From assembly GCF_947493765.1 (NCBI RefSeq), contig NZ_CANLSZ010000004.1, positions 302,461 through 366,460 on the forward strand: DNA of 64,000 nucleotides, in the 5' to 3' direction. Shown one piece after another: positions 1 to 64,000 of the stretch. The DNA comes from an uncultured Arthrobacter sp. Lineage in GTDB: Bacteria; Actinomycetota; Actinomycetes; Actinomycetales; Micrococcaceae. Each line of letters begins with the position of its first letter. The first letter of the stretch is position 1. The translations under genes were made by a program, and so were the position numbers. The notes below the pieces were generated by a model. The model was not told the DNA's origin and searched no databases. It saw nothing but the letters and a program-made list of their open reading frames with translations.

Positions 1-61
1 CACGGAGGTCGGCGGCGCTCGCGCGGTGGACCCGGCGCACACGGACGAGGAGACGAAGTGA
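1..61 (+). CDS. C-terminal tail of upstream ABC gene (probably livG), partial
   Basis: An open frame enters from the left edge and ends with TGA at 59-61. Its last residues are polar and acidic (ending HTDEETK). The stop overlaps the ATG of the next ATPase gene by one base (TGATG), the usual coupling within a transporter operon. In Liv-type operons the gene before livF is livG, the partner ATPase. That identity comes from position only, because no conserved motif falls inside the window. Confidence 0.5.
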   Translation, partial: TEVGGARAVDPAHTDEETK

Positions 62-801
62 TGGAGGAATTCGAGGGCGATTCGGTCGTGAAGGTCACCG
101 ATCTGGTGGCCGGCTATCTTCCCGGCGTCAACATCCTCAACGGCTGCAGCATCGAGGCACGCCGCGGTGAGCTCATCGGTATCATCGGTCCCAACGGCGC
201 GGGCAAGTCCACGCTCCTGAAGGCCATGTTCGGCCTCGTGAAGGTCCACTCCGGCACCGTGATCGTCCGCGGTCAGAATCTCACCGGACTCAAGGCCAAC
301 CGGCTCGTGAGTCAGGGCGTGGGCTTCGTGCCGCAGAACAACAACGTCTTCAGCACCCTGACCATCGAGGAGAATCTCCAGATGGGTATGTACCAGCGGC
401 CCAGGGACTTCAGGAAGCGCTTCGAGTTCGTCACGAGCCTGTTCCCCGAGCTCGGCAAGAGACGGGCACAGCGTGCCGGCTCGCTCTCCGGCGGTGAACG
501 GCAGATGGTCGCGATGGGCCGGGCCCTCATGATGGACCCGGCGGTGCTGCTGCTCGACGAGCCCTCGGCAGGACTGTCCCCCGTCAAGCAGGACGAGACG
601 TTCCTGCGGGTGCACGAGATCAACCGGGCCGGTGTCTCGGTGATCATGGTGGAGCAGAACGCCCGCCGCTGCCTGCAGATCTGCGATCGCGCCTACGTCC
701 TGGACCAGGGCAAGGACGCGTACACGGGCACCGGACGGGAGCTCATGAAGGACCCGAAGGTGATCCAGCTCTACCTCGGGACGCTCGCCGATACGGCCTG
801 A
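61..801 (+). CDS. livF: Branched-chain amino acid/amide-type ABC transporter ATPase, LivF family
   Basis: This is a cytoplasmic ATPase that powers a Liv/Urt-type importer for branched-chain amino acids, urea or short amides. At 246 aa it has the usual LivF length. Walker A (GPNGAGKST) lies near residues 43-51, followed by the signature LSGGERQ and a Walker B ending LLLDEPSAGLSP. ATG 61 was chosen because GAGGAG at 47-52 is well spaced. A GTG three bases earlier is an alternative. The binding-protein gene lies convergently downstream. The substrate cannot be read from the ATPase. Confidence 0.9.
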   Translation: MEEFEGDSVVKVTDLVAGYLPGVNILNGCSIEARRGELIGIIGPNGAGKSTLLKAMFGLVKVHSGTVIVRGQNLTGLKANRLVSQGVGFVPQNNNVFSTLTIEENLQMGMYQRPRDFRKRFEFVTSLFPELGKRRAQRAGSLSGGERQMVAMGRALMMDPAVLLLDEPSAGLSPVKQDETFLRVHEINRAGVSVIMVEQNARRCLQICDRAYVLDQGKDAYTGTGRELMKDPKVIQLYLGTLADTA

Positions 802-879
802 GCGGTCCGCACCGGCCCCGTGCACCCGCGGACAGCGGGGACACGGCAACCAGGACGACATACGACCACGACTGACGAC

Positions 880-923
880 AAGAGCCCCGGTACTCCTTCC
901 ATCGAAGGAGTACCGGGGCTCTT
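880..923. terminator. Bidirectional hairpin terminator between livF and the binding-protein gene
   Basis: A perfect 20-bp inverted repeat (880-899 with 904-923) has a 4-nt loop and lies between two convergent genes. The outer ends are A/T, so either strand yields a strong stem with a short U-rich edge. It serves as the shared terminator. Confidence 0.85.
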
Positions 924-958
924 CCCGTCGGAGTGGCCGCACAGGGCCTCGTGCGGTC

Positions 959-2368
959 CTAGAGCTGTCCCACCTCCGAGCGGTAGGGCTGGGGTACGTT
1001 GTCGGCGTCGTAGCGGTAGATACCGATGGCGGCTTCCGTGGGGTCGCCGTTCTCGTCGAAGGCCACGGGGCCGGAGATGCCGTCGTAGTCGATGTCCTCG
1101 CCCTCGCGCAGGAGGGTCACGCAGCCGGCGAAGTCGAAGCACTTGGTGCCGTCCTTCGAGACGGACTCGAGCTCCGTGGCGATGTCCGTGCCCTCCACGC
1201 TGCCGGCCGCCTCGGAGGCGAGTGCGATGAGGTTCACGGCGTCGTAGGCCTCACCGGCGTAGGCCAGGCTGTTCAGATTCGGGTCGACCGTGGCCAGGGC
1301 GTCCTGGAAGCCCGACCCGGTGAACGGACCGGGGATGGTGCCCTGGGCGCCCTCGAGGGTGCCGGGATCGAGGTCCGCACTGTAGTCGGAGGTGTTGCCG
1401 TCCACCATGAAAACGGTGCTCGGGTCGATGCCCTTGGCGACGAGCAGCGGGACGATGCTCTTGGCCTCGTCGAAGCTGATCAGCACCACGGCGTCCGGCT
1501 CCGCGGCCGCGATGGCGTCCACCTGGCTCGAGAACTGCGAGTCGCCGGTGTTGAACATCTCGTTGGCGACGACCTGCCCGCCCGCGGCCTCGATGGTCTC
1601 CTGGATGTTGCTCTGCAGCCCGGTCCCGTAGGAGTCGTTCAGCGTGATCATGCCGACCGTCTGGGCTCCACAGGTGGAGATGTAGGTGCCGAGCGTACGG
1701 CCCTGGAGGACGTCCGAGGGAGCGGTGCGCCAGTAGAGCCCGTTGTCGTCCCAGTCGGTGAACTCCGGCGAGGTGTTGGCCGGCGAGAACTGCACCACTC
1801 CGGCGCCGGTGATCTGGTTGATGACGGTCTTCGAGACGCCCGAGGACGCCGCTCCGACGATCGCGCTGACATCCTGGGACAGCAGATCGGTCACGGACTG
1901 GGTGGCGATGTCGGTTGTCGTGTCACCGGAATCGCGCTGGGTGATCGAGACGTCCTGGCCTAGGACGCCGCCGGCCTCGTTGATCTCGTTGACAGCCAGT
2001 TGGGTGCCGGCGATCTCGGGCGGGCCGAGGAACGCGAGGGTTCCCGTGGTGGGCAGGAGGGAGCCGAGCTTGAGCGGCTCGGGACTCGTGGTCTCGCTCG
2101 CCGGGACGGCGGCCGGATCACCCTTCTCGCCCTGCTCCTCGCCCTCGCCGCCCTCCTCCTCGGGGCAGGCCAGCAGCGAGGCACCGGCCGCGCTGGTGGT
2201 CTCCGTGCCGCCGCTCTCGGTGCCGCCACCCCCGGCATCCGAGTCGCCGGAGTCGCCCCCACACCCGGAGGCGAACAGTGCGATGCCCAGTCCGAGCGCT
2301 GCGATCTTCGCTGCGCGTGGCGCGTGCTCCCCGATGCCGAACAACGCGGAGTTGCGTGGTGCAGTCAT
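959..2368 (-). CDS. Liv-type ABC transporter substrate-binding lipoprotein
   Basis: Extracellular lipid-anchored receptor (469 aa, periplasmic-binding-protein type I, Peripla_BP_6 family) that delivers amino acids or amides to the LivHMGF-type machinery. The signal peptide ends in a lipobox with the acylated Cys at residue 36 (FASGC). A Gly/Ser/Glu-rich linker of about 50 residues follows, then the two-lobed domain starting near KLGSLLPTTG. Start ATG 2368 has GAGGAG upstream. It is convergent with livF but very likely part of the same system. A palindrome resembling a nitrogen-regulator box lies 110-125 bp upstream, hinting at a nitrogen-source substrate such as urea or amides. Confidence 0.88.
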   Translation of the reverse strand: MTAPRNSALFGIGEHAPRAAKIAALGLGIALFASGCGGDSGDSDAGGGGTESGGTETTSAAGASLLACPEEEGGEGEEQGEKGDPAAVPASETTSPEPLKLGSLLPTTGTLAFLGPPEIAGTQLAVNEINEAGGVLGQDVSITQRDSGDTTTDIATQSVTDLLSQDVSAIVGAASSGVSKTVINQITGAGVVQFSPANTSPEFTDWDDNGLYWRTAPSDVLQGRTLGTYISTCGAQTVGMITLNDSYGTGLQSNIQETIEAAGGQVVANEMFNTGDSQFSSQVDAIAAAEPDAVVLISFDEAKSIVPLLVAKGIDPSTVFMVDGNTSDYSADLDPGTLEGAQGTIPGPFTGSGFQDALATVDPNLNSLAYAGEAYDAVNLIALASEAAGSVEGTDIATELESVSKDGTKCFDFAGCVTLLREGEDIDYDGISGPVAFDENGDPTEAAIGIYRYDADNVPQPYRSEVGQL

Positions 2369-2478
2369 GAATCAGTCTCCTCGACCAAAGGGCCCTGACG
2401 GCCCTCGATGCTTCACGCCAGGTCTTCCTGGCCTGTAGAAAAGCTAATCCATAATCACCGGCGGCATAAGGGCATCCG

Positions 2479-2494
2479 GTTACATCCTTGTAAC
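2479..2494. promoter_or_regulatory. Palindrome upstream of the binding-protein gene, GlnR-box-like
   Basis: A perfect 6-bp inverted repeat with a 4-bp spacer (GTTACA-TCCT-TGTAAC). It contains AC-N9-AC on both strands, the core spacing reported for actinobacterial GlnR boxes. Possible -10 elements for the minus-strand gene lie about 30-40 bp nearer the gene, so an activator position is plausible. The regulator assignment is inference. Confidence 0.45.
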
Positions 2495-2557
2495 GCTCGT
2501 CACACCGACAGGATCCCACTCTTGACAGGTGTTGCCATGGGAGGTCGGCCGGCCACG

Positions 2558-2630
2558 TGCCCCAGCAGGGACTCGAACCCTGACTGAACAGATTTTAAGT
2601 CTGCTGCCTCTGCCATTGGGCTACTGGGGC
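2558..2630 (-). tRNA. tRNA-Leu (anticodon UAA) with a short variable loop
   Basis: A 73-nt cloverleaf. The acceptor stem is a perfect 7 bp (2624-2630 with 2559-2565) with discriminator A at 2558 and no encoded CCA. The D-stem is three base pairs (GCC/GGC), the T-arm is CAGGG-TTCGAGT-CCCTG, and the anticodon stem GCAGA/TCTGT encloses the loop CTTAAAA. The anticodon is therefore UAA, reading leucine codon UUA (and possibly UUG). The variable region is only five nucleotides. Bacterial tRNA-Leu normally has a long variable arm, so the class I shape is unusual. Confidence 0.85.
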
Positions 2631-2717
2631 CGGACCATCGGGCCAGCCTATCGCGGCCCGGAACAGCACGGCGGGCGCTCTGCGGCGGGCGTCCGTCCCG
2701 GAACCACAGACGACGAA

Positions 2718-2745
2718 CGACGGCGGCCCCGCGGGACCGCCGTCG
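2718..2745. terminator. Possible GC-rich hairpin downstream of ndh
   Basis: A 9-bp perfect stem (2718-2726 with 2737-2745) with a 10-nt loop, between ndh and the tRNA. It has no T tract, so its terminator role is tentative. Confidence 0.4.
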
Positions 2746-2776
2746 TCGACATGCTTCACATACCGGTGCTGTCCGG

Positions 2777-2833
2777 AGGTCCGGTATCAGGAGGTCCGGT
2801 GTCAGGACGTCCGGTGCCTCCGACTCTGTATCA
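2777..2833. repeat. 15-nt tandem repeat just past the ndh stop codon
   Basis: Two near-identical 15-nt units (2777-2791, 2792-2806) and a diverged third (2807-2821) precede a partial match of the same motif that contains the ndh stop codon (2829-2838). The array looks like duplication of the 3' end of ndh. The rest of the 200-bp gap up to the tRNA shows only the hairpin at 2718-2745. Confidence 0.6.
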
Positions 2834-4234
2834 GGAGGACGCCTTGCCTGCGCCGGCCGTCGCCTTCTTGGCCGGAGGCGTCGCGGCCTCGCGGAACTGG
2901 CGGGTGGGCTCCTGCAGGTAGGTCAGCGGCACCAGGTCACGCCCGAACACCAGACCCATGATCCAGTCGGAGAACACGCGCGCCTTGCGCTCGTACATCG
3001 GCATGGCGAGACCGTGGTAGCCGCGGTGCGCGAGCCAGGCGGGCAGGCCCTTCAGGCCGAAGCCCATGATGTTCGCCACGCCCTTGTACTGACCCAGACC
3101 GGCCACGGCACCGAGGTTGTTGTGCCGGTACTCCTTGACCTCGCCCTCACCGAAGGCTGCGGCGAGGACGTTCGAGGCGAGCAGCTTGGCCTGGCGGACG
3201 GCGTGCTGGGCGTTGGGGACACAGAACCCGCCCACTCCCCCACCCGTGAGATCAGGGACGGCCGCAACGTCGCCGGCGGTCCAGGCGTGACCGACGGGTC
3301 CGTCGTCGCCCGCGATCTGCAGTTCGGCGGTGGCGCGGAGCCGTCCGCGATCGTCCACGGGGAAGTCGGTGGAGCGGTTCACCGGGTTGGCCTGCACACC
3401 GGCGGTCCAGATGAGCGTGTCGGTCTCGAACTCGTCGGCCGGCGTCTTGTCCGGCATGTTGATGAGCTTCACCCTGCCGCCGGCGGCGCTGTCCAGGGAG
3501 GTGTTGAGCAGCAGTTCGATGTCGCGGTCGGCGAGGTGCTTCTCCACCCACTTGGCCTGGTCCTCCGTGAGCTCGGGCATGATCCGACCCATGGCCTCGA
3601 CGACGACGAAGCGCAGATCGGAGCGGGTCAGCCGCGGGTTGGACGCGACGGCGTCGCGTGCGGCGTCCTCGAGCTCCGTGATGGTCTCGATGCCGGCGTA
3701 GCCGCCACCGACGAGCACGAAGGTGAGGGCGCGGTCCCGCTCGGGGCCCTTCTCCATGGCCGACGCGGTCTCGATGCGCTCGAGCATCCCGTCACGGACG
3801 GCGACCGCTTCCTCGATCGACTTCATGCCGATGCCCTCGTCCTTGAGGCCGTCGATCGGGAAGGTGCGGGTGATGGAGCCGGCCGTCATGACGATCTCGG
3901 TGTACGCGAGGTCGAAGGCAGCGCCCCCGTCCACGGGCTCGATCGTGGCCGTCCGTCCGGCGTGGTCGACCTGTGTCACCCGTCCGCTGATCAGTTCCGT
4001 CTTCCGCAGGTGCCTGCGGTGCGAGACGATCGCGTGGCGCGGCTCGATGCTGCCCGCTGCCACCTCGGGGAGGAAGGGCTGGTACGTCATGTAAGGGACC
4101 GGGTCGACGAGGGTGACGATCCCCCCGTGGTCCCTGATCTTCTTCTGCAGCCTGTGCGCCACGTACAGGCCGGCGTACCCGCCACCGACGACGAGAACGC
4201 GCGGACGATCGGAGAAATGTTGTGTCGTTGCCAT
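2831..4234 (-). CDS. ndh: Type II NADH:quinone oxidoreductase (NDH-2)
   Basis: Non-proton-pumping NADH dehydrogenase (467 aa) that feeds electrons from NADH into menaquinone at the inner face of the membrane. It has two Rossmann dinucleotide sites, GGGYAG at residues 17-22 for FAD and again at 176-181 for NADH. The C-terminal region around DWIMGLVFGRDL resembles the amphipathic membrane anchor of the family. There is no Shine-Dalgarno sequence. Instead TAGCAT sits 6 nt before ATG, indicating leaderless transcription, and a Rex-like operator overlaps the promoter. The gene follows the S8 protease gene with a 34-nt gap. Confidence 0.93.
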   Translation of the reverse strand: MATTQHFSDRPRVLVVGGGYAGLYVAHRLQKKIRDHGGIVTLVDPVPYMTYQPFLPEVAAGSIEPRHAIVSHRRHLRKTELISGRVTQVDHAGRTATIEPVDGGAAFDLAYTEIVMTAGSITRTFPIDGLKDEGIGMKSIEEAVAVRDGMLERIETASAMEKGPERDRALTFVLVGGGYAGIETITELEDAARDAVASNPRLTRSDLRFVVVEAMGRIMPELTEDQAKWVEKHLADRDIELLLNTSLDSAAGGRVKLINMPDKTPADEFETDTLIWTAGVQANPVNRSTDFPVDDRGRLRATAELQIAGDDGPVGHAWTAGDVAAVPDLTGGGVGGFCVPNAQHAVRQAKLLASNVLAAAFGEGEVKEYRHNNLGAVAGLGQYKGVANIMGFGLKGLPAWLAHRGYHGLAMPMYERKARVFSDWIMGLVFGRDLVPLTYLQEPTRQFREAATPPAKKATAGAGKASS

Positions 4235-4240
4235 GCCCCG

Positions 4241-4246
4241 ATGCTA
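4241..4246 (-). promoter_or_regulatory. -10 box of a leaderless ndh promoter
   Basis: TAGCAT on the minus strand ends 6 nt before the ndh ATG. The transcript would start at or next to the start codon. The -35 region falls inside the adjacent inverted repeat. Confidence 0.55.
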
Positions 4247-4250
4247 CCGG

Positions 4251-4274
4251 ACTTTGTGAAAATCTTCACTAAGT
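4251..4274. promoter_or_regulatory. Rex-type operator in the ndh promoter
   Basis: An inverted repeat with 10-nt arms (one mismatch) and a 4-nt spacer (TTTGTGAA-AATC-TTCACTAA at its core). It closely resembles the Rex consensus TTGTGAA-N4-TTCACAA. It is an A/T-rich island 17 nt upstream of ndh and overlaps the -35/spacer region of the predicted promoter, the expected place for a repressor. It also covers the stop codon of the S8 protease gene. Rex represses respiratory genes until NADH rises, and ndh is a known Rex target in Streptomyces. Confidence 0.65.
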
Positions 4275-5600
4275 CGGCGGGGGCGGTGGCGGCGTGCCGG
4301 CGCGAGCCGTCCGGCGACGCACGCGCTGCACGTGCAGCGTCCCGCCCAGCAGCACCGTGAGCAGTAGTCCGCCGGCTCCGAGCACGATGACGCCGGGCAG
4401 CGGGTCCGGCGTCGGCTCCGGGTCGACGGCGGCCGGCACCGTGGGCCGGGGTGCTTCCGTCCGGTCCGGTTGCTGCTCCGAGCGCTCCGGGGCGGCAGCC
4501 GGACCGGACGGCTCCGCCCTCCGGTAGAGGTGGATCCATTCGGCCATGCTGCCCAGCCGGTTCTCCGCGGGCACCGTGATGTCCTCGCCGACCGCCGCGG
4601 CGGCATCCAGCACACCGTAGCCGTAGAGGGTGTCGAAACCCGGCGGGCCGGCGTCCCTCGCGGTGTCCACGATCCGGTTGACCACCTCCGCGGCGGAGAG
4701 TTCCGGATGTTCGGCGCGGATGAGGGCCGCGACGCCGGCCACCAGGGGCGCGGAGCCGCTCGTCCCCGACCAGTCCGCGTAGAGGCCGCCCGGCATTCCC
4801 CCGATGAGGTCCTCCGAGGGCGCGGCGACACCGACGCTGATGCCCTCCGAGGACGCCTCGGAGCTCGCGCTCCCGGCACGGTCGAGCCCGGCGACGGCGA
4901 GGACGCCCGGGATCGTGGCGGGCGCGCCCACCTGCATCAGCCCCCCGGCCCGGTTGCCCGCGGCGGCGACGATCACGACGTCGTTCTCCTCGGCGTGGAG
5001 GAAGGCGTCGTCCCAGCTCGCCGGCCACACCGGGTCGGTGCTGCCGAGTGACATGTTGATGACGTCGGCCCCGTGGTCCACGGCCCAGGTCACGGCCTCG
5101 GGCACCTGGTCCTCCACGGGGATGCCGGCTGGATTGGGGCCGCCGGACGGGCCGTCGACCCAGATGGAGACGGCGAGCAGCTCCGCCTTCGGCGCCACCC
5201 CCACGATGCCGTCCGGCCCGTGCCCGAAGCCGTCGGCGGTCCCCGGCCCGCCGCCGTGCCCGCGACCGGCCAGGAGCGTGCTCACGAGGGTGCCGTGGCT
5301 CGGCACCTCACCGATCCCGAGCTGGCCCGTGGCGCCTCCCGCTCCCGACACGTCGGTACCGTCGACCACCGCGCCCTGCAGATCGGGGTGGCTGCCGTCG
5401 ACGCCGCTGTCGATCACCGCAACCGTGACACCTTCGCCCTGCGAATCGGCCCAGGCCTCGGTGACCCCGTACTCCTCGAGCCAGTACTCGTCGAAGCGGA
5501 TGTCGTCGGCCGCCGCGGGCACCGCTCCCGGGAGGACGAGGGCCAGGCATCCCGCGAGCGCGATGCCGCCCCGCAGGACCAGCGACTCCGATCGGCGCAT
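4269..5600 (-). CDS. Mycosin-like S8 serine protease with signal peptide and C-terminal membrane anchor
   Basis: Secreted, membrane-tethered subtilisin-family protease (443 aa). A Sec signal peptide ends near residue 31 (AAA). The catalytic triad is visible as Asp64 (VIDSG), His102 (SHGTLV) and Ser281 (GTSGSAP), with oxyanion Asn216 (AAAGN). A Pro/Glu-rich stretch leads to one transmembrane helix (about residues 405-425) and a short basic, proline-ending tail, so the protease domain faces outward. This is the layout of type VII secretion mycosins (MycP). No ESX genes lie in this window, so the role is open. Start ATG 5600 lies 4 nt after the ppx stop. Confidence 0.85.
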   Translation of the reverse strand: MRRSESLVLRGGIALAGCLALVLPGAVPAAADDIRFDEYWLEEYGVTEAWADSQGEGVTVAVIDSGVDGSHPDLQGAVVDGTDVSGAGGATGQLGIGEVPSHGTLVSTLLAGRGHGGGPGTADGFGHGPDGIVGVAPKAELLAVSIWVDGPSGGPNPAGIPVEDQVPEAVTWAVDHGADVINMSLGSTDPVWPASWDDAFLHAEENDVVIVAAAGNRAGGLMQVGAPATIPGVLAVAGLDRAGSASSEASSEGISVGVAAPSEDLIGGMPGGLYADWSGTSGSAPLVAGVAALIRAEHPELSAAEVVNRIVDTARDAGPPGFDTLYGYGVLDAAAAVGEDITVPAENRLGSMAEWIHLYRRAEPSGPAAAPERSEQQPDRTEAPRPTVPAAVDPEPTPDPLPGVIVLGAGGLLLTVLLGGTLHVQRVRRRTARAGTPPPPPPT

Positions 5601-5604
5601 CAGC

Positions 5605-6549
5605 TCACGCGTCCCTAACCACGATGCTCAGCGCCAGGCCGTCGAGGATGTCGTGCTCACTCGTGACGGCGGAGCGGACGCGGCCCTCCGTCGCGGTCCC
5701 GACGCGCTCCAGGACCGAGGACCAGATGAGCGCGCCCGCTCCGATCACGTCGACACGTCCGGGGTGCATGTACGGCAGGGCGGCGCGCTCGGCGCGCGGG
5801 AGGTGCAGCAGATCGGTCGACGCCGCGGTGATCTCCTCGAGCGTCAGTTCGGCGCCGTGGATCCGTTCCGGCTGGTATGCCGGCAGCCCGAGCGCGTGGG
5901 CGGTCACCGTCGTGACGCTCCCCGCCACGCCGATGATCCTCGTGACCCGGTCGAGGGGCACCTCGGCAGCCGCTTCGTCCACGAGACGGCCCACCTCGGC
6001 CCGCATGGCACCGATCTCGTCGTCGACGGGTGGATCGCTCCTCAGGAACCGTTCGGTGAAGCGCACGCAGCCCATGTCGGTGCTCCGGGAAGCGAGCAGG
6101 CCCCCACCCGTCCCGGCGACGAACTCCGTGCTGCCACCGCCGAGGTCGATCACCAGGACCGTCTCCTCCCCGGTGGTCGCCAGGACGCTGGAGGCACCCT
6201 CGAAGGACAGGCGGGCCTCCTCGTCACCGCTGATGACCTCGGGTTCCACGCCGAGGCGCTCCCGGATCCCGTCGACGAAGTCCTGCCGGTTCTGCGCGTC
6301 GCGCGTCGCCGAGGTCGCCACGAAGCGCAGGACCGGGTCCCCGTGCTCCCTGAGCAGACCCGCGTACTCCTCCGCGGCGGCGAACGTGCGCTGCAGCGCC
6401 GCGTCCGAGAGCCGTCCGGTCGCATCCACTCCCTCGCCGAGCCGGACCACGCGCATGAGGCGCACGACGTCGCTCAGGACACCGTCCTCGATGTCGGCGA
6501 TCAGCAGGCGGATGGAATTGGTCCCGCAGTCGATGGCCGCTGTGCGCAT
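5605..6549 (-). CDS. ppx: Ppx/GppA exopolyphosphatase family phosphatase
   Basis: Hydrolyses terminal phosphate of polyphosphate and/or (p)ppGpp (314 aa). It shows the ASKHA-fold phosphate loops: the N-terminal IDCGTNSIRLL and the second loop VIDLGGGSTEF. The length matches the short two-domain actinobacterial forms, which lack the extra C-terminal HD-like domain of E. coli Ppx. ATG 6549 overlaps the DUF501 stop by one base (TGATG). A longer upstream extension in the same frame runs through DUF501 and was discarded. The order eno, ftsB-like, DUF501, ppx recurs across Actinobacteria. Confidence 0.9.
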   Translation of the reverse strand: MRTAAIDCGTNSIRLLIADIEDGVLSDVVRLMRVVRLGEGVDATGRLSDAALQRTFAAAEEYAGLLREHGDPVLRFVATSATRDAQNRQDFVDGIRERLGVEPEVISGDEEARLSFEGASSVLATTGEETVLVIDLGGGSTEFVAGTGGGLLASRSTDMGCVRFTERFLRSDPPVDDEIGAMRAEVGRLVDEAAAEVPLDRVTRIIGVAGSVTTVTAHALGLPAYQPERIHGAELTLEEITAASTDLLHLPRAERAALPYMHPGRVDVIGAGALIWSSVLERVGTATEGRVRSAVTSEHDILDGLALSIVVRDA

Positions 6550-7274
6550 CAGTACTCCTTCTCGTCGGACCCGCCGTCGGGCCCGGCTGCGCCGCGCCGG
6601 CGGGCCGCACGCTTCGCCTCCAGCTCCTCCGCGCTCAGTCCCTGCGTGCGGGTGTGCCGGCTGAGATCGGCCGCGGGCGCACAGCCCGCGGTGTCCCACG
6701 CGCCGTCGCAGGAGCACCGCTCGGCCGTCCACCAGGGCGCGATCCCCGCGATCGCCTCGTCCCCGAGCGGATTCACCCCGGGGCCCGCGGACAGGGCGTG
6801 GCCCACGAGCACGTGCAGGCACTTGACCCGGGTGGGCATGCCCCCGGCGGACACGCCGTCGATCTCCGGCACCGGTCCCGTGCCGGCCCGCTCCCCGACG
6901 GCGGCCCGCGCCGCGAGGTACGCCTCGTGGGCCCGCCGGTGCCCCCGGGCGAGCTCGTCGTCCTCGCCCAGGCGGGCACTCATGGCGGTCATGACGCCGT
7001 CCGCCTCGAGGCGGGAGACCGCGGCGCCGATCACCGGGTGGCTGAGGTAGTAGGTGGTGGGGAAGGGGATCCCGTTCGACAGGCGCGGGGCCGTGACGGC
7101 GACGAGCGGGTTGCCGCAGACGCATCGGGCGCCGATCCCGACGACGTCGCGGACGGGACGGCCGAGCTGACGGCTGAGCACGTCGAGGTCCTCCCCCCGG
7201 ATGCCCGTCCCGTCCTCGGGACGCGCGTCCTGCGGTTCGTCGTGCGGTTCGTCGTGCAGATGTCGGGCGGTCAT
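6549..7274 (-). CDS. DUF501 family protein
   Basis: A 241-aa cytoplasmic protein of unknown function, conserved among Actinobacteria between the FtsB-like gene and ppx. Cysteine pairs are evident (CVCGNP near residue 51 and CSCDG near 187, plus Cys198), suggesting metal binding, though this is inference. The conserved core includes PFPTTYYLSHP. The C-terminus is basic and low in complexity. ATG 7274 is preceded by AAGGAAGG at good spacing. Confidence 0.85.
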   Translation of the reverse strand: MTARHLHDEPHDEPQDARPEDGTGIRGEDLDVLSRQLGRPVRDVVGIGARCVCGNPLVAVTAPRLSNGIPFPTTYYLSHPVIGAAVSRLEADGVMTAMSARLGEDDELARGHRRAHEAYLAARAAVGERAGTGPVPEIDGVSAGGMPTRVKCLHVLVGHALSAGPGVNPLGDEAIAGIAPWWTAERCSCDGAWDTAGCAPAADLSRHTRTQGLSAEELEAKRAARRRGAAGPDGGSDEKEY

Positions 7275-7350
7275 TCGATGCCTTCCTTGGCGGCTGCTCG
7301 GAGTACTGGAGCGGCGGTGCGTGCGTCCGGGCCTCCGCCGGTCGATCGGG

Positions 7351-8196
7351 TCAGTCCGTCGCCGCGCGCGTGATGGAGTCCCACAGGGAGTCGGCCCAGG
7401 GCAGCTCGGCGGGTTCGGCCGCCGACCCCTCACCGGTGCCGTCCTCGATCCCCGCACCACCCTTGACGAGATAGCGGGTCTCACCCGGCATAACGAGGAA
7501 GATGCGCTCCCTCGCCTGCTGCTTGACGAACGCCGGATCGTCCCACCGGGCCAGCTCGGACCGGTGCTCCTCCTGTGCCTGCTCCTGGACGGCGATATCG
7601 GCCCGGAGTGCGTCCACCTCCGCCTGCTGCTGGACGTAGCGGCTGACGGACGGAGCGAGGAGGACGATGACGGCGACCAGGACGACGGCGAGGGCGAGCA
7701 GCCGGCCGGAGAAGGCCTTCGCCGGGATGGGGGTCGCCTCCTCCGCCGGCTGGATGGGCGATTCCACCCGACGGGAGCCCAGCCTGCCGCGGCGGATGCC
7801 TCCTGCCAGCTGGGCCCGTTCCGCCGCCCGCTCCTCCGGGGCGGAGCCCTGGCGTGGGCCGCGCGGAGTCGCTTCATCGGGCGTCCCGCCCGCCGCGTGC
7901 CCGGGGGCCGGGCTCCACCCGCCGGCGCGGGGGCCCTTGGTGGCCGAGGGGCCGGGCGAGCGCTGCGTGGAGGGTTTGCGCGGTGACGGGGCGTGCTTGT
8001 TCTTCGTCGCCGAGGGGCCGGCGCCACGCCCCGGGGTGGAGGCGCGGGGGCCCTGGTCGGGTGACCGGGGCGCGGGCCGGCGCGCTCCGTCGGCTGCCGG
8101 GTCGGCACCGGGGGGCTGGCCGGGCCCGTGTGCCGGCCGACCGCCTGCCGGCGACGGCCGTCCAGCCCGCGGCACGTTGGGGCGCCGTGCAGTCAT
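7351..8196 (-). CDS. FtsB/DivIC-like septum formation initiator with long disordered N-terminus
   Basis: Divisome component (281 aa). One transmembrane helix (about residues 165-183) is followed by a short coiled coil (186-215) and the family ending WDDPAFVKQQARERIFLVMPG. DivIC/FtsB proteins bridge FtsL and FtsQ/DivIB at the septum and have a short cytoplasmic N-terminus. Here about 160 Pro/Gly/Lys/Arg-rich residues precede the helix and should be cytoplasmic and disordered. Start ATG 8196 has a GGAG. It sits between eno and DUF501. Confidence 0.85.
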   Translation of the reverse strand: MTARRPNVPRAGRPSPAGGRPAHGPGQPPGADPAADGARRPAPRSPDQGPRASTPGRGAGPSATKNKHAPSPRKPSTQRSPGPSATKGPRAGGWSPAPGHAAGGTPDEATPRGPRQGSAPEERAAERAQLAGGIRRGRLGSRRVESPIQPAEEATPIPAKAFSGRLLALAVVLVAVIVLLAPSVSRYVQQQAEVDALRADIAVQEQAQEEHRSELARWDDPAFVKQQARERIFLVMPGETRYLVKGGAGIEDGTGEGSAAEPAELPWADSLWDSITRAATD

Positions 8197-8284
8197 GAAG
8201 CTCCTCGTCGATGATGCGTCGCGACGGGCGCCGTCCGGAGCCCGTCCACCGAGGGTATCCGGACGGCGGGGCGCCCGCCGAACC

Positions 8285-10491
<2,207 letters not shown>

Positions 10492-10501
10492 CGCTCCCCC
10501 G

Positions 10502-11680
10502 TCAGGACCCGGCGTCGGGCGCTCCGCCCGACGCGCCGGCCGCCGCGGCGTCGAAGCCGGACGCGATGTGCGCTGCCAGGGCCTCACGGTCCTCGAGCGG
10601 GAGGAACGCGGCGTCGACCGCGTTGAGCGTGAGCTCGAGCAGGTCGCCGAGATCGTAGTCGAACGTGTCGACGAGCAGCTCGAACTCCCCGGTCAGCGTC
10701 ACCCCGCTCATCAGGCGGTTGTCGGTGTTCACCGTGACCTTGAAGCCGAGCTGGTAGAGCAGGTCGAACGGGTGTGCGTCGATGCTCGAGCCGAAGGCCT
10801 CGATGGCCCCGGTCTGCAGGTTCGACGACGGGCACAGCTCGAGCGGGATGCCGCGGTCGCGGACCCAGGACGCCAGGCGCCCGAGTTCGGCGATCCCCAC
10901 TTCCTGGCCGTCGGTCTGTTCCTCGTCCGTGGACTCCTCGATCCGGATGTCCTCGGCGATCCGCACGCCGTGGCCGAGCCGCAGGGCCCGCCCGGCGACG
11001 AGTGCGTCCTGGATGCTCTCCAGGCCCGCGGCCTCGCCCGCGTGGACGGTGACGGGGAACTGCTCGGAGGCGAGGAAGGTGAAGGCGTCGGCGAAGCGGG
11101 AGGGGAGGAAGCCGTTCTCCGCTCCGGCGATGTCGAAGCCGACGGCGCCCCGATCGCGGTGCCGGACGGCGAGCTCGGCGATCTCCTGGCCCCGGTCGGC
11201 GTGGCGCATGGCCGTGATGAGCTGGCCCACCTGGATGATGCGCCCGGCGGCGATCGCCGCCGCGGCACCCGCGTCGAGGCCCTCCTGGACGGCCTCGACG
11301 GCCTCGTCCAGCGAGAGGCCCTGCGCCGTGTGCTGCTCGGGTGCCCAGCGCACCTCGCCGTACACGACGCCATCGAGTGCGAGGTCCTCGACGAACTCCC
11401 GGGCCACCCGGATGAGCCCCTCGCGGGTCTGCATGACGGCGATCGTGTGGTCGAAGGTCTCGAGGTAGCGCTCGAGGGAGCCGGAGTCCGCGGATTCCCG
11501 GAACCAGGCGCCGAGCGCCTCGGCGTCGCCGGCCGGGAGGTCGTGGCCGATCGCGGCGGCGAGCTCCAGGATGGTGGCCGGTCTCAGCCCGCCATCGAGG
11601 TGGTCGTGGAGCGAGATCTTGGGCAGGGTGCGGATGTCGATGGCGGCGCCGGAAGCGGCCTCGTGCTGGGTCTGGGTCAC
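10502..11680 (-). CDS. add: Adenosine deaminase
   Basis: Converts (deoxy)adenosine to (deoxy)inosine (392 aa from this start). The Zn ligands HDH are in SLHDHLDGG. Further motifs are HAGEA, LELCPSSN and NTDNRLMSG. The gene is last in the salvage run after deoA, whose stop is 16 nt upstream. Two GTG starts lie 9 nt apart (11689 and 11680). The second is preferred because TAGGGT lies 7 nt before it, the local leaderless pattern, and GGGCAGG is also nearby. It may thus be transcribed both from the operon and from its own promoter. Confidence 0.93.
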   Translation of the reverse strand: MTQTQHEAASGAAIDIRTLPKISLHDHLDGGLRPATILELAAAIGHDLPAGDAEALGAWFRESADSGSLERYLETFDHTIAVMQTREGLIRVAREFVEDLALDGVVYGEVRWAPEQHTAQGLSLDEAVEAVQEGLDAGAAAAIAAGRIIQVGQLITAMRHADRGQEIAELAVRHRDRGAVGFDIAGAENGFLPSRFADAFTFLASEQFPVTVHAGEAAGLESIQDALVAGRALRLGHGVRIAEDIRIEESTDEEQTDGQEVGIAELGRLASWVRDRGIPLELCPSSNLQTGAIEAFGSSIDAHPFDLLYQLGFKVTVNTDNRLMSGVTLTGEFELLVDTFDYDLGDLLELTLNAVDAAFLPLEDREALAAHIASGFDAAAAGASGGAPDAGS

Positions 11681-11696
11681 CCTGCCCACCCTACGC

Positions 11697-12983
11697 CTAC
11701 TCGATGCGGTCGATGATGAGCTGCTGCGCCGGCCGCGAGGTCTCGGGGGCGATCACGACGGCGTCCGCGAGGGCCTCCCGCGCGCGGTCGAACTTCTCCG
11801 GGGTGTCGGTCAGCAGCGTCATGAGCGGCTCACCGGCACGGACACGGGCCCCGGGCTTCGCGTGCATCCGCACACCGGCCCCGGCCTGCACCCGGTCCTC
11901 CTTGCGGGCCCGCCCTGCGCCCAGCCGCCAGGCGGCCACACCCACGGCGAGGGCGTCGAGCTCCACGAGGACGCCGTCGGCGGGTGCCAGGATCACCTCG
12001 GACTCCCGCGCCACCGGCAGTGCCGCACGCGGGTCACCGCCCTGTGCCTCGATCATCGCGTTCCACACGTCCATGGCGCGGCCGTCTCGCAGGGCTGCCG
12101 CGGGGTCGGCGTCACGCACGCCGGCGGCGGTGAGCATCTCCTCGGCGAGGCGCACCGTGAGCTCGACGACGTCGGCCGGGCCGCCGCCGGCGAGGACCTC
12201 GACGGACTCCTCCACCTCGATGGCGTTCCCCGCGGTGAGACCGAGCGGGGTGCTCATGCCGGTCAGCAGCGCCACGGTGTTGACACCGGCGTCCTTCCCG
12301 AGGGCCACCATGGTCTCCGCGAGCTCGCGCGCCTGGTCCACGTCCTTCATGAACGCGCCGCTGCCCACCTTGACGTCGAGGACGAGCGAACCGGTCCCCT
12401 CGGCGATCTTCTTGCTCATGATCGAGGAGGCGATCAGCGGGATGGCCTCCACCGTGCCCGTGACGTCGCGCAGCGCGTAGAGCTTCTTGTCGGCCGGTGC
12501 CAGGCCGGTCCCGGCGGCGCAGATGACGGCGCCCACCTCGGCGAGCTGGCGCAGCATGTCCTCGTTGCTCAGGTGCGCCTGCCAGCCCGGGATGGACTCC
12601 AGCTTGTCCAGCGTGCCGCCCGTGTGGCCGAGGCCGCGGCCCGAGAGCTGCGGCACGGCGACGCCGAACACGGCCACGAGCGGTGCCAGCGGCAGGGTGA
12701 TCTTGTCACCGACGCCACCGGTGGAGTGCTTGTCGCTCGTGGGGCGGTCCAGGGAGGAGAAGTCCATGCGCTCCCCGGAGGCGATCATGGCGGCCGTCCA
12801 GCGGGAGATCTCCGCGCGGTCCATCCCGTTGAGCAGGATCGCCATGTTCAGGGCGGCCATCTGCTCGTCCGCGATCTCGCCGCGCGTGTAGGCGTCGATG
12901 GTCCAGTCGATCTGCTCCGGCGAGAGAGTCCCGCGATCGCGCTTGGTACGGATGATGTCGACGGCGTCGAAGGCTTCAGTCAT
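11697..12983 (-). CDS. deoA: Thymidine phosphorylase
   Basis: Phosphorolysis of (deoxy)pyrimidine nucleosides to base and (deoxy)ribose-1-phosphate (428 aa). It carries the phosphate-binding KHSTGGVGDK and the family signature SGRGLGHTGGTLDKLE. Start ATG 12983 is preceded by AAGGACC. It is followed closely by add and preceded by cdd across a 139-nt G-rich gap (12984-13122), in which I see only GGTGG-type sequence repetition. With cdd and add it completes nucleoside breakdown after uptake by the BMP-type importer upstream. Confidence 0.95.
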   Translation of the reverse strand: MTEAFDAVDIIRTKRDRGTLSPEQIDWTIDAYTRGEIADEQMAALNMAILLNGMDRAEISRWTAAMIASGERMDFSSLDRPTSDKHSTGGVGDKITLPLAPLVAVFGVAVPQLSGRGLGHTGGTLDKLESIPGWQAHLSNEDMLRQLAEVGAVICAAGTGLAPADKKLYALRDVTGTVEAIPLIASSIMSKKIAEGTGSLVLDVKVGSGAFMKDVDQARELAETMVALGKDAGVNTVALLTGMSTPLGLTAGNAIEVEESVEVLAGGGPADVVELTVRLAEEMLTAAGVRDADPAAALRDGRAMDVWNAMIEAQGGDPRAALPVARESEVILAPADGVLVELDALAVGVAAWRLGAGRARKEDRVQAGAGVRMHAKPGARVRAGEPLMTLLTDTPEKFDRAREALADAVVIAPETSRPAQQLIIDRIE

Positions 12984-13122
12984 GGGAGGTCCTTGGCTTG
13001 GTGGGTCGGTTCCCCGCGGGGAGCCGGAGGTCGAAAGAATGGAAAATGGTGGCCGGTGGTGCGGCCGGTGGTGCACCCGGTGGGGCGGGCGGGGTGGTCG
13101 CCTGTGGTGCGGCAGGCGCGGC

Positions 13123-13518
13123 TCAGCCGAGATGCTGCGGACCGAAGGCGTCCGGGAGCACCTCGTCCATGGTGCGCACCCCGCTGACGGTCATGAGCAC
13201 CATGTCCGGCGCCCTGAACTCGTACAGGAGCTGGCGGCAGCGCCCGCACGGCATGAGGGTGTTGCCCTCGCCGTCCACGCAGCTGAACGCCCTGATGCGT
13301 CCGCCGCCGCTCATCGCGAGCGCGCTGACGAGGGCGCACTCGGCGCAGAGGGTGAGCCCGTAGGAGGCGTTCTCCACGTTGCAGCCGGAGACGATCCGGC
13401 CGTCCTCGAGCAGTGCCGCCGCTCCCACGGGGAACTTCGAGTAGGGCACGTACGCGTTGGCCATCGCGTCCCGTGCGGTCGCGGCGAGGCGGTCCCAGGG
13501 GATGTCCTGCTCCGTCAT
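13123..13518 (-). CDS. cdd: Cytidine deaminase
   Basis: Deaminates cytidine and deoxycytidine (131 aa, the usual length of tetrameric Cdd). Catalytic CAE appears in LTLCAECALV, and the second Zn motif is PCGRCRQLL. N-terminal PYSKFPVGAA and GCNVENASYG are typical. ATG 13518 has AGGAG at good distance. It begins 8 nt after the stop of the last permease gene, so uptake and salvage are transcribed together. Confidence 0.95.
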   Translation of the reverse strand: MTEQDIPWDRLAATARDAMANAYVPYSKFPVGAAALLEDGRIVSGCNVENASYGLTLCAECALVSALAMSGGGRIRAFSCVDGEGNTLMPCGRCRQLLYEFRAPDMVLMTVSGVRTMDEVLPDAFGPQHLG

Positions 13519-13526
13519 TCCAGCTC

Positions 13527-14813
13527 CTAGCCCTTGATGTACGGGATGCCGCTGGCCCCCGGTGCCCGTGAGCGTCCCACCAGCCCGGCGACCGCGAAGA
13601 CGGTCACCACGTAGGGCAGCATGCGCAGGAACTGGTCGGGCACGGGAGTACCGAGAAGGCTCAGCACGTTGGACAGATTGGTGGCGAAGCCGAAGAGCAG
13701 CGCCGCGAAGAACGCGCCGATCGGGTTCCACCGGCCGAAGATGAGCGCCGCGAGGGCGATGTAGCCCTGGCCCGCCGTCATGTCCTTGCCGAAGCCGGAG
13801 ACGGCCACGAGCGTGAAGAAGGAGCCGCCCACACCCGCGACCACGCCGGCGAGGAGCACGTTCATGAAGCGCCGCCGGTTCACGTTGACGCCGAGCGTGT
13901 CGGCTGCCTTCGGGTGCTCGCCCACCGCGCGGGTGCGGAGCCCCCACCGCGAGTGGTAGAGGGCCACGTAGACCACCGCGACGGCGACGTACATGAGGTA
14001 GCCCACGACGGTCTGCTCGAAGAGGATGGGACCGATGATCGGGATGTCCGCGAGGAAGGGGATCCTGATCACCGGCAGGCGCGGCGGCGAGTTCCACCGC
14101 TGCGAATCCTCACTGAGCACGGCCGAGAAGAGGAAGCCGGTGAGCCCCGAGACCAGCACGTTCAGCACGACGCCGACGATCACCTGGTTCACCACGTACC
14201 GGATGCTGAAGACGGCCAGGACGAGCGAGACGAGCACACCCGCCGCGGCCGCGGCGACGAGTCCGACGACGGCGCTGCCCGAGAGCGAGGCCGCGACCGC
14301 GGCCGCGAACGCACCGAACAACAGCTGGCCCTCGATCGCGATGTTGACGACGCCGGAGCGCTCGCAGAGCACGCCCGAGAGCGAGCCGAAGATCAGCGGC
14401 ACCGCCAGGGTCACGGAGCCCGCGAGGAGCCCGTAGAGGGCCACGTTCGGCGTGCGCGCGCTGCCCACCACCCACGTCAGGAACGCGATGAAGAAGAGGA
14501 CCGCGAAGACCGCCGGCACCCAGGTGGGCGTCCTGACCCCGGCCCTGGTGCGTCCGACGGCCAGGACGGCGAGGGCGAGCATGACGAGCGTGCAGACCCA
14601 CCCGATGATCGGTGCGGAGACCACGATCGCAGGGAGGACGATCGCGTCGTCCGCCTCCGAGAGCCTGAAGGTCACGCTGTTGCCCGGCGCACCGAGCGCG
14701 AAGACGACGAGGCAGAACAGGGCGACCACGGAGAGGATGATCGGGTTCTTCCAGCTGCGCACCCCAGAGGTGCCGGCGCCCGTCGCTGTGGCGGTGGTGG
14801 TTGCTGTGCTCAT
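13527..14813 (-). CDS. Nucleoside ABC transporter permease, second subunit (BPD_transp_2 family)
   Basis: Integral membrane permease (428 aa) with about nine to ten hydrophobic helices. It is of the BMP-type nucleoside importer family (YufQ/NupQ-like). The cytoplasmic coupling segment includes GEHPKAADTLGVNVNRRRF. The start overlaps the previous permease stop (ATGA). A long continuous frame joining this gene to its neighbour is an artefact of high GC content. Partner of the permease just upstream, the double ATPase and the BMP lipoprotein. Confidence 0.9.
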   Translation of the reverse strand: MSTATTTATATGAGTSGVRSWKNPIILSVVALFCLVVFALGAPGNSVTFRLSEADDAIVLPAIVVSAPIIGWVCTLVMLALAVLAVGRTRAGVRTPTWVPAVFAVLFFIAFLTWVVGSARTPNVALYGLLAGSVTLAVPLIFGSLSGVLCERSGVVNIAIEGQLLFGAFAAAVAASLSGSAVVGLVAAAAAGVLVSLVLAVFSIRYVVNQVIVGVVLNVLVSGLTGFLFSAVLSEDSQRWNSPPRLPVIRIPFLADIPIIGPILFEQTVVGYLMYVAVAVVYVALYHSRWGLRTRAVGEHPKAADTLGVNVNRRRFMNVLLAGVVAGVGGSFFTLVAVSGFGKDMTAGQGYIALAALIFGRWNPIGAFFAALLFGFATNLSNVLSLLGTPVPDQFLRMLPYVVTVFAVAGLVGRSRAPGASGIPYIKG

Positions 14814-16096
14814 GCTGCTGCTCCGGTCGAGACTGGCGTGCGGGGGGTGCTGCCCCTGCCCGCGGCACCGGGTACCGGGAGGCGGAACAGCGCGCGGACG
14901 AGCGGCGGTGCCGCGATGAACAGGACGATCAGCGACTGCACCACCAGGACGATGTCGATGCTCGTCCCGGTGGAGGCCTGCATGGTGACGCCACCGGCGC
15001 GGAAGGCCCCGAACAGGATGCCCGCCGCGAAGGTTCCCCAGGGCGAGGAACGCCCGAGGAGCGCGACGGTGATCGCGTCGAAGCCGAAGCTCGCGGCGAC
15101 CCCGGAGGTCAGGACCTGCTCCGTCCCGGACACCTGCGCCACGCCGGCCAGTCCCGCGAGTGCTCCCGCGATCGCCATCGCGAGGATGTAGCCCTTGCTG
15201 ACGCTGATGCCCGCGGTGCGCGCCGCGCTGGGGTTGGCGCCGACGGCCCGGAGCTCGAAGCCGACCGTGGAGCGGTTCAGCAGCCACCACACGAAGACGG
15301 TGGCCACCACGGCGACCACGAAACCCCAGTGCAGGCGGAACGCCGGCCCGAGGAGCAGCGGGTAGACGGCGGTGTCGTCCAGCTGCGGACTGATCGGGTT
15401 CGTGGAGCCGGGGCGCTGGAAGGCCGGGGTGCTCAGGAAGTACAGCACGAGGTTCGTGGCGATGTAGTTGAACATGATGGTCAGGATGACCTCGTGGGCA
15501 CCGGTCCGGGCCTTGAGGAGGCCTACGAGTCCTGCCCAGACGGCCCCTCCGACCATGCCCGCGAGCACGACGAGCAGCAGGTGGAGCCCGGCGGGGAGGT
15601 GCAGGGTGAAGCCCACCCAGGCGGCGAACGTGGCTCCGATGAGGATCTGGCCCTGCGCGCCGATGTTGAACAGGCCGGCCCGGAACGCCAGGGCCACACC
15701 CAGGCCCGCGCAGATCAGCGGGGTCGCCACGGTGAGGGTCTGGGTGAGGGGATAGATCACGCTCGTGAAAGTCGTGCCCCTGACATTGATGACAGACCCC
15801 TGGAACAGCGCGATGTACGCGTTGGACGCCGCCGACCAGGCGGCCCCCAGGGTATCCTGGGGGCGGGTGAAGAAGTAGGACGACGCGCGTCCGACGGCGG
15901 GATCGGTCACCGCGATCAGCAGGCCGCCGAGGATCAGGGACAGCACCACGGACAGGAAGGCGACGAGCGCGTTCCCGGTCATGATGCGCTGCAGGAGGGT
16001 CTGCTCGGAAGTAGGGGCCTCCGGTCCGGTCGTGGCGGTGGGCGCTGTCGAAGCTTCGGGACCCGGGGGCACCTGGTTCTCCTCCTGCGGGCTCAC
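14810..16096 (-). CDS. Nucleoside ABC transporter permease, first subunit (BPD_transp_2 family)
   Basis: Second membrane subunit of the importer (428 aa, YufP/NupP-like), predicted with ten or so helices. The coupling loop is visible as GANPSAARTAGISVSKGYI. About 40 N-terminal residues are Pro/Glu/Thr-rich and cytoplasmic. Start GTG 16096 overlaps the ATPase stop (GTGA) and is preceded by GAAGGAGG. Its length matches the partner permease. Confidence 0.9.
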   Translation of the reverse strand: MSPQEENQVPPGPEASTAPTATTGPEAPTSEQTLLQRIMTGNALVAFLSVVLSLILGGLLIAVTDPAVGRASSYFFTRPQDTLGAAWSAASNAYIALFQGSVINVRGTTFTSVIYPLTQTLTVATPLICAGLGVALAFRAGLFNIGAQGQILIGATFAAWVGFTLHLPAGLHLLLVVLAGMVGGAVWAGLVGLLKARTGAHEVILTIMFNYIATNLVLYFLSTPAFQRPGSTNPISPQLDDTAVYPLLLGPAFRLHWGFVVAVVATVFVWWLLNRSTVGFELRAVGANPSAARTAGISVSKGYILAMAIAGALAGLAGVAQVSGTEQVLTSGVAASFGFDAITVALLGRSSPWGTFAAGILFGAFRAGGVTMQASTGTSIDIVLVVQSLIVLFIAAPPLVRALFRLPVPGAAGRGSTPRTPVSTGAAA

Positions 16097-17637
16097 AGGT
16101 CTCCTCCTTCAATGTCGTCGGCCTGGGCGAGTGCCTCGTCGGCGGGCATGCCGGCCATCATGAGGCCGAGGACGTCGCGCGAGACCGTGCCGGGCACGAT
16201 CCCCATGAAGCGTCCGCGGTAGAGCACGGCGATGCGATCGGCGAGCTCCAGGACCTCGTCGAGCTCCGTGGAGACGATGATGACGGGGGTTCCGCCGTCC
16301 CGCTCCGCGACGATGCGCCGGTGCAGGAACTCGATGGACCCCACGTCCACGCCGCGGGTGGGCTGCGAGGCGATGAACAGCTTGAGGGGGCGCGAGAGTT
16401 CCCGTGCCATGACGACCTTCTGCTGGTTGCCGCCCGAGAGCGTGCCGGCGGCGGACGACGCCGACTGCGTGCGGATGTCGAACTCCTCGATCTTCTCCTC
16501 GGCGTTCGTCCTGATCGCTGCCGGGGACATGGACAGTCCCCGGGCGAACGCGGCGTCGTCGTACCGGTTCAGCACGAGGTTCTCCGCGACCGTGAAGCTG
16601 CCCACGAGACCCTCGACGCTGCGGTCCTCGGGCACGAAGCCGACACCGGCGCGGATGATGTCCTTGACGCTGCGGCCCACGAGCTCCACACCGTCCAGGG
16701 TGATCGACCCGCTCACGTGGTCCTGCAGGCCGAGGATCGCCTCGGTGAGCTCCGTCTGCCCGTTGCCCTGGACGCCGGCGACGGCGAGGATCTCGCCTCG
16801 CGACACCTCGAAGCTGAGCCCGTCCACCACGCGCTGGCCGTTCGCTGCCTGGACCACCAGCTCATGGACGCGGAAGCTCGCCTCCCCGGGGGTGGCCGGC
16901 GCCTTGTCGAGGGTCAGGCTCACGGAGCGCCCCACCATGAGGGAGGCGAGTTCCGTGGTGGAGGCGCTGGGCTCCGCGGTCCCCACCACCTTGCCGCGAC
17001 GGATCACGGTGATGACGTCGGAGACGGCCTTGACCTCGCGCAGCTTGTGGGAGATGAAGACGATCGACTTCCCGTCGGCCGTCAGCTGTCCCATGATGCC
17101 GAGGAGCTCGTCGGTCTCCCTGGGGGTCAGCACGGCCGTCGGTTCGTCCAGGATCAGCACCTCGGCGTCGCGCACCAGCGCCTTGATGATCTCGACGCGC
17201 TGCTGCACGCCCACGGGCAGATCCTCCACGACCGCGTCGGGGTCCACGTCGAACCCGTACTGGTCGGAGATCTCCCGGATGCGCTCCCGCGTCCGCGAGA
17301 GGTTCAGCAGGCCTCCGGCCTTGGTGGTCTCGTTCCCGAGGGCCACGTTCTCCGCGACGGTGAAGACCGGCACGAGCATGAAGTGCTGGTGCACCATGCC
17401 GATACCCGCCGCCATGGCGTCCGCCGGGCCCTTGAAGACCACGGGCTCGTCATCGACGCGGATCTCGCCCTCGGTCGGGTCGTACAGACCGTAGAGCACG
17501 TTCATGAGGGTGGACTTCCCCGCCCCGTTCTCCCCGAGGAGACTGTGGACCTGCCCCGGCTCCACGACGAGATCGATGTGGTCGTTGGCGACGAGCGAGC
17601 CGAAGCGCTTCGTGATGCCGATCAGTTCGAGTTTCAC
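16093..17637 (-). CDS. Nucleoside ABC transporter ATPase with two ABC domains
   Basis: Cytoplasmic double ATPase (514 aa) of the sugar/nucleoside class. The first domain has a canonical Walker A (GENGAGKST, residues 35-43) but a degenerate signature (PVGVQQRVEI). The second has a divergent P-loop (GVQGNGQTE) and a good signature (LSGGNQQKV), the asymmetry normal for this family. It is the motor of the importer with the two permeases. A hairpin in the 146-nt gap before it may lower its expression relative to the binding protein. Confidence 0.92.
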   Translation of the reverse strand: MKLELIGITKRFGSLVANDHIDLVVEPGQVHSLLGENGAGKSTLMNVLYGLYDPTEGEIRVDDEPVVFKGPADAMAAGIGMVHQHFMLVPVFTVAENVALGNETTKAGGLLNLSRTRERIREISDQYGFDVDPDAVVEDLPVGVQQRVEIIKALVRDAEVLILDEPTAVLTPRETDELLGIMGQLTADGKSIVFISHKLREVKAVSDVITVIRRGKVVGTAEPSASTTELASLMVGRSVSLTLDKAPATPGEASFRVHELVVQAANGQRVVDGLSFEVSRGEILAVAGVQGNGQTELTEAILGLQDHVSGSITLDGVELVGRSVKDIIRAGVGFVPEDRSVEGLVGSFTVAENLVLNRYDDAAFARGLSMSPAAIRTNAEEKIEEFDIRTQSASSAAGTLSGGNQQKVVMARELSRPLKLFIASQPTRGVDVGSIEFLHRRIVAERDGGTPVIIVSTELDEVLELADRIAVLYRGRFMGIVPGTVSRDVLGLMMAGMPADEALAQADDIEGGDL

Positions 17638-17720
17638 AACTCAGCCAGCCTGTTCTGTCGTCTGTGATGGTTCTCCGCCACTGCGCGCGCCGCAGTGCTC
17701 GCACGCGCGCACCGCGGGCG

Positions 17721-17769
17721 CAGAACCGCCTTCGTCCCTGCAGGACCCCGCGGGACGAAGGCGGCTCTG
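17721..17769 (-). terminator. Hairpin between the BMP binding protein and its ATPase (attenuating terminator)
   Basis: An 18-nt stem with one mismatch (17721-17738 with 17752-17769) and a 13-nt loop, without a clear T tract. Within an operon it would let part of the transcripts stop after the abundant binding protein or protect its 3' end. Confidence 0.65.
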
Positions 17770-17783
17770 TGCTGTGTGCCGGG

Positions 17784-18890
17784 CTACTCCGGGCTGGCGT
17801 CCGAGCCGACCGTGATCTCGCCGGAGACGATCTTCTCCTGCAGGTCGTCGAGCGTCGACTGCAGGTCGTCCGGGACGTTGGCCTCCTGGTCGTGGAACGG
17901 GGCCAGTGCCACGCCGCCGTTCTCCAGGGTGCCCACGTACGGGGAGTTGTCGAACTCGCCGTCGACGTCGGTGCTGATGACGTCCTCGACGGCGTCGCCC
18001 ATGAGCTTCATGACGGAGGTGAGGATGAACTCCTCCCCCTTGCCGGCCGTCTCGTAGCCGTCCGAGTCGACCCAGACCGCCTTGACGTCCTTGCCGCCGG
18101 CGTTGGCCTCGATGACGGCGTCCAGCGTACCGGAGCCCACCGGGCCGGCGACGGGCATGATGATGTCCGCGCCCTCGTTGATGAAGTTCTGGGTGTTCGT
18201 CTTGCCGGCGGCTGCGTCCTCGAAGTTGCCCACGAAGGTGCCGTTCTGGCTCTCCTTGTTCCAGCCGAGCAGCTCGACGTCGCCGCCGGTCTCCTCATTG
18301 AAGTAGGTGACGCCCTCGGCGAAGCCGTCCATGAAGATGGTCACGGTGGGGATGTTGACGCCGCCGAAGGTGGCCACCTTGCCCGTCTCGCTCGTCGCCG
18401 CGGCGGCGTAGCCCGCCAGGAAGGCCGCCTGGGCCGTGTCGTAGATGATGGGCTTGACGTTGGGCAGGTCGATCGAGTTGTCGTCGACGATCGCGAAGTT
18501 GGTCTCGGTGTTCGCCTCGGCGGTCGACTTCGTGGTGTCGGCGAGCAGGAAGCCGACCGTGACGATCAGGTCGCAGCCATCCTGCACCATCGCGTCGACG
18601 TTGGGGCCGAAGTCGGTCTGGGCCTGCGACTCCGCCTCGTTGGTCTCGATGCCGAGATCGGTCTTGGCCTTCTGCAGGCCCTCGTAGCTCGACTGGTTGA
18701 ACGAGCGGTCGTCGAACCCACCCGAGTCGGAGACGATGCAGCCGAGGTAGTCGGCGTTCGCGTCGTTCGAACCAGCGGAGGAATCCTCCGCGGGCGGCGC
18801 ACCGCAGCCGGACAGGACGAGGGCCGATGCGCCGAGCACGGCGGCTGACAGGCCGGTTCCGCGCGAGAACCTGCGCAGTGAGTTCTTCAA
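17784..18890 (-). CDS. BMP family nucleoside-binding lipoprotein
   Basis: Lipid-anchored receptor of the nucleoside importer (368 aa; BmpA/PnrA/NupN type). Signal peptide with lipobox LSGC, Cys at residue 29. The body shows PnrA-like features: DSGGFDDRSFNQSS near the start of the domain and GCDLIVTVGF. It heads the operon of binding protein, ATPase, two permeases, cdd, deoA and add. The SD is GGAGG with a somewhat long spacing to ATG 18890. The 220 nt upstream (18891-19110) should hold the operon promoter; TAGGAT is a possible -10 but no convincing -35 is seen. Confidence 0.92.
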   Translation of the reverse strand: MKNSLRRFSRGTGLSAAVLGASALVLSGCGAPPAEDSSAGSNDANADYLGCIVSDSGGFDDRSFNQSSYEGLQKAKTDLGIETNEAESQAQTDFGPNVDAMVQDGCDLIVTVGFLLADTTKSTAEANTETNFAIVDDNSIDLPNVKPIIYDTAQAAFLAGYAAAATSETGKVATFGGVNIPTVTIFMDGFAEGVTYFNEETGGDVELLGWNKESQNGTFVGNFEDAAAGKTNTQNFINEGADIIMPVAGPVGSGTLDAVIEANAGGKDVKAVWVDSDGYETAGKGEEFILTSVMKLMGDAVEDVISTDVDGEFDNSPYVGTLENGGVALAPFHDQEANVPDDLQSTLDDLQEKIVSGEITVGSDASPE

Positions 18891-19110
18891 AATGCCTCCA
18901 GGAAAAAGAAGTACGCCACGGGGACGAATACCAGTGAGTGTCCATCACGGGTCGCTATTGATCCGAGGCTCTGTTTTCACTGAGAGACCGTGGCGCCGCG
19001 ACAGCGTCGATGCAGCACGTATGCGATCATCCTAAGGCTATGGTGACGTGGAACACGACACGGCCACCGACGGACCCCGGATCGTTCAGGATTCGTTATG
19101 CGTCCGTCCC

Positions 19111-20316
19111 TCAGCGGCCGTTGCCGGCCACGGCCTGCAGCGCCGCCGCGGCCATGACGCGGATGCCGCACTCGATGGAGCGCTCGTCGGGCGCGTAGTC
19201 GCCGCGGTGCAGATCGAACGTCTCCCCGCCGGGTGTGCGCGTGCCGAGCCGCATCATGGCGCCGGGCACCTCCTGGGTCATCCAGGCGAAGTCCTCCCCG
19301 CCCATCGACTGCGGGGTCAGGACCACGGCCCGCGCACCGAGCTCGGCCCGCGCGGCGGCCTCCAGGAGGCCGGTCTCCGCCTCCTGGTTCACCACCGGCG
19401 GCACCCCCCGGATGTGCTCGAGTCTCACGTCCACGCCGAAGGGGGCCGCCACCTCCCGCACCGCCCGGTCCAGCATCTCCCCCGCGGACTCCCACGCCTC
19501 ACCGTCCAGGCAGCGCAGCGTGCCGGACATGAAACCGTGGGCGGGGATCGCATTGGGCGCGGAGCCGGCATGGATCTGCCCCCACACCACCGAGACGGCA
19601 CTGCGCACGTCGATCCGGCGGGACAGGATCGCCGGGACGTTGACGGCGATCGAGGCGAGCGCGAAGACCAGGTCCTCCGTCAGGTGCGGCCGCGAGGTGT
19701 GCCCCCCGCGCCCGCTCAGTTCCACGCGGATGGTGTCCGAGGCCGAGGTGATGGCACCGATCCGGGTGCCGACGAGTCCGACGTCGATCCGCGGGTCGCA
19801 GTGCAGGGCCAGGATCCGCGGCAGTCCGACCAGCACACCCTGGGAGATCACGTCGAGGGCGCCGCCGGGCATCATCTCCTCCGCGGGCTGGAAGATGATC
19901 CGCACCGTACCCGGCAGCGGGTCGGCGGCGTCGAGTTCGGCGAGCACGAGGGCGACGCCGAGCATCACGGTCGTGTGGATGTCGTGGCCGCAGGAGTGGG
20001 CGATGCCCTGGTTCTCCGAGGAGTAGGCGAGGCCGGTCTCCTCGGAAATGGGAAGGGCGTCGATGTCCGCGCGCAGCCCCAGGGCCAGCGGGCCCCGTCC
20101 GATGTCCACGAACACCCCGGTCCCCGTGAGCCGCTGCGGGGCCAGGCCAGCCCGCTCGAGTCGGGCCACGATGAGCTCCGTGGTCAGCTGCTCCCGGAAG
20201 GAGAGCTCCGGGTGGCGGTGGAACTCGCGCCGGAGTTCCGTCAGTCCGCCGAGCAGGGGTTCGAGGGCGACGCCCACGCGCGAGGTCGAGGCTCTCTGGG
20301 CGTTGTACGTTTCCAC
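19111..20316 (-). CDS. M20 family amidohydrolase (hippurate/amino-acyl hydrolase type)
   Basis: Zn-dependent amidohydrolase (401 aa). The metal-binding motifs are ADIDALPISE, SCGHDIHTTVML, and SMGGEDFAW near the C-terminus, typical of the IAA-amino acid hydrolase/hippurate hydrolase/N-acetyl amino acid deacetylase group. The substrate is not predictable. GTG 20316 is preceded by TAGGCT six nucleotides upstream, so the gene is probably leaderless with its own promoter. The next genes on this strand belong to nucleoside uptake, 220 nt away, with no obvious functional link. Confidence 0.88.
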   Translation of the reverse strand: METYNAQRASTSRVGVALEPLLGGLTELRREFHRHPELSFREQLTTELIVARLERAGLAPQRLTGTGVFVDIGRGPLALGLRADIDALPISEETGLAYSSENQGIAHSCGHDIHTTVMLGVALVLAELDAADPLPGTVRIIFQPAEEMMPGGALDVISQGVLVGLPRILALHCDPRIDVGLVGTRIGAITSASDTIRVELSGRGGHTSRPHLTEDLVFALASIAVNVPAILSRRIDVRSAVSVVWGQIHAGSAPNAIPAHGFMSGTLRCLDGEAWESAGEMLDRAVREVAAPFGVDVRLEHIRGVPPVVNQEAETGLLEAAARAELGARAVVLTPQSMGGEDFAWMTQEVPGAMMRLGTRTPGGETFDLHRGDYAPDERSIECGIRVMAAAALQAVAGNGR

Positions 20317-20322
20317 GTCCTC

Positions 20323-20328
20323 AGCCTA
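20323..20328 (-). promoter_or_regulatory. -10 box of the amidohydrolase gene (leaderless)
   Basis: TAGGCT on the minus strand with 6 nt to the GTG start. This is the TANNNT arrangement typical of leaderless actinobacterial genes. A GAGG in the interval could also serve as a weak SD. Confidence 0.5.
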
Positions 20329-20405
20329 CCGACACCGGGGCACGGCACCGGCGCACCCGGGACCGCGTCATGCCGCCCGGACGGGGGCGACGCAGCGCCT
20401 CCGGC

Positions 20406-21545
20406 CTAGAGCACGTCCGTGTCGCCGCTGGCCCGCAGGCGTTCGACGGCCTTCTTGACCTCCTGCGCGTGCTCCTTGGTCGTCACGAGCAGGGCGTCCG
20501 GGGTGTCCACGATGACGACGTCGTCAATCCCGATCAACGCGATCACGCGCTTGGTGTCGGAGACGACGATGCCGGAGGCGTTCTCGGAGAACACCCTGGC
20601 CCCCTCGCCCATCACCGTCAGTTCGCTGTTCTCCTCGGCCGGGTTGAGGCGGCCGATGGCGGCGAAGTCCCCGACGTCGTCCCAGGTGAACTCTCCGGGG
20701 ATCATGGCGACGTCGCCCGCGGCTGCCGCCGGCTCGGCCACCGCGTAGTCGATCGCGATCTTCGGCAGGGTGGGCCAGACGCGGCGCGCCACCGCCACGC
20801 GCTGCGGGGTGTCCCAGGCCGCGGCGATCTCCAGCAGACCGGCGTGCAGCTCGGGCTCGTTCGCCGCGAGGTGCCGGAGCATGAGCTCCACGGGTGCCAC
20901 GAACATCCCGGCGTTCCAGGAGTAGTTGCCGCTGTCGATGTACCCGTCCGCGACGGCCTGCGAGGGTTTCTCCACGAACTCGATGACCGCGCGCGCCGTG
21001 GGCGCCCCGGCGACGGACAGCGGCTCACCCGCGCGGATGTAGCCGAAGCCGGTGGACGGGTGGGTCGGCTTGATCCCGATGGTGACGATGTAACCCCGGG
21101 CCGCCGTGTGGATGGCCTCCCGCACCGCGTCCTGGAAGACCTCGACGGGGGCGATCACCTGGTCCGCCGCGAACGACCCCATGATGATGTCCGGGTCCCG
21201 CCGGTGCAGGATCGCGGCGGCGAGGCCGATGGCGGCGGCGGAGTCCTTCGGCTCGGCCTCGAGCACCAGGTCGGTGTCCCGGATCTCGGGAAGCTGGGCC
21301 AGCACGGCGCGCCGGTGCACGATCCCGGTGACCACCATGATGCGGCCCCCGCTGAGCGGCAGCAGCCGGTCGTAGGTGGCGCGGATGAGCGTGCTGCCGG
21401 AGCCGGTGAGATCGTGCAGGAACTTCGGCGCCGCCGCGCGCGAGAGCGGCCACAGGCGGGTGCCGGTACCTCCCGCGGGAATAACGCCGTGGAAGCGGTC
21501 CAGCACACTGTCGGGGTTCCGGGCAGCCGCCCTCTCTGTACTCAT
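20406..21545 (-). CDS. manC: Mannose-1-phosphate guanylyltransferase
   Basis: Makes GDP-mannose from mannose-1-phosphate and GTP for glycan synthesis (379 aa). The nucleotidyltransferase signature GVIPAGGTGTRLWPLSR is near the N-terminus. Later come FVEKPS, SGNYSWNAGMF and WDDVGDF. The length fits the monofunctional enzyme without the phosphomannose isomerase domain. ATG 21545 has no SD but TACCGT lies 7 nt upstream, suggesting leaderless transcription. It is divergent from the sdh operon. Confidence 0.9.
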   Translation of the reverse strand: MSTERAAARNPDSVLDRFHGVIPAGGTGTRLWPLSRAAAPKFLHDLTGSGSTLIRATYDRLLPLSGGRIMVVTGIVHRRAVLAQLPEIRDTDLVLEAEPKDSAAAIGLAAAILHRRDPDIIMGSFAADQVIAPVEVFQDAVREAIHTAARGYIVTIGIKPTHPSTGFGYIRAGEPLSVAGAPTARAVIEFVEKPSQAVADGYIDSGNYSWNAGMFVAPVELMLRHLAANEPELHAGLLEIAAAWDTPQRVAVARRVWPTLPKIAIDYAVAEPAAAAGDVAMIPGEFTWDDVGDFAAIGRLNPAEENSELTVMGEGARVFSENASGIVVSDTKRVIALIGIDDVVIVDTPDALLVTTKEHAQEVKKAVERLRASGDTDVL

Positions 21546-21552
21546 CAGTCCC

Positions 21553-21558
21553 ACGGTA
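21553..21558 (-). promoter_or_regulatory. -10 box of manC (leaderless)
   Basis: TACCGT on the minus strand, 7 nt before the ATG, with no ribosome binding site in between. Confidence 0.45.
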
Positions 21559-21663
21559 ACCGACGCCCGCCGGAGCCGGACCCGCTGCCGGCGGGCCGGT
21601 GTCCACACCGTCGCGGCGGCATCGGGCCGGTGTCTACAACGTCACAGGTCAGGCGCACCTACA

Positions 21664-21706
21664 TTGAACGGTAAATGTCGGCGGCCTAGATTATCGTTGT
21701 GCACAA
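21664..21706 (+). promoter_or_regulatory. sdhCDAB promoter with palindromic operator at the start site
   Basis: TTGAAC (21664-21669), a 17-nt spacer, then TAGATT (21687-21692) give a good housekeeping-type promoter. Transcription would begin near 21699, leaving an 80-nt leader. A perfect 10-bp palindrome TTGTGCACAA (21697-21706) covers that start site, a plausible operator position. Confidence 0.6.
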
Positions 21707-21778
21707 GAGTGCTGTCGCACCGGCGTAATCATTGCGTACAACGCGCTAGCGCCCTCGCGATGCAGGGAGGTCATTTCG

Positions 21779-22162
21779 ATGTCGAAGACACTGGTACCAG
21801 CAGGCACCCTCTACCGTGGCCGGGAAGGCCAGTGGTCCTGGGTGGCCCATCGGATCACGGGGGTCGTGATCTTCTTCTTCCTCCTCGTGCACGTCCTCGA
21901 CACGTCGCTCGTGCGCGTCTCGCCCGAGGCGTACGACGCCGTGATCGCCTCCTACAAGAACCCGATCATGGGCCTGGGCGAACTCGGGCTCGTCGCGGCC
22001 ATCGTGTTCCACGCCTTCAACGGGATCCGTGTCATCCTCGTGGACTTCTGGAAGAAGGGCCCGAGGTACCACCGGCAGATGCTCTGGAGCGTCGTCGGTC
22101 TGTGGGCCGTCGTCATGATCGCCTTCTCGATCCGCCATCTCATGCACGTCTTCGGAGGTTAG
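21779..22162 (+). CDS. sdhC: Succinate dehydrogenase cytochrome b556 subunit
   Basis: Membrane anchor of complex II (127 aa, three helices) that binds heme b with SdhD and hands electrons to menaquinone. It shows SWVAHRITGVVIFFFLLVHVLD and FHAFNGIRVI, carrying His residues expected as heme/quinone ligands. GGGAGGT lies just upstream of ATG 21779. First gene of sdhCDAB; sdhD follows after 5 nt. Confidence 0.93.
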   Translation: MSKTLVPAGTLYRGREGQWSWVAHRITGVVIFFFLLVHVLDTSLVRVSPEAYDAVIASYKNPIMGLGELGLVAAIVFHAFNGIRVILVDFWKKGPRYHRQMLWSVVGLWAVVMIAFSIRHLMHVFGG

Positions 22163-22167
22163 GACCC

Positions 22168-22635
22168 ATGGCCACGCCAACAATCGAAAGCCCGCGCTCC
22201 GGCCGCGTCTCGCCGGGCTACTCCCGCTCATCGGCCTCCCGCGGCAACTTCGAGATGATCGCCTGGCTCTTCATGCGGCTGTCCGGGGCCCTGCTGGTGG
22301 TGCTCATCTTCACCCACCTCTGGGTCAACCTGGTCAGCGGCGACGGCATCAGTGCCATCGACTTCGGCTTCGTCGCCGGCAAGTGGGCCGACCCGCTGTG
22401 GCAGATCTGGGATCTGACCATGCTGTGGCTGGCCATGCTGCACGGCACGAACGGTATCCGCGTGATCATCAACGACTACGCCGAGAAGAACAGCACCCGG
22501 ATGTGGCTCAAGGGTGTGTTGTACACCTCCACCGTCGTGATCGTGGTCCTCGGCACCCTCGTGATCTTCACCTTCGACCCGTGCCCCGTGATCGACGGTG
22601 TGGCCCACGTGGCCGACTACTGCCCCGCCACCTAG
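22168..22635 (+). CDS. sdhD: Succinate dehydrogenase hydrophobic membrane anchor subunit
   Basis: Second membrane anchor (155 aa, three helices) of complex II. The pattern FMRLSGALLVVLIFTHL and AMLHGTNGIRVI mirrors SdhC, with a conserved His in each. The SD is GGAGG at the end of sdhC. Ends 91 nt before sdhA. Confidence 0.92.
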   Translation: MATPTIESPRSGRVSPGYSRSSASRGNFEMIAWLFMRLSGALLVVLIFTHLWVNLVSGDGISAIDFGFVAGKWADPLWQIWDLTMLWLAMLHGTNGIRVIINDYAEKNSTRMWLKGVLYTSTVVIVVLGTLVIFTFDPCPVIDGVAHVADYCPAT

Positions 22636-22726
22636 GCACCTGCTGCACCTCGGCAGATCCGCGGGGCGGACGCGACGGAGCGCCCGCCCCGCACCACCAC
22701 CGGTTCCAACAGAAAGAGCGACCAGC

Positions 22727-24504
22727 ATGCAGGTCCACAAGTACGACGTCGTCATCGTCGGCGCGGGCGGCGCGGGAATGCGCGCTGCCATCGAGTCCGG
22801 GCAACGTGCCCACACCGCCGTCCTGACGAAGCTCTACCCCACGCGCTCCCACACGGGGGCAGCGCAGGGTGGGATGTGCGCGGCCCTGGCCAATGTCGAG
22901 GAGGACAACTGGGAGTGGCACACGTTCGACACGGTCAAGGGCGGGGACTACCTCGTGGACCAGGACGCCGCCGAGGTCATGGCGAAGGAAGCCATCGAGG
23001 CCGTGCTCGATCTCGAGAAGATGGGCCTGCCCTTCAACCGGACGCCCGAGGGCCGTATCGACCAGCGCCGCTTCGGCGGTCACACGCGTGACCACGGGAA
23101 GGCGCCGGTGCGCCGCTCCTGCTACGCCGCCGACCGCACGGGGCACATGATCCTCCAGACCCTGTACCAGAACTGCGTCAAGCACAACGTCGAGTTCTAC
23201 AACGAGTACTACGTGCTCGATCTCCTGATGGTGGACCAGGAGGTCACGGTGGACGGCGAGACCCGCCTCGAGAAGCGGGTGGCCGGCGTCGTGTCCTACG
23301 ATCTCGCCTCGGGCGAGCTGCACGTCTTCCAGGCCAAGTCGATCGTCATCGCCTCGGGGGGCGTCGGCAAGGTCTACAAGACGACGTCGAACGCCCATAC
23401 CCTGACGGGCGACGGCATGGGCATCGCCTTCCGCCGCGGCATCCCCCTCGAGGACATGGAGTTCTTCCAGTTCCACCCGACCGGCCTCGCCGGTCTGGGG
23501 ATCCTGCTCTCGGAGGCCGCCCGCGGCGAGGGTGCCATCCTGCGCAACTCCGACGGTGAGCGCTTCATGGAACGCTACGCACCCACCATCAAGGATCTCG
23601 CCCCGCGCGACATCGTGGCCCGCTCCATGGCCAACGAGGTACGGGAGGGACGCGGAGCCGGACCGAACAAGGACTACGTCCTGCTCGACCTGACGCACCT
23701 CGAGCCCGCGCACATCGACGCGAAGCTGCCGGACATCACGGAGTTCGCCCGCACCTACCTCGGCGTGGAGCCGTACACCGAGCCCGTCCCGGTCTTCCCC
23801 ACCGCGCACTACGCCATGGGCGGGATCCCCACGAACATCTCGGCGGAGGTGCTGGCGGACAACGACACCGTGGTCCCGGGGCTCTACGCCGCCGGCGAGG
23901 TGGCCTGCGTCTCCGTGCACGGCTCCAACCGGCTCGGGACCAATTCGCTCCTGGACATCAACGTCTTCGGCAAGCGCGCCGGCATCGCGGCGGCGCAGTA
24001 CGCACTCACCGCCGACTTCGTCGAGATCCCCGAGAACCCCACGGTGGAGACGGAGGCGCTGCTCGACCGCGCCCGGAGCTCGGAGGGCGGCGAGCGGGTG
24101 GCCCTCATCCGCAAGGAGCTGCAGGACATCATGGATGCCAATGTGCAGGTGTTCCGCACCGAGGAGACACTGCTCGAGGCCCTGAGCGTCATCGACGGCC
24201 TGGAGGAGCGGTACACGCGTATCACCGTCCAGGACAAGGGCAAGCGGTTCAACCTCGACCTGCTGGAAGCGGTGGAGCTCGGCTTCCTGCTCGACATGGC
24301 GAAGGTGATGACGGCGGCCGCGCTGCATCGGAAGGAGTCCCGTGGGGGCCACTTCCGTGAGGACTTCCCGGAGCGCGACGACGAGAACTTCATGACGCAC
24401 TCCATGGCCTACCGGGACCCCAGTGCCACGAGGACCAGCGGAGTCCGCCTCGAGACCAAGCCCGTGATCTTCACCCGTTACCAGCCGATGGAGCGTAAGT
24501 ACTG

Positions 24505-24505
<1 letters not shown>
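22727..24505 (+). CDS. sdhA: Succinate dehydrogenase flavoprotein subunit
   Basis: Catalytic subunit oxidising succinate to fumarate (592 aa). FAD Rossmann motif GAGGAGMRA (residues 12-20). His42 in TRSHTGAAQGG is the expected covalent FAD attachment site. Substrate-binding segments include FHPTGLAG and HGSNRLGTNSLLD. Start ATG 22727 has an AAGAG-type SD. The stop overlaps the sdhB start (TGATG). Confidence 0.97.
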
Positions 24506-25293
<788 letters not shown>

Positions 25294-26385
25294 TCAACCA
25301 CCCCTGAGGTGGCGGCGACTCCGCTGCCTCAGGGTGCCCGCCTTCGCGTGGTGCTCGCGCTCGGCCGCTCCCCGGGCATCGGCCGCGGCGATCGCGCACC
25401 ACGCCGTCGCCAGCAGGTACACCTGGCTGAGGAGGAAGAACCAGACGAAGAGCGCGAGGATCACGGCGAAGGAGAACAGCAGCGGATTGTTGCCCACGCT
25501 CCCGAGAATCTGCGCCGAGAACGTCCTCAGCACCGTGCTGCCGAGGCCCGCGAGGACGGCCCCCCGGCGGAGGACCGCCGTGGGCATCTCGATCGCGGAG
25601 GCGGACCGGAGCAGGATCGCGGCCATGAGGGTGTCCAGCAGGATCATCAGCACGAAGCCCGCTCCCTGCGTGAGGAGCTGGGTCACCGCGCTGAGCTGGA
25701 GGAGCAAGAGCAGTGCGTCGAGGGTGTTGTTGGCGATGACGCCGAGAGCTGTGGTCACGAGCATCACGGCACCGAGCAGGGCCAGGGTGCCGAGGTCCCT
25801 AAGCCGGAGCAGGAGCGGGTTCATGGCCACGGGGCGCAGGGCGAAGAGGCCCCGCATGGCCTGCCGCATCCCCGCGATCCAGCCGAGCGAGGTCACCAGC
25901 ATCACGATGGTGAAGACCACGATCGCCCACCCGAGCCCGCTCGTCGCGTCGAACAGGGCCTGCGGCTCCAGCAGCCCGCCGGCACCCTGCCCGCGATCGA
26001 TCAGCCCCGGGACGGACTGGTCGAGGGCGTCGACGGAGATGGTGCGCAGCGCCTCGTTGCCCGCGATGACTATGCCGACCGTCGCGAAGCCCACCACGAG
26101 GAGCGCGGCGATGGCGAAGAAGAGCCTGTAGGCGAGCCCGGCGGCCATCAGCGGGCCGCGCCGCTCCACGTACAGGAGCAGGACGCGCACCGGCTCGGCC
26201 GTGGAGATGCGGAACAGGACCACGTTCAGCCGCGCGAGGAGCAGTTCCGTGCCGCCGGTACCCGAGCGGCTGAGGCGGCCGACCCTGATCCGGGCATCGA
26301 TTACCCTGCGCCGGAGAGCGGGCAGATCCGTCGGGGAGGGCTGGTCAACCGGGGGCGGTTTGGGAACGGTCAGGGTCCTCGCCAA
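25294..26385 (-). CDS. YihY/virulence factor BrkB family membrane protein
   Basis: Integral membrane protein (363 aa, UPF0761/YihY family) with six predicted helices, from FAIAALLVVGFATVGIVIAG onward. Members are linked to envelope integrity or lipid transport, but the function is unsettled. The best start is TTG 26385, overlapping the 2H-phosphoesterase 3' end by 41 nt. No in-frame ATG or GTG lies in the first 30 codons, so the start is uncertain. The C-terminus is very basic. Confidence 0.8.
   Translation of the reverse strand: MARTLTVPKPPPVDQPSPTDLPALRRRVIDARIRVGRLSRSGTGGTELLLARLNVVLFRISTAEPVRVLLLYVERRGPLMAAGLAYRLFFAIAALLVVGFATVGIVIAGNEALRTISVDALDQSVPGLIDRGQGAGGLLEPQALFDATSGLGWAIVVFTIVMLVTSLGWIAGMRQAMRGLFALRPVAMNPLLLRLRDLGTLALLGAVMLVTTALGVIANNTLDALLLLLQLSAVTQLLTQGAGFVLMILLDTLMAAILLRSASAIEMPTAVLRRGAVLAGLGSTVLRTFSAQILGSVGNNPLLFSFAVILALFVWFFLLSQVYLLATAWCAIAAADARGAAEREHHAKAGTLRQRSRRHLRGG
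25302..25334. terminator. 14-bp hairpin terminator at the sdhB/YihY convergent end
   Basis: A 14-bp stem (two G-T wobbles) with loop CGACT, 25302-25315 with 25321-25334. It begins 9 nt after the sdhB stop and lies inside the last codons of the convergent YihY gene, so the YihY tail coding sequence doubles as the sdh terminator. Confidence 0.75.
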
Positions 26386-26944
26386 AGGTCAGCTCCTCCC
26401 TCAGCGTCCAGAGCCCGGTAGGGACGTGCTCGTAGAGCCCCATGGTGCGTACCTCGAAGGACGACTCGAAGCCGGCCAGTGTCCGCATCGCCTCGTCCAT
26501 GGCGGCATCCGAGACATCGTGAGCCACCGTGACGTGCGGATGGAAGTCGAACGCGAGGTCGCGCTCGAGCGGACCGGTCTGCAGCCTGGCATGCAGACCG
26601 ACGCACTCGTCGAAGCCCGCGACGAGCCGGAGGAACACCACCGGCGAGACGGGCCGGAAGGAGCCCGTACCGAGCAGGCGCACCAGGAAGGGCTCCTGCC
26701 GCCGGGCGACGTCGCGGACGTGCCGGATCGTGGCGTCCCAGTCGGAGGCGGGCGTGGTGGTGATGAGGGTGATGTGGGGTGGGACGAGTGCGGCCATCGG
26801 GTCGCCGAAGGAGGCCCGCAGCGCCTCGAGGGTCCCCGCGAGTGGCTCCGGGACCGGGATCGTGATGCCCACGCAGCTCTCGCCGAAGCGTGACCGCGAC
26901 ACGGCTGTCCCCTCTGCTCGGCTCCGCGGGCTCACCTCGCCCAT
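26345..26944 (-). CDS. 2'-5' RNA ligase/2H phosphoesterase family protein
   Basis: Cytoplasmic 2H-fold protein (199 aa). The two catalytic HxT motifs are clear: His57-Ile-Thr59 in PPHITL and His137-Val-Thr139 in HPHVTV. Bacterial relatives (LigT/ThpR) cleave 2',3'-cyclic phosphates or ligate 2'-5' RNA ends. The substrate is unknown. It starts 3 nt after the trpS stop, so it is probably co-transcribed with trpS, and runs into the YihY gene. Confidence 0.85.
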   Translation of the reverse strand: MGEVSPRSRAEGTAVSRSRFGESCVGITIPVPEPLAGTLEALRASFGDPMAALVPPHITLITTTPASDWDATIRHVRDVARRQEPFLVRLLGTGSFRPVSPVVFLRLVAGFDECVGLHARLQTGPLERDLAFDFHPHVTVAHDVSDAAMDEAMRTLAGFESSFEVRTMGLYEHVPTGLWTLREELTFGEDPDRSQTAPG

Positions 26945-26947
26945 CGG

Positions 26948-28829
<1,882 letters not shown>

Positions 28830-28836
28830 CCGCTCA

Positions 28837-28842
28837 ACCCTA
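28837..28842 (-). promoter_or_regulatory. -10 box of xth (leaderless)
   Basis: TAGGGT on the minus strand, 7 nt before GTG 28829. It supports both the start choice and a promoter for xth-trpS-2H. Confidence 0.45.
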
Positions 28843-28880
28843 CCCGCGAGTGTGCGCCGTCGTCCCTGCGGCACTCCCGG

Positions 28881-29369
28881 TCAGTCGACAACAGTGCCCT
28901 CCACGGGTCCTTCGCCGGAATCCTTCATCATGGAGCGTGCGTTGTGGGAGGTGATCTCGATCGTCTCGAGCGCCCGCTCCACCATCTCCTGGTCCTTCCC
29001 GAGGTACTCCCGCACCACATCCACCTGCACCTGCACGATCTTGAAGCTGTGCTCGAGCTTCAGCTCCCTGGACCTGTCCACCGCGACAGGGGACCCGCTG
29101 CCCTGCCCGCCCGCGCCCGCATCGGCGTGACCCCGCAGACGCGCGGCCGCCTTGCGGGCCGCGGAGCGGAGGCTGAACACCACGAAACTGAACACGAGGA
29201 GCCAGCCGAGCGAGATGATCACCACCAGCCAGCCGACCACGTCGTTCTGGTTCGCCGCGAAGACCACGGCCACGAGGAAGACGACCAGCATGATCGCCAC
29301 CCCCGTACTGCCCATGCGCATGCTCGGACCCCGACCCGCAGGCCGCCCATTGCTCCCTAATGACTGCAT
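28881..29369 (-). CDS. Two-helix membrane protein of unknown function
   Basis: A 162-aa protein with two adjacent transmembrane helices (about residues 24-39 and 45-67) separated by a short polar turn (NQNDVV). A soluble C-terminal region of about 90 residues is highly charged and partly helical (VDVVREYLGKDQEMVERALETI). I do not recognise a named family; the layout resembles small LapA-like envelope proteins. Start ATG 29369 is chosen over ATG 29387; neither has a good SD. Confidence 0.65.
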   Translation of the reverse strand: MQSLGSNGRPAGRGPSMRMGSTGVAIMLVVFLVAVVFAANQNDVVGWLVVIISLGWLLVFSFVVFSLRSAARKAAARLRGHADAGAGGQGSGSPVAVDRSRELKLEHSFKIVQVQVDVVREYLGKDQEMVERALETIEITSHNARSMMKDSGEGPVEGTVVD

Positions 29370-29540
29370 CCGGCCATTGTCCCGCATCCTGTCCGGGTGT
29401 CCCACGTGCTTCCACCGCGGGCGAACTGCCAGGTAATTCCAACTTTCTCTCCAGCTTCCCAATCCGTGACGGGACTCACCCCGAACTACTCCCGTGCGTG
29501 CCCCACGGTGCGCAGCATTCGCACTATGGAGGACATCATC

Positions 29541-30314
29541 ATGAACAAGAAAATGCGTTTCCTCGCGGTACCGGCCCTCGCCCTCGGCGCAGTCGCCATG
29601 GCCAGCTCGCCCGCCCTCGCGGCCGACGGCTCCTACTCCTCGACCCTGGGCCAGCTCAACGGCACCACCGGCACCGGCACCGTCACCGTCGATGTGACCG
29701 GTGATCAGGCGAAGGTCAACCTGCAGGTCTCCGGCCTGGCCGAGACCTTCATGGACGGACCGTACCCCCACGTGCAGCACGTCCACGGTGAGGCCATGGG
29801 CACCTGCCCCACACCCGCCGATGACGCCGACGGCAACGGCATCGTCAGCACCACCGAGGCTGCTGATCGCTACGGCAACATCCTCACCACGCTGACCACC
29901 TCCGGTGACACGTCGCCGGCCGCAGCCCTGAACCTCGAGCTGGGTGGACAAGGTGGTTCGTACACCATCGAGCGCACCATCACCATCAGTGATGCCCAGC
30001 AGAAGTCGCTCGAGGCCGGCACCTCGGTCGTCGTCGTGCACGGCCTGGATCCGGCAACCGCCGGCGTCTCCGAGGAGGTCTTCAGCTCGCCCAGCGACCT
30101 GGATCCCGAGCTTCCCCTCGGCGCCACCTCGCCCGCACTGTGTGGCACGCTCGTGAAGGGCCAGATGGCCGCCATGCCCGAGGGTGGCGCCGACACCGGT
30201 GTCGCCACCGAGAACTCCTCCACGGGCATGATCGCCCTCGGTGGCGGTCTCGTGCTGGCCGCAGCAGCAGGCGGAACCTTCATGGTCCGTCGTCGCGCGG
30301 CGCACAACGCATAA
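29541..30314 (+). CDS. CHRD domain surface protein with C-terminal sorting-like tail
   Basis: Secreted protein (257 aa). Signal peptide cleaved near residue 27 (PALA-ADG). The CHRD-like domain has GTGTVTVDVTGDQAKV and a His-rich segment (PHVQHVHGE). The tail carries GADTG (residues 216-220), a stretch of about 10 residues, a transmembrane helix (229-249) and RRR. That is sorting-signal architecture, but with GADTG instead of LPxTG. GGAGG 8 nt before ATG 29541 decides the start over an ATG five codons earlier. The sortase-like gene follows immediately and is the likely processing enzyme. The 171 nt upstream (29370-29540) show no clear promoter. Confidence 0.8.
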   Translation: MNKKMRFLAVPALALGAVAMASSPALAADGSYSSTLGQLNGTTGTGTVTVDVTGDQAKVNLQVSGLAETFMDGPYPHVQHVHGEAMGTCPTPADDADGNGIVSTTEAADRYGNILTTLTTSGDTSPAAALNLELGGQGGSYTIERTITISDAQQKSLEAGTSVVVVHGLDPATAGVSEEVFSSPSDLDPELPLGATSPALCGTLVKGQMAAMPEGGADTGVATENSSTGMIALGGGLVLAAAAGGTFMVRRRAAHNA

Positions 30315-30325
30315 TCCTGATCCCT

Positions 30326-31039
30326 GTGATCAGTAGGAAAACCGGCCGTCGCTGGGGCTTCACGGCCCCGGCGGTGGCCGCCCTCTTTCTCCTCGCCGGC
30401 TGTGGATCCGCCGCCGAGCCGGGCACCGCCGCGCAGCCGACCTCCGCCGCGTCGTCGTCGGCCGCGGGCACCTCCCCGTCGGCGCCCGCGACGCCGGTAC
30501 CCACCGCGTCCTCCCCAGCGACGCCGGTACCCACCGCGTCCTCTCCGGCGACGCCGACCGCTGCGCCGTCCCTGCCGCCCGTGCTGCCCGCCTCGGTCCC
30601 GACCACGCTCGACATCCCGTCCATCGGCGCACGCTCCGAGCTGCTGAGCCTCGGACTTCGCGAGAACAAGAGTCTCGAGGTCCCGCCGGGCGAGCCCGGA
30701 TCCCCCGCGAGCTGGTACAACCAGTCGCCCACACCGGGGGAACGCGGCCCCGCCGTGATGCTGGGCCACGTCAACGCGACGGACGGAGGCGCCGGTGTGT
30801 TCGCCCGCCTGCGTGAGCTGAAGACCGGGGACGTCATCAACGTGGTCCGCGAGGACGGCACGACGGCGGTCTTCGAGTTCCAGCGCGGCGAGCAGTACAT
30901 GAAGGACGAGTTCCCCACGCTCACGGTCTACGGGAACACGGCGGGCTCGGAACTGCGCCTCATCACCTGTGACGGCTACAACCCCGACACCGGTGAGTTC
31001 GACGACAACTACGTGGTCTACGCGACCCTCAGGACCTGA
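30326..31039 (+). CDS. Class F-like sortase, predicted lipoprotein, with atypical active site
   Basis: Extracellular transpeptidase-like protein (237 aa). The N-terminus has a lipobox LLAGC (Cys26) after a basic region, then a Pro/Ala/Thr/Ser linker of about 60 residues containing a 30-nt tandem repeat. The sortase domain begins near VPTTLDIPSIGA. His148 (LGHVN) and Cys215 (LITCDG) match the catalytic pair. The usual downstream Arg of class F enzymes (in a TGxxRDN-like context) is replaced by acidic residues (TGEFDDN), so activity or assignment is uncertain. Start GTG 30326 lies 11 nt after the CHRD gene, which is probably its substrate. Confidence 0.78.
   Translation: MISRKTGRRWGFTAPAVAALFLLAGCGSAAEPGTAAQPTSAASSSAAGTSPSAPATPVPTASSPATPVPTASSPATPTAAPSLPPVLPASVPTTLDIPSIGARSELLSLGLRENKSLEVPPGEPGSPASWYNQSPTPGERGPAVMLGHVNATDGGAGVFARLRELKTGDVINVVREDGTTAVFEFQRGEQYMKDEFPTLTVYGNTAGSELRLITCDGYNPDTGEFDDNYVVYATLRT
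30488..30556. repeat. 30-nt tandem repeat in the sortase linker
   Basis: Units 30488-30517 and 30518-30547 are nearly identical and a third begins at 30548. They encode the repeated linker PVPTASSPAT. Confidence 0.85.
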
Positions 31040-31056
31040 CGCCGCGTTCCTGCCTC

Positions 31057-31123
31057 GGTGCCCTACTTCAGGAGGTGCCCTGGTTCAGGAGGTCCCTACT
31101 TCAGGGGGTGCCCTACTTCAGGA
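31057..31123. repeat. Four 16-17-nt tandem repeats spanning the ABC-2 permease stop codon
   Basis: Units 31057-31073, 31074-31090, 31091-31106 and 31107-31123 share the pattern GGTGCCCTACTTCAGGA. The last contains the real stop codon of the minus-strand permease and its final codons. The other three are copies beyond the gene end, between convergent genes. Confidence 0.85.
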
Positions 31124-31946
31124 ACAGCTTCCGCAGGCGCAGCGTGGTCAGCAACATCCCGACGGCGATCATGACGAGGAAGTAGCCGAGGTGGACCAGC
31201 GTGGCAGGGCCGAACGACGCCACGCTGATCTGCCGGAGCAGTTCCACGCCGTGCCAGAGGGGTAACGCCTGGATGAACCACTGGACGGCTTGCGGGTAGA
31301 CGCTCAGCGGGTAGAAGGTCGCCGAGAACAGGAACATCGGCAGCATCACGAAATTGACCCACTCCATCTGCTGGAACGTCCTCATGAAGCTCGTGATCGC
31401 CATGCCGAAGGATGCGAACCCGAAGGCGACGACCACCGACGCCGGGATCATGAGCAGCGCCACCGGCGTGGTGAGCAGACCCATCAGTGCCATCACGGTG
31501 GTGAACCCGGTGGCGTACAGGGCGCCGCGGAGCAGCGCCAGGAAGATCTCACCGATCGCCACGTCGAGGGGCCCGAGCGAGGTGTACAGCATGCCCTGGT
31601 ACAGCTTGGCGAAGTTCATCTTGAAGAAGACGTTCCACGTGCTGTCGTAGACCGCACCGTTCATCGCGGACACCGCGAGCAGAGCCGGTGCGATGTAGGC
31701 GGCGTAGCTGATGGGGCGCCCGTCGGGTCCGTCCAGCTCGCCGACGAGCGCGCCGAGTCCGATCCCCATGGACAGGAGATAGAGCACCGGCTCGAAGAAA
31801 CCCGACACCAGGACCAGCCCGTTGCTGCTCCTGGTCGCCAGCAGCCCCCGGGCGATGACCGCCTTCGCGTTGCGGGAGTACAGTGCGGCCAATGGTCGCG
31901 TGGAGCCTTCCAGCCGCAGGTCCGGCCCCGGGAATCCCGCCGTCAC
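31113..31946 (-). CDS. ABC-2 type transporter permease, second subunit
   Basis: Six-helix export permease (277 aa) of the NodJ/DrrB-like ABC2_membrane family. Conserved region FVMLPMFLFSATFYPLS precedes the last helices. GTG 31946 overlaps the previous permease stop (GTGA). Leu codon TTA occurs in frame at 31263-31265 (codon 228), the only UUA codon I noticed in the window. With the partner permease and ATPase upstream it forms a heteromeric exporter for an unknown substrate, such as a polyketide, glycan or drug. Confidence 0.88.
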   Translation of the reverse strand: MTAGFPGPDLRLEGSTRPLAALYSRNAKAVIARGLLATRSSNGLVLVSGFFEPVLYLLSMGIGLGALVGELDGPDGRPISYAAYIAPALLAVSAMNGAVYDSTWNVFFKMNFAKLYQGMLYTSLGPLDVAIGEIFLALLRGALYATGFTTVMALMGLLTTPVALLMIPASVVVAFGFASFGMAITSFMRTFQQMEWVNFVMLPMFLFSATFYPLSVYPQAVQWFIQALPLWHGVELLRQISVASFGPATLVHLGYFLVMIAVGMLLTTLRLRKLFLK

Positions 31947-32818
31947 CGACCCAGCCTCCGCGCGAAGACCGTCCGGGCCAGGTGCAGGCCGACGACGGCG
32001 AGGACCACGAGGACGAGGCCGTGGACGAGCGCCAGCCAGCCCGGAAGCTCGTACCCGTAGGTCAGGGCCCGGCCCAGTTCCGTCCCGTGCCACAGGGGCG
32101 AGATCCAGCCGATCCAGCGCAGGAACAGGGGCAGGGTCTCCAGCGGGAAGAATGTGCCGGAGAACAGGAACAGCGGCGTGACGACGAAGCGCATGACGAG
32201 CGGGAACTGCCCCCGGTCGTCCTCCACCCCTGCCGCGTAGGCCAGCAGCGGCAGACCGAAAGCGAGCCCCGTGAGGACCGCCACCGGGACTACCAGCACC
32301 CCGGCGGGCGAGGGCGAGGCACCGAAGGCCGCGATGATCACGAAATAGATGGCGGTGCTCGCCAGGAGCCGGAGCGTGATCGCCAGGACGTGGCCGTTGA
32401 CGATCTGGTCCGTCCCCAGGGGTGAGGCATGGGGTCCGTAGTAGACCCTGCGCCACTTGAAGCCGTCCATCACCGGGTAGGTGAACTCGGTGGCCGCCGT
32501 CATGATGGCCGCCGACGCCAGCAGCGCAGGTGCGATGAAGGCGAGATAGCCGACCCCGCCGAAGGCTGCGGCGGAGTTCCGGTCCACGAGCGTCGCCAGC
32601 CCCACGCCCAGGGCGACGAGGTACACCACCGGTGTGCCCACGCTGGAGGCGAGCAGCGTCCAGCGGTAGCTCCTCATGGACCGCAGCACGTGCTCGGCGT
32701 AGTACCAGGTGCCGAACCGGCGTGCCCGGGACGCCGAGACCTCCGGTGCGTGGGAGTGGAGACGGTAGGGCCGGTGTGCCGGGTGGTCGTCCGGCACGGT
32801 GGTCCGCGGCTCAGTCAA
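31943..32818 (-). CDS. ABC-2 type transporter permease, first subunit
   Basis: Six-helix permease (291 aa). A 45-residue His/Pro/Arg-rich cytoplasmic N-terminus precedes the first helix (SYRWTLLASSVGTPVVYLVA). The conserved segment VTPLFLFSGTFFPLETLP is family-typical. Start TTG 32818 overlaps the ATPase stop by 8 nt and has GGAG just upstream. No in-frame ATG or GTG offers a better start. Confidence 0.88.
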   Translation of the reverse strand: MTEPRTTVPDDHPAHRPYRLHSHAPEVSASRARRFGTWYYAEHVLRSMRSYRWTLLASSVGTPVVYLVALGVGLATLVDRNSAAAFGGVGYLAFIAPALLASAAIMTAATEFTYPVMDGFKWRRVYYGPHASPLGTDQIVNGHVLAITLRLLASTAIYFVIIAAFGASPSPAGVLVVPVAVLTGLAFGLPLLAYAAGVEDDRGQFPLVMRFVVTPLFLFSGTFFPLETLPLFLRWIGWISPLWHGTELGRALTYGYELPGWLALVHGLVLVVLAVVGLHLARTVFARRLGR

Positions 32819-33752
32819 CGAGGCTCCTCCCGGTCAGGCGCAGGAAGACGTCCTCGAGCGAGGACCGCCGCACCAGGGACGTGAGGGGCTTCAGGCCTCG
32901 CGCGCTGACCTCCTCCAGCGCCGCCTCGCCGTCGCGCGCGTAGATGAGCACGCGGTCCGGCAGCGGCTCGAGGCGGTCGCCGATGCCCTGCAGCTCCGCG
33001 GCCACGGTGGTGTTCCGTTCCGAGCCGAAGCGCAGTTCGAGGACCTCCCGCGTGGAGTGGTCGCGGATGAGCTGGGCGGGTGAGCCCTCCGCCATGATCT
33101 GCCCCTTGTCGACGACGACGAGGCGGTCGCAGAGCTGCTCGGCCTCGTCCATGTAGTGCGTGGTCAGGATGAGCGTGACGCCGGCTTCCTTCAGCCGGAA
33201 CAGCCGGTCCCACAGGATGTGCCGGGCCTGCGGGTCCAGGCCGGTGGTGGGTTCGTCGAGGAGGAGGATCCGGGGCTCGTTGATGAGCGAGCGCGCGATG
33301 GTCAGACGCCGTTTCATGCCGCCGGAGAGCGCGTCGACCTTCGCCGAGGCCTTGTCCGTGAGCTGGGCGAACTCGAGGAGTTCGTCGGCCTTGGGCCCGA
33401 GATAGCTCAGGGGGAGGCCGAAGTAGCGCCCGTACACGATCAGATTGTCACGGACCCGAAGTTCCTCGTCGAGATTGTCCTGCTGCGGGACCACGCCGAG
33501 GTGCGCCCGGACCTCGGGCCCGTGCTCCTCGGGATCGAGCCCCATGATCGTCAGGTGCCCGGAGGTCCGCTGGGACACGCCGCCGATCATGCGCATGGTG
33601 GTCGACTTGCCGGCCCCGTTAGGACCCAGCAGCCCGAAGGCCTCACCGGCGGGGACGTCGAAGGAGATCCCGTCGACGGCCCTGAACTCGCCGTAGTGCT
33701 TGCTGAGACGCTGGGCGGAGATCACCGGCGGGCCGGGAGAATGTGGGTGCAC
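32811..33752 (-). CDS. ABC-2 type transporter ATPase (DrrA/CcmA family)
   Basis: Cytoplasmic ATPase (313 aa). Walker A GPNGAGKST, signature LSGGMKRRL and Walker B ILLLDEPTTGLDP are intact, and the C-terminal extension is typical of DrrA/NodI. GTG 33752 is preceded by TACGCT 6 nt upstream, the leaderless pattern, so it heads a three-gene exporter operon with the two permeases. Confidence 0.92.
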   Translation of the reverse strand: MHPHSPGPPVISAQRLSKHYGEFRAVDGISFDVPAGEAFGLLGPNGAGKSTTMRMIGGVSQRTSGHLTIMGLDPEEHGPEVRAHLGVVPQQDNLDEELRVRDNLIVYGRYFGLPLSYLGPKADELLEFAQLTDKASAKVDALSGGMKRRLTIARSLINEPRILLLDEPTTGLDPQARHILWDRLFRLKEAGVTLILTTHYMDEAEQLCDRLVVVDKGQIMAEGSPAQLIRDHSTREVLELRFGSERNTTVAAELQGIGDRLEPLPDRVLIYARDGEAALEEVSARGLKPLTSLVRRSSLEDVFLRLTGRSLVD

Positions 33753-33758
33753 CTGCCC

Positions 33759-33764
33759 AGCGTA
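33759..33764 (-). promoter_or_regulatory. -10 box of the ABC-2 exporter operon (leaderless)
   Basis: TACGCT on the minus strand with 6 nt to GTG 33752; no SD in between. Confidence 0.45.
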
Positions 33765-33804
33765 GGTGAGATCGGGCTCGGAGCGAGGCAGGGCGCGGAG
33801 ACCG

Positions 33805-34695
33805 TCAGCTGCTGCCTGCCAGGCGTTCCGCGGCAGCGACCACATTGGCCAGCAGCATGGCGCGGGTCATCGGACCCACTCCCCCCGGATTGGGCGCCAG
33901 CCATCCCGCCACGTCCGCGGCAGCGGGCTCGACGTCGCCCGTCAGCACCGCCCTGCCCGTGTCCGGGTCCTCGACGCGGCTCACGCCGACGTCGAGGACG
34001 ATCGCGCCAGGCTTGAGCTGCTCCGCGCGGATCATGTGGGCATTTCCCGCGGCACCGACCACCACGTCGGCCCGAGCGAGATGCGCCGCGAGATCAGCGG
34101 TCCCCGTGTGAGCCAGTGTCACTGTCGCGTTGATCTGCTTCCGTGTCAGCAGCAGGCCCAGCGAGCGGCCCACCGTCACGCCCCTGCCCACCACGAGCAC
34201 GTCGAGGCCCCGGAGGGACACGCCGTGGCGCTCGAGGAGCTCGACGATGCCGTGCGGCGTGCAGGGCAGCGGCGACACCATCTCCCGGTCCACGTTGAGT
34301 ACCAGTCTGCCCAGATTGGTGGGATGCAGTCCGTCGGCATCCTTGGCCGGATCGATGCGCTCGAGGATCGCGTCGGTGTCGAGATGTGCGGGCAACGGGA
34401 GCTGGACGATGTAGCCCGTGGTGACGTCGTCGGCATTCAACTCGTCGAGGACGGACTCGAGGTCCTCCTGCGTGATGTCCGCGGGCAGATCGCGCCGGAC
34501 CGAGGTGATACCCACCTCCGCGCAGTCGCGGTGCTTGCCCGCCACGTAGGAGCGGCTGCCCGGGTCGTCGCCCACCAGCACGGTGCCGAGCCCGGGGGTA
34601 ATCCCCTGCTCCCGCAACGCCGCCACACGTCCGGTCAGCTCCGCCCTCAGCTGCGCGGCGGTTGCTTTCCCGTCAAGGATGCGGGCTGGGCTCAT
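33805..34695 (-). CDS. folD: Bifunctional methylenetetrahydrofolate dehydrogenase/cyclohydrolase
   Basis: Interconverts methylene-, methenyl- and formyl-tetrahydrofolate with NADP (296 aa). It shows [17 protein letters not shown] with the catalytic Lys, [21 protein letters not shown] and the NADP-site segment [17 protein letters not shown]. It follows glyA, the enzyme that makes its substrate, 87 nt downstream with GAGG as SD. This is the common one-carbon gene pair. Confidence 0.95.
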
Positions 34696-34782
34696 GCGGA
34701 TCGACCTCGTTCGGTTGCTCGGGTGATGGGTGCTGCGGTTCCGTTCCGCACCACCGACAGGGCGATTGCGCCCCGGCCGGCC

Positions 34783-36087
34783 CTACCACTCCTCCTGGCC
34801 CGGGTAGAGCGGGAAGTCGGCGGCGAGCGCGGAGACCCTCGCGCGGAGGGCCTCGACGTCGGGGGCGGGTTTCAGCGCTGCCGCGATGATCTCCCCGACC
34901 TCGGTGAACTCGGTGGCACCGAAGCCGCGGGTGGCCAGGGCAGGGGTCCCGATCCGCAGGCCCGAGGTGACCATCGGCGGACGCGGGTCGAAGGGTACGG
35001 CGTTGCGGTTGACGGTGATGCCGACGGAGTGCAGCACGTCCTCCGCCTGCTGGCCGTCGAGGGTGGAGTTGCGCAGGTCGACGAGCACGAGGTGCACGTC
35101 GGTGCCGCCCGTGAGCACCGAGACGCCGTGCTCGGCGACGTCCGAGCCGGTGAGGCGCTCGGCGATGAGGCGGGCGCCCTCGAGGACACGCTCCTGGCGC
35201 TCCCTGAACTCCGGGGACCCGGCGATCCTGAAGGCAGTGGCCTTCCCGGCGATCACGTGCATGAGCGGGCCGCCCTGCTGTCCGGGGAAGACACTCGAGT
35301 TGAGCTTCTTGGCCCACTCCTGCTTCGCGAGGATGACACCGGAGCGCGGTCCGGCGAGCGTCTTGTGGACGGTGGAGGTGACGATGTCGGAGTGGGGCAC
35401 CGGGTTCGGGTGCACTCCTGCGGCGACGAGACCGGCGAAGTGCGCCATGTCGGTCCAGAGGACCGCCCCCACCTCGTCGGCGATGGAGCGGAAGGCCGCG
35501 AAGTCGAGCCGGCGCGGGTAGGCGGACCAGCCGGCGATCAGGACCTGCGGCTTCTCCGCGCGCGCCTGCTCACGCACCCTGTCCATGTCGAGGCGGTGGG
35601 TGTCCTCCTCGACACCGTACGCGGCCACGGCGTACAGCTTGCCCGAGAAGTTGAGCTTCATCCCGTGCGTCAGGTGCCCGCCGTGGGCGAGCGAGAGACC
35701 CATGATCTTCTCGCCGGGCTTGATCATGGCCGACAGTGCGGCCGCGTTGGCCTGTGCGCCGGAGTGGGGCTGGACGTTCGCGAACTCCGCTCCGAAGAGT
35801 GCCTTCACCCGCTCGATCGCCAGATTCTCCGCGACGTCCACGTGCTCGCACCCGCCGTAGTACCGACGTCCCGGGTAGCCCTCGGCGTACTTGTTGGTGA
35901 GCACGCTGCCCTGGGCCTGGAGGACCGCCCGGGGAGCGAAGTTCTCGGAGGCGATCATCTCGAGGGTGTCCCGCTGCCGCGCGAGCTCGTCCCTGAGGAC
36001 GGCCGCGATCTCGGGATCCACCTCCGACAGGGGTGCATCGGTGACGGAGTCCGCCGTGGTGGATCCGGACGTGGGCGAGGTGGTCAT
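34783..36087 (-). CDS. glyA: Serine hydroxymethyltransferase
   Basis: PLP enzyme converting serine and THF to glycine and methylene-THF (434 aa). PLP lysine lies in [15 protein letters not shown]. Other motifs are [32 protein letters not shown] and [11 protein letters not shown]. About 25 polar residues precede the family start. ATG 36087 has GAGAAGG. No glycine or folate riboswitch is visible upstream. Confidence 0.96.
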
Positions 36088-36208
36088 CGATCGATCCTTC
36101 TCTGGGTCGCGCATCGGCGCAGGCCTCGTGGCCGTGCTTGGACGTCGCCCTCATGCTAACCGCACCGCCCGACCGGCCGCGACAGGTGTCCATCCCGACG
36201 ACGTCGCC

Positions 36209-36214
36209 TAGGCT
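36209..36214 (+). promoter_or_regulatory. -10 box of the gamma-carbonic anhydrase gene (leaderless)
   Basis: TAGGCT, six nucleotides before ATG 36221, with no ribosome binding site in the interval. Confidence 0.5.
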
Positions 36215-36220
36215 GGCGCC

Positions 36221-36742
36221 ATGGCTCACCTCATCACGTTCCGGGGCAGGACCCCCGTCATCGGCGACTCCGTGTTCACCGCCCCCACCGCGGCACTGAT
36301 CGGCGACGTCACCGTCGGCGATTTCGCAAGCGTCTTCTACGGCGCCAGCGTCCGCGCGGATGCCGCCCCGATCCACATCGGCGAGGGCACGAATCTGCAG
36401 GACAACGTGGTGGTCCACGCCGACCCGGGATTCCCCGCGCGGATCGGGGATCGCGTCAGCGTGGGCCACAGCGCCGTGGTGCACGGGTGCACCGTCGAGG
36501 ACGACTGCCTCATCGGCATGAGCGCCACCGTCATGAACGGCGCCGTGATCGGCTCCGGGTCGCTCGTGGCGGCGGGCGCCGTCGTGCTCGAGGGAACGGT
36601 CGTCCCGCCCCGCTCCCTCGTGGCCGGGGTACCGGCGAAGGTCCGGAGGGAGCTCACCGACAGCGAGGTGGAGGACGTCGGGGCCAATGCGGCCCACTAC
36701 AGAGCATTGGCACAGGAGCATCGTGATGCGTTGACTTCTTGA
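36221..36742 (+). CDS. Gamma-carbonic anhydrase family protein
   Basis: Left-handed beta-helix protein (173 aa) built of hexapeptide repeats. The three Zn-ligand His residues are in place: His66 (VVVHAD), His83 and His88 (VGHSAVVHG). The family includes CamH-like carbonic anhydrases and PaaY/YrdA-type thioesterases, so the activity is not certain. Probably leaderless; divergent from glyA. Confidence 0.9.
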   Translation: MAHLITFRGRTPVIGDSVFTAPTAALIGDVTVGDFASVFYGASVRADAAPIHIGEGTNLQDNVVVHADPGFPARIGDRVSVGHSAVVHGCTVEDDCLIGMSATVMNGAVIGSGSLVAAGAVVLEGTVVPPRSLVAGVPAKVRRELTDSEVEDVGANAAHYRALAQEHRDALTS

Positions 36743-36773
36743 CGACAGGGGGAAGCTGCGCAACCCTGAGGTC

Positions 36774-38051
36774 ATGCCCGCACGCCCCCTCCCGGACACA
36801 CCGACCGCCAGCCCCAGAGTCCCCGGTGTATTTGATGTCCCCGGTGTCCCCGGTGTATCCGGTGTCCCCGGTGTGTCCGACGTGGCCGGCAGACCGGGAT
36901 CGCAGTCGGCGTTGCGTCGGCAGAACCAGCAGCGCCTGGTCTCGGCGCTGAGGAGCGGCGGGTCCCAGACGCAGGCCGAGCTCGCGCGCCAGACCGGGCT
37001 GTCGACGGCCACGGTGTCGAACATCGTCAAGGCCCTCGCGTCGGTCGGCATCGTCAGCACGGAGCCGACCACGAGTTCCGGGCGCCGAGCCCTGTCGGTC
37101 ACGCTTGAGGACGACGGTCAGGTGGCCGCCGGGATCGACGTGGGCCGGAGGCATCTGCGCGTCGTCCTGGCCGGCACGAGCCACAGCATCATCCGGGAGG
37201 CCTCGGTCCCGCTGCCCCCCGGCCACACCGCCGCGGACGGGCTCACCATCGCGGCGGACCTCCTCGACAGCCTGCTCGCCGAGGGCGGCATCCACCGGCG
37301 GGCCCTCCTCGGAGCAGGCGTGGGCATCCCCGGGCCGATCGACCGGAGGACGGGGACAGTGGTCGAGGGAGGCATCCTGCCGGAGTGGGTGGGGATCGAC
37401 ATCCGCGGCATGTTCCGGGACCGCCTGCAGATCCCGGTCCACATCGACAACGACGCCAACCTCGGCGCCCTCGCCCAGGTGAGCTGGGGCCCGCACCAGG
37501 CGGTTGCGAATCTGCTCTTCCTGAAGCTCGGTTCCGGCATCGGGGCGGGCCTCGTGCTCGACGGAGCGCTCTTCTACGGTCACGTCGGCATCACGGGGGA
37601 ACTGGGACACACCACGATCAACGAGCACGGCGTCATCTGCCGGTGCGGCAATCGCGGGTGCCTCGAGACCGTGGCGTCGACGTCCACCATGATCGAGCTG
37701 CTGGGCCGGGGCACGCGGGAGCCGGTCGACACGCGGCAGATCGTGGAGCGGGCGCTCGCCGGGGAGACCGCGGTGCTGCGTGTGGTCGACGACGCAGGGG
37801 TCGCCGTCGGGAGGGCACTGGCGCACATGGCCAATCTCGTCAATCCCGAGACCATCGTGATCGGCGGCCCCCTCACGGATCTCGGCGAGATCCTGCTCGA
37901 GCCCGTCCGGCGCGGGCTCTCGCGCCACGCCGTCCCGATCGTCGGCGAGACGACCAACCTCTGCATGTCCTCGCTGGGTGACCGGGCCGAGGCACTCGGC
38001 GCCGCTGCCCTCGTCCTCGCCCGGGCAGGCCTGGCCCGGCCAAAGACCTGA
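36774..38051 (+). CDS. ROK family transcriptional repressor
   Basis: Sugar-responsive regulator (425 aa). An N-terminal winged helix (about residues 50-105, [21 protein letters not shown]) precedes a ROK sugar-kinase-like domain with the Zn motif [10 protein letters not shown] and GELGHTTI. The first 40 residues hold a Val-Pro-Gly-Val repeat ([17 protein letters not shown]) from a 9-nt DNA repeat. The gene lies 124 nt upstream of a monosaccharide ABC importer on the same strand, its likely target. ATG 36774 has AGG at -7. Confidence 0.9.
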
Positions 38052-38175
38052 GCGCCCGGGTCACGCAGCGGTAGCATTGCCTTCAACCATTGACGCCATG
38101 GCCATCCACCGTGTTCAATTCTTTCGGGCCAGTTTTGGCTCCACCTTCGACAGTGACGTCCTTGCGGGAGATTCG

Positions 38176-39714
38176 ATGATCAACCACACCATCCTCGAGA
38201 TGCGCTCCATCACCAAGGAGTTCCCCGGCGTCAAGGCACTGGCCGATGTCTCCATCGCGGTGAGATCGGGGGAGATCCACGCCATCTGCGGTGAGAACGG
38301 TGCCGGCAAGTCCACCCTGATGAAGGTCCTCTCGGGGCTGTACCCCTACGGCGAGTACTCGGGCGACATCATCTTCCAGGGCGAGCCGGTCCAGTTCAGG
38401 GACATCCGCTCCAGCGAGGCGGCCGGCATCGTGATCATCCACCAGGAGCTCGCCCTCATCCCCGAGCTGTCCATCGCGGAGAACATCTTCCTCGGGAACG
38501 AACCCACGCGCTTCGGTGCCATCAACTGGGACCTCGTCAATCGCACGGCACTCGAACTCCTGGCCCGCGTGGGCCTGAGCGAGGATCCCACCACGAAGGT
38601 CAAGGACATCGGCGTGGGCAAGCAGCAGCTCGTCGAGATCGCGAAGGCCCTCAACAAGTCGGTCAAACTGCTCATCCTCGACGAACCGACGGCAGCGCTC
38701 AACGAGTCGGACTCCCAGCATCTGCTCGATCTCATGGCGGGCCTGCGCTCCAAGGGGATCACGTGCATCATGATCTCGCACAAACTCAACGAGATCGAGC
38801 AGATCGCCGACTCGATCACCATCATCCGGGACGGGCGGTCCATCGAGACGCTCCACGTCAAGGACGACGGCGTGGACGAGGACCGCATCATCCGGGGCAT
38901 GGTGGGCCGCTCGCTCGAATCCCGGTTCCCCGAGCACACCCCGTCCATCGGCGAGACGTTCTTCGAGGTCCGCAACTGGACCGTGGGCCACCCCTCGGTC
39001 CCCGACCGCCTCGTGTGCAAGAACTCCAGTTTCCACGTCCGTCGCGGAGAGATCGTCGGCTTCGCCGGGCTGATGGGCGCAGGGCGCACCGAGCTGGCCC
39101 GCTCGGTCTTCGGCCGCTCCTACGGCACCTATCGATCCGGCCGGATCGTCATGGACGGCAAGGAGATCACCCTCAGGACCGTGCCGCAGGCCATCGACGC
39201 CGGCCTCGCCTATGTGACGGAGGACCGGAAGTCGCTCGGCCTGAATCTGCTGGACGACATCAAGACCACCACGGTCTCGGCGGATCTGAGGAAGATCACG
39301 CGGGGTCTGGTGGTCGACCGGGACGAGGAGTTCCGCGTCGCCGAGGACTACCGCAAGTCCCTGCGGACCAAGACGCCGAGCGTCAACGAGGGTGTCGCCA
39401 AGCTCTCGGGCGGCAACCAGCAGAAGGTCGTGCTGGCGAAATGGATGTTCACCGATCCCGAGCTCCTGATCCTCGACGAGCCCACCCGCGGCATCGACGT
39501 CGGTGCCAAGTACGAGATCTACGGCATCATCCAGAAACTCGCGGACCAGGGCAAGGGCGTGATCGTCATCTCCTCGGAGCTGCCCGAACTGCTCGGACTC
39601 TCGGACCGCATCTACACGATCTTCGAGGGTGCCATCACGGGCGAACTGGACCGCCGCAACGCGAACCAGGAATCCCTCATGAAACTCATGACCGCCAGCA
39701 GGAAATCCGCCTGA
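38176..39714 (+). CDS. Monosaccharide ABC transporter ATPase (MmsA/GguA/XylG-like, two ABC domains)
   Basis: Cytoplasmic double ATPase (512 aa). The first domain has Walker [10 protein letters not shown] (residues 39-47) and an atypical signature VGKQQLVEI. The second has GLMGAGRTE and LSGGNQQKV followed by [12 protein letters not shown]. Segments such as [14 protein letters not shown] and [10 protein letters not shown] point to the multiple-monosaccharide (MmsA/GguA) type. Start ATG 38176 has GGGAG. The 124 nt upstream probably contain promoter and ROK operator, but no clean palindrome is visible. Confidence 0.92.
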
Positions 39715-39737
39715 CCGAAGCCCCTAGGAAAGACACC

Positions 39738-41039
39738 ATGAAATCCCTCAAACACCTCTTCGGCGGCAACACCCGCCAGTTCGGGATGATCTTCGCCCTG
39801 GTCGCGCTCGTCGTGTTCTTCCAGTGGCGCACGGGCGGCAAGACGCTCACGTCCGTGAACATGATGAATCTGTTCAACGGCAACTCCTACATCCTGATCC
39901 TGGCGATCGGCATGGTGCTCGTCATCATCGCCGGGCACATCGACCTCTCCGTGGGCTCGATCGCCGCGTTCGTCGGCATCGTCGTCGCGATCGCCATGCG
40001 GGACTGGGGCATCCCGTGGTACCTCGGTGTCCTCCTCGGGCTGGTCCTCGGCGCGCTGATCGGCATGTGGCAGGGCTTCTGGGTCGCGTACGTGGGCATA
40101 CCGGCCTTCATCGTCACCCTGGCGGGCATGCTGTTGTTCCGGGGGGCCAACCAGCGGGTCGGCAACTCGCTCACCGTGCCCGTCCCCGAGGGCTTCCGGT
40201 ATCTCGGCGCGGGCTACCTCCCCGAGATCGGTCCGACCACGGGCTACAACAACCTGACCCTGCTCATCGGCTTCGCCCTGGTGGCCTTCGTGGTCTACAA
40301 CGAGTTCCGGGGGCGTCGCAGGCTCGAGAAGATCAACGCCCAGGTGCCTCCCAGCTGGGTCCCCGTGGTCAAGGTGGTCCTCCTCTCCGCCGTCATCCTC
40401 TACGCGACGTATCTCTTCGCGACGGGTCGCCCGGGCACCTCGTTCCCCGTCCCCGGCATCATCCTCGGGGTCCTCGTGATCATCTACGCGTTCGTCTCCA
40501 ACAAGACGATCCTCGGTCGCCACGTCTACGCCGTCGGCGGCAACCGGCACGCAGCCGAACTGTCGGGGGTCAAGAGCAAGCGGGTGAACTTCATGGTCAT
40601 GATGAACATGTCCGTCCTCGCCGCCCTCGCCGGCATGATCTTCGTGGGCCGCTCCACCGCCTCCGGGCCGTCCGATGGCGTCGGATGGGAACTCGACGCC
40701 ATCGCCGCCGTGTTCATCGGCGGGGCCGCGGTCACCGGCGGCGTGGGCACCGTGGTCGGCTCCATCATCGGTGGCCTCGTCATGGCCGTCCTCAACAACG
40801 GCCTCCAGCTGCTCGGTGCGGGAGCGGACGACACGCAGATCATCAAGGGCCTCGTCCTGCTCGTCGCCGTCGCCTTCGACGTCTTCAACAAGAGCCAGGG
40901 CAAGCCCTCCATCATCGGGCTGCTCACCAGGAACCTCGGCGGAGGCGGCGGCACGCGGAAGGCCGATGCGGACGCTCCGGACCCGGCCCCCACCGAACAG
41001 GCCGTCGGGACCAAGGCAGTCATCTCCCACGACGTCTAG
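39738..41039 (+). CDS. Monosaccharide ABC transporter permease (MmsB/GguB-like)
   Basis: Membrane permease (433 aa) with about ten helices of the BPD_transp_2 family. The coupling motif is AVGGNRHAAELSGVKSKRVNF. GHIDLSVGSIAAFVG is typical of sugar permeases. The extra segment around residues 170-220 (EFRGRRRLEKINAQ) is characteristic of the larger GguB type. SD AGGAAAG. It sits between the ATPase and binding-protein genes. Confidence 0.92.
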   Translation: MKSLKHLFGGNTRQFGMIFALVALVVFFQWRTGGKTLTSVNMMNLFNGNSYILILAIGMVLVIIAGHIDLSVGSIAAFVGIVVAIAMRDWGIPWYLGVLLGLVLGALIGMWQGFWVAYVGIPAFIVTLAGMLLFRGANQRVGNSLTVPVPEGFRYLGAGYLPEIGPTTGYNNLTLLIGFALVAFVVYNEFRGRRRLEKINAQVPPSWVPVVKVVLLSAVILYATYLFATGRPGTSFPVPGIILGVLVIIYAFVSNKTILGRHVYAVGGNRHAAELSGVKSKRVNFMVMMNMSVLAALAGMIFVGRSTASGPSDGVGWELDAIAAVFIGGAAVTGGVGTVVGSIIGGLVMAVLNNGLQLLGAGADDTQIIKGLVLLVAVAFDVFNKSQGKPSIIGLLTRNLGGGGGTRKADADAPDPAPTEQAVGTKAVISHDV

Positions 41040-41104
41040 CCCCGGCCCCGGCCGGACACACAGACCCCCCACGCTCCACCCGTCCATCACAGAAAGAGAA
41101 TGCA

Positions 41105-42202
41105 ATGCGCACATTCGCACGATCCCTCGCAGCCATCGCTGCCATCTCGGCACTGACGCTGACAGGCTGCGGCCGTGAGGAAGCGGCCCCTGCCACCGAC
41201 GACAGCAGCGCGGCGACCGGCGGCTTCGATGCCGGCGCCGCCATCGGCGTCGCCCTCCCGCAGAAGACCTCGGAGAACTGGGTCCTCGCGGAACAGCTCT
41301 TCAACGAAGGTCTCTCCGACGCCGGGTACGAGCCCGACGTCCAGTTCGCCAACAGCGGTGTCTCCGAGCAGCAGAACCAGATCAGCTCCATGATCACCAA
41401 CGGCGTGAAGGTGCTCGTGGTCGGGGCGATCGACGGCGCCCAGCTCGGAACGCAGCTCCAGCAGGCCAAGGACGCCGGGATCACGGTCATCGCGTACGAC
41501 CGCCTCCTGACCAACACGGAGAACGTGGACTACTACGTGGCCTACGACAACTTCCAGGTCGGCGAGCTCCAGGGCCAGGCCCTGCTCGACGGCATGGAGG
41601 CGGCCGATCCTGAGGGCCCCTACAATATCGAGCTCTTCGCCGGCTCGCCCGACGACGCCAACGCGAAGGTCTTCTTCGACGGTGCCATGAGCATCCTGCA
41701 GCCGGAGATCGACAACGGCGACGTCGTCGTCGTCTCGGGCCAGGAGACCTTCGACCAGGCCGTCACGCAGGGCTGGAAGGCCGAGAACGCGCAGAAGCGC
41801 ATGGACACGCTCCTCTCCGGCAACTACGGCTCCACCGAGCTCGACGGGGTCCTCTCCCCCAACGACACCCTCGCCCGCGCCATCCTGACCTCCGTCGAAG
41901 GTGCCGGCAAGGAACTGCCCGTGGTCACGGGGCAGGACTCCGAGGTGGAGTCCGTGAAGTCGATCATGGCCGGCAAGCAGTACTCCACCATCAACAAGGA
42001 CACGCGCGCACTCGTGGAGCACACCATCGAGATGGTGAACAACCTGCAGGCCGGCGAGGAACCCGAGATCAACGATCCCGACTCCTACGACAACGGCGTC
42101 AAGACCGTTCCCGCCTATCTCCTCGAGCCGCAGATCGTCACGAAGGAGAACGCCGCCGAGGCCTACGAGAACGACCCGACGCTCGCCGAGCTGACCAAGT
42201 AG
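41105..42202 (+). CDS. Monosaccharide-binding lipoprotein (ChvE-like)
   Basis: Lipid-anchored receptor (365 aa). Lipobox LTGC with Cys22. The periplasmic-binding fold starts with IGVALPQKTSENW and includes VVGAIDG, VIAYDRL, GSPDDANAK and VLSPNDTLA, matching the ChvE/XylF-like sugar receptors that bind several aldoses. Third gene of the importer operon, followed by a strong terminator. Confidence 0.92.
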   Translation: MRTFARSLAAIAAISALTLTGCGREEAAPATDDSSAATGGFDAGAAIGVALPQKTSENWVLAEQLFNEGLSDAGYEPDVQFANSGVSEQQNQISSMITNGVKVLVVGAIDGAQLGTQLQQAKDAGITVIAYDRLLTNTENVDYYVAYDNFQVGELQGQALLDGMEAADPEGPYNIELFAGSPDDANAKVFFDGAMSILQPEIDNGDVVVVSGQETFDQAVTQGWKAENAQKRMDTLLSGNYGSTELDGVLSPNDTLARAILTSVEGAGKELPVVTGQDSEVESVKSIMAGKQYSTINKDTRALVEHTIEMVNNLQAGEEPEINDPDSYDNGVKTVPAYLLEPQIVTKENAAEAYENDPTLAELTK

Positions 42203-42231
42203 TACGATCCACCGGCCTGCGGGCCGACCCA

Positions 42232-42262
42232 CGGAGCGCCCCGGCCACCGGCCGGGGCGCTC
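42232..42262 (+). terminator. Terminator of the monosaccharide importer operon
   Basis: A perfect 14-bp GC-rich stem (42232-42245 with 42249-42262) and a 3-nt loop, 30 nt after the binding-protein stop. No strong T tract, as is common in high-GC genomes. Confidence 0.75.
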
Positions 42263-42352
42263 CTGGCGTTCCGGGACACCGCCCGTCCTCGTCGGCGGAC
42301 CCTACCGGCGTCGAGGATGGACGCCGGACCGGGCAGCCGCGAGGATGGTGCC

Positions 42353-43426
42353 ATGAATCCCCACCGCATCGTCCCTGCCCCCTGCGCCAGAGCAGGCGCT
42401 CCGAGTCCCCTCGCCGCCACCGGCCGTCCCCTGAGGTGGGGCGTCGTCTCGACCGGCGGCATCGCGCAGAAGGTGACGGGAGATCTGGCCCTGCTCGAGG
42501 ACTCCGTCCTCCACGCCGTCAGCTCCCGCAGCTCCGACAGCGCTGCCGCTTTCGCCGCCCGCTTCGGCTTCTCCAAGAGCTATGGGGACGACGGCGGGAC
42601 GACCGGCTACCAGCGGCTCATGGACGATCCGGAGGTGGATGTCGTCTACATCGCCACTCCCCACGGCCAGCACTTCGAGGTGGCCCGGGCCGCGCTGGAC
42701 GCCGGCAAGCACGTCCTGTGCGAGAAGGCCTTCACCATCAATGCGGCCGAGGCACAGGAGCTCGCCGACCTCGCGGCGGCGCGCGGGCTGTTCCTCATGG
42801 AGGCGGTCTGGACCCGATTCCTGCCGAGTGTCACCCGCGCCTGGGAGTTGATCGACGCCGGCGTGCTGGGCGAGATCCGGTGGATCCAGGCCGATCTCGG
42901 TTTCACGGCGCCGCAGGATCCCACCAGCCGCCTGTGGGATCCTGCGGCCGGCGGAGGAGCACTGCTCGACCTGACGGTCTATCCGCTGACCTGGGCCCTG
43001 GGGTCCCTCGGCTTCCCCGACGTGGTCGCGGCGGTCGGGAGCCTGAACGACGACGGCGTGGACGTCCAGAACGTCCTGACGCTGAGCTACGACAGCGGCG
43101 CCTTCGCCCAACTGTCGTCGTCGTTCGTCTCGTCCTGTCCCGGTCAGGCGACCATCAGCGGGTCGAAGGGGTGGCTGAGGACCGAAGGCAGGCTCAATAA
43201 TCCCAGCGACCTCACGATCGTGGTGGACCAGGAGGAACCCCGCACCGAGCGCTTCGAGCAGATCGGCGCCGGCTACACCCACGAGCTCCGCGAGGTCACC
43301 CGCTGCGTGCAGGAGGGTCTGACCGAGAGCCCCACCATGCCCGTGGGCGACACCCTGCGGACCCTGCGCCTGTTCGACGACGCCCGCGCGCAGCTCGGCG
43401 TCCGGTATCCGAACGACGACGCCTGA
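42353..43426 (+). CDS. Gfo/Idh/MocA family oxidoreductase
   Basis: NAD(P)-dependent sugar or inositol dehydrogenase family (357 aa). The Rossmann start is LRWGVVSTGGIAQKV. The EKP-like catalytic motif reads CEKAFTINA (Ala replaces Pro), and the substrate-domain segment is WTRFLPS. About 40 N-terminal residues are extra. ATG 42353 has GAGG upstream. It lies just after the sugar importer, beyond its terminator, and may act on an imported sugar derivative. Confidence 0.88.
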   Translation: MNPHRIVPAPCARAGAPSPLAATGRPLRWGVVSTGGIAQKVTGDLALLEDSVLHAVSSRSSDSAAAFAARFGFSKSYGDDGGTTGYQRLMDDPEVDVVYIATPHGQHFEVARAALDAGKHVLCEKAFTINAAEAQELADLAAARGLFLMEAVWTRFLPSVTRAWELIDAGVLGEIRWIQADLGFTAPQDPTSRLWDPAAGGGALLDLTVYPLTWALGSLGFPDVVAAVGSLNDDGVDVQNVLTLSYDSGAFAQLSSSFVSSCPGQATISGSKGWLRTEGRLNNPSDLTIVVDQEEPRTERFEQIGAGYTHELREVTRCVQEGLTESPTMPVGDTLRTLRLFDDARAQLGVRYPNDDA

Positions 43427-43455
43427 TCCTCCCACCGCCCACGCGTGATGCCCCT

Positions 43456-43530
43456 CCGCGCCCGAACGGTCCGGGCGCGGGGGGCCGGGCGCACCACCGG
43501 CCGGCCCAGCGCACTGGACCGGCCGGTGGT
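43456..43530. terminator. Two hairpins between convergent oxidoreductase and icd genes
   Basis: Hairpin one has a 9-bp stem (43456-43464 with 43472-43480). Hairpin two has a 12-bp stem (43493-43504 with 43519-43530) and a 14-nt loop. Together they fill the gap and can terminate both strands. Confidence 0.65.
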
Positions 43531-43551
43531 TCGTCCTAGGGTGTGGGGATC

Positions 43552-45774
<2,223 letters not shown>

Positions 45775-45937
45775 GGGCGGCATCTCCTGCGGTGCGTTGC
45801 GGTGAGCGGTCTGGTGGGGCGAACCCGTCGGCTCCAACCTATCGCGTCGCCCGCAGGCGGGCGGCCCGGGACGCAGGCGGGGTGAGGTGGGAGGGCAGGT
45901 CGGCTGGCGGCCGGGCAGGCCGGAGGGCAGGCGGACG

Positions 45938-47566
45938 TCAGTGGTGGAAGTGGCGTGCCCCGGTGAGGTACAGCGTCACTCCCGCCGCGTTCGCCGCGTC
46001 GATCACTTCCTGGTCGCGGACCGACCCGCCGGGCTGCACGACGGCGCGGACGCCGGCGTCGAGCAGGAGCTGCAGTCCGTCGGCGAAGGGGAAGAAGGCA
46101 TCGGAGGCGGCCACGGAGCCACGTGCCCGTTCGGAATCGGTGAGCGTGTTCGCCCGCTCGACGGCGAGGCGGCAGGAATCCACCCGGTTGACCTGTCCCA
46201 TGCCGATACCCACCGAGGCACCGTCGCGGGCGAGCAGGATGGCGTTGGACTTCACGGCGCGGCACGCCGTCCAGGCGAAGGCGAGATCCGCGAGCGTGGC
46301 GTGGTCGCCGGGCTCGCCGGCGGCCAGGGTCCAGGCGGAGGGGTCGTCGCCGTCGGCCTGCAGCGTGTCCGCGACCTGCATGAGCACTCCCCCGGACACC
46401 TGGCGGAACTCCACGGGGTTCCGGCCGTAGCCCTCGGGGAGGGTCAGCAGGCGGAGGTTCTTCTTCCGGCTCAGGATCTCCACGGCGTCGGCGGAGAACG
46501 ACGGCGCGATCACGACCTCCGTGAAGATGTCCTGCACCGTCTCGGCCATGCCGGCGGTAACCTCGCGATTGGCGGCGATCACCCCGCCGAACGCCGAGAC
46601 CGGGTCGCAGGCGTGCGCGCGGGCATGCGCGTCCGCGATCGGGTCCTGGGCGTCGGTCGAGCCGACGGCGACGCCGCACGGATTGGCGTGCTTGACGATC
46701 GCCACGGCCGGTTCGTCGAAGTCGAAGACCGCGCGGAGTGCCGCGTCGGCGTCCACCACGTTGTTGTAGCTCAGGGCCTTGCCGTGGAGCTGGTCCGCCT
46801 GGGCGATGCCCGGCACGGCCCCCTGCTCCACGTAGAGGGCCGCCTGCTGGTGCGGGTTCTCGCCGTACCGCAGCACCTCGGAGCGCTCCAGCGCCAGGCC
46901 CGCGTAGCCCGGCCACGTCACCTCACCGCTCGCGTCGTCCTCCACGTCGAGGTGCTCCGCCGTCCAGGCGGCCACCGCCGTGTCGTAGGCGGCGGTGTGC
47001 GCGAACGCGCGTGCCGCAAGCCGGCGTCGGGCCCCCAGCCCGAAGCCGCCCTCACCGGCTGCCGTGACCACGTCGCCGTACCGTGCCGGGTCGACCACGA
47101 CGGCGACGGACGGGTGGTTCTTCGCCGCGGAGCGGACCATCGCAGGTCCGCCGATGTCGATCTGCTCGACGACGGCGTCGGGCTGCGCACCCGAGCGCAC
47201 CGTCTCCACGAAGGGGTAGAGATTGACGACGACGAGATCGAACGCCTCGATGCCCAGGTCGGCGAGCTGCTCCACGTGCTCGGGACGCCGCCGATCGGCG
47301 AGGATGCCCGCGTGCACGCTCGGGTGCAGCGTCTTCACGCGCCCGTCGAGCGTCTCCTGGAAGCCGGTCACCTCGGACACCTCGGTCACAGGGACGCCTG
47401 CGGCGGCGATCCGCTGCGCCGTCGACCCGGTGGAGACGATGGACACACCGGCGCGGTGCAGGCCCTGCGCAAGCTCCTCCAGGCCGGTCTTGTCGAAGAC
47501 CGAGATCAGGGCTCGGCGGATGGGTACACGGTCCAGCTGGTCAGGGCTCACGCGGGTCTCCGTCAC
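45938..47566 (-). CDS. purH: Bifunctional AICAR transformylase/IMP cyclohydrolase
   Basis: Catalyses the last two steps of IMP synthesis (542 aa). The N-terminal cyclohydrolase domain has [15 protein letters not shown] and [16 protein letters not shown]. The C-terminal transformylase has [13 protein letters not shown] and the ending [10 protein letters not shown]. The start is GTG 47566 without a clear SD. A TAGACT about 20 nt upstream is a possible -10. It is separated from purN by about 4.7 kb of unrelated genes. Confidence 0.96.
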
Positions 47567-47637
47567 TAGGGCGTCGTGGGGGCTCGGACGAGTCTATCGG
47601 TGCGGGTGCCCTGCAGGGATTGCCGCCGTGCGAACGG

Positions 47638-48159
47638 CTACGTCGCCAGGTCAGGCTCCAGGTGGAGGTACCGGCCTCGGTAGAACAGCAGCGGATCACC
47701 GGAACGGTGGATCCCCAGTCCCTGCACCGACGCCACCACGATGGTGTGGTCGCCGCCGTCGTGCTCCGCCTGCAGGTCGCAGTCCAGCGAAGCGAGGATT
47801 CCCGGCAGGCGGGGGGACCCGTTCGGTGACACCGTCCACTCCACACCGGCGAACCGGTCCACACCGGACCGGGCGAAGGTCGTGGACAGCACCTCGTTGC
47901 CCGCGGACAGGATGTTGATGGTGAATCTGCCCACGCGCCTGATGCGCGGCCAGGAGGACGACGTCCGCGCCGGCGAGAACGTGACCAGCGGCGGATCCAG
48001 CGACAGCGAACTGAAGGACTGGCAGGTGAATCCGAGCGGCCCCTCCGCGCCCAGCGCGGTGATCACCGTAACACCGGTCCCGAAATGTCCCACCACGTCG
48101 CGGAACGTGCGCTGGTCGACGACGCCGGGACGGGCCTGTGGAACGGCTGATGTGGTCAT
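47638..48159 (-). CDS. Flavin reductase family protein (FMN supplier)
   Basis: Short NAD(P)H:FMN reductase-like protein (173 aa) of the split-barrel type. It shows VGHFGTGVTVITA, FTCQSFSSLSLDPPLVTFSPA, SSSWPRIR, and the C-terminal HHR-like region DPLLFYRGRYLHL. Such proteins feed reduced FMN to two-component monooxygenases, and the partner LLM enzyme is encoded just upstream. AAGGAC precedes ATG 48159. It should fall under the same riboswitch-controlled transcript. Confidence 0.9.
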   Translation of the reverse strand: MTTSAVPQARPGVVDQRTFRDVVGHFGTGVTVITALGAEGPLGFTCQSFSSLSLDPPLVTFSPARTSSSWPRIRRVGRFTINILSAGNEVLSTTFARSGVDRFAGVEWTVSPNGSPRLPGILASLDCDLQAEHDGGDHTIVVASVQGLGIHRSGDPLLFYRGRYLHLEPDLAT

Positions 48160-48199
48160 GACTCGTCCTTGCCCGACGTGCCGGGCGTCCCGGGTGCCA

Positions 48200-49615
48200 T
48201 CAGGACGCAACGGCATGGTCGCCGACCCGGAACCGGCTGCCCCTGTGGTCCGGGGGAAGCCTGTCCCCGGCCCCGAAGAGCTTGTTCCGCAGCGTCCCGG
48301 GCTGATACTCCTCCGGATAGGCGCCACGGCTGCGCAGCTCGGGCACCACGTACTCCACGATGTCCTCGAAGGTACCGGGCGTGATGGCGTACGCCAGATT
48401 GAAGCCGTCCACGTCCGTCTCCTCGACCCAGGAGATCAGTTCCTCCGCCACCTCGGCACCCGAGCCGACCAGCCGCGGACCGAGCCCGCCGATCCCCGCC
48501 CGCTCGACGATGTCGCGCAGCGTCCAGACATGGCCGTCGTCGTTGCTCTGCTGCAGGTTCGCGACGGCCGACTGGATGGCATTCGACTTCACGTCGCCGA
48601 TGGGCGCATCGAGGTCGTACTGCGAGAGGTCGATCCCCATCCACCCGGAGAGCAGCACCAGGGCACCCTCGTGGCTGGCGTACTCCTTGTAGTCCTCGTG
48701 CTTGGCCTCGGCCGCCTCGGGTGTGGCACCCGTGATCACCGTGAGCAGCGTGTAGATGCGGACCGAGTACCGGTCCCGGCCCTCGGCCTCGACGGCGTCG
48801 CGGATCCTCGCCACGGTGTCCCGCAGGATCGCCGTGGTGGGCGAGGCGACGAAGACGGCCTCGGCGTTCCCCGCGGCGAACTCGATTCCCCGGGACGAGG
48901 CACCCGCCTGGAAGATCACCGGCGTCCGCTGCGGCGACGGCTCGCTGAGGTGGATGCCGGGGACCTGGAAGAACCTGCCGTCGTGGGCGATGCCGTGGAC
49001 CTTCGAGGGATCCGTGAACACACCCGTCGACCGGTCGCGGACGACGGCGTCGTCCTCCCAGGACCCCTCCAGCAGCTTGTAGACCACCTCGAGGTACTCG
49101 TCCGCGTGGTCGTAGCGCTCGTCATGCTCGAGCTGGTCCTCGTTACCCATGTTCCGTGCTGCCGACGGCAGGTAGCCGGTCACCACGTTCCAGCCCACGC
49201 GACCATTGGTCAGGTGGTCGAGCGTGGAGAGCCGCCGCGCGAACGGATACGGATGCTCGTAGGCAGTGCCTGCGGTCACACCGAACCCGAGGTGCTCGGT
49301 CACCAGCGCCATGGCGGAGACGAGGAGGAACGGGTCGTTCACGGGCACCTGCGTACCCTGCCGCAGCGCCGCGTCGCTGGATCCGCCGTAGGTGTCGTAG
49401 GTGCCCAGCACGTCGGCGATGAAGAGGCCGTCGAAGAGGCCCTTCTCCAGGGTCCTGGCCAGGTCGGCCCAGTAGCGCAGGTCCTTGTACCGCCACGACT
49501 GGTCGTCGGGATGGCGCCAGAGTCCGGGCGACTGGTGGCCCACGCAGTTCATGTCGAAGGCGTTGAACCGGATGTGCCGACGCTGCTGTGGGCTGTCGGT
49601 GGACGCATGAGTCAT
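48200..49615 (-). CDS. LLM-class FMNH2-dependent monooxygenase (NtaA/SnaA/DszA family)
   Basis: Two-component flavin monooxygenase (471 aa) using FMNH2 from the reductase downstream. The family start is HIRFNAFDMNCVGHQSPGLW, followed by RVGWNVVTGYLPSAARN and VIFQAGASSRG. The NtaA/SnaA/DszA group oxidises chelators, sulfones, sulfonates or thioethers. A SAM riboswitch directly upstream indicates a sulfur-source role, so an organosulfur substrate is inferred. Start ATG 49615 has GGAGAGG at 9-nt spacing. An in-frame extension upstream is the riboswitch itself. Confidence 0.9.
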   Translation of the reverse strand: MTHASTDSPQQRRHIRFNAFDMNCVGHQSPGLWRHPDDQSWRYKDLRYWADLARTLEKGLFDGLFIADVLGTYDTYGGSSDAALRQGTQVPVNDPFLLVSAMALVTEHLGFGVTAGTAYEHPYPFARRLSTLDHLTNGRVGWNVVTGYLPSAARNMGNEDQLEHDERYDHADEYLEVVYKLLEGSWEDDAVVRDRSTGVFTDPSKVHGIAHDGRFFQVPGIHLSEPSPQRTPVIFQAGASSRGIEFAAGNAEAVFVASPTTAILRDTVARIRDAVEAEGRDRYSVRIYTLLTVITGATPEAAEAKHEDYKEYASHEGALVLLSGWMGIDLSQYDLDAPIGDVKSNAIQSAVANLQQSNDDGHVWTLRDIVERAGIGGLGPRLVGSGAEVAEELISWVEETDVDGFNLAYAITPGTFEDIVEYVVPELRSRGAYPEEYQPGTLRNKLFGAGDRLPPDHRGSRFRVGDHAVAS

Positions 49616-49629
49616 CAGGAAGATCCTCT

Positions 49630-49722
49630 CCATCGGTCCTGGCAGTAGCACCCTGAGCAGGATTTCTCCTGTCATGGTTGCTGCGGCGTCACAGAGCCAG
49701 ATCTCTCGGCCGCTCGGGATGG
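49630..49722 (-). ncRNA. SAM-I (S-box) riboswitch
   Basis: Minus-strand leader with the S-box architecture. P1 is CCATC/GATGG (49718-49722 with 49630-49634). P2a is GCGGC/GCCGC enclosing a kink-turn-like GAGAG/UGUGAC internal loop. Conserved AGCAACC follows. P3 is a CAGGA-GAAA-UCCUG hairpin. Conserved GGUGCUAC..GCC forms P4. The P2 loop (UCUGG, near 49697-49702) can pair with CCAGGA (49637-49642) as the family pseudoknot. It ends 15 nt before the LLM start codon, and the SD (49625-49631) shares two bases with P1. Confidence 0.9.
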
Positions 49723-49724
49723 TT

Positions 49725-49772
49725 ACGGACACAGTCCACACCACAGTGGGCCGCGCGTAAACAGGTGTCCGT
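49725..49772. promoter_or_regulatory. Spaced inverted repeat in the LLM/MFS divergent region
   Basis: ACGGACAC (49725-49732) and GTGTCCGT (49765-49772) form an 8-bp inverted repeat 32 bp apart in the 286-bp divergent region. It could be an operator for either gene. No regulator gene is adjacent. Confidence 0.3.
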
Positions 49773-49901
49773 CACATGTCGTAACGCGCCCATCCGGACA
49801 ACGTCGCTCCCCGGCGTCCTTCACGGTCCCTGCGGAAGGACGAAGGTGCAGCCGCGCAGCGGTACAGTTCTCGCAGGAACCCGCCCCTTCACGAAGGCAT
49901 C

Positions 49902-51254
49902 ATGAGCATCAATACTCAGCTACCCACAGGCGACCAGGTGGTCCAGGAGCTCCCCTGGCGCTGGAGGGTCCAGGGCAAGATCTTCCTCATCGGTGGTCTC
50001 GGCTTCATGTTCGACGCCTGGGACGTGACCCTCAACGCCTATCTGATCCCCCTGCTGATCGGGGACTGGGGCATCTCCCCCGGCCAGGCTGCCTGGATCG
50101 CGACGTCGAACCTGATCGGCATGGCCGTCGGCGCCTTCGTGTGGGGTTCCGTGGCGGATCTGATCGGGCGGAAGAAGGCGTTCACGCTCACGCTCCTCGT
50201 GTTCTCCGTCTTCACGGTCCTCGGCGCGTTCTCCCCGGACATCCTCTGGTTCTGCGCCTTCCGGTTCCTCGCCGGCTTCGGCCTCGGCGGCTGCATCCCG
50301 GTGGACTACGCGCTCGTGGGCGAGTTCACCCCCCGGCGCCAGCGCGGCCGCGTCCTCACCGCCATGGACGCGTGGTGGCCCATCGGCGCCTTCCTCTGCG
50401 GTGTGGTGACGACGGCGGTGGTCGGCACCACCGGCGACTGGCGGTACGCGATGCTCGTGATGGTCCTCCCCGCGCTGCTGGTGTTCTGGGTCCGCCGCGG
50501 CGTCCCGGAGTCCCCCCTCTTCCTCGTGCAGCGCGGCCGCCCGGAGGAGGCCCGCGCCGTCATCGACGAGCTCGTGGAGCGCACCGGCGGCGAGCAGCGG
50601 TCGTGGCGCCTGCCCGATCCGGAGCAGACACCCAAGCTCTCCCTCGGGAACGTCTCGAACCAGCTCACGGGACTGTGGCGCTACAACTGGCGCATCACCC
50701 TGACGGCCTGGAGCCTGTTCCTGACCATCCTCCTCGTGTACTACGGGGCGCTGACCTGGATGCCGCGGATCCTCATCAGTTCCGGGTACGCGCAGTCGGT
50801 CGCCTTCATCACCACCACCTTCATGACGGGCGTGGGTTTCCTCGGCGTCGTCGCGGCGGCCCTCCTCGTGGAACGCGTGGGGCGCAAGTGGCTCCTGGCC
50901 ATCACCGGGCCGGGCTCGGCCCTCCTCCTGGTCGCCTTCGCCCTGACCCTGGACCTGCCGATGGTCGCGACGGCGTGGCTGCTGGCCTTCGGCCTCGTGG
51001 TCCAGGTGGCCATCCCCGTGCTCTACACCTACGTCTCGGAGCTGTATCCCACCGAACTGCGGGCGAGCGGTTTCGGCTGGGCCTCGACCATCTCCCGCAT
51101 CGGGGCGGGTCTGGTCCCGCTGATCTTCGGCACCCTGCTCTGGCCCTACCTGGGTCTGCCGCTCACGTTCGCGATCATCGGCGGCCTGGTGCTCCTCGCC
51201 GTGCTCTTCATGGCCTTCAACGCCCCCGAGACGCGGCGCGCCAGACTGGACTGA
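49902..51254 (+). CDS. MFS transporter, aromatic acid/sugar-type proton symporter
   Basis: Twelve-helix transporter (450 aa). Helix 1 has GFMFDAWD, the double-Asp pattern of aromatic acid:H+ symporters. MFS motif A is GSVADLIGRKK (residues 82-92), and PESP follows helix 6. Divergent from the riboswitch-controlled monooxygenase, so it may import the sulfonated or aromatic substrate. ATG 49902 has GAAGG; TACAGT at 49863-49868 is a possible -10. Confidence 0.88.
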   Translation: MSINTQLPTGDQVVQELPWRWRVQGKIFLIGGLGFMFDAWDVTLNAYLIPLLIGDWGISPGQAAWIATSNLIGMAVGAFVWGSVADLIGRKKAFTLTLLVFSVFTVLGAFSPDILWFCAFRFLAGFGLGGCIPVDYALVGEFTPRRQRGRVLTAMDAWWPIGAFLCGVVTTAVVGTTGDWRYAMLVMVLPALLVFWVRRGVPESPLFLVQRGRPEEARAVIDELVERTGGEQRSWRLPDPEQTPKLSLGNVSNQLTGLWRYNWRITLTAWSLFLTILLVYYGALTWMPRILISSGYAQSVAFITTTFMTGVGFLGVVAAALLVERVGRKWLLAITGPGSALLLVAFALTLDLPMVATAWLLAFGLVVQVAIPVLYTYVSELYPTELRASGFGWASTISRIGAGLVPLIFGTLLWPYLGLPLTFAIIGGLVLLAVLFMAFNAPETRRARLD

Positions 51255-51273
51255 TCCCCGGGGGAACGGGTCC

Positions 51274-52290
51274 CTAGAGCCAGCGGTTGCGCCGGAACGC
51301 CCAGTACAGGCCGGCACCGAGCGCGATCATGAGGACGATCGCGAACGGGTATCCGAGCCGCCAGTGCAGCTCGGGCATCAGGTCGAAGTTCATGCCGTAG
51401 ATCGAGGCGATCAGGGTCGGCGCGAAGAGGATGGCGGCCCAGGAGGAGATGCGCTTGACCTGCTCGCCCTGCGTCAGCGACGTCTCGGTCAGGCGCGTCA
51501 TCTCCTCGTTCTGCCGCTGGGCCACGAGCGTGGAGTGCACGGTCAGGGCGTTCTGCAGCAGCGTGCGGAAGGTGTTGATGCGCTCGACCACGCGGATCAC
51601 GTGGTCCTGGACGTCGCGCAGATTCCGCGCGAGCTCGTCGTCCATCCGGTACTTCGAGGCGCCGCCGAGCAGCCCGTCCAGCATGTCCTGCAGCGGCTGG
51701 GTGGCCCGCTGGAACTCGATGACCTCACGGTGGAGCTGGTAGATCCGCCGTGAGACGTCCGGCGCTCCCCCGAACAGGTCGTTCTCGATCTCGTCGACGT
51801 CGTTCTCGAGCCCCTGGACCACGGGCCGGTACTCGTCCACCACCTGGTCGAGCAGCGCGTACAGGACGGCCTGCGGGCCGGCGGCGAGCAGTTCGGGATC
51901 GGCCTCGAGCCTGCGCCGCACCACACCGAGATCGGGTGATTCGGCGTGGCGGATGGTGACGACGAAGTCCTGCCCGATGAACAGGTGCAGCTCACCGAAC
52001 TCCACCTTCTCCTCGGCGTCGAGATAGCGTGCCGGCCGCAGGACCACGAACAGCGTGTCGCCGTAGCGCTCCAGCTTGGCCCGCTGGTGGCCCTTGGTGG
52101 CGTCCTCGACGGCGAGGGGATGCAGACCGAACTCGGCCTCGACGGCAGCGATCTCCCCGGCATCGGGCCGGTAGAGGCCGATCCACGCCATCCCGCCGCT
52201 CTCACGCATGAGCTCGAAGGTCCGGTCGAGGTCCTCGGGCGCGATCCGCTTCTTCCCGTCCACGTAGACGGCGTTGGTGATCAGTGGCAT
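51274..52290 (-). CDS. corA: Magnesium/cobalt transporter CorA
   Basis: Pentameric divalent-cation channel (338 aa). The pore motif GMN lies in IASIYGMNFDLMPELHW between the two C-terminal helices. The cytoplasmic funnel domain has the helix VVDEYRPVVQGLENDVDEIE. ATG 52290 is one base beyond the purN stop, so it is translated from the purN transcript. Confidence 0.95.
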   Translation of the reverse strand: MPLITNAVYVDGKKRIAPEDLDRTFELMRESGGMAWIGLYRPDAGEIAAVEAEFGLHPLAVEDATKGHQRAKLERYGDTLFVVLRPARYLDAEEKVEFGELHLFIGQDFVVTIRHAESPDLGVVRRRLEADPELLAAGPQAVLYALLDQVVDEYRPVVQGLENDVDEIENDLFGGAPDVSRRIYQLHREVIEFQRATQPLQDMLDGLLGGASKYRMDDELARNLRDVQDHVIRVVERINTFRTLLQNALTVHSTLVAQRQNEEMTRLTETSLTQGEQVKRISSWAAILFAPTLIASIYGMNFDLMPELHWRLGYPFAIVLMIALGAGLYWAFRRNRWL

Positions 52291-52291
52291 C

Positions 52292-52873
52292 TCAGGCTCC
52301 CGTACCCGTGGTGCGTGCGGCGAGGTCGGCGAGCGTCGCGAGGAGCAGCCGGCGCTCCTCGACCTTGATGCGCTCGTGCAGCGTCTGCTCGGTGTCGTCG
52401 GGCAGGACGGCGACGGCGGCCTGGGCGAGGATGGGGCCGGTGTCCACGCCGGCGTCGGCGATCATGACCGTGCATCCCGTGACCCTGACGCCGTGCGCCA
52501 GGGCGTCACGCACCGCGTGGGCGCCGGGGAAGTTCGGCAGGAGGGCGGGGTGGGTGTTGAGGTAGCGGTCCGGGAAGCGGTCCAGGAACTGCTGGTCCAC
52601 GATCCGCATGAAGCCCGAGGACACCACGTAGTCCGGTGCGTACCCGGCGACGGCGTCGGCGAGCGCCCGGTTCCACTCCGGGCGCTGCGGGTACTCCCGG
52701 AAGTCGACCTCGAAGGTGGGGATCCCGGCGTCGGCCGCCCGCCGCACGCCCCCGGTCCCGGTCCGGTCCGCACCGACGGCGGCGACGGTGACGGGCAGGG
52801 AGCCGTCGGCGACCGCGTCGATCACGGCCTGGAGGTTCGACCCGCTGCCGGAGACGAGGACTACGATGCGCAT
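52292..52873 (-). CDS. purN: Phosphoribosylglycinamide formyltransferase
   Basis: Third step of purine synthesis (193 aa), formylating GAR with 10-formyl-THF. MRIVVLVSGSGSNLQAVIDA starts the protein. GFMRI, NTHPALLPNFPGAHA (catalytic His) and VDTGPILAQ (catalytic Asp) follow. No SD is present. TAAGGT lies 6 nt before ATG, so it is probably leaderless. Usually next to purH, here split from it by corA and the monooxygenase module. Confidence 0.96.
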   Translation of the reverse strand: MRIVVLVSGSGSNLQAVIDAVADGSLPVTVAAVGADRTGTGGVRRAADAGIPTFEVDFREYPQRPEWNRALADAVAGYAPDYVVSSGFMRIVDQQFLDRFPDRYLNTHPALLPNFPGAHAVRDALAHGVRVTGCTVMIADAGVDTGPILAQAAVAVLPDDTEQTLHERIKVEERRLLLATLADLAARTTGTGA

Positions 52874-52876
52874 GGA

Positions 52877-52909
52877 TCAACCTTAGGGTCTGCCCTCGCC
52901 TAGGGTTGA
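52877..52909. promoter_or_regulatory. Symmetrical divergent promoter region of purN and the small membrane protein
   Basis: Two -10 boxes in mirror arrangement: TAAGGT (52880-52885, minus strand) 6 nt before purN, and TAGGGT (52901-52906, plus strand) 6 nt before a six-codon ATG frame at 52913. The boxes lie in a near-perfect 9-bp inverted repeat (TCAACCTTA/TAGGGTTGA). Confidence 0.5.
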
Positions 52910-52912
52910 ACC

Positions 52913-52933
52913 ATGCCGACGGAGACCAGATGA
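52913..52933 (+). other. Candidate leaderless six-codon upstream frame
   Basis: ATG 52913 opens MPTETR and stops at TGA 52931-52933, overlapping the ATG of the membrane protein gene (ATGA). The GGAG used by that gene lies inside it. It could couple translation, or the ATG may be fortuitous. Confidence 0.35.
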
Positions 52934-53367
52934 CGCAGCAGGACACGGGACGGGGCGGGCCGGACCGCTCCGGGAACGGGCGGCAGGAGCCCGACGACGT
53001 CGTCGCCTCGCGCCGCACGTCCGCCCGGCTGTGGCTGCGCCTGTTCGGACTGGCGCTCCTCGGGGCCGTGCTGCTGGGATCCCTGGCGCTGCCGTGGAAG
53101 GTGCTCACGCTCGTGCTCTCGGTGTTCGCCGTGGCCGCCGGCGTGGTCGCCCTGATCAAGGTGATCGGTGCGAAGCTGCCCCGCCTCGTGCTGCTGGCCA
53201 CCTCGATCGGCCTCGTGTCGGCCGTCTTCCTGACGGTGGGGACGGCCGTGTCGGTGCTGCTCTGGCCCGTCACGCAGCACTATGAGGAGTGCATGTCGCG
53301 CGCGCTGACCTTGCAGGCCAGGAGTGACTGCGAGGACGCGCTGCGGAGGTTCGAGACCGCGGGCTGA
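52930..53367 (+). CDS. Small three-helix membrane protein of unknown function
   Basis: A 145-aa protein: about 35 polar N-terminal residues, then three hydrophobic helices (from LFGLALLGAVLLGSLAL to LVSAVFLTVGTAVSVLLW), and a charged C-terminus with two Cys (EECMSRALTLQARSDCEDAL). I do not recognise the family. GGAG at 52921-52924 fixes the start. Divergent from purN. It ends against the DUF6350 gene in a shared hairpin. Confidence 0.75.
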   Translation: MTQQDTGRGGPDRSGNGRQEPDDVVASRRTSARLWLRLFGLALLGAVLLGSLALPWKVLTLVLSVFAVAAGVVALIKVIGAKLPRLVLLATSIGLVSAVFLTVGTAVSVLLWPVTQHYEECMSRALTLQARSDCEDALRRFETAG

Positions 53368-53382
53368 CGCCTCGGCGTCAGC
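53363..53382. terminator. Short hairpin containing both convergent stop codons
   Basis: A palindrome CTGACGCC-TC-GGCGTCAG (53364-53381), extended by one pair. The TGA of the plus-strand gene (53365-53367) and of the minus-strand gene (53378-53380) are mirror images within the arms. Confidence 0.5.
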
Positions 53383-54664
53383 GACGCCGGGGCTGCCGCT
53401 CCAGCAGCGGCCCGGCGGCGTGACCGAGGACGGCGCCCACCGCGACCTCGAGCGCGAGCCATGCTCCGAGCAGGAGCGGGTCGGGGCCGAGCTCCGTGAA
53501 CCGTCCGAGTCCCAGCGAGGCACGCGAGACGAGTGCCACGAGGACGCCGCCGAGCCCTGCCGTGAGCCCGATGAGCACGGCGAGCGCCAGGGTGGACGCC
53601 GTCGCCGTCAGCCACCGCAGCCGGCTCCTGAGGACGAGCCACTCGTCGAGGTGATTCTCCCCCTCCCGGAAGAACCACCACCCGGCGAGGGCCCCGGCGA
53701 GGACGGGGACGGCCAGGGCGGCGTACCCGTAGTCGAGCGTGCCCGCGGGCAGCGCCCCGAGGACGGGGATGGCCGGCAGGGGTCCCACGGTGCTCGCCAG
53801 CGGCGTGAGGGAGCTGCCGGTCCCCAGGGCGAACCCGGCGCCGGTGGTCCAGGACATGGTCCAGAGCACCAGATTGGGCAGGAAGCCCAGCTGGAGCAGG
53901 GTCAGGACGGAGGCCCCAACGACCCCGCCGTCGAGCCGCTCGTAGATGGCGGCGATCCCCGCCCAGTTCAGCCCGATCGTCACCGCCAGCAGGGCGGCCG
54001 AGAGGCCCGCCGCCACGAGCACGGCGAGGGCGCCCGAGCGCAGGACGGACCAGGCGTAGGACCCCGCCCAGCGGGAGGGCTGGCTCGCGCGGTCCACGGC
54101 TGCCGCGAGGTCCACCCCGACCACCCGGCTCCAGGTGCCGGCACCGCGGTGTGCTCCCGCGATCAGCCCCACACCCGCGGACACCGGCGGGACGAGCGCT
54201 CCAGTCACCAGCGAGGCGCCGGCGTCGGGCGTGCTCGACAGGTGGGCCACCCCCATGCCGGCCGCGGCGTAGGTCAGGAGGGCACCGAGCAGGCCCTGCC
54301 AGAGCTGGTCCGAGGAAGCCCGCGCCAACCGGCGTCCGGCACGCCGGGCCAGCAGCAGCGGTACGAGGACCAGGCCGAGGGGGATCACGTGCAGCAGACC
54401 CGCCACCGCGTCGTCCCCCGCGACGGCCGGGGGGAAGCGGAGGACCAGGGGCACCCCGTGCATCACGAGCCACCCCTGGCCGGCCAGCCGGGCGACGGAG
54501 TCGACGGAGCGGTCGGCAAGACCTCCGGAGAGCCAGACGGCGGCGACCGGGACGATCACGACCAGCGCCGAGATCAGGGCGGCCTGCCCGAGCTCCAGCG
54601 CGCCCTGCAGCCACAGGGGCATCGGGAGGGTACGGGGTTTGGTGGGGAGTTTCATCCCCTCCAT
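53378..54664 (-). CDS. DUF6350 family multi-pass membrane protein
   Basis: A 428-aa integral membrane protein with about ten hydrophobic helices, matching the DUF6350 family found near purine genes in Actinobacteria. No function is known and no motif suggests one. Start: ATG 54664 or ATG 54655. The GGAGGGG between them lies too close to the second, so 54664 is used. Lies 50 nt downstream of the TauE-like gene on the same strand. Confidence 0.75.
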   Translation of the reverse strand: MEGMKLPTKPRTLPMPLWLQGALELGQAALISALVVIVPVAAVWLSGGLADRSVDSVARLAGQGWLVMHGVPLVLRFPPAVAGDDAVAGLLHVIPLGLVLVPLLLARRAGRRLARASSDQLWQGLLGALLTYAAAGMGVAHLSSTPDAGASLVTGALVPPVSAGVGLIAGAHRGAGTWSRVVGVDLAAAVDRASQPSRWAGSYAWSVLRSGALAVLVAAGLSAALLAVTIGLNWAGIAAIYERLDGGVVGASVLTLLQLGFLPNLVLWTMSWTTGAGFALGTGSSLTPLASTVGPLPAIPVLGALPAGTLDYGYAALAVPVLAGALAGWWFFREGENHLDEWLVLRSRLRWLTATASTLALAVLIGLTAGLGGVLVALVSRASLGLGRFTELGPDPLLLGAWLALEVAVGAVLGHAAGPLLERQPRRR

Positions 54665-54714
54665 GGTGCCATCGGCGGGCCACCCGGCCCGCACCTTCCC
54701 CGCGTGGGGCGTGC

Positions 54715-55467
54715 TCACGCCAGGATGTCGATGGTGCCCTTGACGACGGCGAGCCCGGCCCCCACGAAGGCGATCACGATCACGAACAGGCGCGCATGGT
54801 CGTCGCGGACGAATCGGCCCAGTTTCTCGCCCAGGACGATTCCAGCCACGATGACGAGGCCGATCGCCGCCCACATCCACGGAGCGAGGACGGGCGCCTG
54901 TGCGGGGTCGAGGAGGAACTTTGTGACGAGCGTGACCAGCCCGATGCAGACGAAGAACGGCTGCAGCGTCGCGGCGAAGGGGCGCTGGGGCCAGCGGGAG
55001 AGCACGGCGTAGGCGCTCACGGCGGGGCCGCCAACCCCGGCCATGGAGTTGGTGAGCCCGGCAGCGAACCCGGCGAACGCCTTCGGTGCGTTGCCCCGGA
55101 CCACCACTTCGGTGCGCTGGAGCACGAGCGAGAGTGTCAGCGCCACCAGGACGATCACCCCGACCGTGACCGACAGGGGTGCGGCGGGGACGGCGACGGC
55201 GAGGAACGAGCCGGGGACGGAGCCGGCCAGGGACGGCACCACCAGCCAGCGGAACATGCTCCAGTCGATGTCCTTCCACACCCGGCCCACGATGATGGAC
55301 GAGGACACGACCGCGCAGGCGTTGACCAGGAGGATCCCCTCGTGCGGACCGAGGATGATGACGAGGAACGGTGAGATCAGCAGCGCGAAGCCCAGACCCG
55401 CGATGCGCTGTGCCACGGCCCCCACCAGGATGGAGGCGAGGACGATGAAGAAGATGCCGAGAGCCAC
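54715..55467 (-). CDS. TauE/SafE family sulfite or sulfonate exporter
   Basis: Membrane transporter (250 aa) with about eight helices. It shows the duplicated TauE/SafE pattern, GAVAQRIAGLGFALLISP in the first half and AGLTNSMAGVGGPAVSAY in the second. GTG 55467 is preceded by TACTGT 6 nt upstream (leaderless). Members export sulfite, sulfoacetate or other organosulfur anions. This fits loosely with the SAM-regulated monooxygenase 5 kb away, but the link is speculative. Confidence 0.88.
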   Translation of the reverse strand: MALGIFFIVLASILVGAVAQRIAGLGFALLISPFLVIILGPHEGILLVNACAVVSSSIIVGRVWKDIDWSMFRWLVVPSLAGSVPGSFLAVAVPAAPLSVTVGVIVLVALTLSLVLQRTEVVVRGNAPKAFAGFAAGLTNSMAGVGGPAVSAYAVLSRWPQRPFAATLQPFFVCIGLVTLVTKFLLDPAQAPVLAPWMWAAIGLVIVAGIVLGEKLGRFVRDDHARLFVIVIAFVGAGLAVVKGTIDILA

Positions 55468-55473
55468 CCGCTC

Positions 55474-55479
55474 ACAGTA
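55474..55479 (-). promoter_or_regulatory. -10 box of the TauE/SafE gene (leaderless)
   Basis: TACTGT on the minus strand, 6 nt before GTG 55467. Confidence 0.45.
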
Positions 55480-55501
55480 CGCACCCACGCGCCGCCGCCA
55501 C

Positions 55502-55523
55502 CGTCCACCGTCCACCGTCCACC
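55502..55523. repeat. Three 7-nt tandem repeats (GTCCACC) between divergent genes
   Basis: GTCCACC occurs three times in tandem at 55503-55523, upstream of the DUF1684 promoter. Low complexity, no evident function. Confidence 0.7.
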
Positions 55524-55531
55524 ACCGGCGG

Positions 55532-55537
55532 TAGCCT
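55532..55537 (+). promoter_or_regulatory. -10 box of the DUF1684 gene (leaderless)
   Basis: TAGCCT with 6 nt to ATG 55544 and no SD. Confidence 0.5.
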
Positions 55538-55543
55538 GTCCTC

Positions 55544-56179
55544 ATGACAGCAACCTCCGCCCTGGCCACGGCCGACTGGCGCCGGCGCGTCTTCGGTCTC
55601 TACGCCGACGTCCGCGCATGCGCTGTCTCCGAGTCGCCCGAGACCGCCCACGGACTGTGGCGGCGGGGACGCGACGAGCTGTTCCGCGACCATCCGGCGT
55701 CAGCGCTGGACGCCGGTGTCCGGTCCGCCTTCACGGGTCTCGCCGTGGCGCCCTACGACCCCGCCTTCCGCTTCGAGGCACTCGTGGACCCCGAGGGTGA
55801 GGGCGAGGTCATGGAGGTGCCCACCGGCACGGACGGCGTCGTCCCGTTCCGCCGGCTCGGCTCCGTCATGCTGCAGGGACTGGGCACGCTGGGCCTGTGG
55901 GAGCTGGGCTCCTACGGCGGCGGCCTGTTCCTCCCCCTGCACGATCGGACCGCGGGGAGGCCCGGCGGGTCGTACGGCGGCGGGCGCTACGTCCTGGACA
56001 CCGTCAAGGGCGCGCACCTGGGTGAGGGGCGGGCCCCCGGCAGCCTCGTGGTCGACCTGAACTTCGCGTACAACCCGTCCTGCGCCTACGACGAGGAGTG
56101 GGCGTGCCCGCTGCCCGGACCGGCCAATCGGCTCGCGGGCGAGGTCCCGGTCGGCGAGCTGTACCGGGACTACCGCTAG
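55544..56179 (+). CDS. DUF1684 domain protein
   Basis: A 211-aa cytoplasmic protein of unknown function. The family hallmark VDLNFAYNPSCAYDEEWACPLP, followed by NRLAGEVPVGEL, is present near the C-terminus. YGGGRYVLDTVKGA is also typical. Tryptophan near residue 40 begins the conserved N-terminal part. Probably leaderless. No functional link to its neighbours is evident. Confidence 0.88.
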   Translation: MTATSALATADWRRRVFGLYADVRACAVSESPETAHGLWRRGRDELFRDHPASALDAGVRSAFTGLAVAPYDPAFRFEALVDPEGEGEVMEVPTGTDGVVPFRRLGSVMLQGLGTLGLWELGSYGGGLFLPLHDRTAGRPGGSYGGGRYVLDTVKGAHLGEGRAPGSLVVDLNFAYNPSCAYDEEWACPLPGPANRLAGEVPVGELYRDYR

Positions 56180-56285
56180 CGGACCCCGCACCACCCGTCC
56201 GGAAGCGGTCCGGGACCCGTGCGGACCACGCCGTCGCCCCTCCACGATGACGCCGAATCGTTGGCCCGGAATGCTGGACTGCTCC

Positions 56286-57971
56286 ATGCCGGGACGGTAT
56301 GGTGCCCCCTCGCACATCGGTGACCGGGCCAGGCTCTATCATGGGAAGCACGCACCCATACTCCAGGAGGTTCCGATCACAGACACGGCTGCCCAACACG
56401 ACATCTACTTCGGAGCACCCGAGCCGGAGAATGAAGCCGAGATCCTCGCCTCGGCGTCTCGCGCGGCGGTCGCCCGGTTCGAAGGCCGCTCCGACATCAC
56501 GACGGTCAAGCGCCGCTTCACCCTGATCAACCAGGACCGCACCCCGCAGCAGGCCATGGTGGAGGATCTGCTGTTCATCCGTTCCGCCCTGGACACGGCA
56601 GGCATCGACTTCCTGCTCGTGCGCGGGAACGACCAGCGTCCGGTGATCGCCGTCGACCTCGCCAACCGCGAGAGATTGCGAGCCGCCCTGGTGGAGGCCT
56701 GCCGCGACGAACCCTTCTACTCCCGCACGGTCGACACGAAGCGCCGCACCACGCTCCTGGTCAGTGACGGGCGGCTGTCCAGCAGTGAGAAGGCGAGGAT
56801 CTTCCGGCTCTTCCGACCGCGCATCGAACCGCTCGGCGGCCTCGCCTACGGGCCCTCGGCCGGCGTGCAGATCGAGCTGTGGACCCTCGGCGACACAGCG
56901 ATCGAACTCCCGGTGGAGAACTCGCTGACCCGGCGCACCCTGCCCGCGGCCGAGTTCGTGCGCGGCGAGGTGGTGCGGCACGGCCTCAGCTGGCCCACGA
57001 TCGACAACATGTTCGCCGACCACGCGACCGACATCGACTTCGACATCGACCTGGTCTACTCCTGGGTGGACGGCAGCAGCCCCGAGTACCGGGCCGCCCG
57101 CGCCGCCCGCATGCAGGGCGTGACGGTGGGCGAGGGCGACGACCACGAGGCGCGCTACCGGCAGATCGACGAGCTCAAGTACACCCTGCGCTCCGTCTAC
57201 ATGTTCGCGCCCTGGGTGCGCCGCATCTTCATCGCGACCGACTCGGAACGCCCCGCCTGGCTGGCCGAGCACCCGTCCGTGACCTTCGTGCGCTCGGAGG
57301 AGCACTTCCTGGACACCTCCGTGCTGCCGACCCACAACTCGCAGGCCGTCGAGGCGCAACTGCAGCACATCCCCGGACTCTCCGAGCACTTCCTCTACTC
57401 CAACGACGACATGTTCTTCGGCCGGCCGGTCGCACCGGACCTCTTCTTCTCCCCCGGGGGCATCACCAAGTTCATCGAGGCCGACACGCGGATCGGTCTC
57501 GGGGAGAACGACGCCGAGCGCAGCGGCTTCGAGAACGCCGCACGCGTCAACCGGCGCCTGCTGCACGAGCGGTTCGGCCGCATCACCACGCGGCACCTCG
57601 AGCACGCGGTGACGCCCCTGCGCAGGAGTGTCCTGCTCGAGATGGAGGCGGAGTTCGCCGCCGAGTTCGCGGCGACGGCGGCGTCCCGCTTCCGCGCCAA
57701 GGACAACATCTCCGTGACCAACTCGCTGTACCACTACTACGCGCTCCTCACCGGCCGGGCCGTCACGCAGGAGTCGGCGCGCGTGAAGTACGTGGACACC
57801 ACGGCGCGTTCGGAGCTGAAGAGCCTGAACAAGATGCTCGACAAGCGGAACCGGGATCTGTTCTGCCTCAACGACGGCAGCACCTCCGACATCCCGGCCG
57901 ACGAGCGGGCCCAGCTGGTCACGGCGTTCCTCGAGAAGTACTTCCCCGTCAAGGCGCCCTGGGAGGTCTGA
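56286..57971 (+). CDS. Stealth family capsular/cell-wall glycan phosphotransferase
   Basis: Predicted sugar-1-phosphate transferase (561 aa from ATG 56286) of the Stealth family (CpsY/SacB-like), joining sugars through phosphodiester bonds in surface glycans. CR1 is DLVYSWVDGSSPEYR and CR2 is DELKYTLRSVYMFAPWVRRIF. CR3 includes FLYSNDDMFFGRPV and CR4 FCLNDGS near the C-terminus. The start is unclear. ATGs at 56247, 56271 and 56286 lack an SD, whereas AGGAGG (56365-56370) sits 5 nt before an in-frame ATC at 56376, with TATCAT (56337-56342) as possible -10. The true protein may be 531 aa. Confidence 0.85.
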   Translation: MPGRYGAPSHIGDRARLYHGKHAPILQEVPITDTAAQHDIYFGAPEPENEAEILASASRAAVARFEGRSDITTVKRRFTLINQDRTPQQAMVEDLLFIRSALDTAGIDFLLVRGNDQRPVIAVDLANRERLRAALVEACRDEPFYSRTVDTKRRTTLLVSDGRLSSSEKARIFRLFRPRIEPLGGLAYGPSAGVQIELWTLGDTAIELPVENSLTRRTLPAAEFVRGEVVRHGLSWPTIDNMFADHATDIDFDIDLVYSWVDGSSPEYRAARAARMQGVTVGEGDDHEARYRQIDELKYTLRSVYMFAPWVRRIFIATDSERPAWLAEHPSVTFVRSEEHFLDTSVLPTHNSQAVEAQLQHIPGLSEHFLYSNDDMFFGRPVAPDLFFSPGGITKFIEADTRIGLGENDAERSGFENAARVNRRLLHERFGRITTRHLEHAVTPLRRSVLLEMEAEFAAEFAATAASRFRAKDNISVTNSLYHYYALLTGRAVTQESARVKYVDTTARSELKSLNKMLDKRNRDLFCLNDGSTSDIPADERAQLVTAFLEKYFPVKAPWEV

Positions 57972-57984
57972 GCAGGCCGCCGCA

Positions 57985-58003
57985 CCCCCGCGACTGGCGG
58001 GGG
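57985..58003 (+). terminator. GC-rich hairpin after the Stealth gene
   Basis: A 7-bp perfect stem (CCCCCGC/GCGGGGG) with a 5-nt loop, 14 nt after the stop; no T tract. Confidence 0.5.
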
Positions 58004-58061
58004 CATACATCGTCGCCGTAGGCTCTCACGCGGACCACTATCAGCAGCGAAAGGCATCACC

Positions 58062-58478
58062 ATGGGTTTCCGTCCCAGTCACATCCCCCTCCGCCTCATC
58101 ACCGGGGCCTTCATCCTCAACTCCGGCCTCGGGAAGAGGGGCCTCGACGAGGGCACCGCCGGTTATCTGCAGGCGATGGCCGCCACGGCGTTCCCCCAGG
58201 CCGCCCAGCTCGAGGCCGGCCAGTTCGGCAAGCTCCTCGCCTCCTCGGAGATCGCCGTCGGGTCCGCGCTGCTCGCCCCGTTCGTGCCCAGCAGGCTCGC
58301 GGGCCTGGGCCTGCTCGCCTTCTCGGCCGGGATGATGACGATGTACTTCCGCACCCCGGAGCTGACGGAGAAGGACGGCATCCGCCCCACCCAGGACGGC
58401 ATCGCCGTCGCGAAGGACAGCTGGATGGTCGCCATCGCCCTCGCGCTGGTGCTCGACGGCAAGAAGAAGACGAAGTAG
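58062..58478 (+). CDS. DoxX-like small membrane protein
   Basis: A 138-aa protein with three to four helices. The N-terminal PLRLITGAFILNSGLGKRG and the later GMMTMYFRTPEL fit DoxX-like/DUF417-type proteins, although the match is by eye. The C-terminus is lysine-rich (GKKKTK). AAAGG precedes ATG 58062. Stands alone, followed by a hairpin. Confidence 0.75.
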   Translation: MGFRPSHIPLRLITGAFILNSGLGKRGLDEGTAGYLQAMAATAFPQAAQLEAGQFGKLLASSEIAVGSALLAPFVPSRLAGLGLLAFSAGMMTMYFRTPELTEKDGIRPTQDGIAVAKDSWMVAIALALVLDGKKKTK

Positions 58479-58484
58479 TCCGGA

Positions 58485-58512
58485 GCCCTGCGTACCCGAG
58501 CGGGCGCAGGGC
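58485..58512 (+). terminator. Terminator after the DoxX-like gene
   Basis: An 8-bp stem GCCCTGCG/CGCAGGGC extended by an inner CCCG/CGGG stem after a TA bulge, 6 nt past the stop codon. Confidence 0.65.
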
Positions 58513-58545
58513 ACCCCGGTCCGCCGAGCAGACAGGATCTCCCGC

Positions 58546-59286
58546 ATGTGCGGACGCTTTGTGATCGCCGGTTCGAAGGCTGATCTCGTCGACGCCTTCG
58601 AGGTGGACGAGGCGGTCACCGAGGAGGTGGAGCGATCCTGGAACGTCGCTCCGACCGACGTCGTGCAGCTCGTGGTCGAGCGGCTCCACCCGGAGACCGG
58701 GGAGCTGACGCGGCGGCTCGAACCGGCACGCTGGGGACTCATCCCCTCCTGGGCGAAATCCGCGTCCGTGGGCGCCCGGATGATCAACGCACGCAGCGAG
58801 ACGGTGCTGGAGAAGCCCTCCTTCCGTGCCGCGGCGCTCCGCCGCCGGGCGATCGTGCCCGCCGACGGATACTACGAGTGGCGGAAGAACGACGACGGCT
58901 CGAAGACGCCGATCTACCTGCACGGCCGCGACACCCCGCTGCTGGGCTTCGCCGCACTGTACGAATTCTGGCGCGACCCCTCGACGGCGTCGACAGCGGA
59001 CCCGCAGGGCACCTGGGTGGTCAGCTGCACCATCATCACCCGCCCCGCCACCGACGCGCTCGGCCGCATCCACGACCGCACGCCGGTCATCGTACCGGCG
59101 GAGCTGCACGGCGAATGGCTCGATCCACGGACCGACTCGCGGCCCGCGGTCCAGGAACTGCTCGATGCCATCCCCGATCCACACCTCGTGCCGCGCCTCG
59201 TCGGGAGCCGGGTGGGATCCGTGCGGAACAACGGACCGGACCTCATCGAACCGCTGCCCGGGGACGACGACCCCGACCGGTACTGA
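58546..59286 (+). CDS. SOS response-associated peptidase/abasic-site shield (SRAP, YedK/HMCES)
   Basis: Forms a covalent thiazolidine link with abasic sites in single-stranded DNA (246 aa). Catalytic Cys2 follows the initiator Met (MCGRFV). NARSET, IVPADGYYEWRK (active-site Glu), CTIITRPA and IHDRTPVIV (active-site His) are all present. Start ATG 58546 is fixed by the need for Cys2. No LexA box is obvious upstream, and the 68-nt gap is largely taken by the terminator of the previous gene. Confidence 0.95.
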   Translation: MCGRFVIAGSKADLVDAFEVDEAVTEEVERSWNVAPTDVVQLVVERLHPETGELTRRLEPARWGLIPSWAKSASVGARMINARSETVLEKPSFRAAALRRRAIVPADGYYEWRKNDDGSKTPIYLHGRDTPLLGFAALYEFWRDPSTASTADPQGTWVVSCTIITRPATDALGRIHDRTPVIVPAELHGEWLDPRTDSRPAVQELLDAIPDPHLVPRLVGSRVGSVRNNGPDLIEPLPGDDDPDRY

Positions 59287-59315
59287 TTGCCCATGACGTC
59301 CCAGGAGACTGCCCC

Positions 59316-60764
59316 ATGACCTCCACGCCCGACGAGCGGACCGCGTCCTCGACAGCTCCACAGCCCGACGACCGGCGTCAGACGCTGGTCATCATGGGCG
59401 CCCAGGGCGATCTGACCTCCCGATTGCTCCTCCCCGGTCTCGGTGGTCTGATCGCCGCCGCCGCCCTGGACGACCTCGTGCTGATCGGGAGCGGGCGAGG
59501 CTCCTGGAGCCGGGAGAAGTGGCGTTCGGTGGTCGCGGAGGGGTTTGCCGCGGGCGAGGCGGAGGGCCCCGCCGTCGCCGCGGTCGCGCAGAACGCCGAG
59601 TACCTCCGGGCCGATGTCACCGACGAAGGCGATCTGCGGACGATCCTCGCGGCCGGCGAGGGCCGCATCACCTTGTACTTCGCCCTCCCTCCCGAGGCGA
59701 CCATCGCCGCGTGTCGCGTGCTGGCCCGTATCGGGGTGCCCGAGGGCACGCAACTGGTCCTCGAGAAACCCTTCGGCGTCGACCAGGCGAGCGCGAACGC
59801 CCTCAACGAACTGCTCCACGGGCTGGTACCGGAGGACCAGCTGTACCGCGTCGATCATTTCCTCGGCATGTCTACAGTGCTGAACATCCTCGGGATCCGC
59901 TTCGCAAACCGTGTGGTGGAACCCCTGCTGACGTCGGAGCACGTGGAGTCCGTCGACATCGTGTTCGACGAGACCCTCGGCCTGGAGGGTAGGGCCGGGT
60001 TCTACGACGGCACCGGCGCGCTGCGCGACATGATCCAGAACCATCTGCTCCAGGTCCTGACCCTCGTGGCGATGCAGCCCCCCGCAACCGTCGATCCACG
60101 CGATGTACGGGACGCACAGGCCCAGGTGCTCCGGGCCACCCGGGTGTGGGAGGACGACCCCGAGCACTACAGTCGCAGGGCCCGCTATTCGGCGGGGCAG
60201 GTCGGCGGGAAAACGCTGCCGTCGTACACGGACGAGGACGGGATCGACCCCTCCCTGCAGACCGAGACACTGGCCGAGGTGGTCTTCGCCATCGATACCT
60301 GGAGATGGTCAGGGGTGCCCTTCCGGGTGCGATCGGGCAAGGCGATCGAACCGCCACGCCAGGAGGTGGTGGTGACCTTCAAGGATCCGCCCCAGGTGCC
60401 GGGCGGGCTCGGCGGCGGGGACATGGTCCCGAACCGGCTCAGGATCGGCCTGGGACCGCGCCGCGTCGACCTCGAGCTGAACAGCAACGGAAGTGGTGAC
60501 CCGTCCTCGACCTCGCCGCTGACCCTCGGATCCGGCTTCGGCCCCGGGGACCTCCTGGAGTACGGCGAGGTGCTCAGAGGTGTGCTGACCGGCCAGACGT
60601 CCCTGTCGGTGCGGGACGACATGTCGGTCGAAGCATGGCGGATCGTCCAGCCCGTCGTCGATGCCTGGCAGGACGACAGGGTACCCCTCGACGAGTACGG
60701 CGCCGGGACCGCCGGGCCGGCGACCTGGGAACACCTGCCCTGGTCCAGCGAGGCGATACGCTGA
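59316..60764 (+). CDS. zwf: Glucose-6-phosphate dehydrogenase family protein with altered active site
   Basis: 482-aa homologue of G6PD. NADP motif GAQGDLTSR (residues 28-36), EKPFG (150-154) and QNHLLQ with His243 are conserved. In the substrate motif RIDHYLGKE, this protein reads RVDHFLGMS. Asp180 and His181 are kept but the lysine that holds the sugar phosphate is Met185. It may be a divergent paralog with another substrate or weak activity. AGGAG precedes ATG 59316. It is followed after 5 nt by a phospholipase-D-family gene. Confidence 0.85.
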   Translation: MTSTPDERTASSTAPQPDDRRQTLVIMGAQGDLTSRLLLPGLGGLIAAAALDDLVLIGSGRGSWSREKWRSVVAEGFAAGEAEGPAVAAVAQNAEYLRADVTDEGDLRTILAAGEGRITLYFALPPEATIAACRVLARIGVPEGTQLVLEKPFGVDQASANALNELLHGLVPEDQLYRVDHFLGMSTVLNILGIRFANRVVEPLLTSEHVESVDIVFDETLGLEGRAGFYDGTGALRDMIQNHLLQVLTLVAMQPPATVDPRDVRDAQAQVLRATRVWEDDPEHYSRRARYSAGQVGGKTLPSYTDEDGIDPSLQTETLAEVVFAIDTWRWSGVPFRVRSGKAIEPPRQEVVVTFKDPPQVPGGLGGGDMVPNRLRIGLGPRRVDLELNSNGSGDPSSTSPLTLGSGFGPGDLLEYGEVLRGVLTGQTSLSVRDDMSVEAWRIVQPVVDAWQDDRVPLDEYGAGTAGPATWEHLPWSSEAIR

Positions 60765-60769
60765 AGCCC

Positions 60770-62026
60770 ATGGGCTCGACGAAGCATCAGACGATCATGG
60801 GATTCGCCCGCACCACGGCCAGGCGCGCCGCCCTGGCGATGTTCTCGGCGCAGGTCGTCGTGATCCTGGGAGTCGTCGGGGTGGATGCCTACCAGAAGCG
60901 GCAGCGCACCAGGCGCGAGGGCTTCCCCCAGCCGGGGACCTTCGGCACGACGATCAGCGAGACCGAGACCACGGTCTACACCTACGGCGAGGACCTCTTC
61001 GACGCGATGATCGACGCGATCGACGGGGCCGAGCACCAGGTGCTGCTCGAGACGTACATCTGGAAGGGTGACGCCGTCGGCGCCCGCTTCCGGGACGCCG
61101 TCAACAGGGCGGCGGAGCGCGGTGTGAAGGTCTTCGTCATCTACGACGGCTTCGCCAATCTGGTGGTCAGGCCGTCCTTCTACTCCTGGCATCCCCTCGT
61201 CAACGCCTACCGCTTCCCCGTGCTCCGCCTCTCCATCCTCTTCACCAATATCCGCGGCACGGGGCTGGACCACCGCAAATTGCTGGTGGTCGACGACGAG
61301 GTCGGTTTCCTGGGCGGGTACAACATCGGCTCCCTGTACGCGACCAAGTGGCGCGACACGCACCTCGAGGTCCGCGGCCCGAGCGTGTGGGACCTGCGCG
61401 AGGCGTTCGTCGGCTTCTGGAACCTGCGCGCCAGGGCGGGCCGGACCGAGTTGCCCGATCTCAGCGCCACGTTCTGGGAACCCCGGATCCGCGCGGTGAA
61501 CAACATCCCGGCCAATCTCGTGTTCCCCATCCGCGGCATGTACCTCGACGCGATCAACCGCGCCCAGCGGCACATCTTCATGACCACGGCCTACTTCATC
61601 CCGGACCGCCAGATTCTCGATGCCCTGCTCCGGGCCAGCAGGCGCGGGGTGGACGTGCGCGTCCTCCTGCCGGAGGACTCCAACCACGTGGTCTCCGACT
61701 GGCTGTCACGCGGCTTCTACTCCTCGCTGATCGGCGCCGGGGTGCAGATCCTGCTCTACCAGAACTCCATGATCCACGCGAAGACCGCGACGATCGACGG
61801 CCAGTGGAGCACCGTGGGCACCGCGAACATCGACCGCCTCAGCCTCACGGGGAACTACGAGATCAACCTCGAGATCTTCGACCAGCGGCTCGCCGCCATC
61901 ATGGAGAACATCTTCGAGGTCGATTCCTCGAACAGCCGTGTGCTGACGGAGGAGGAGTGGGACCGCCGCCACTTCGTGGCCCGCGCGAGCGAGATCATCC
62001 TCGCCCCCCTGCGTCCGTTCCTGTAG
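60770..62026 (+). CDS. Phospholipase D-family phosphatidyltransferase (cardiolipin synthase-like)
   Basis: Membrane-anchored PLD-superfamily protein (418 aa). An N-terminal helix lies near residues 20-38 (MFSAQVVVILGVVGVDAY). The two HKD motifs are intact: HRKLLVVDD with GGYNIG, and HAKTATIDG with GTANID. Best match is cardiolipin synthase B-type enzymes, although other phosphodiester transfers are possible. Starts 5 nt after the G6PD-like gene, so co-transcribed. Confidence 0.88.
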   Translation: MGSTKHQTIMGFARTTARRAALAMFSAQVVVILGVVGVDAYQKRQRTRREGFPQPGTFGTTISETETTVYTYGEDLFDAMIDAIDGAEHQVLLETYIWKGDAVGARFRDAVNRAAERGVKVFVIYDGFANLVVRPSFYSWHPLVNAYRFPVLRLSILFTNIRGTGLDHRKLLVVDDEVGFLGGYNIGSLYATKWRDTHLEVRGPSVWDLREAFVGFWNLRARAGRTELPDLSATFWEPRIRAVNNIPANLVFPIRGMYLDAINRAQRHIFMTTAYFIPDRQILDALLRASRRGVDVRVLLPEDSNHVVSDWLSRGFYSSLIGAGVQILLYQNSMIHAKTATIDGQWSTVGTANIDRLSLTGNYEINLEIFDQRLAAIMENIFEVDSSNSRVLTEEEWDRRHFVARASEIILAPLRPFL

Positions 62027-62059
62027 TCGGCCCGTTCCTTCAGTCGTCCCGGACGTGCC

Positions 62060-62767
62060 TCACGGGTCGGTCTGGTCCGGCCCGGCGAAGCGCTGCAGGT
62101 AGCCGCGGCGGGAGGAGTCCACGTGCCCGCTCATGAGTCGCCCGGCGTCGGGCTCGTTCCCGGCGTCGATCGCCGCCATGATGGCCCGGTGCTCCCCCCA
62201 CGACTGCCTGCCCCGGTGGTCCACGTCGACGGCGTAGAGCCACTCGATCTTCCCGGAGATCTGACGGAGGAGGGCCGCCAGGGAGGCGCTGCCGCTGAGC
62301 TCGGCGACGCCGAGGTGGAACCGGATGTTCAGTTCGGGCAGTTCCGCCAGGGCGTCGGCTGCCACGGCGCGATCGCCGGCGTCGAGGATGTCCGTCAATG
62401 CCCGGCGCGCGGTCCACCAGCGGCTGCTCGGGGCATCGCCTGCGAACTGCTCCGCCGCCCTGCGGGCAGCACGACGCGCGATGGTGGACTCGATCACGCC
62501 ACGCACGGCGAACAGGTCCTCGGCGTCGTCGAGGGGGATCTCGGCGACGGTGGACCCGGCATAGGGCCGGGACTCCACGAACCCCTCGGCCTCCAGCGCT
62601 CGCAGCGCCTCCCGCACCGGCACGCGCGACACACCGTACTTGGAGGCCAGCGCGGCCTCGGTGACGCGGGAACCGGCCGCCAGGGCACCGAAGATGATGT
62701 CCCGCCGGATCGCATCGAGCACGCGCTGGGGCGCCGCGACGTCCTGGTCAGGCCGCAAAAGCCGCAC
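62060..62767 (-). CDS. GntR family (FadR/FCD) transcriptional regulator
   Basis: Ligand-responsive repressor (235 aa). The winged helix occupies about residues 14-75 (TEAALASKYGVSRVPVREALRALEAEGFV), followed by an all-helical FCD domain with RGVIESTIARRAA and FHLGVAELSGSASL. Start GTG 62767 overlaps the end of the ABC ATPase gene by 20 nt; TTG 62758 is an alternative. Its position suggests control of the peptide-type transporter operon it ends. Confidence 0.88.
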   Translation of the reverse strand: MRLLRPDQDVAAPQRVLDAIRRDIIFGALAAGSRVTEAALASKYGVSRVPVREALRALEAEGFVESRPYAGSTVAEIPLDDAEDLFAVRGVIESTIARRAARRAAEQFAGDAPSSRWWTARRALTDILDAGDRAVAADALAELPELNIRFHLGVAELSGSASLAALLRQISGKIEWLYAVDVDHRGRQSWGEHRAIMAAIDAGNEPDAGRLMSGHVDSSRRGYLQRFAGPDQTDP

Positions 62768-64000
62768 CGGGAATGGCCCCGAGGAGCTCCCGCGTGTAGT
62801 CCGCCGTCGGATGGTTGAAGACCTCGTCCACGGTGCCATTCTCCACGACGACGCCGGATCTCATGACCACGACACAGTGGGCGATCTGCCGCACCACCGA
62901 GAGATCGTGCGTGATGAAGAGATAGGTGAGCCCGAGCCTCTCCTGCAGATCCGCCAGCAGTGTCAGGATCTGGTCCTGGACGAGCACGTCCAGCGCGGAG
63001 ACGGCCTCGTCGCAGATGAGGAGTTCGGGTTCGAGGGCGAGCGCGCGGGCGATGGCGACCCGCTGCCGCTGTCCGCCGGAGAGTTCGTTGGGCCGGCGCT
63101 GGGCCACGGTGCGCGGCAGGGCCACCTGGTCGAGCAGTTCCGCCACGCGGTCCTGGCGGCTGCTGCGGCTGCCCACGCCGAAGATCCGCAGGGGCTCGTC
63201 GATGAGGCGCTCGATGCTGTACGTGGGGTCGAGCGAGCCGTACGGGTCCTGGAAGACGGGCTGCACCTTGCGGCGGAGGGCCCGGCGTCGCGCGCCGCGC
63301 GTGGTGGTCAGGGATTCGCCGTCGATCAGCGCCCGGCCGGACGACGCCGTCTCCAGGCCCAGGATGATGCGCGCCACCGTGGTCTTGCCCGAACCGGACT
63401 CCCCCACCACGGCCGTGGTGGTACCCGGCTCCACCTCGAAGGAGACGTCGTCCACCGCGCGGATGCTGCTGCCTCGCTGGCCGCGCAGGGCGAACTCCTT
63501 GACCAGGCTCTCCACCACCAGGATGGATCCGGCGCGGGCGGGGTTCTCCGGTGTCGGATCGGCCAGGGTGCCGGCGCCGAGGGCAGCGGCGACCGACGGC
63601 GCGGCGGCGACGAGCTGCCGGGTGTACTCGTGCTGGGGATCGAGCAGGATCTCCCGGGGAGTGCCCACCTCCACGATGCGGCCCTCCGACATGACGATGA
63701 TCCTGTCCGTCCGGTCCGCAGCCAGGCCGAGGTCGTGGGTGACGAACAGCAGGGAGGTGCCGCGCGCGTCCACGAGCGACTGCAGGTGGTTGAGGATCTG
63801 CCGCTGCACCGTGACGTCGAGCGCCGAGGTGGGCTCGTCCGCGATGAGCAGTTCGGGTTTTCCGGCGAGCGCGATCGCGATGAGGACACGCTGCCGCATG
63901 CCGCCCGAGAACTCGTGCGGGTACTGGCCGTAGCGGCGCTCGGCATCGGGGATACCGGCCTCGGCCAGGAGCGCCACGGCCTGGCTGCGGATCTGCGCGC
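62748..64000 (-). CDS. Dipeptide/oligopeptide-type ABC transporter, fused double ATPase (5' end outside window)
   Basis: At least 417 aa of a DppD-DppF-type fusion. The window starts inside the first ATPase domain, just before PHEFSGGMRQRV and LIADEPTSALDVT. A linker precedes the second domain with Walker A GESGSGKTT, LSGGQRQRVAIARAL and ICDEAVSALDV. The C-terminus NHPTADYTRELLGAIPG is typical. The frame is open to the edge, and permease and binding-protein genes should lie beyond 64000. Confidence 0.92.
   Translation of the reverse strand, partial: AQIRSQAVALLAEAGIPDAERRYGQYPHEFSGGMRQRVLIAIALAGKPELLIADEPTSALDVTVQRQILNHLQSLVDARGTSLLFVTHDLGLAADRTDRIIVMSEGRIVEVGTPREILLDPQHEYTRQLVAAAPSVAAALGAGTLADPTPENPARAGSILVVESLVKEFALRGQRGSSIRAVDDVSFEVEPGTTTAVVGESGSGKTTVARIILGLETASSGRALIDGESLTTTRGARRRALRRKVQPVFQDPYGSLDPTYSIERLIDEPLRIFGVGSRSSRQDRVAELLDQVALPRTVAQRRPNELSGGQRQRVAIARALALEPELLICDEAVSALDVLVQDQILTLLADLQERLGLTYLFITHDLSVVRQIAHCVVVMRSGVVVENGTVDEVFNHPTADYTRELLGAIPGAAFAA

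Follow-up and report, generated by a model that had tools for sequence, protein, structure and literature searches.

A SAM-I riboswitch without P4 lies directly before a DmoA-related monooxygenase gene of Arthrobacter and probably controls its translation

Why would a gene for an FMN-dependent monooxygenase carry a SAM riboswitch in its leader, and at which step of expression would the riboswitch act? The question is raised by the minus strand of the window, that is, the whole stretch of 64,000 nucleotides of Arthrobacter DNA analysed in the present study. Considering the results of the comparisons described below, we propose that a SAM-I riboswitch lacking P4 would turn off the translation of an organosulfur FMN-dependent monooxygenase and its flavin reductase when SAM is plentiful, a reading to which we assign a probability of about 0.78.

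When the window was searched with all 4227 Rfam families at their curated cut-offs, the matches were tRNA and RF00162 (SAM, S-box), the latter being the sole riboswitch. Using cmscan, the aptamer was placed at 49725–49627 on the minus strand (99 nt; 52.8 bits against a gathering cut-off of 44.4 bits; E 2.7e-9, computed for 64 kb and both strands). A sequence-only reading of this DNA had claimed a SAM-I riboswitch upstream of the monooxygenase, and the Infernal covariance check gave that claim a significant match; the interval it had named, 49615–49722, comprises nearly the whole aptamer together with the ribosome site. The aptamer is the better of two RF00162 matches in its own genome, the second scoring 35.9 bits, below the cut-off. 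The parts of the aptamer, all on the minus strand, were located by position as that reading had described them, with the exception of P4. P1 is formed by CCAUC (49718–49722), identical in all 32 aligned homologues, and GAUGG (49630–49634), which overlaps the ribosome site. The P2 arm (49683–49713) pairs GCGGC at 49713–49709 with GCCGC at 49687–49683, agrees at the sequence level with the kink-turn consensus in the Rfam alignment, and carries in its loop CUGGC (49700–49696), for which five pairs are possible with the pseudoknot partner GCCAG (49639–49643). The ligand-core motif GCAACC (49676–49681) also occurs in 77 others of 88 RF00162 matches of the genus, and the distal hairpin of P3, CAGGA-GAAA-UCCUG with its GNRA cap (49658–49671), is present in the minimum-energy structure. 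GCAACC and GGUGC in P3 and GAG after P1, which we take to be the SAM-contacting positions, are all present. The window aptamer is predicted to bind SAM.

The structure was further compared across 32 homologues picked for diversity from the 88 genus matches and from matches in L047, L108, L109, L111 and L112. Under the aptamer structure, 98.2% of cells pair, versus 22–55% when the structure is slid by 1–3 columns. Two-sided changes were found at four pairs overall, including three of the five pairs of P2; 18 of the 20 cells with such changes come from one nine-member group, in which one P3 core pair is absent, and they may thus reflect one event per pair. In the pseudoknot, 97.5% of cells are paired, one of the five pairs changing from G-C to C-G in nine of the 32 rows and one further pair being broken in four. 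Since P1 is invariant in the set, it receives no covariation support. A coding extension starting from GTG 49744, which would place the aptamer inside an open frame, was considered and rejected; similarity to members of the enzyme family begins downstream of ATG 49615, indicating that the aptamer stretch is a leader.

The P4 proposed earlier did not stand. The claimed element, GGUGCUAC (49652–49645, minus strand), consists of the 3′ side of P3 together with the joining region, GGUGC being the 3′ strand of P3 in the window aptamer. No P4 hairpin was found in the 12 nt between GGUGCU and the P1 strand, which fold into nothing, and the alignment of the window to RF00162 skips about 16 model positions. 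P4 belongs to the Rfam consensus and is peripheral to the ligand core. The stretch from GGTGCT to P1 measures 11–12 nt in all 94 elements of the lineage and in 88 of 88 genus matches. For the phylum, RF00162 matched in 103 of 198 genomes, and 30 loci of the best matches were taken, six of which were left unparsed (five with an incomplete locus and one with the core GCAGCC). In these other actinobacteria the same stretch is 23–52 nt in 23 of the 24 parsed loci, the remaining value of 7 being a mis-parse; because best-scoring RF00162 matches favour elements with P4, this comparison is silent on the rarity of P4-less ones. Among the matches listed from the openly licensed literature, we found no paper on a P4-less SAM-I riboswitch. 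The window leader thus shares with the SAM-I (S-box) family RF00162 its core sequence, P1, P2, P3, the P2-loop pseudoknot and a likely sulfur gene downstream, but differs in lacking P4, in having the ribosome site set against P1, and in being without a separate expression platform.

Only 11 nt separate the end of the aptamer from the start codon, ATG 49615, leaving no space for a separate platform. The purine-rich ribosome-site candidate GGAGAGGA (49624–49631, minus strand) has its first GG inside P1, and its GAGG ends 9 nt ahead of the ATG. This short distance and the overlap with P1 suggest that control is most likely translational, P1 acting as a lock on translation being the simplest account. 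According to this scenario, plentiful SAM would bind the aptamer and stabilise P1, whose 3′ strand, reaching into the ribosome site 9–12 nt before the start codon, would keep ribosomes off; when SAM is scarce, P1 would open, and the monooxygenase and flavin reductase would be made. In 64 of the 88 genus matches, an ORF of 150 or more codons begins at most 20 nt from the P1 strand, and many of these SAM-I leaders read GATGGAGG, a few bases, ATG. Folding energies lend less to this picture. The energy of the leader is no better than that of shuffles (z 0.03). In the absence of ligand, forced formation of P1 has a cost of 0.6 kcal/mol, and of the ribosome site no more than the first GG becomes paired by it, the remainder relying on a small local hairpin, so that energy folding is no demonstration of ribosome-site occlusion.

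The same riboswitch might instead act on transcription, the SAM-bound aptamer causing premature termination of the mRNA, as Bacillus S-boxes do. PMC8603990 names transcription termination as the mechanism of SAM-I, 24 of the 88 genus matches fail the 20-nt rule (ORF start 21–150 nt away in 20, none in four), and a spacer of roughly 75–95 nt lies between SAM-I and dmoA in L108, L111 and L112. The 11-nt gap in the window argues against it, as does the lack of a terminator-like site in 47500–50000, although only 0.5 would be expected there by chance; we consider this mode unlikely here. Rho-dependent ending after failed translation would be a further, conceivable transcriptional route. No sigma-70-like promoter was found at the locus, which counts against the main reading. 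A CTTTCGTTGG-like or TTTTCGTTGG element follows the SAM-I aptamer in L108, L014, L015, L016 and L113, and where the gene starts far off such an element is perhaps a different expression platform. Translational repression has a precedent in the met operon of Xanthomonas campestris, whose SAM-I riboswitch represses mainly at translation (PMC7270179). The X. campestris leader differs from that of the window in its separate multi-hairpin platform and length of about 200 nt, compared with the 11 nt left here, and it senses uncharged initiator tRNA.

The gene behind the leader (48200–49615, minus strand) encodes a 471-aa FMN-dependent monooxygenase of the DmoA/NtaA family (TIGR03860, 561.2 bits, cut-off 279.7). 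Compared with solved structures, the enzyme scored 578 bits with DmoA (PDB 6AK1, a dimethyl-sulfide monooxygenase), 480 with LadA, 364 with the hexachlorobenzene enzyme, 271 with the DszA type, 246 with YtnJ and 221 with the NtaA type. The sequence-only reading had called it NtaA/SnaA/DszA-type; among solved structures its nearest relative is DmoA, and naming the enzyme after DszA or NtaA was rejected given its far higher score with DmoA. The flavin reductase partner also named there is present directly downstream: a 173-aa protein (47638–48159, minus strand; PF01613, 141.9 bits, cut-off 27) that starts 40 nt after the monooxygenase and is closest to the HsaB and FerA models, both below cut-off. 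A 59% relative of this reductase stands divergent to dmoA in G018/L034 and in G036/L170, and in G003 a relative of 57–59% follows two genes read as PLP sulfhydrylase types, near a SAM-IV element.

The resemblance to DmoA suggests dimethyl sulfide or a related thioether as the substrate. Of the 20 DmoA binding residues listed in PMC9259527, 18 are kept in the window enzyme, S137 being replaced by G and G231 by S. In a quick tree of 101 rows rooted on LadA, which carries a long-branch warning, the sister of DmoA is a genus paralog (L113; 58%, support 96) rather than the window clade. The window enzyme is like DmoA 6AK1 in its 56% identity and in 18 of these residues, but it is actinobacterial and under predicted SAM-riboswitch control, and the genus paralog groups closer to DmoA. 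The enzyme could alternatively be a monooxygenase of long-chain alkanes or of another non-sulfur compound, its SAM-I leader having arrived with an insertion and having no role in sulfur supply. The alkane enzyme LadA is indeed the second-best solved relative, and the identities are close to equal (window and DmoA 56%, window and LadA 54%, LadA and DmoA 53%); however, LadA keeps only 13 of the same 20 binding residues, three of the misses being alignment gaps.

An insertion did take place, in that the upstream region, riboswitch, monooxygenase and reductase form a cassette on the minus strand at 47610–49823 (ends approximate), as judged by similarity to G011, which breaks off near 49824 and returns near 47609. 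The downstream neighbour is purH (45938–47566, minus strand; PRK00881 and TIGR00355 over cut-off), and on the other side, outside the cassette, lies a divergent MFS transporter gene (49902–51254, plus strand). The transporter occupies the same site beside purH in all five relatives examined and was therefore rejected as a part of the system. The gap between the two genes is 111 nt in G004, 127 nt in G022 and 326 nt in G009. G011 and G010, the closest relatives by purH (94% and 92%), have no dmoA match and instead about 1.25 kb in the gap. An open frame of 336 or 350 codons lies there, and the one in G011 matches REase_MTES_1575 weakly (28.5 bits, cut-off 38.2). With another gene at the site in both, the cassette was rejected as ancestral, and the presence of other cargo in relatives fits the non-sulfur alternative. 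The G+C content of the cassette, 67.8% versus 69.5% for the window, gives no sign of a distant origin. As a separate observation, the MFS–purH gap (window 47610–49823, L185 10653–11925, L186 4532–5779) resembles an insertion site, and in L185 and L186 it is occupied by a nuclease-like gene with short repeats similar to GAGACCGCAGAAATGAC on both sides. Elsewhere in the window, on the plus strand, are genes for a DUF1684 protein (55544–56179, 114 bits) and a Stealth-family protein (56247–57971, CR1–CR4 Pfam matches over cut-off).

SAM control of the orthologs proved recurrent. The contig coordinates of riboswitch matches are shared between handles of the genus and the genomes behind Arthrobacter agilis 4041 and Arthrobacter sp. 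Br18, H5, H41, RIT-PI-e and MSA 4-2, which places the window genome in that group. In 27 of 38 congeneric genomes there is a match with E no greater than 1e-60, and 20 of these matches are full-length close orthologs (80–100% identity); a contig-edge fragment (75%) was excluded, and the rest are paralogs of 43–56%. With elements counted up to about 200 nt ahead of the gene and on its own strand, SAM-IV precedes 16 of the 20 close orthologs, SAM-I precedes one (the window), and neither precedes three (G018, G032 and G036). SAM-IV (RF00634) has a GCAACC ... GGUGC core similar to that of the window SAM-I, but its scaffold differs, and the window leader is caught by SAM-I models and not by SAM-IV ones: RF00634 has no match at the leader, occurring in the own genome at two other places only, and the local SAM-IV model R2 found nothing in the window.

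The survey was widened to 99 sources, including the best 80 of 582 confirmed dmoA loci of named genomes, which were scanned with two local models built from the window lineage; 94 have a dmoA ortholog and five loci do not. Among the 94, SAM-IV is upstream in 21 and SAM-I directly upstream in four (the window, L108, L111 and L112), a further Arthrobacter group thus also having SAM-I ahead of dmoA; in L109, SAM-I is upstream with one SfnB-like gene between, and neither class is at dmoA in 68. All 65 rows outside Micrococcaceae had neither class at dmoA by these local models, built as they were from the window lineage; with the three close orthologs that have neither, these rows weigh against the main reading. 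The Rfam models were run genome-wide, with stricter filters, on 41 of the 80 named genomes, of which those of Microbacteriaceae had no RF00162 match; one of them, G073, has an RF00634 match over the cut-off, which the local scan does not put at dmoA.

A careful tree was built from 40 rows, 29 being Micrococcaceae and 11 being taken from the 65 others, and it unites the Micrococcaceae in a single clade (100/98). Three leader labels require four changes, two of them for SAM-I, suggesting that each class was placed ahead of dmoA at least once. Forcing the five SAM-I rows together was not rejected (AU p 0.212), so the tree leaves room for a single origin of SAM-I before dmoA. Replacement of SAM-I by SAM-IV, or the reverse, would be the bolder reading, and independent gains of the two classes are possible. 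The window and A. agilis L035 share a GAGGATCTT ... ATG likeness just ahead of the start codon; at nine letters it is weak, and it hints at a joint between leader and gene at the ribosome site. Among the matches listed from the openly licensed literature, there was no paper on SAM-I or SAM-IV ahead of DmoA-like genes. In two Arthrobacter genomes, clusters hold both classes: about 17 kb at G077:C37:224094-241327 carry five SAM-I elements and a single SAM-IV, and about 13 kb at G078:C1:111729-124651 carry four SAM-I elements and a single SAM-IV; the clusters contain dmoA and SfnB-like genes, and L111 also has an MFS transporter and a dmoA paralog.

Elsewhere in the genus, SAM-I elements stand before known sulfur genes. 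The second SAM-I of the own genome heads an ABC operon with an SsuB/SsuC-like ATPase and permease, which come closest to nitrate/sulfonate models but stay below their cut-offs. One SAM-IV lies 82 nt ahead of metY, identified from a 137-residue piece, which is followed by metX (457 bits, cut-off 331), and the other heads an amino-acid-type ABC operon. Targets of the 88 genus SAM-I matches, for which one representative of each cluster was scanned on rough ORF calls with some wrong frames, include SfnG (626 bits, cut-off 383), MetY (602 bits, cut-off 495), metF-metE (MetF 229 bits, below the cut-off of 294; MetE named by reading), SsuBC-like ABC operons, a MetE-like protein (PF01717) and oligopeptide-type binding proteins. 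The SfnG leaders resemble the window in that SAM-I precedes an organosulfur FMN monooxygenase, but SfnG, a dimethyl-sulfone enzyme, belongs to another LLM subfamily than the window enzyme. Near dmoA itself, SfnB-like genes occur in L108, L109, L111 and L112 (47–62% to the L111 protein, which scores 293 bits, below the SfnB cut-off of 431), and MetN- and MetQ-like genes come next on the same strand in eight of the 21 SAM-IV dmoA loci (in L035, MetN 259 bits, below the cut-off of 500, and NlpA lipoprotein 152 bits). The suggestion that the pair serves sulfur acquisition and is off with SAM gained from the SAM-IV elements before 16 of 20 orthologs, the SAM-I elements in the further Arthrobacter group and the genus SAM-I elements on sulfur genes. 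The SAM-IV elements before most close orthologs and these SfnB-like and MetN/MetQ-like neighbours, together with the binding residues, also make the non-sulfur alternative unlikely.

A variant stands apart among the genus elements. In 10 of the 88 matches (L137, L139, L140, L141, L142, L144, L149, L156, L158 and L168, the 97-nt class), GCUUCC replaces the ligand-core GCAACC. P2 and the pseudoknot still pair via two-sided changes in the group, nine of the 10 having been aligned. Eight of the 10 are clustered with a 412-aa MetE-like protein (PF01717, 37.9 bits), L191–L194 likewise, and the exact pattern occurs in 10 of 295 genomes of the family and two of 32 genera. These elements may be a form of SAM-I that recognises a different ligand; one SAM-I variant, altered in J1/2 and in the internal loop of P3, is known to bind spermidine (PMC10853860).

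We infer that the DmoA-related enzyme would oxidise an organosulfur compound to a thiol or oxidised sulfur, and that the sulfur released would pass into methionine and on to SAM. Our best guess for the substrate is either a thioether amino acid or a small thioether, for example dimethyl sulfide; a volatile substrate is disfavoured by the MetN/MetQ-like importers next to SAM-IV orthologs. The product may be methanethiol or a sulfoxide. Methanethiol could be used by MetY without further conversion. The reaction could well be S-oxidation (DMS to DMSO to the sulfone) rather than C–S cleavage to methanethiol, which we regard as the less probable but a serious alternative. The genus has SfnG under SAM-I, and two-component monooxygenases of Acinetobacter baylyi convert DMS to DMSO and DMSO2, which earlier-reported enzymes then take over (PMC13352529). 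A legend of the same paper gives the DmoA product as DMSO, instead of the methanethiol and formaldehyde reported for DmoA in PMC9259527, which speak for cleavage. PMC9259527 also states that the cloned DmoA proteins of the study gave no methanethiol and that DMS breakdown has been observed in Arthrobacter, the responsible gene being without a comprehensive study. Against S-oxidation, no sfnG follows the SAM-I ABC operon of the own genome, which has no third SAM-I. A more far-reaching scenario is that this Arthrobacter group uses a SAM-I without P4 or platform, with P1 as the ribosome-site lock, that SAM-I and SAM-IV are interchangeable before a dimethyl-sulfide/thioether monooxygenase gene, and that its methanethiol enters methionine via SAM-IV-controlled MetY, closing a loop onto SAM. 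We hold this joint scenario to be doubtful, since separate gains are equally possible and a genus paralog is closer to DmoA.

Beyond the earlier account of this locus, the present study adds that the enzyme resembles DmoA, that P4 is missing, that control is likely translational, that SAM-IV precedes orthologs and that the cassette is an insertion. If control is translational, this SAM-I, 99 nt long and with only 11 nt between its end and the start codon, would be a very compact switch of its kind. As a natural case in which orthologous genes follow two different riboswitch classes that share a ligand, it also allows one to ask what besides the ligand selects the class. Furthermore, because the riboswitch is tied to a DmoA-type enzyme, the substrate may be sought by a clear growth test.
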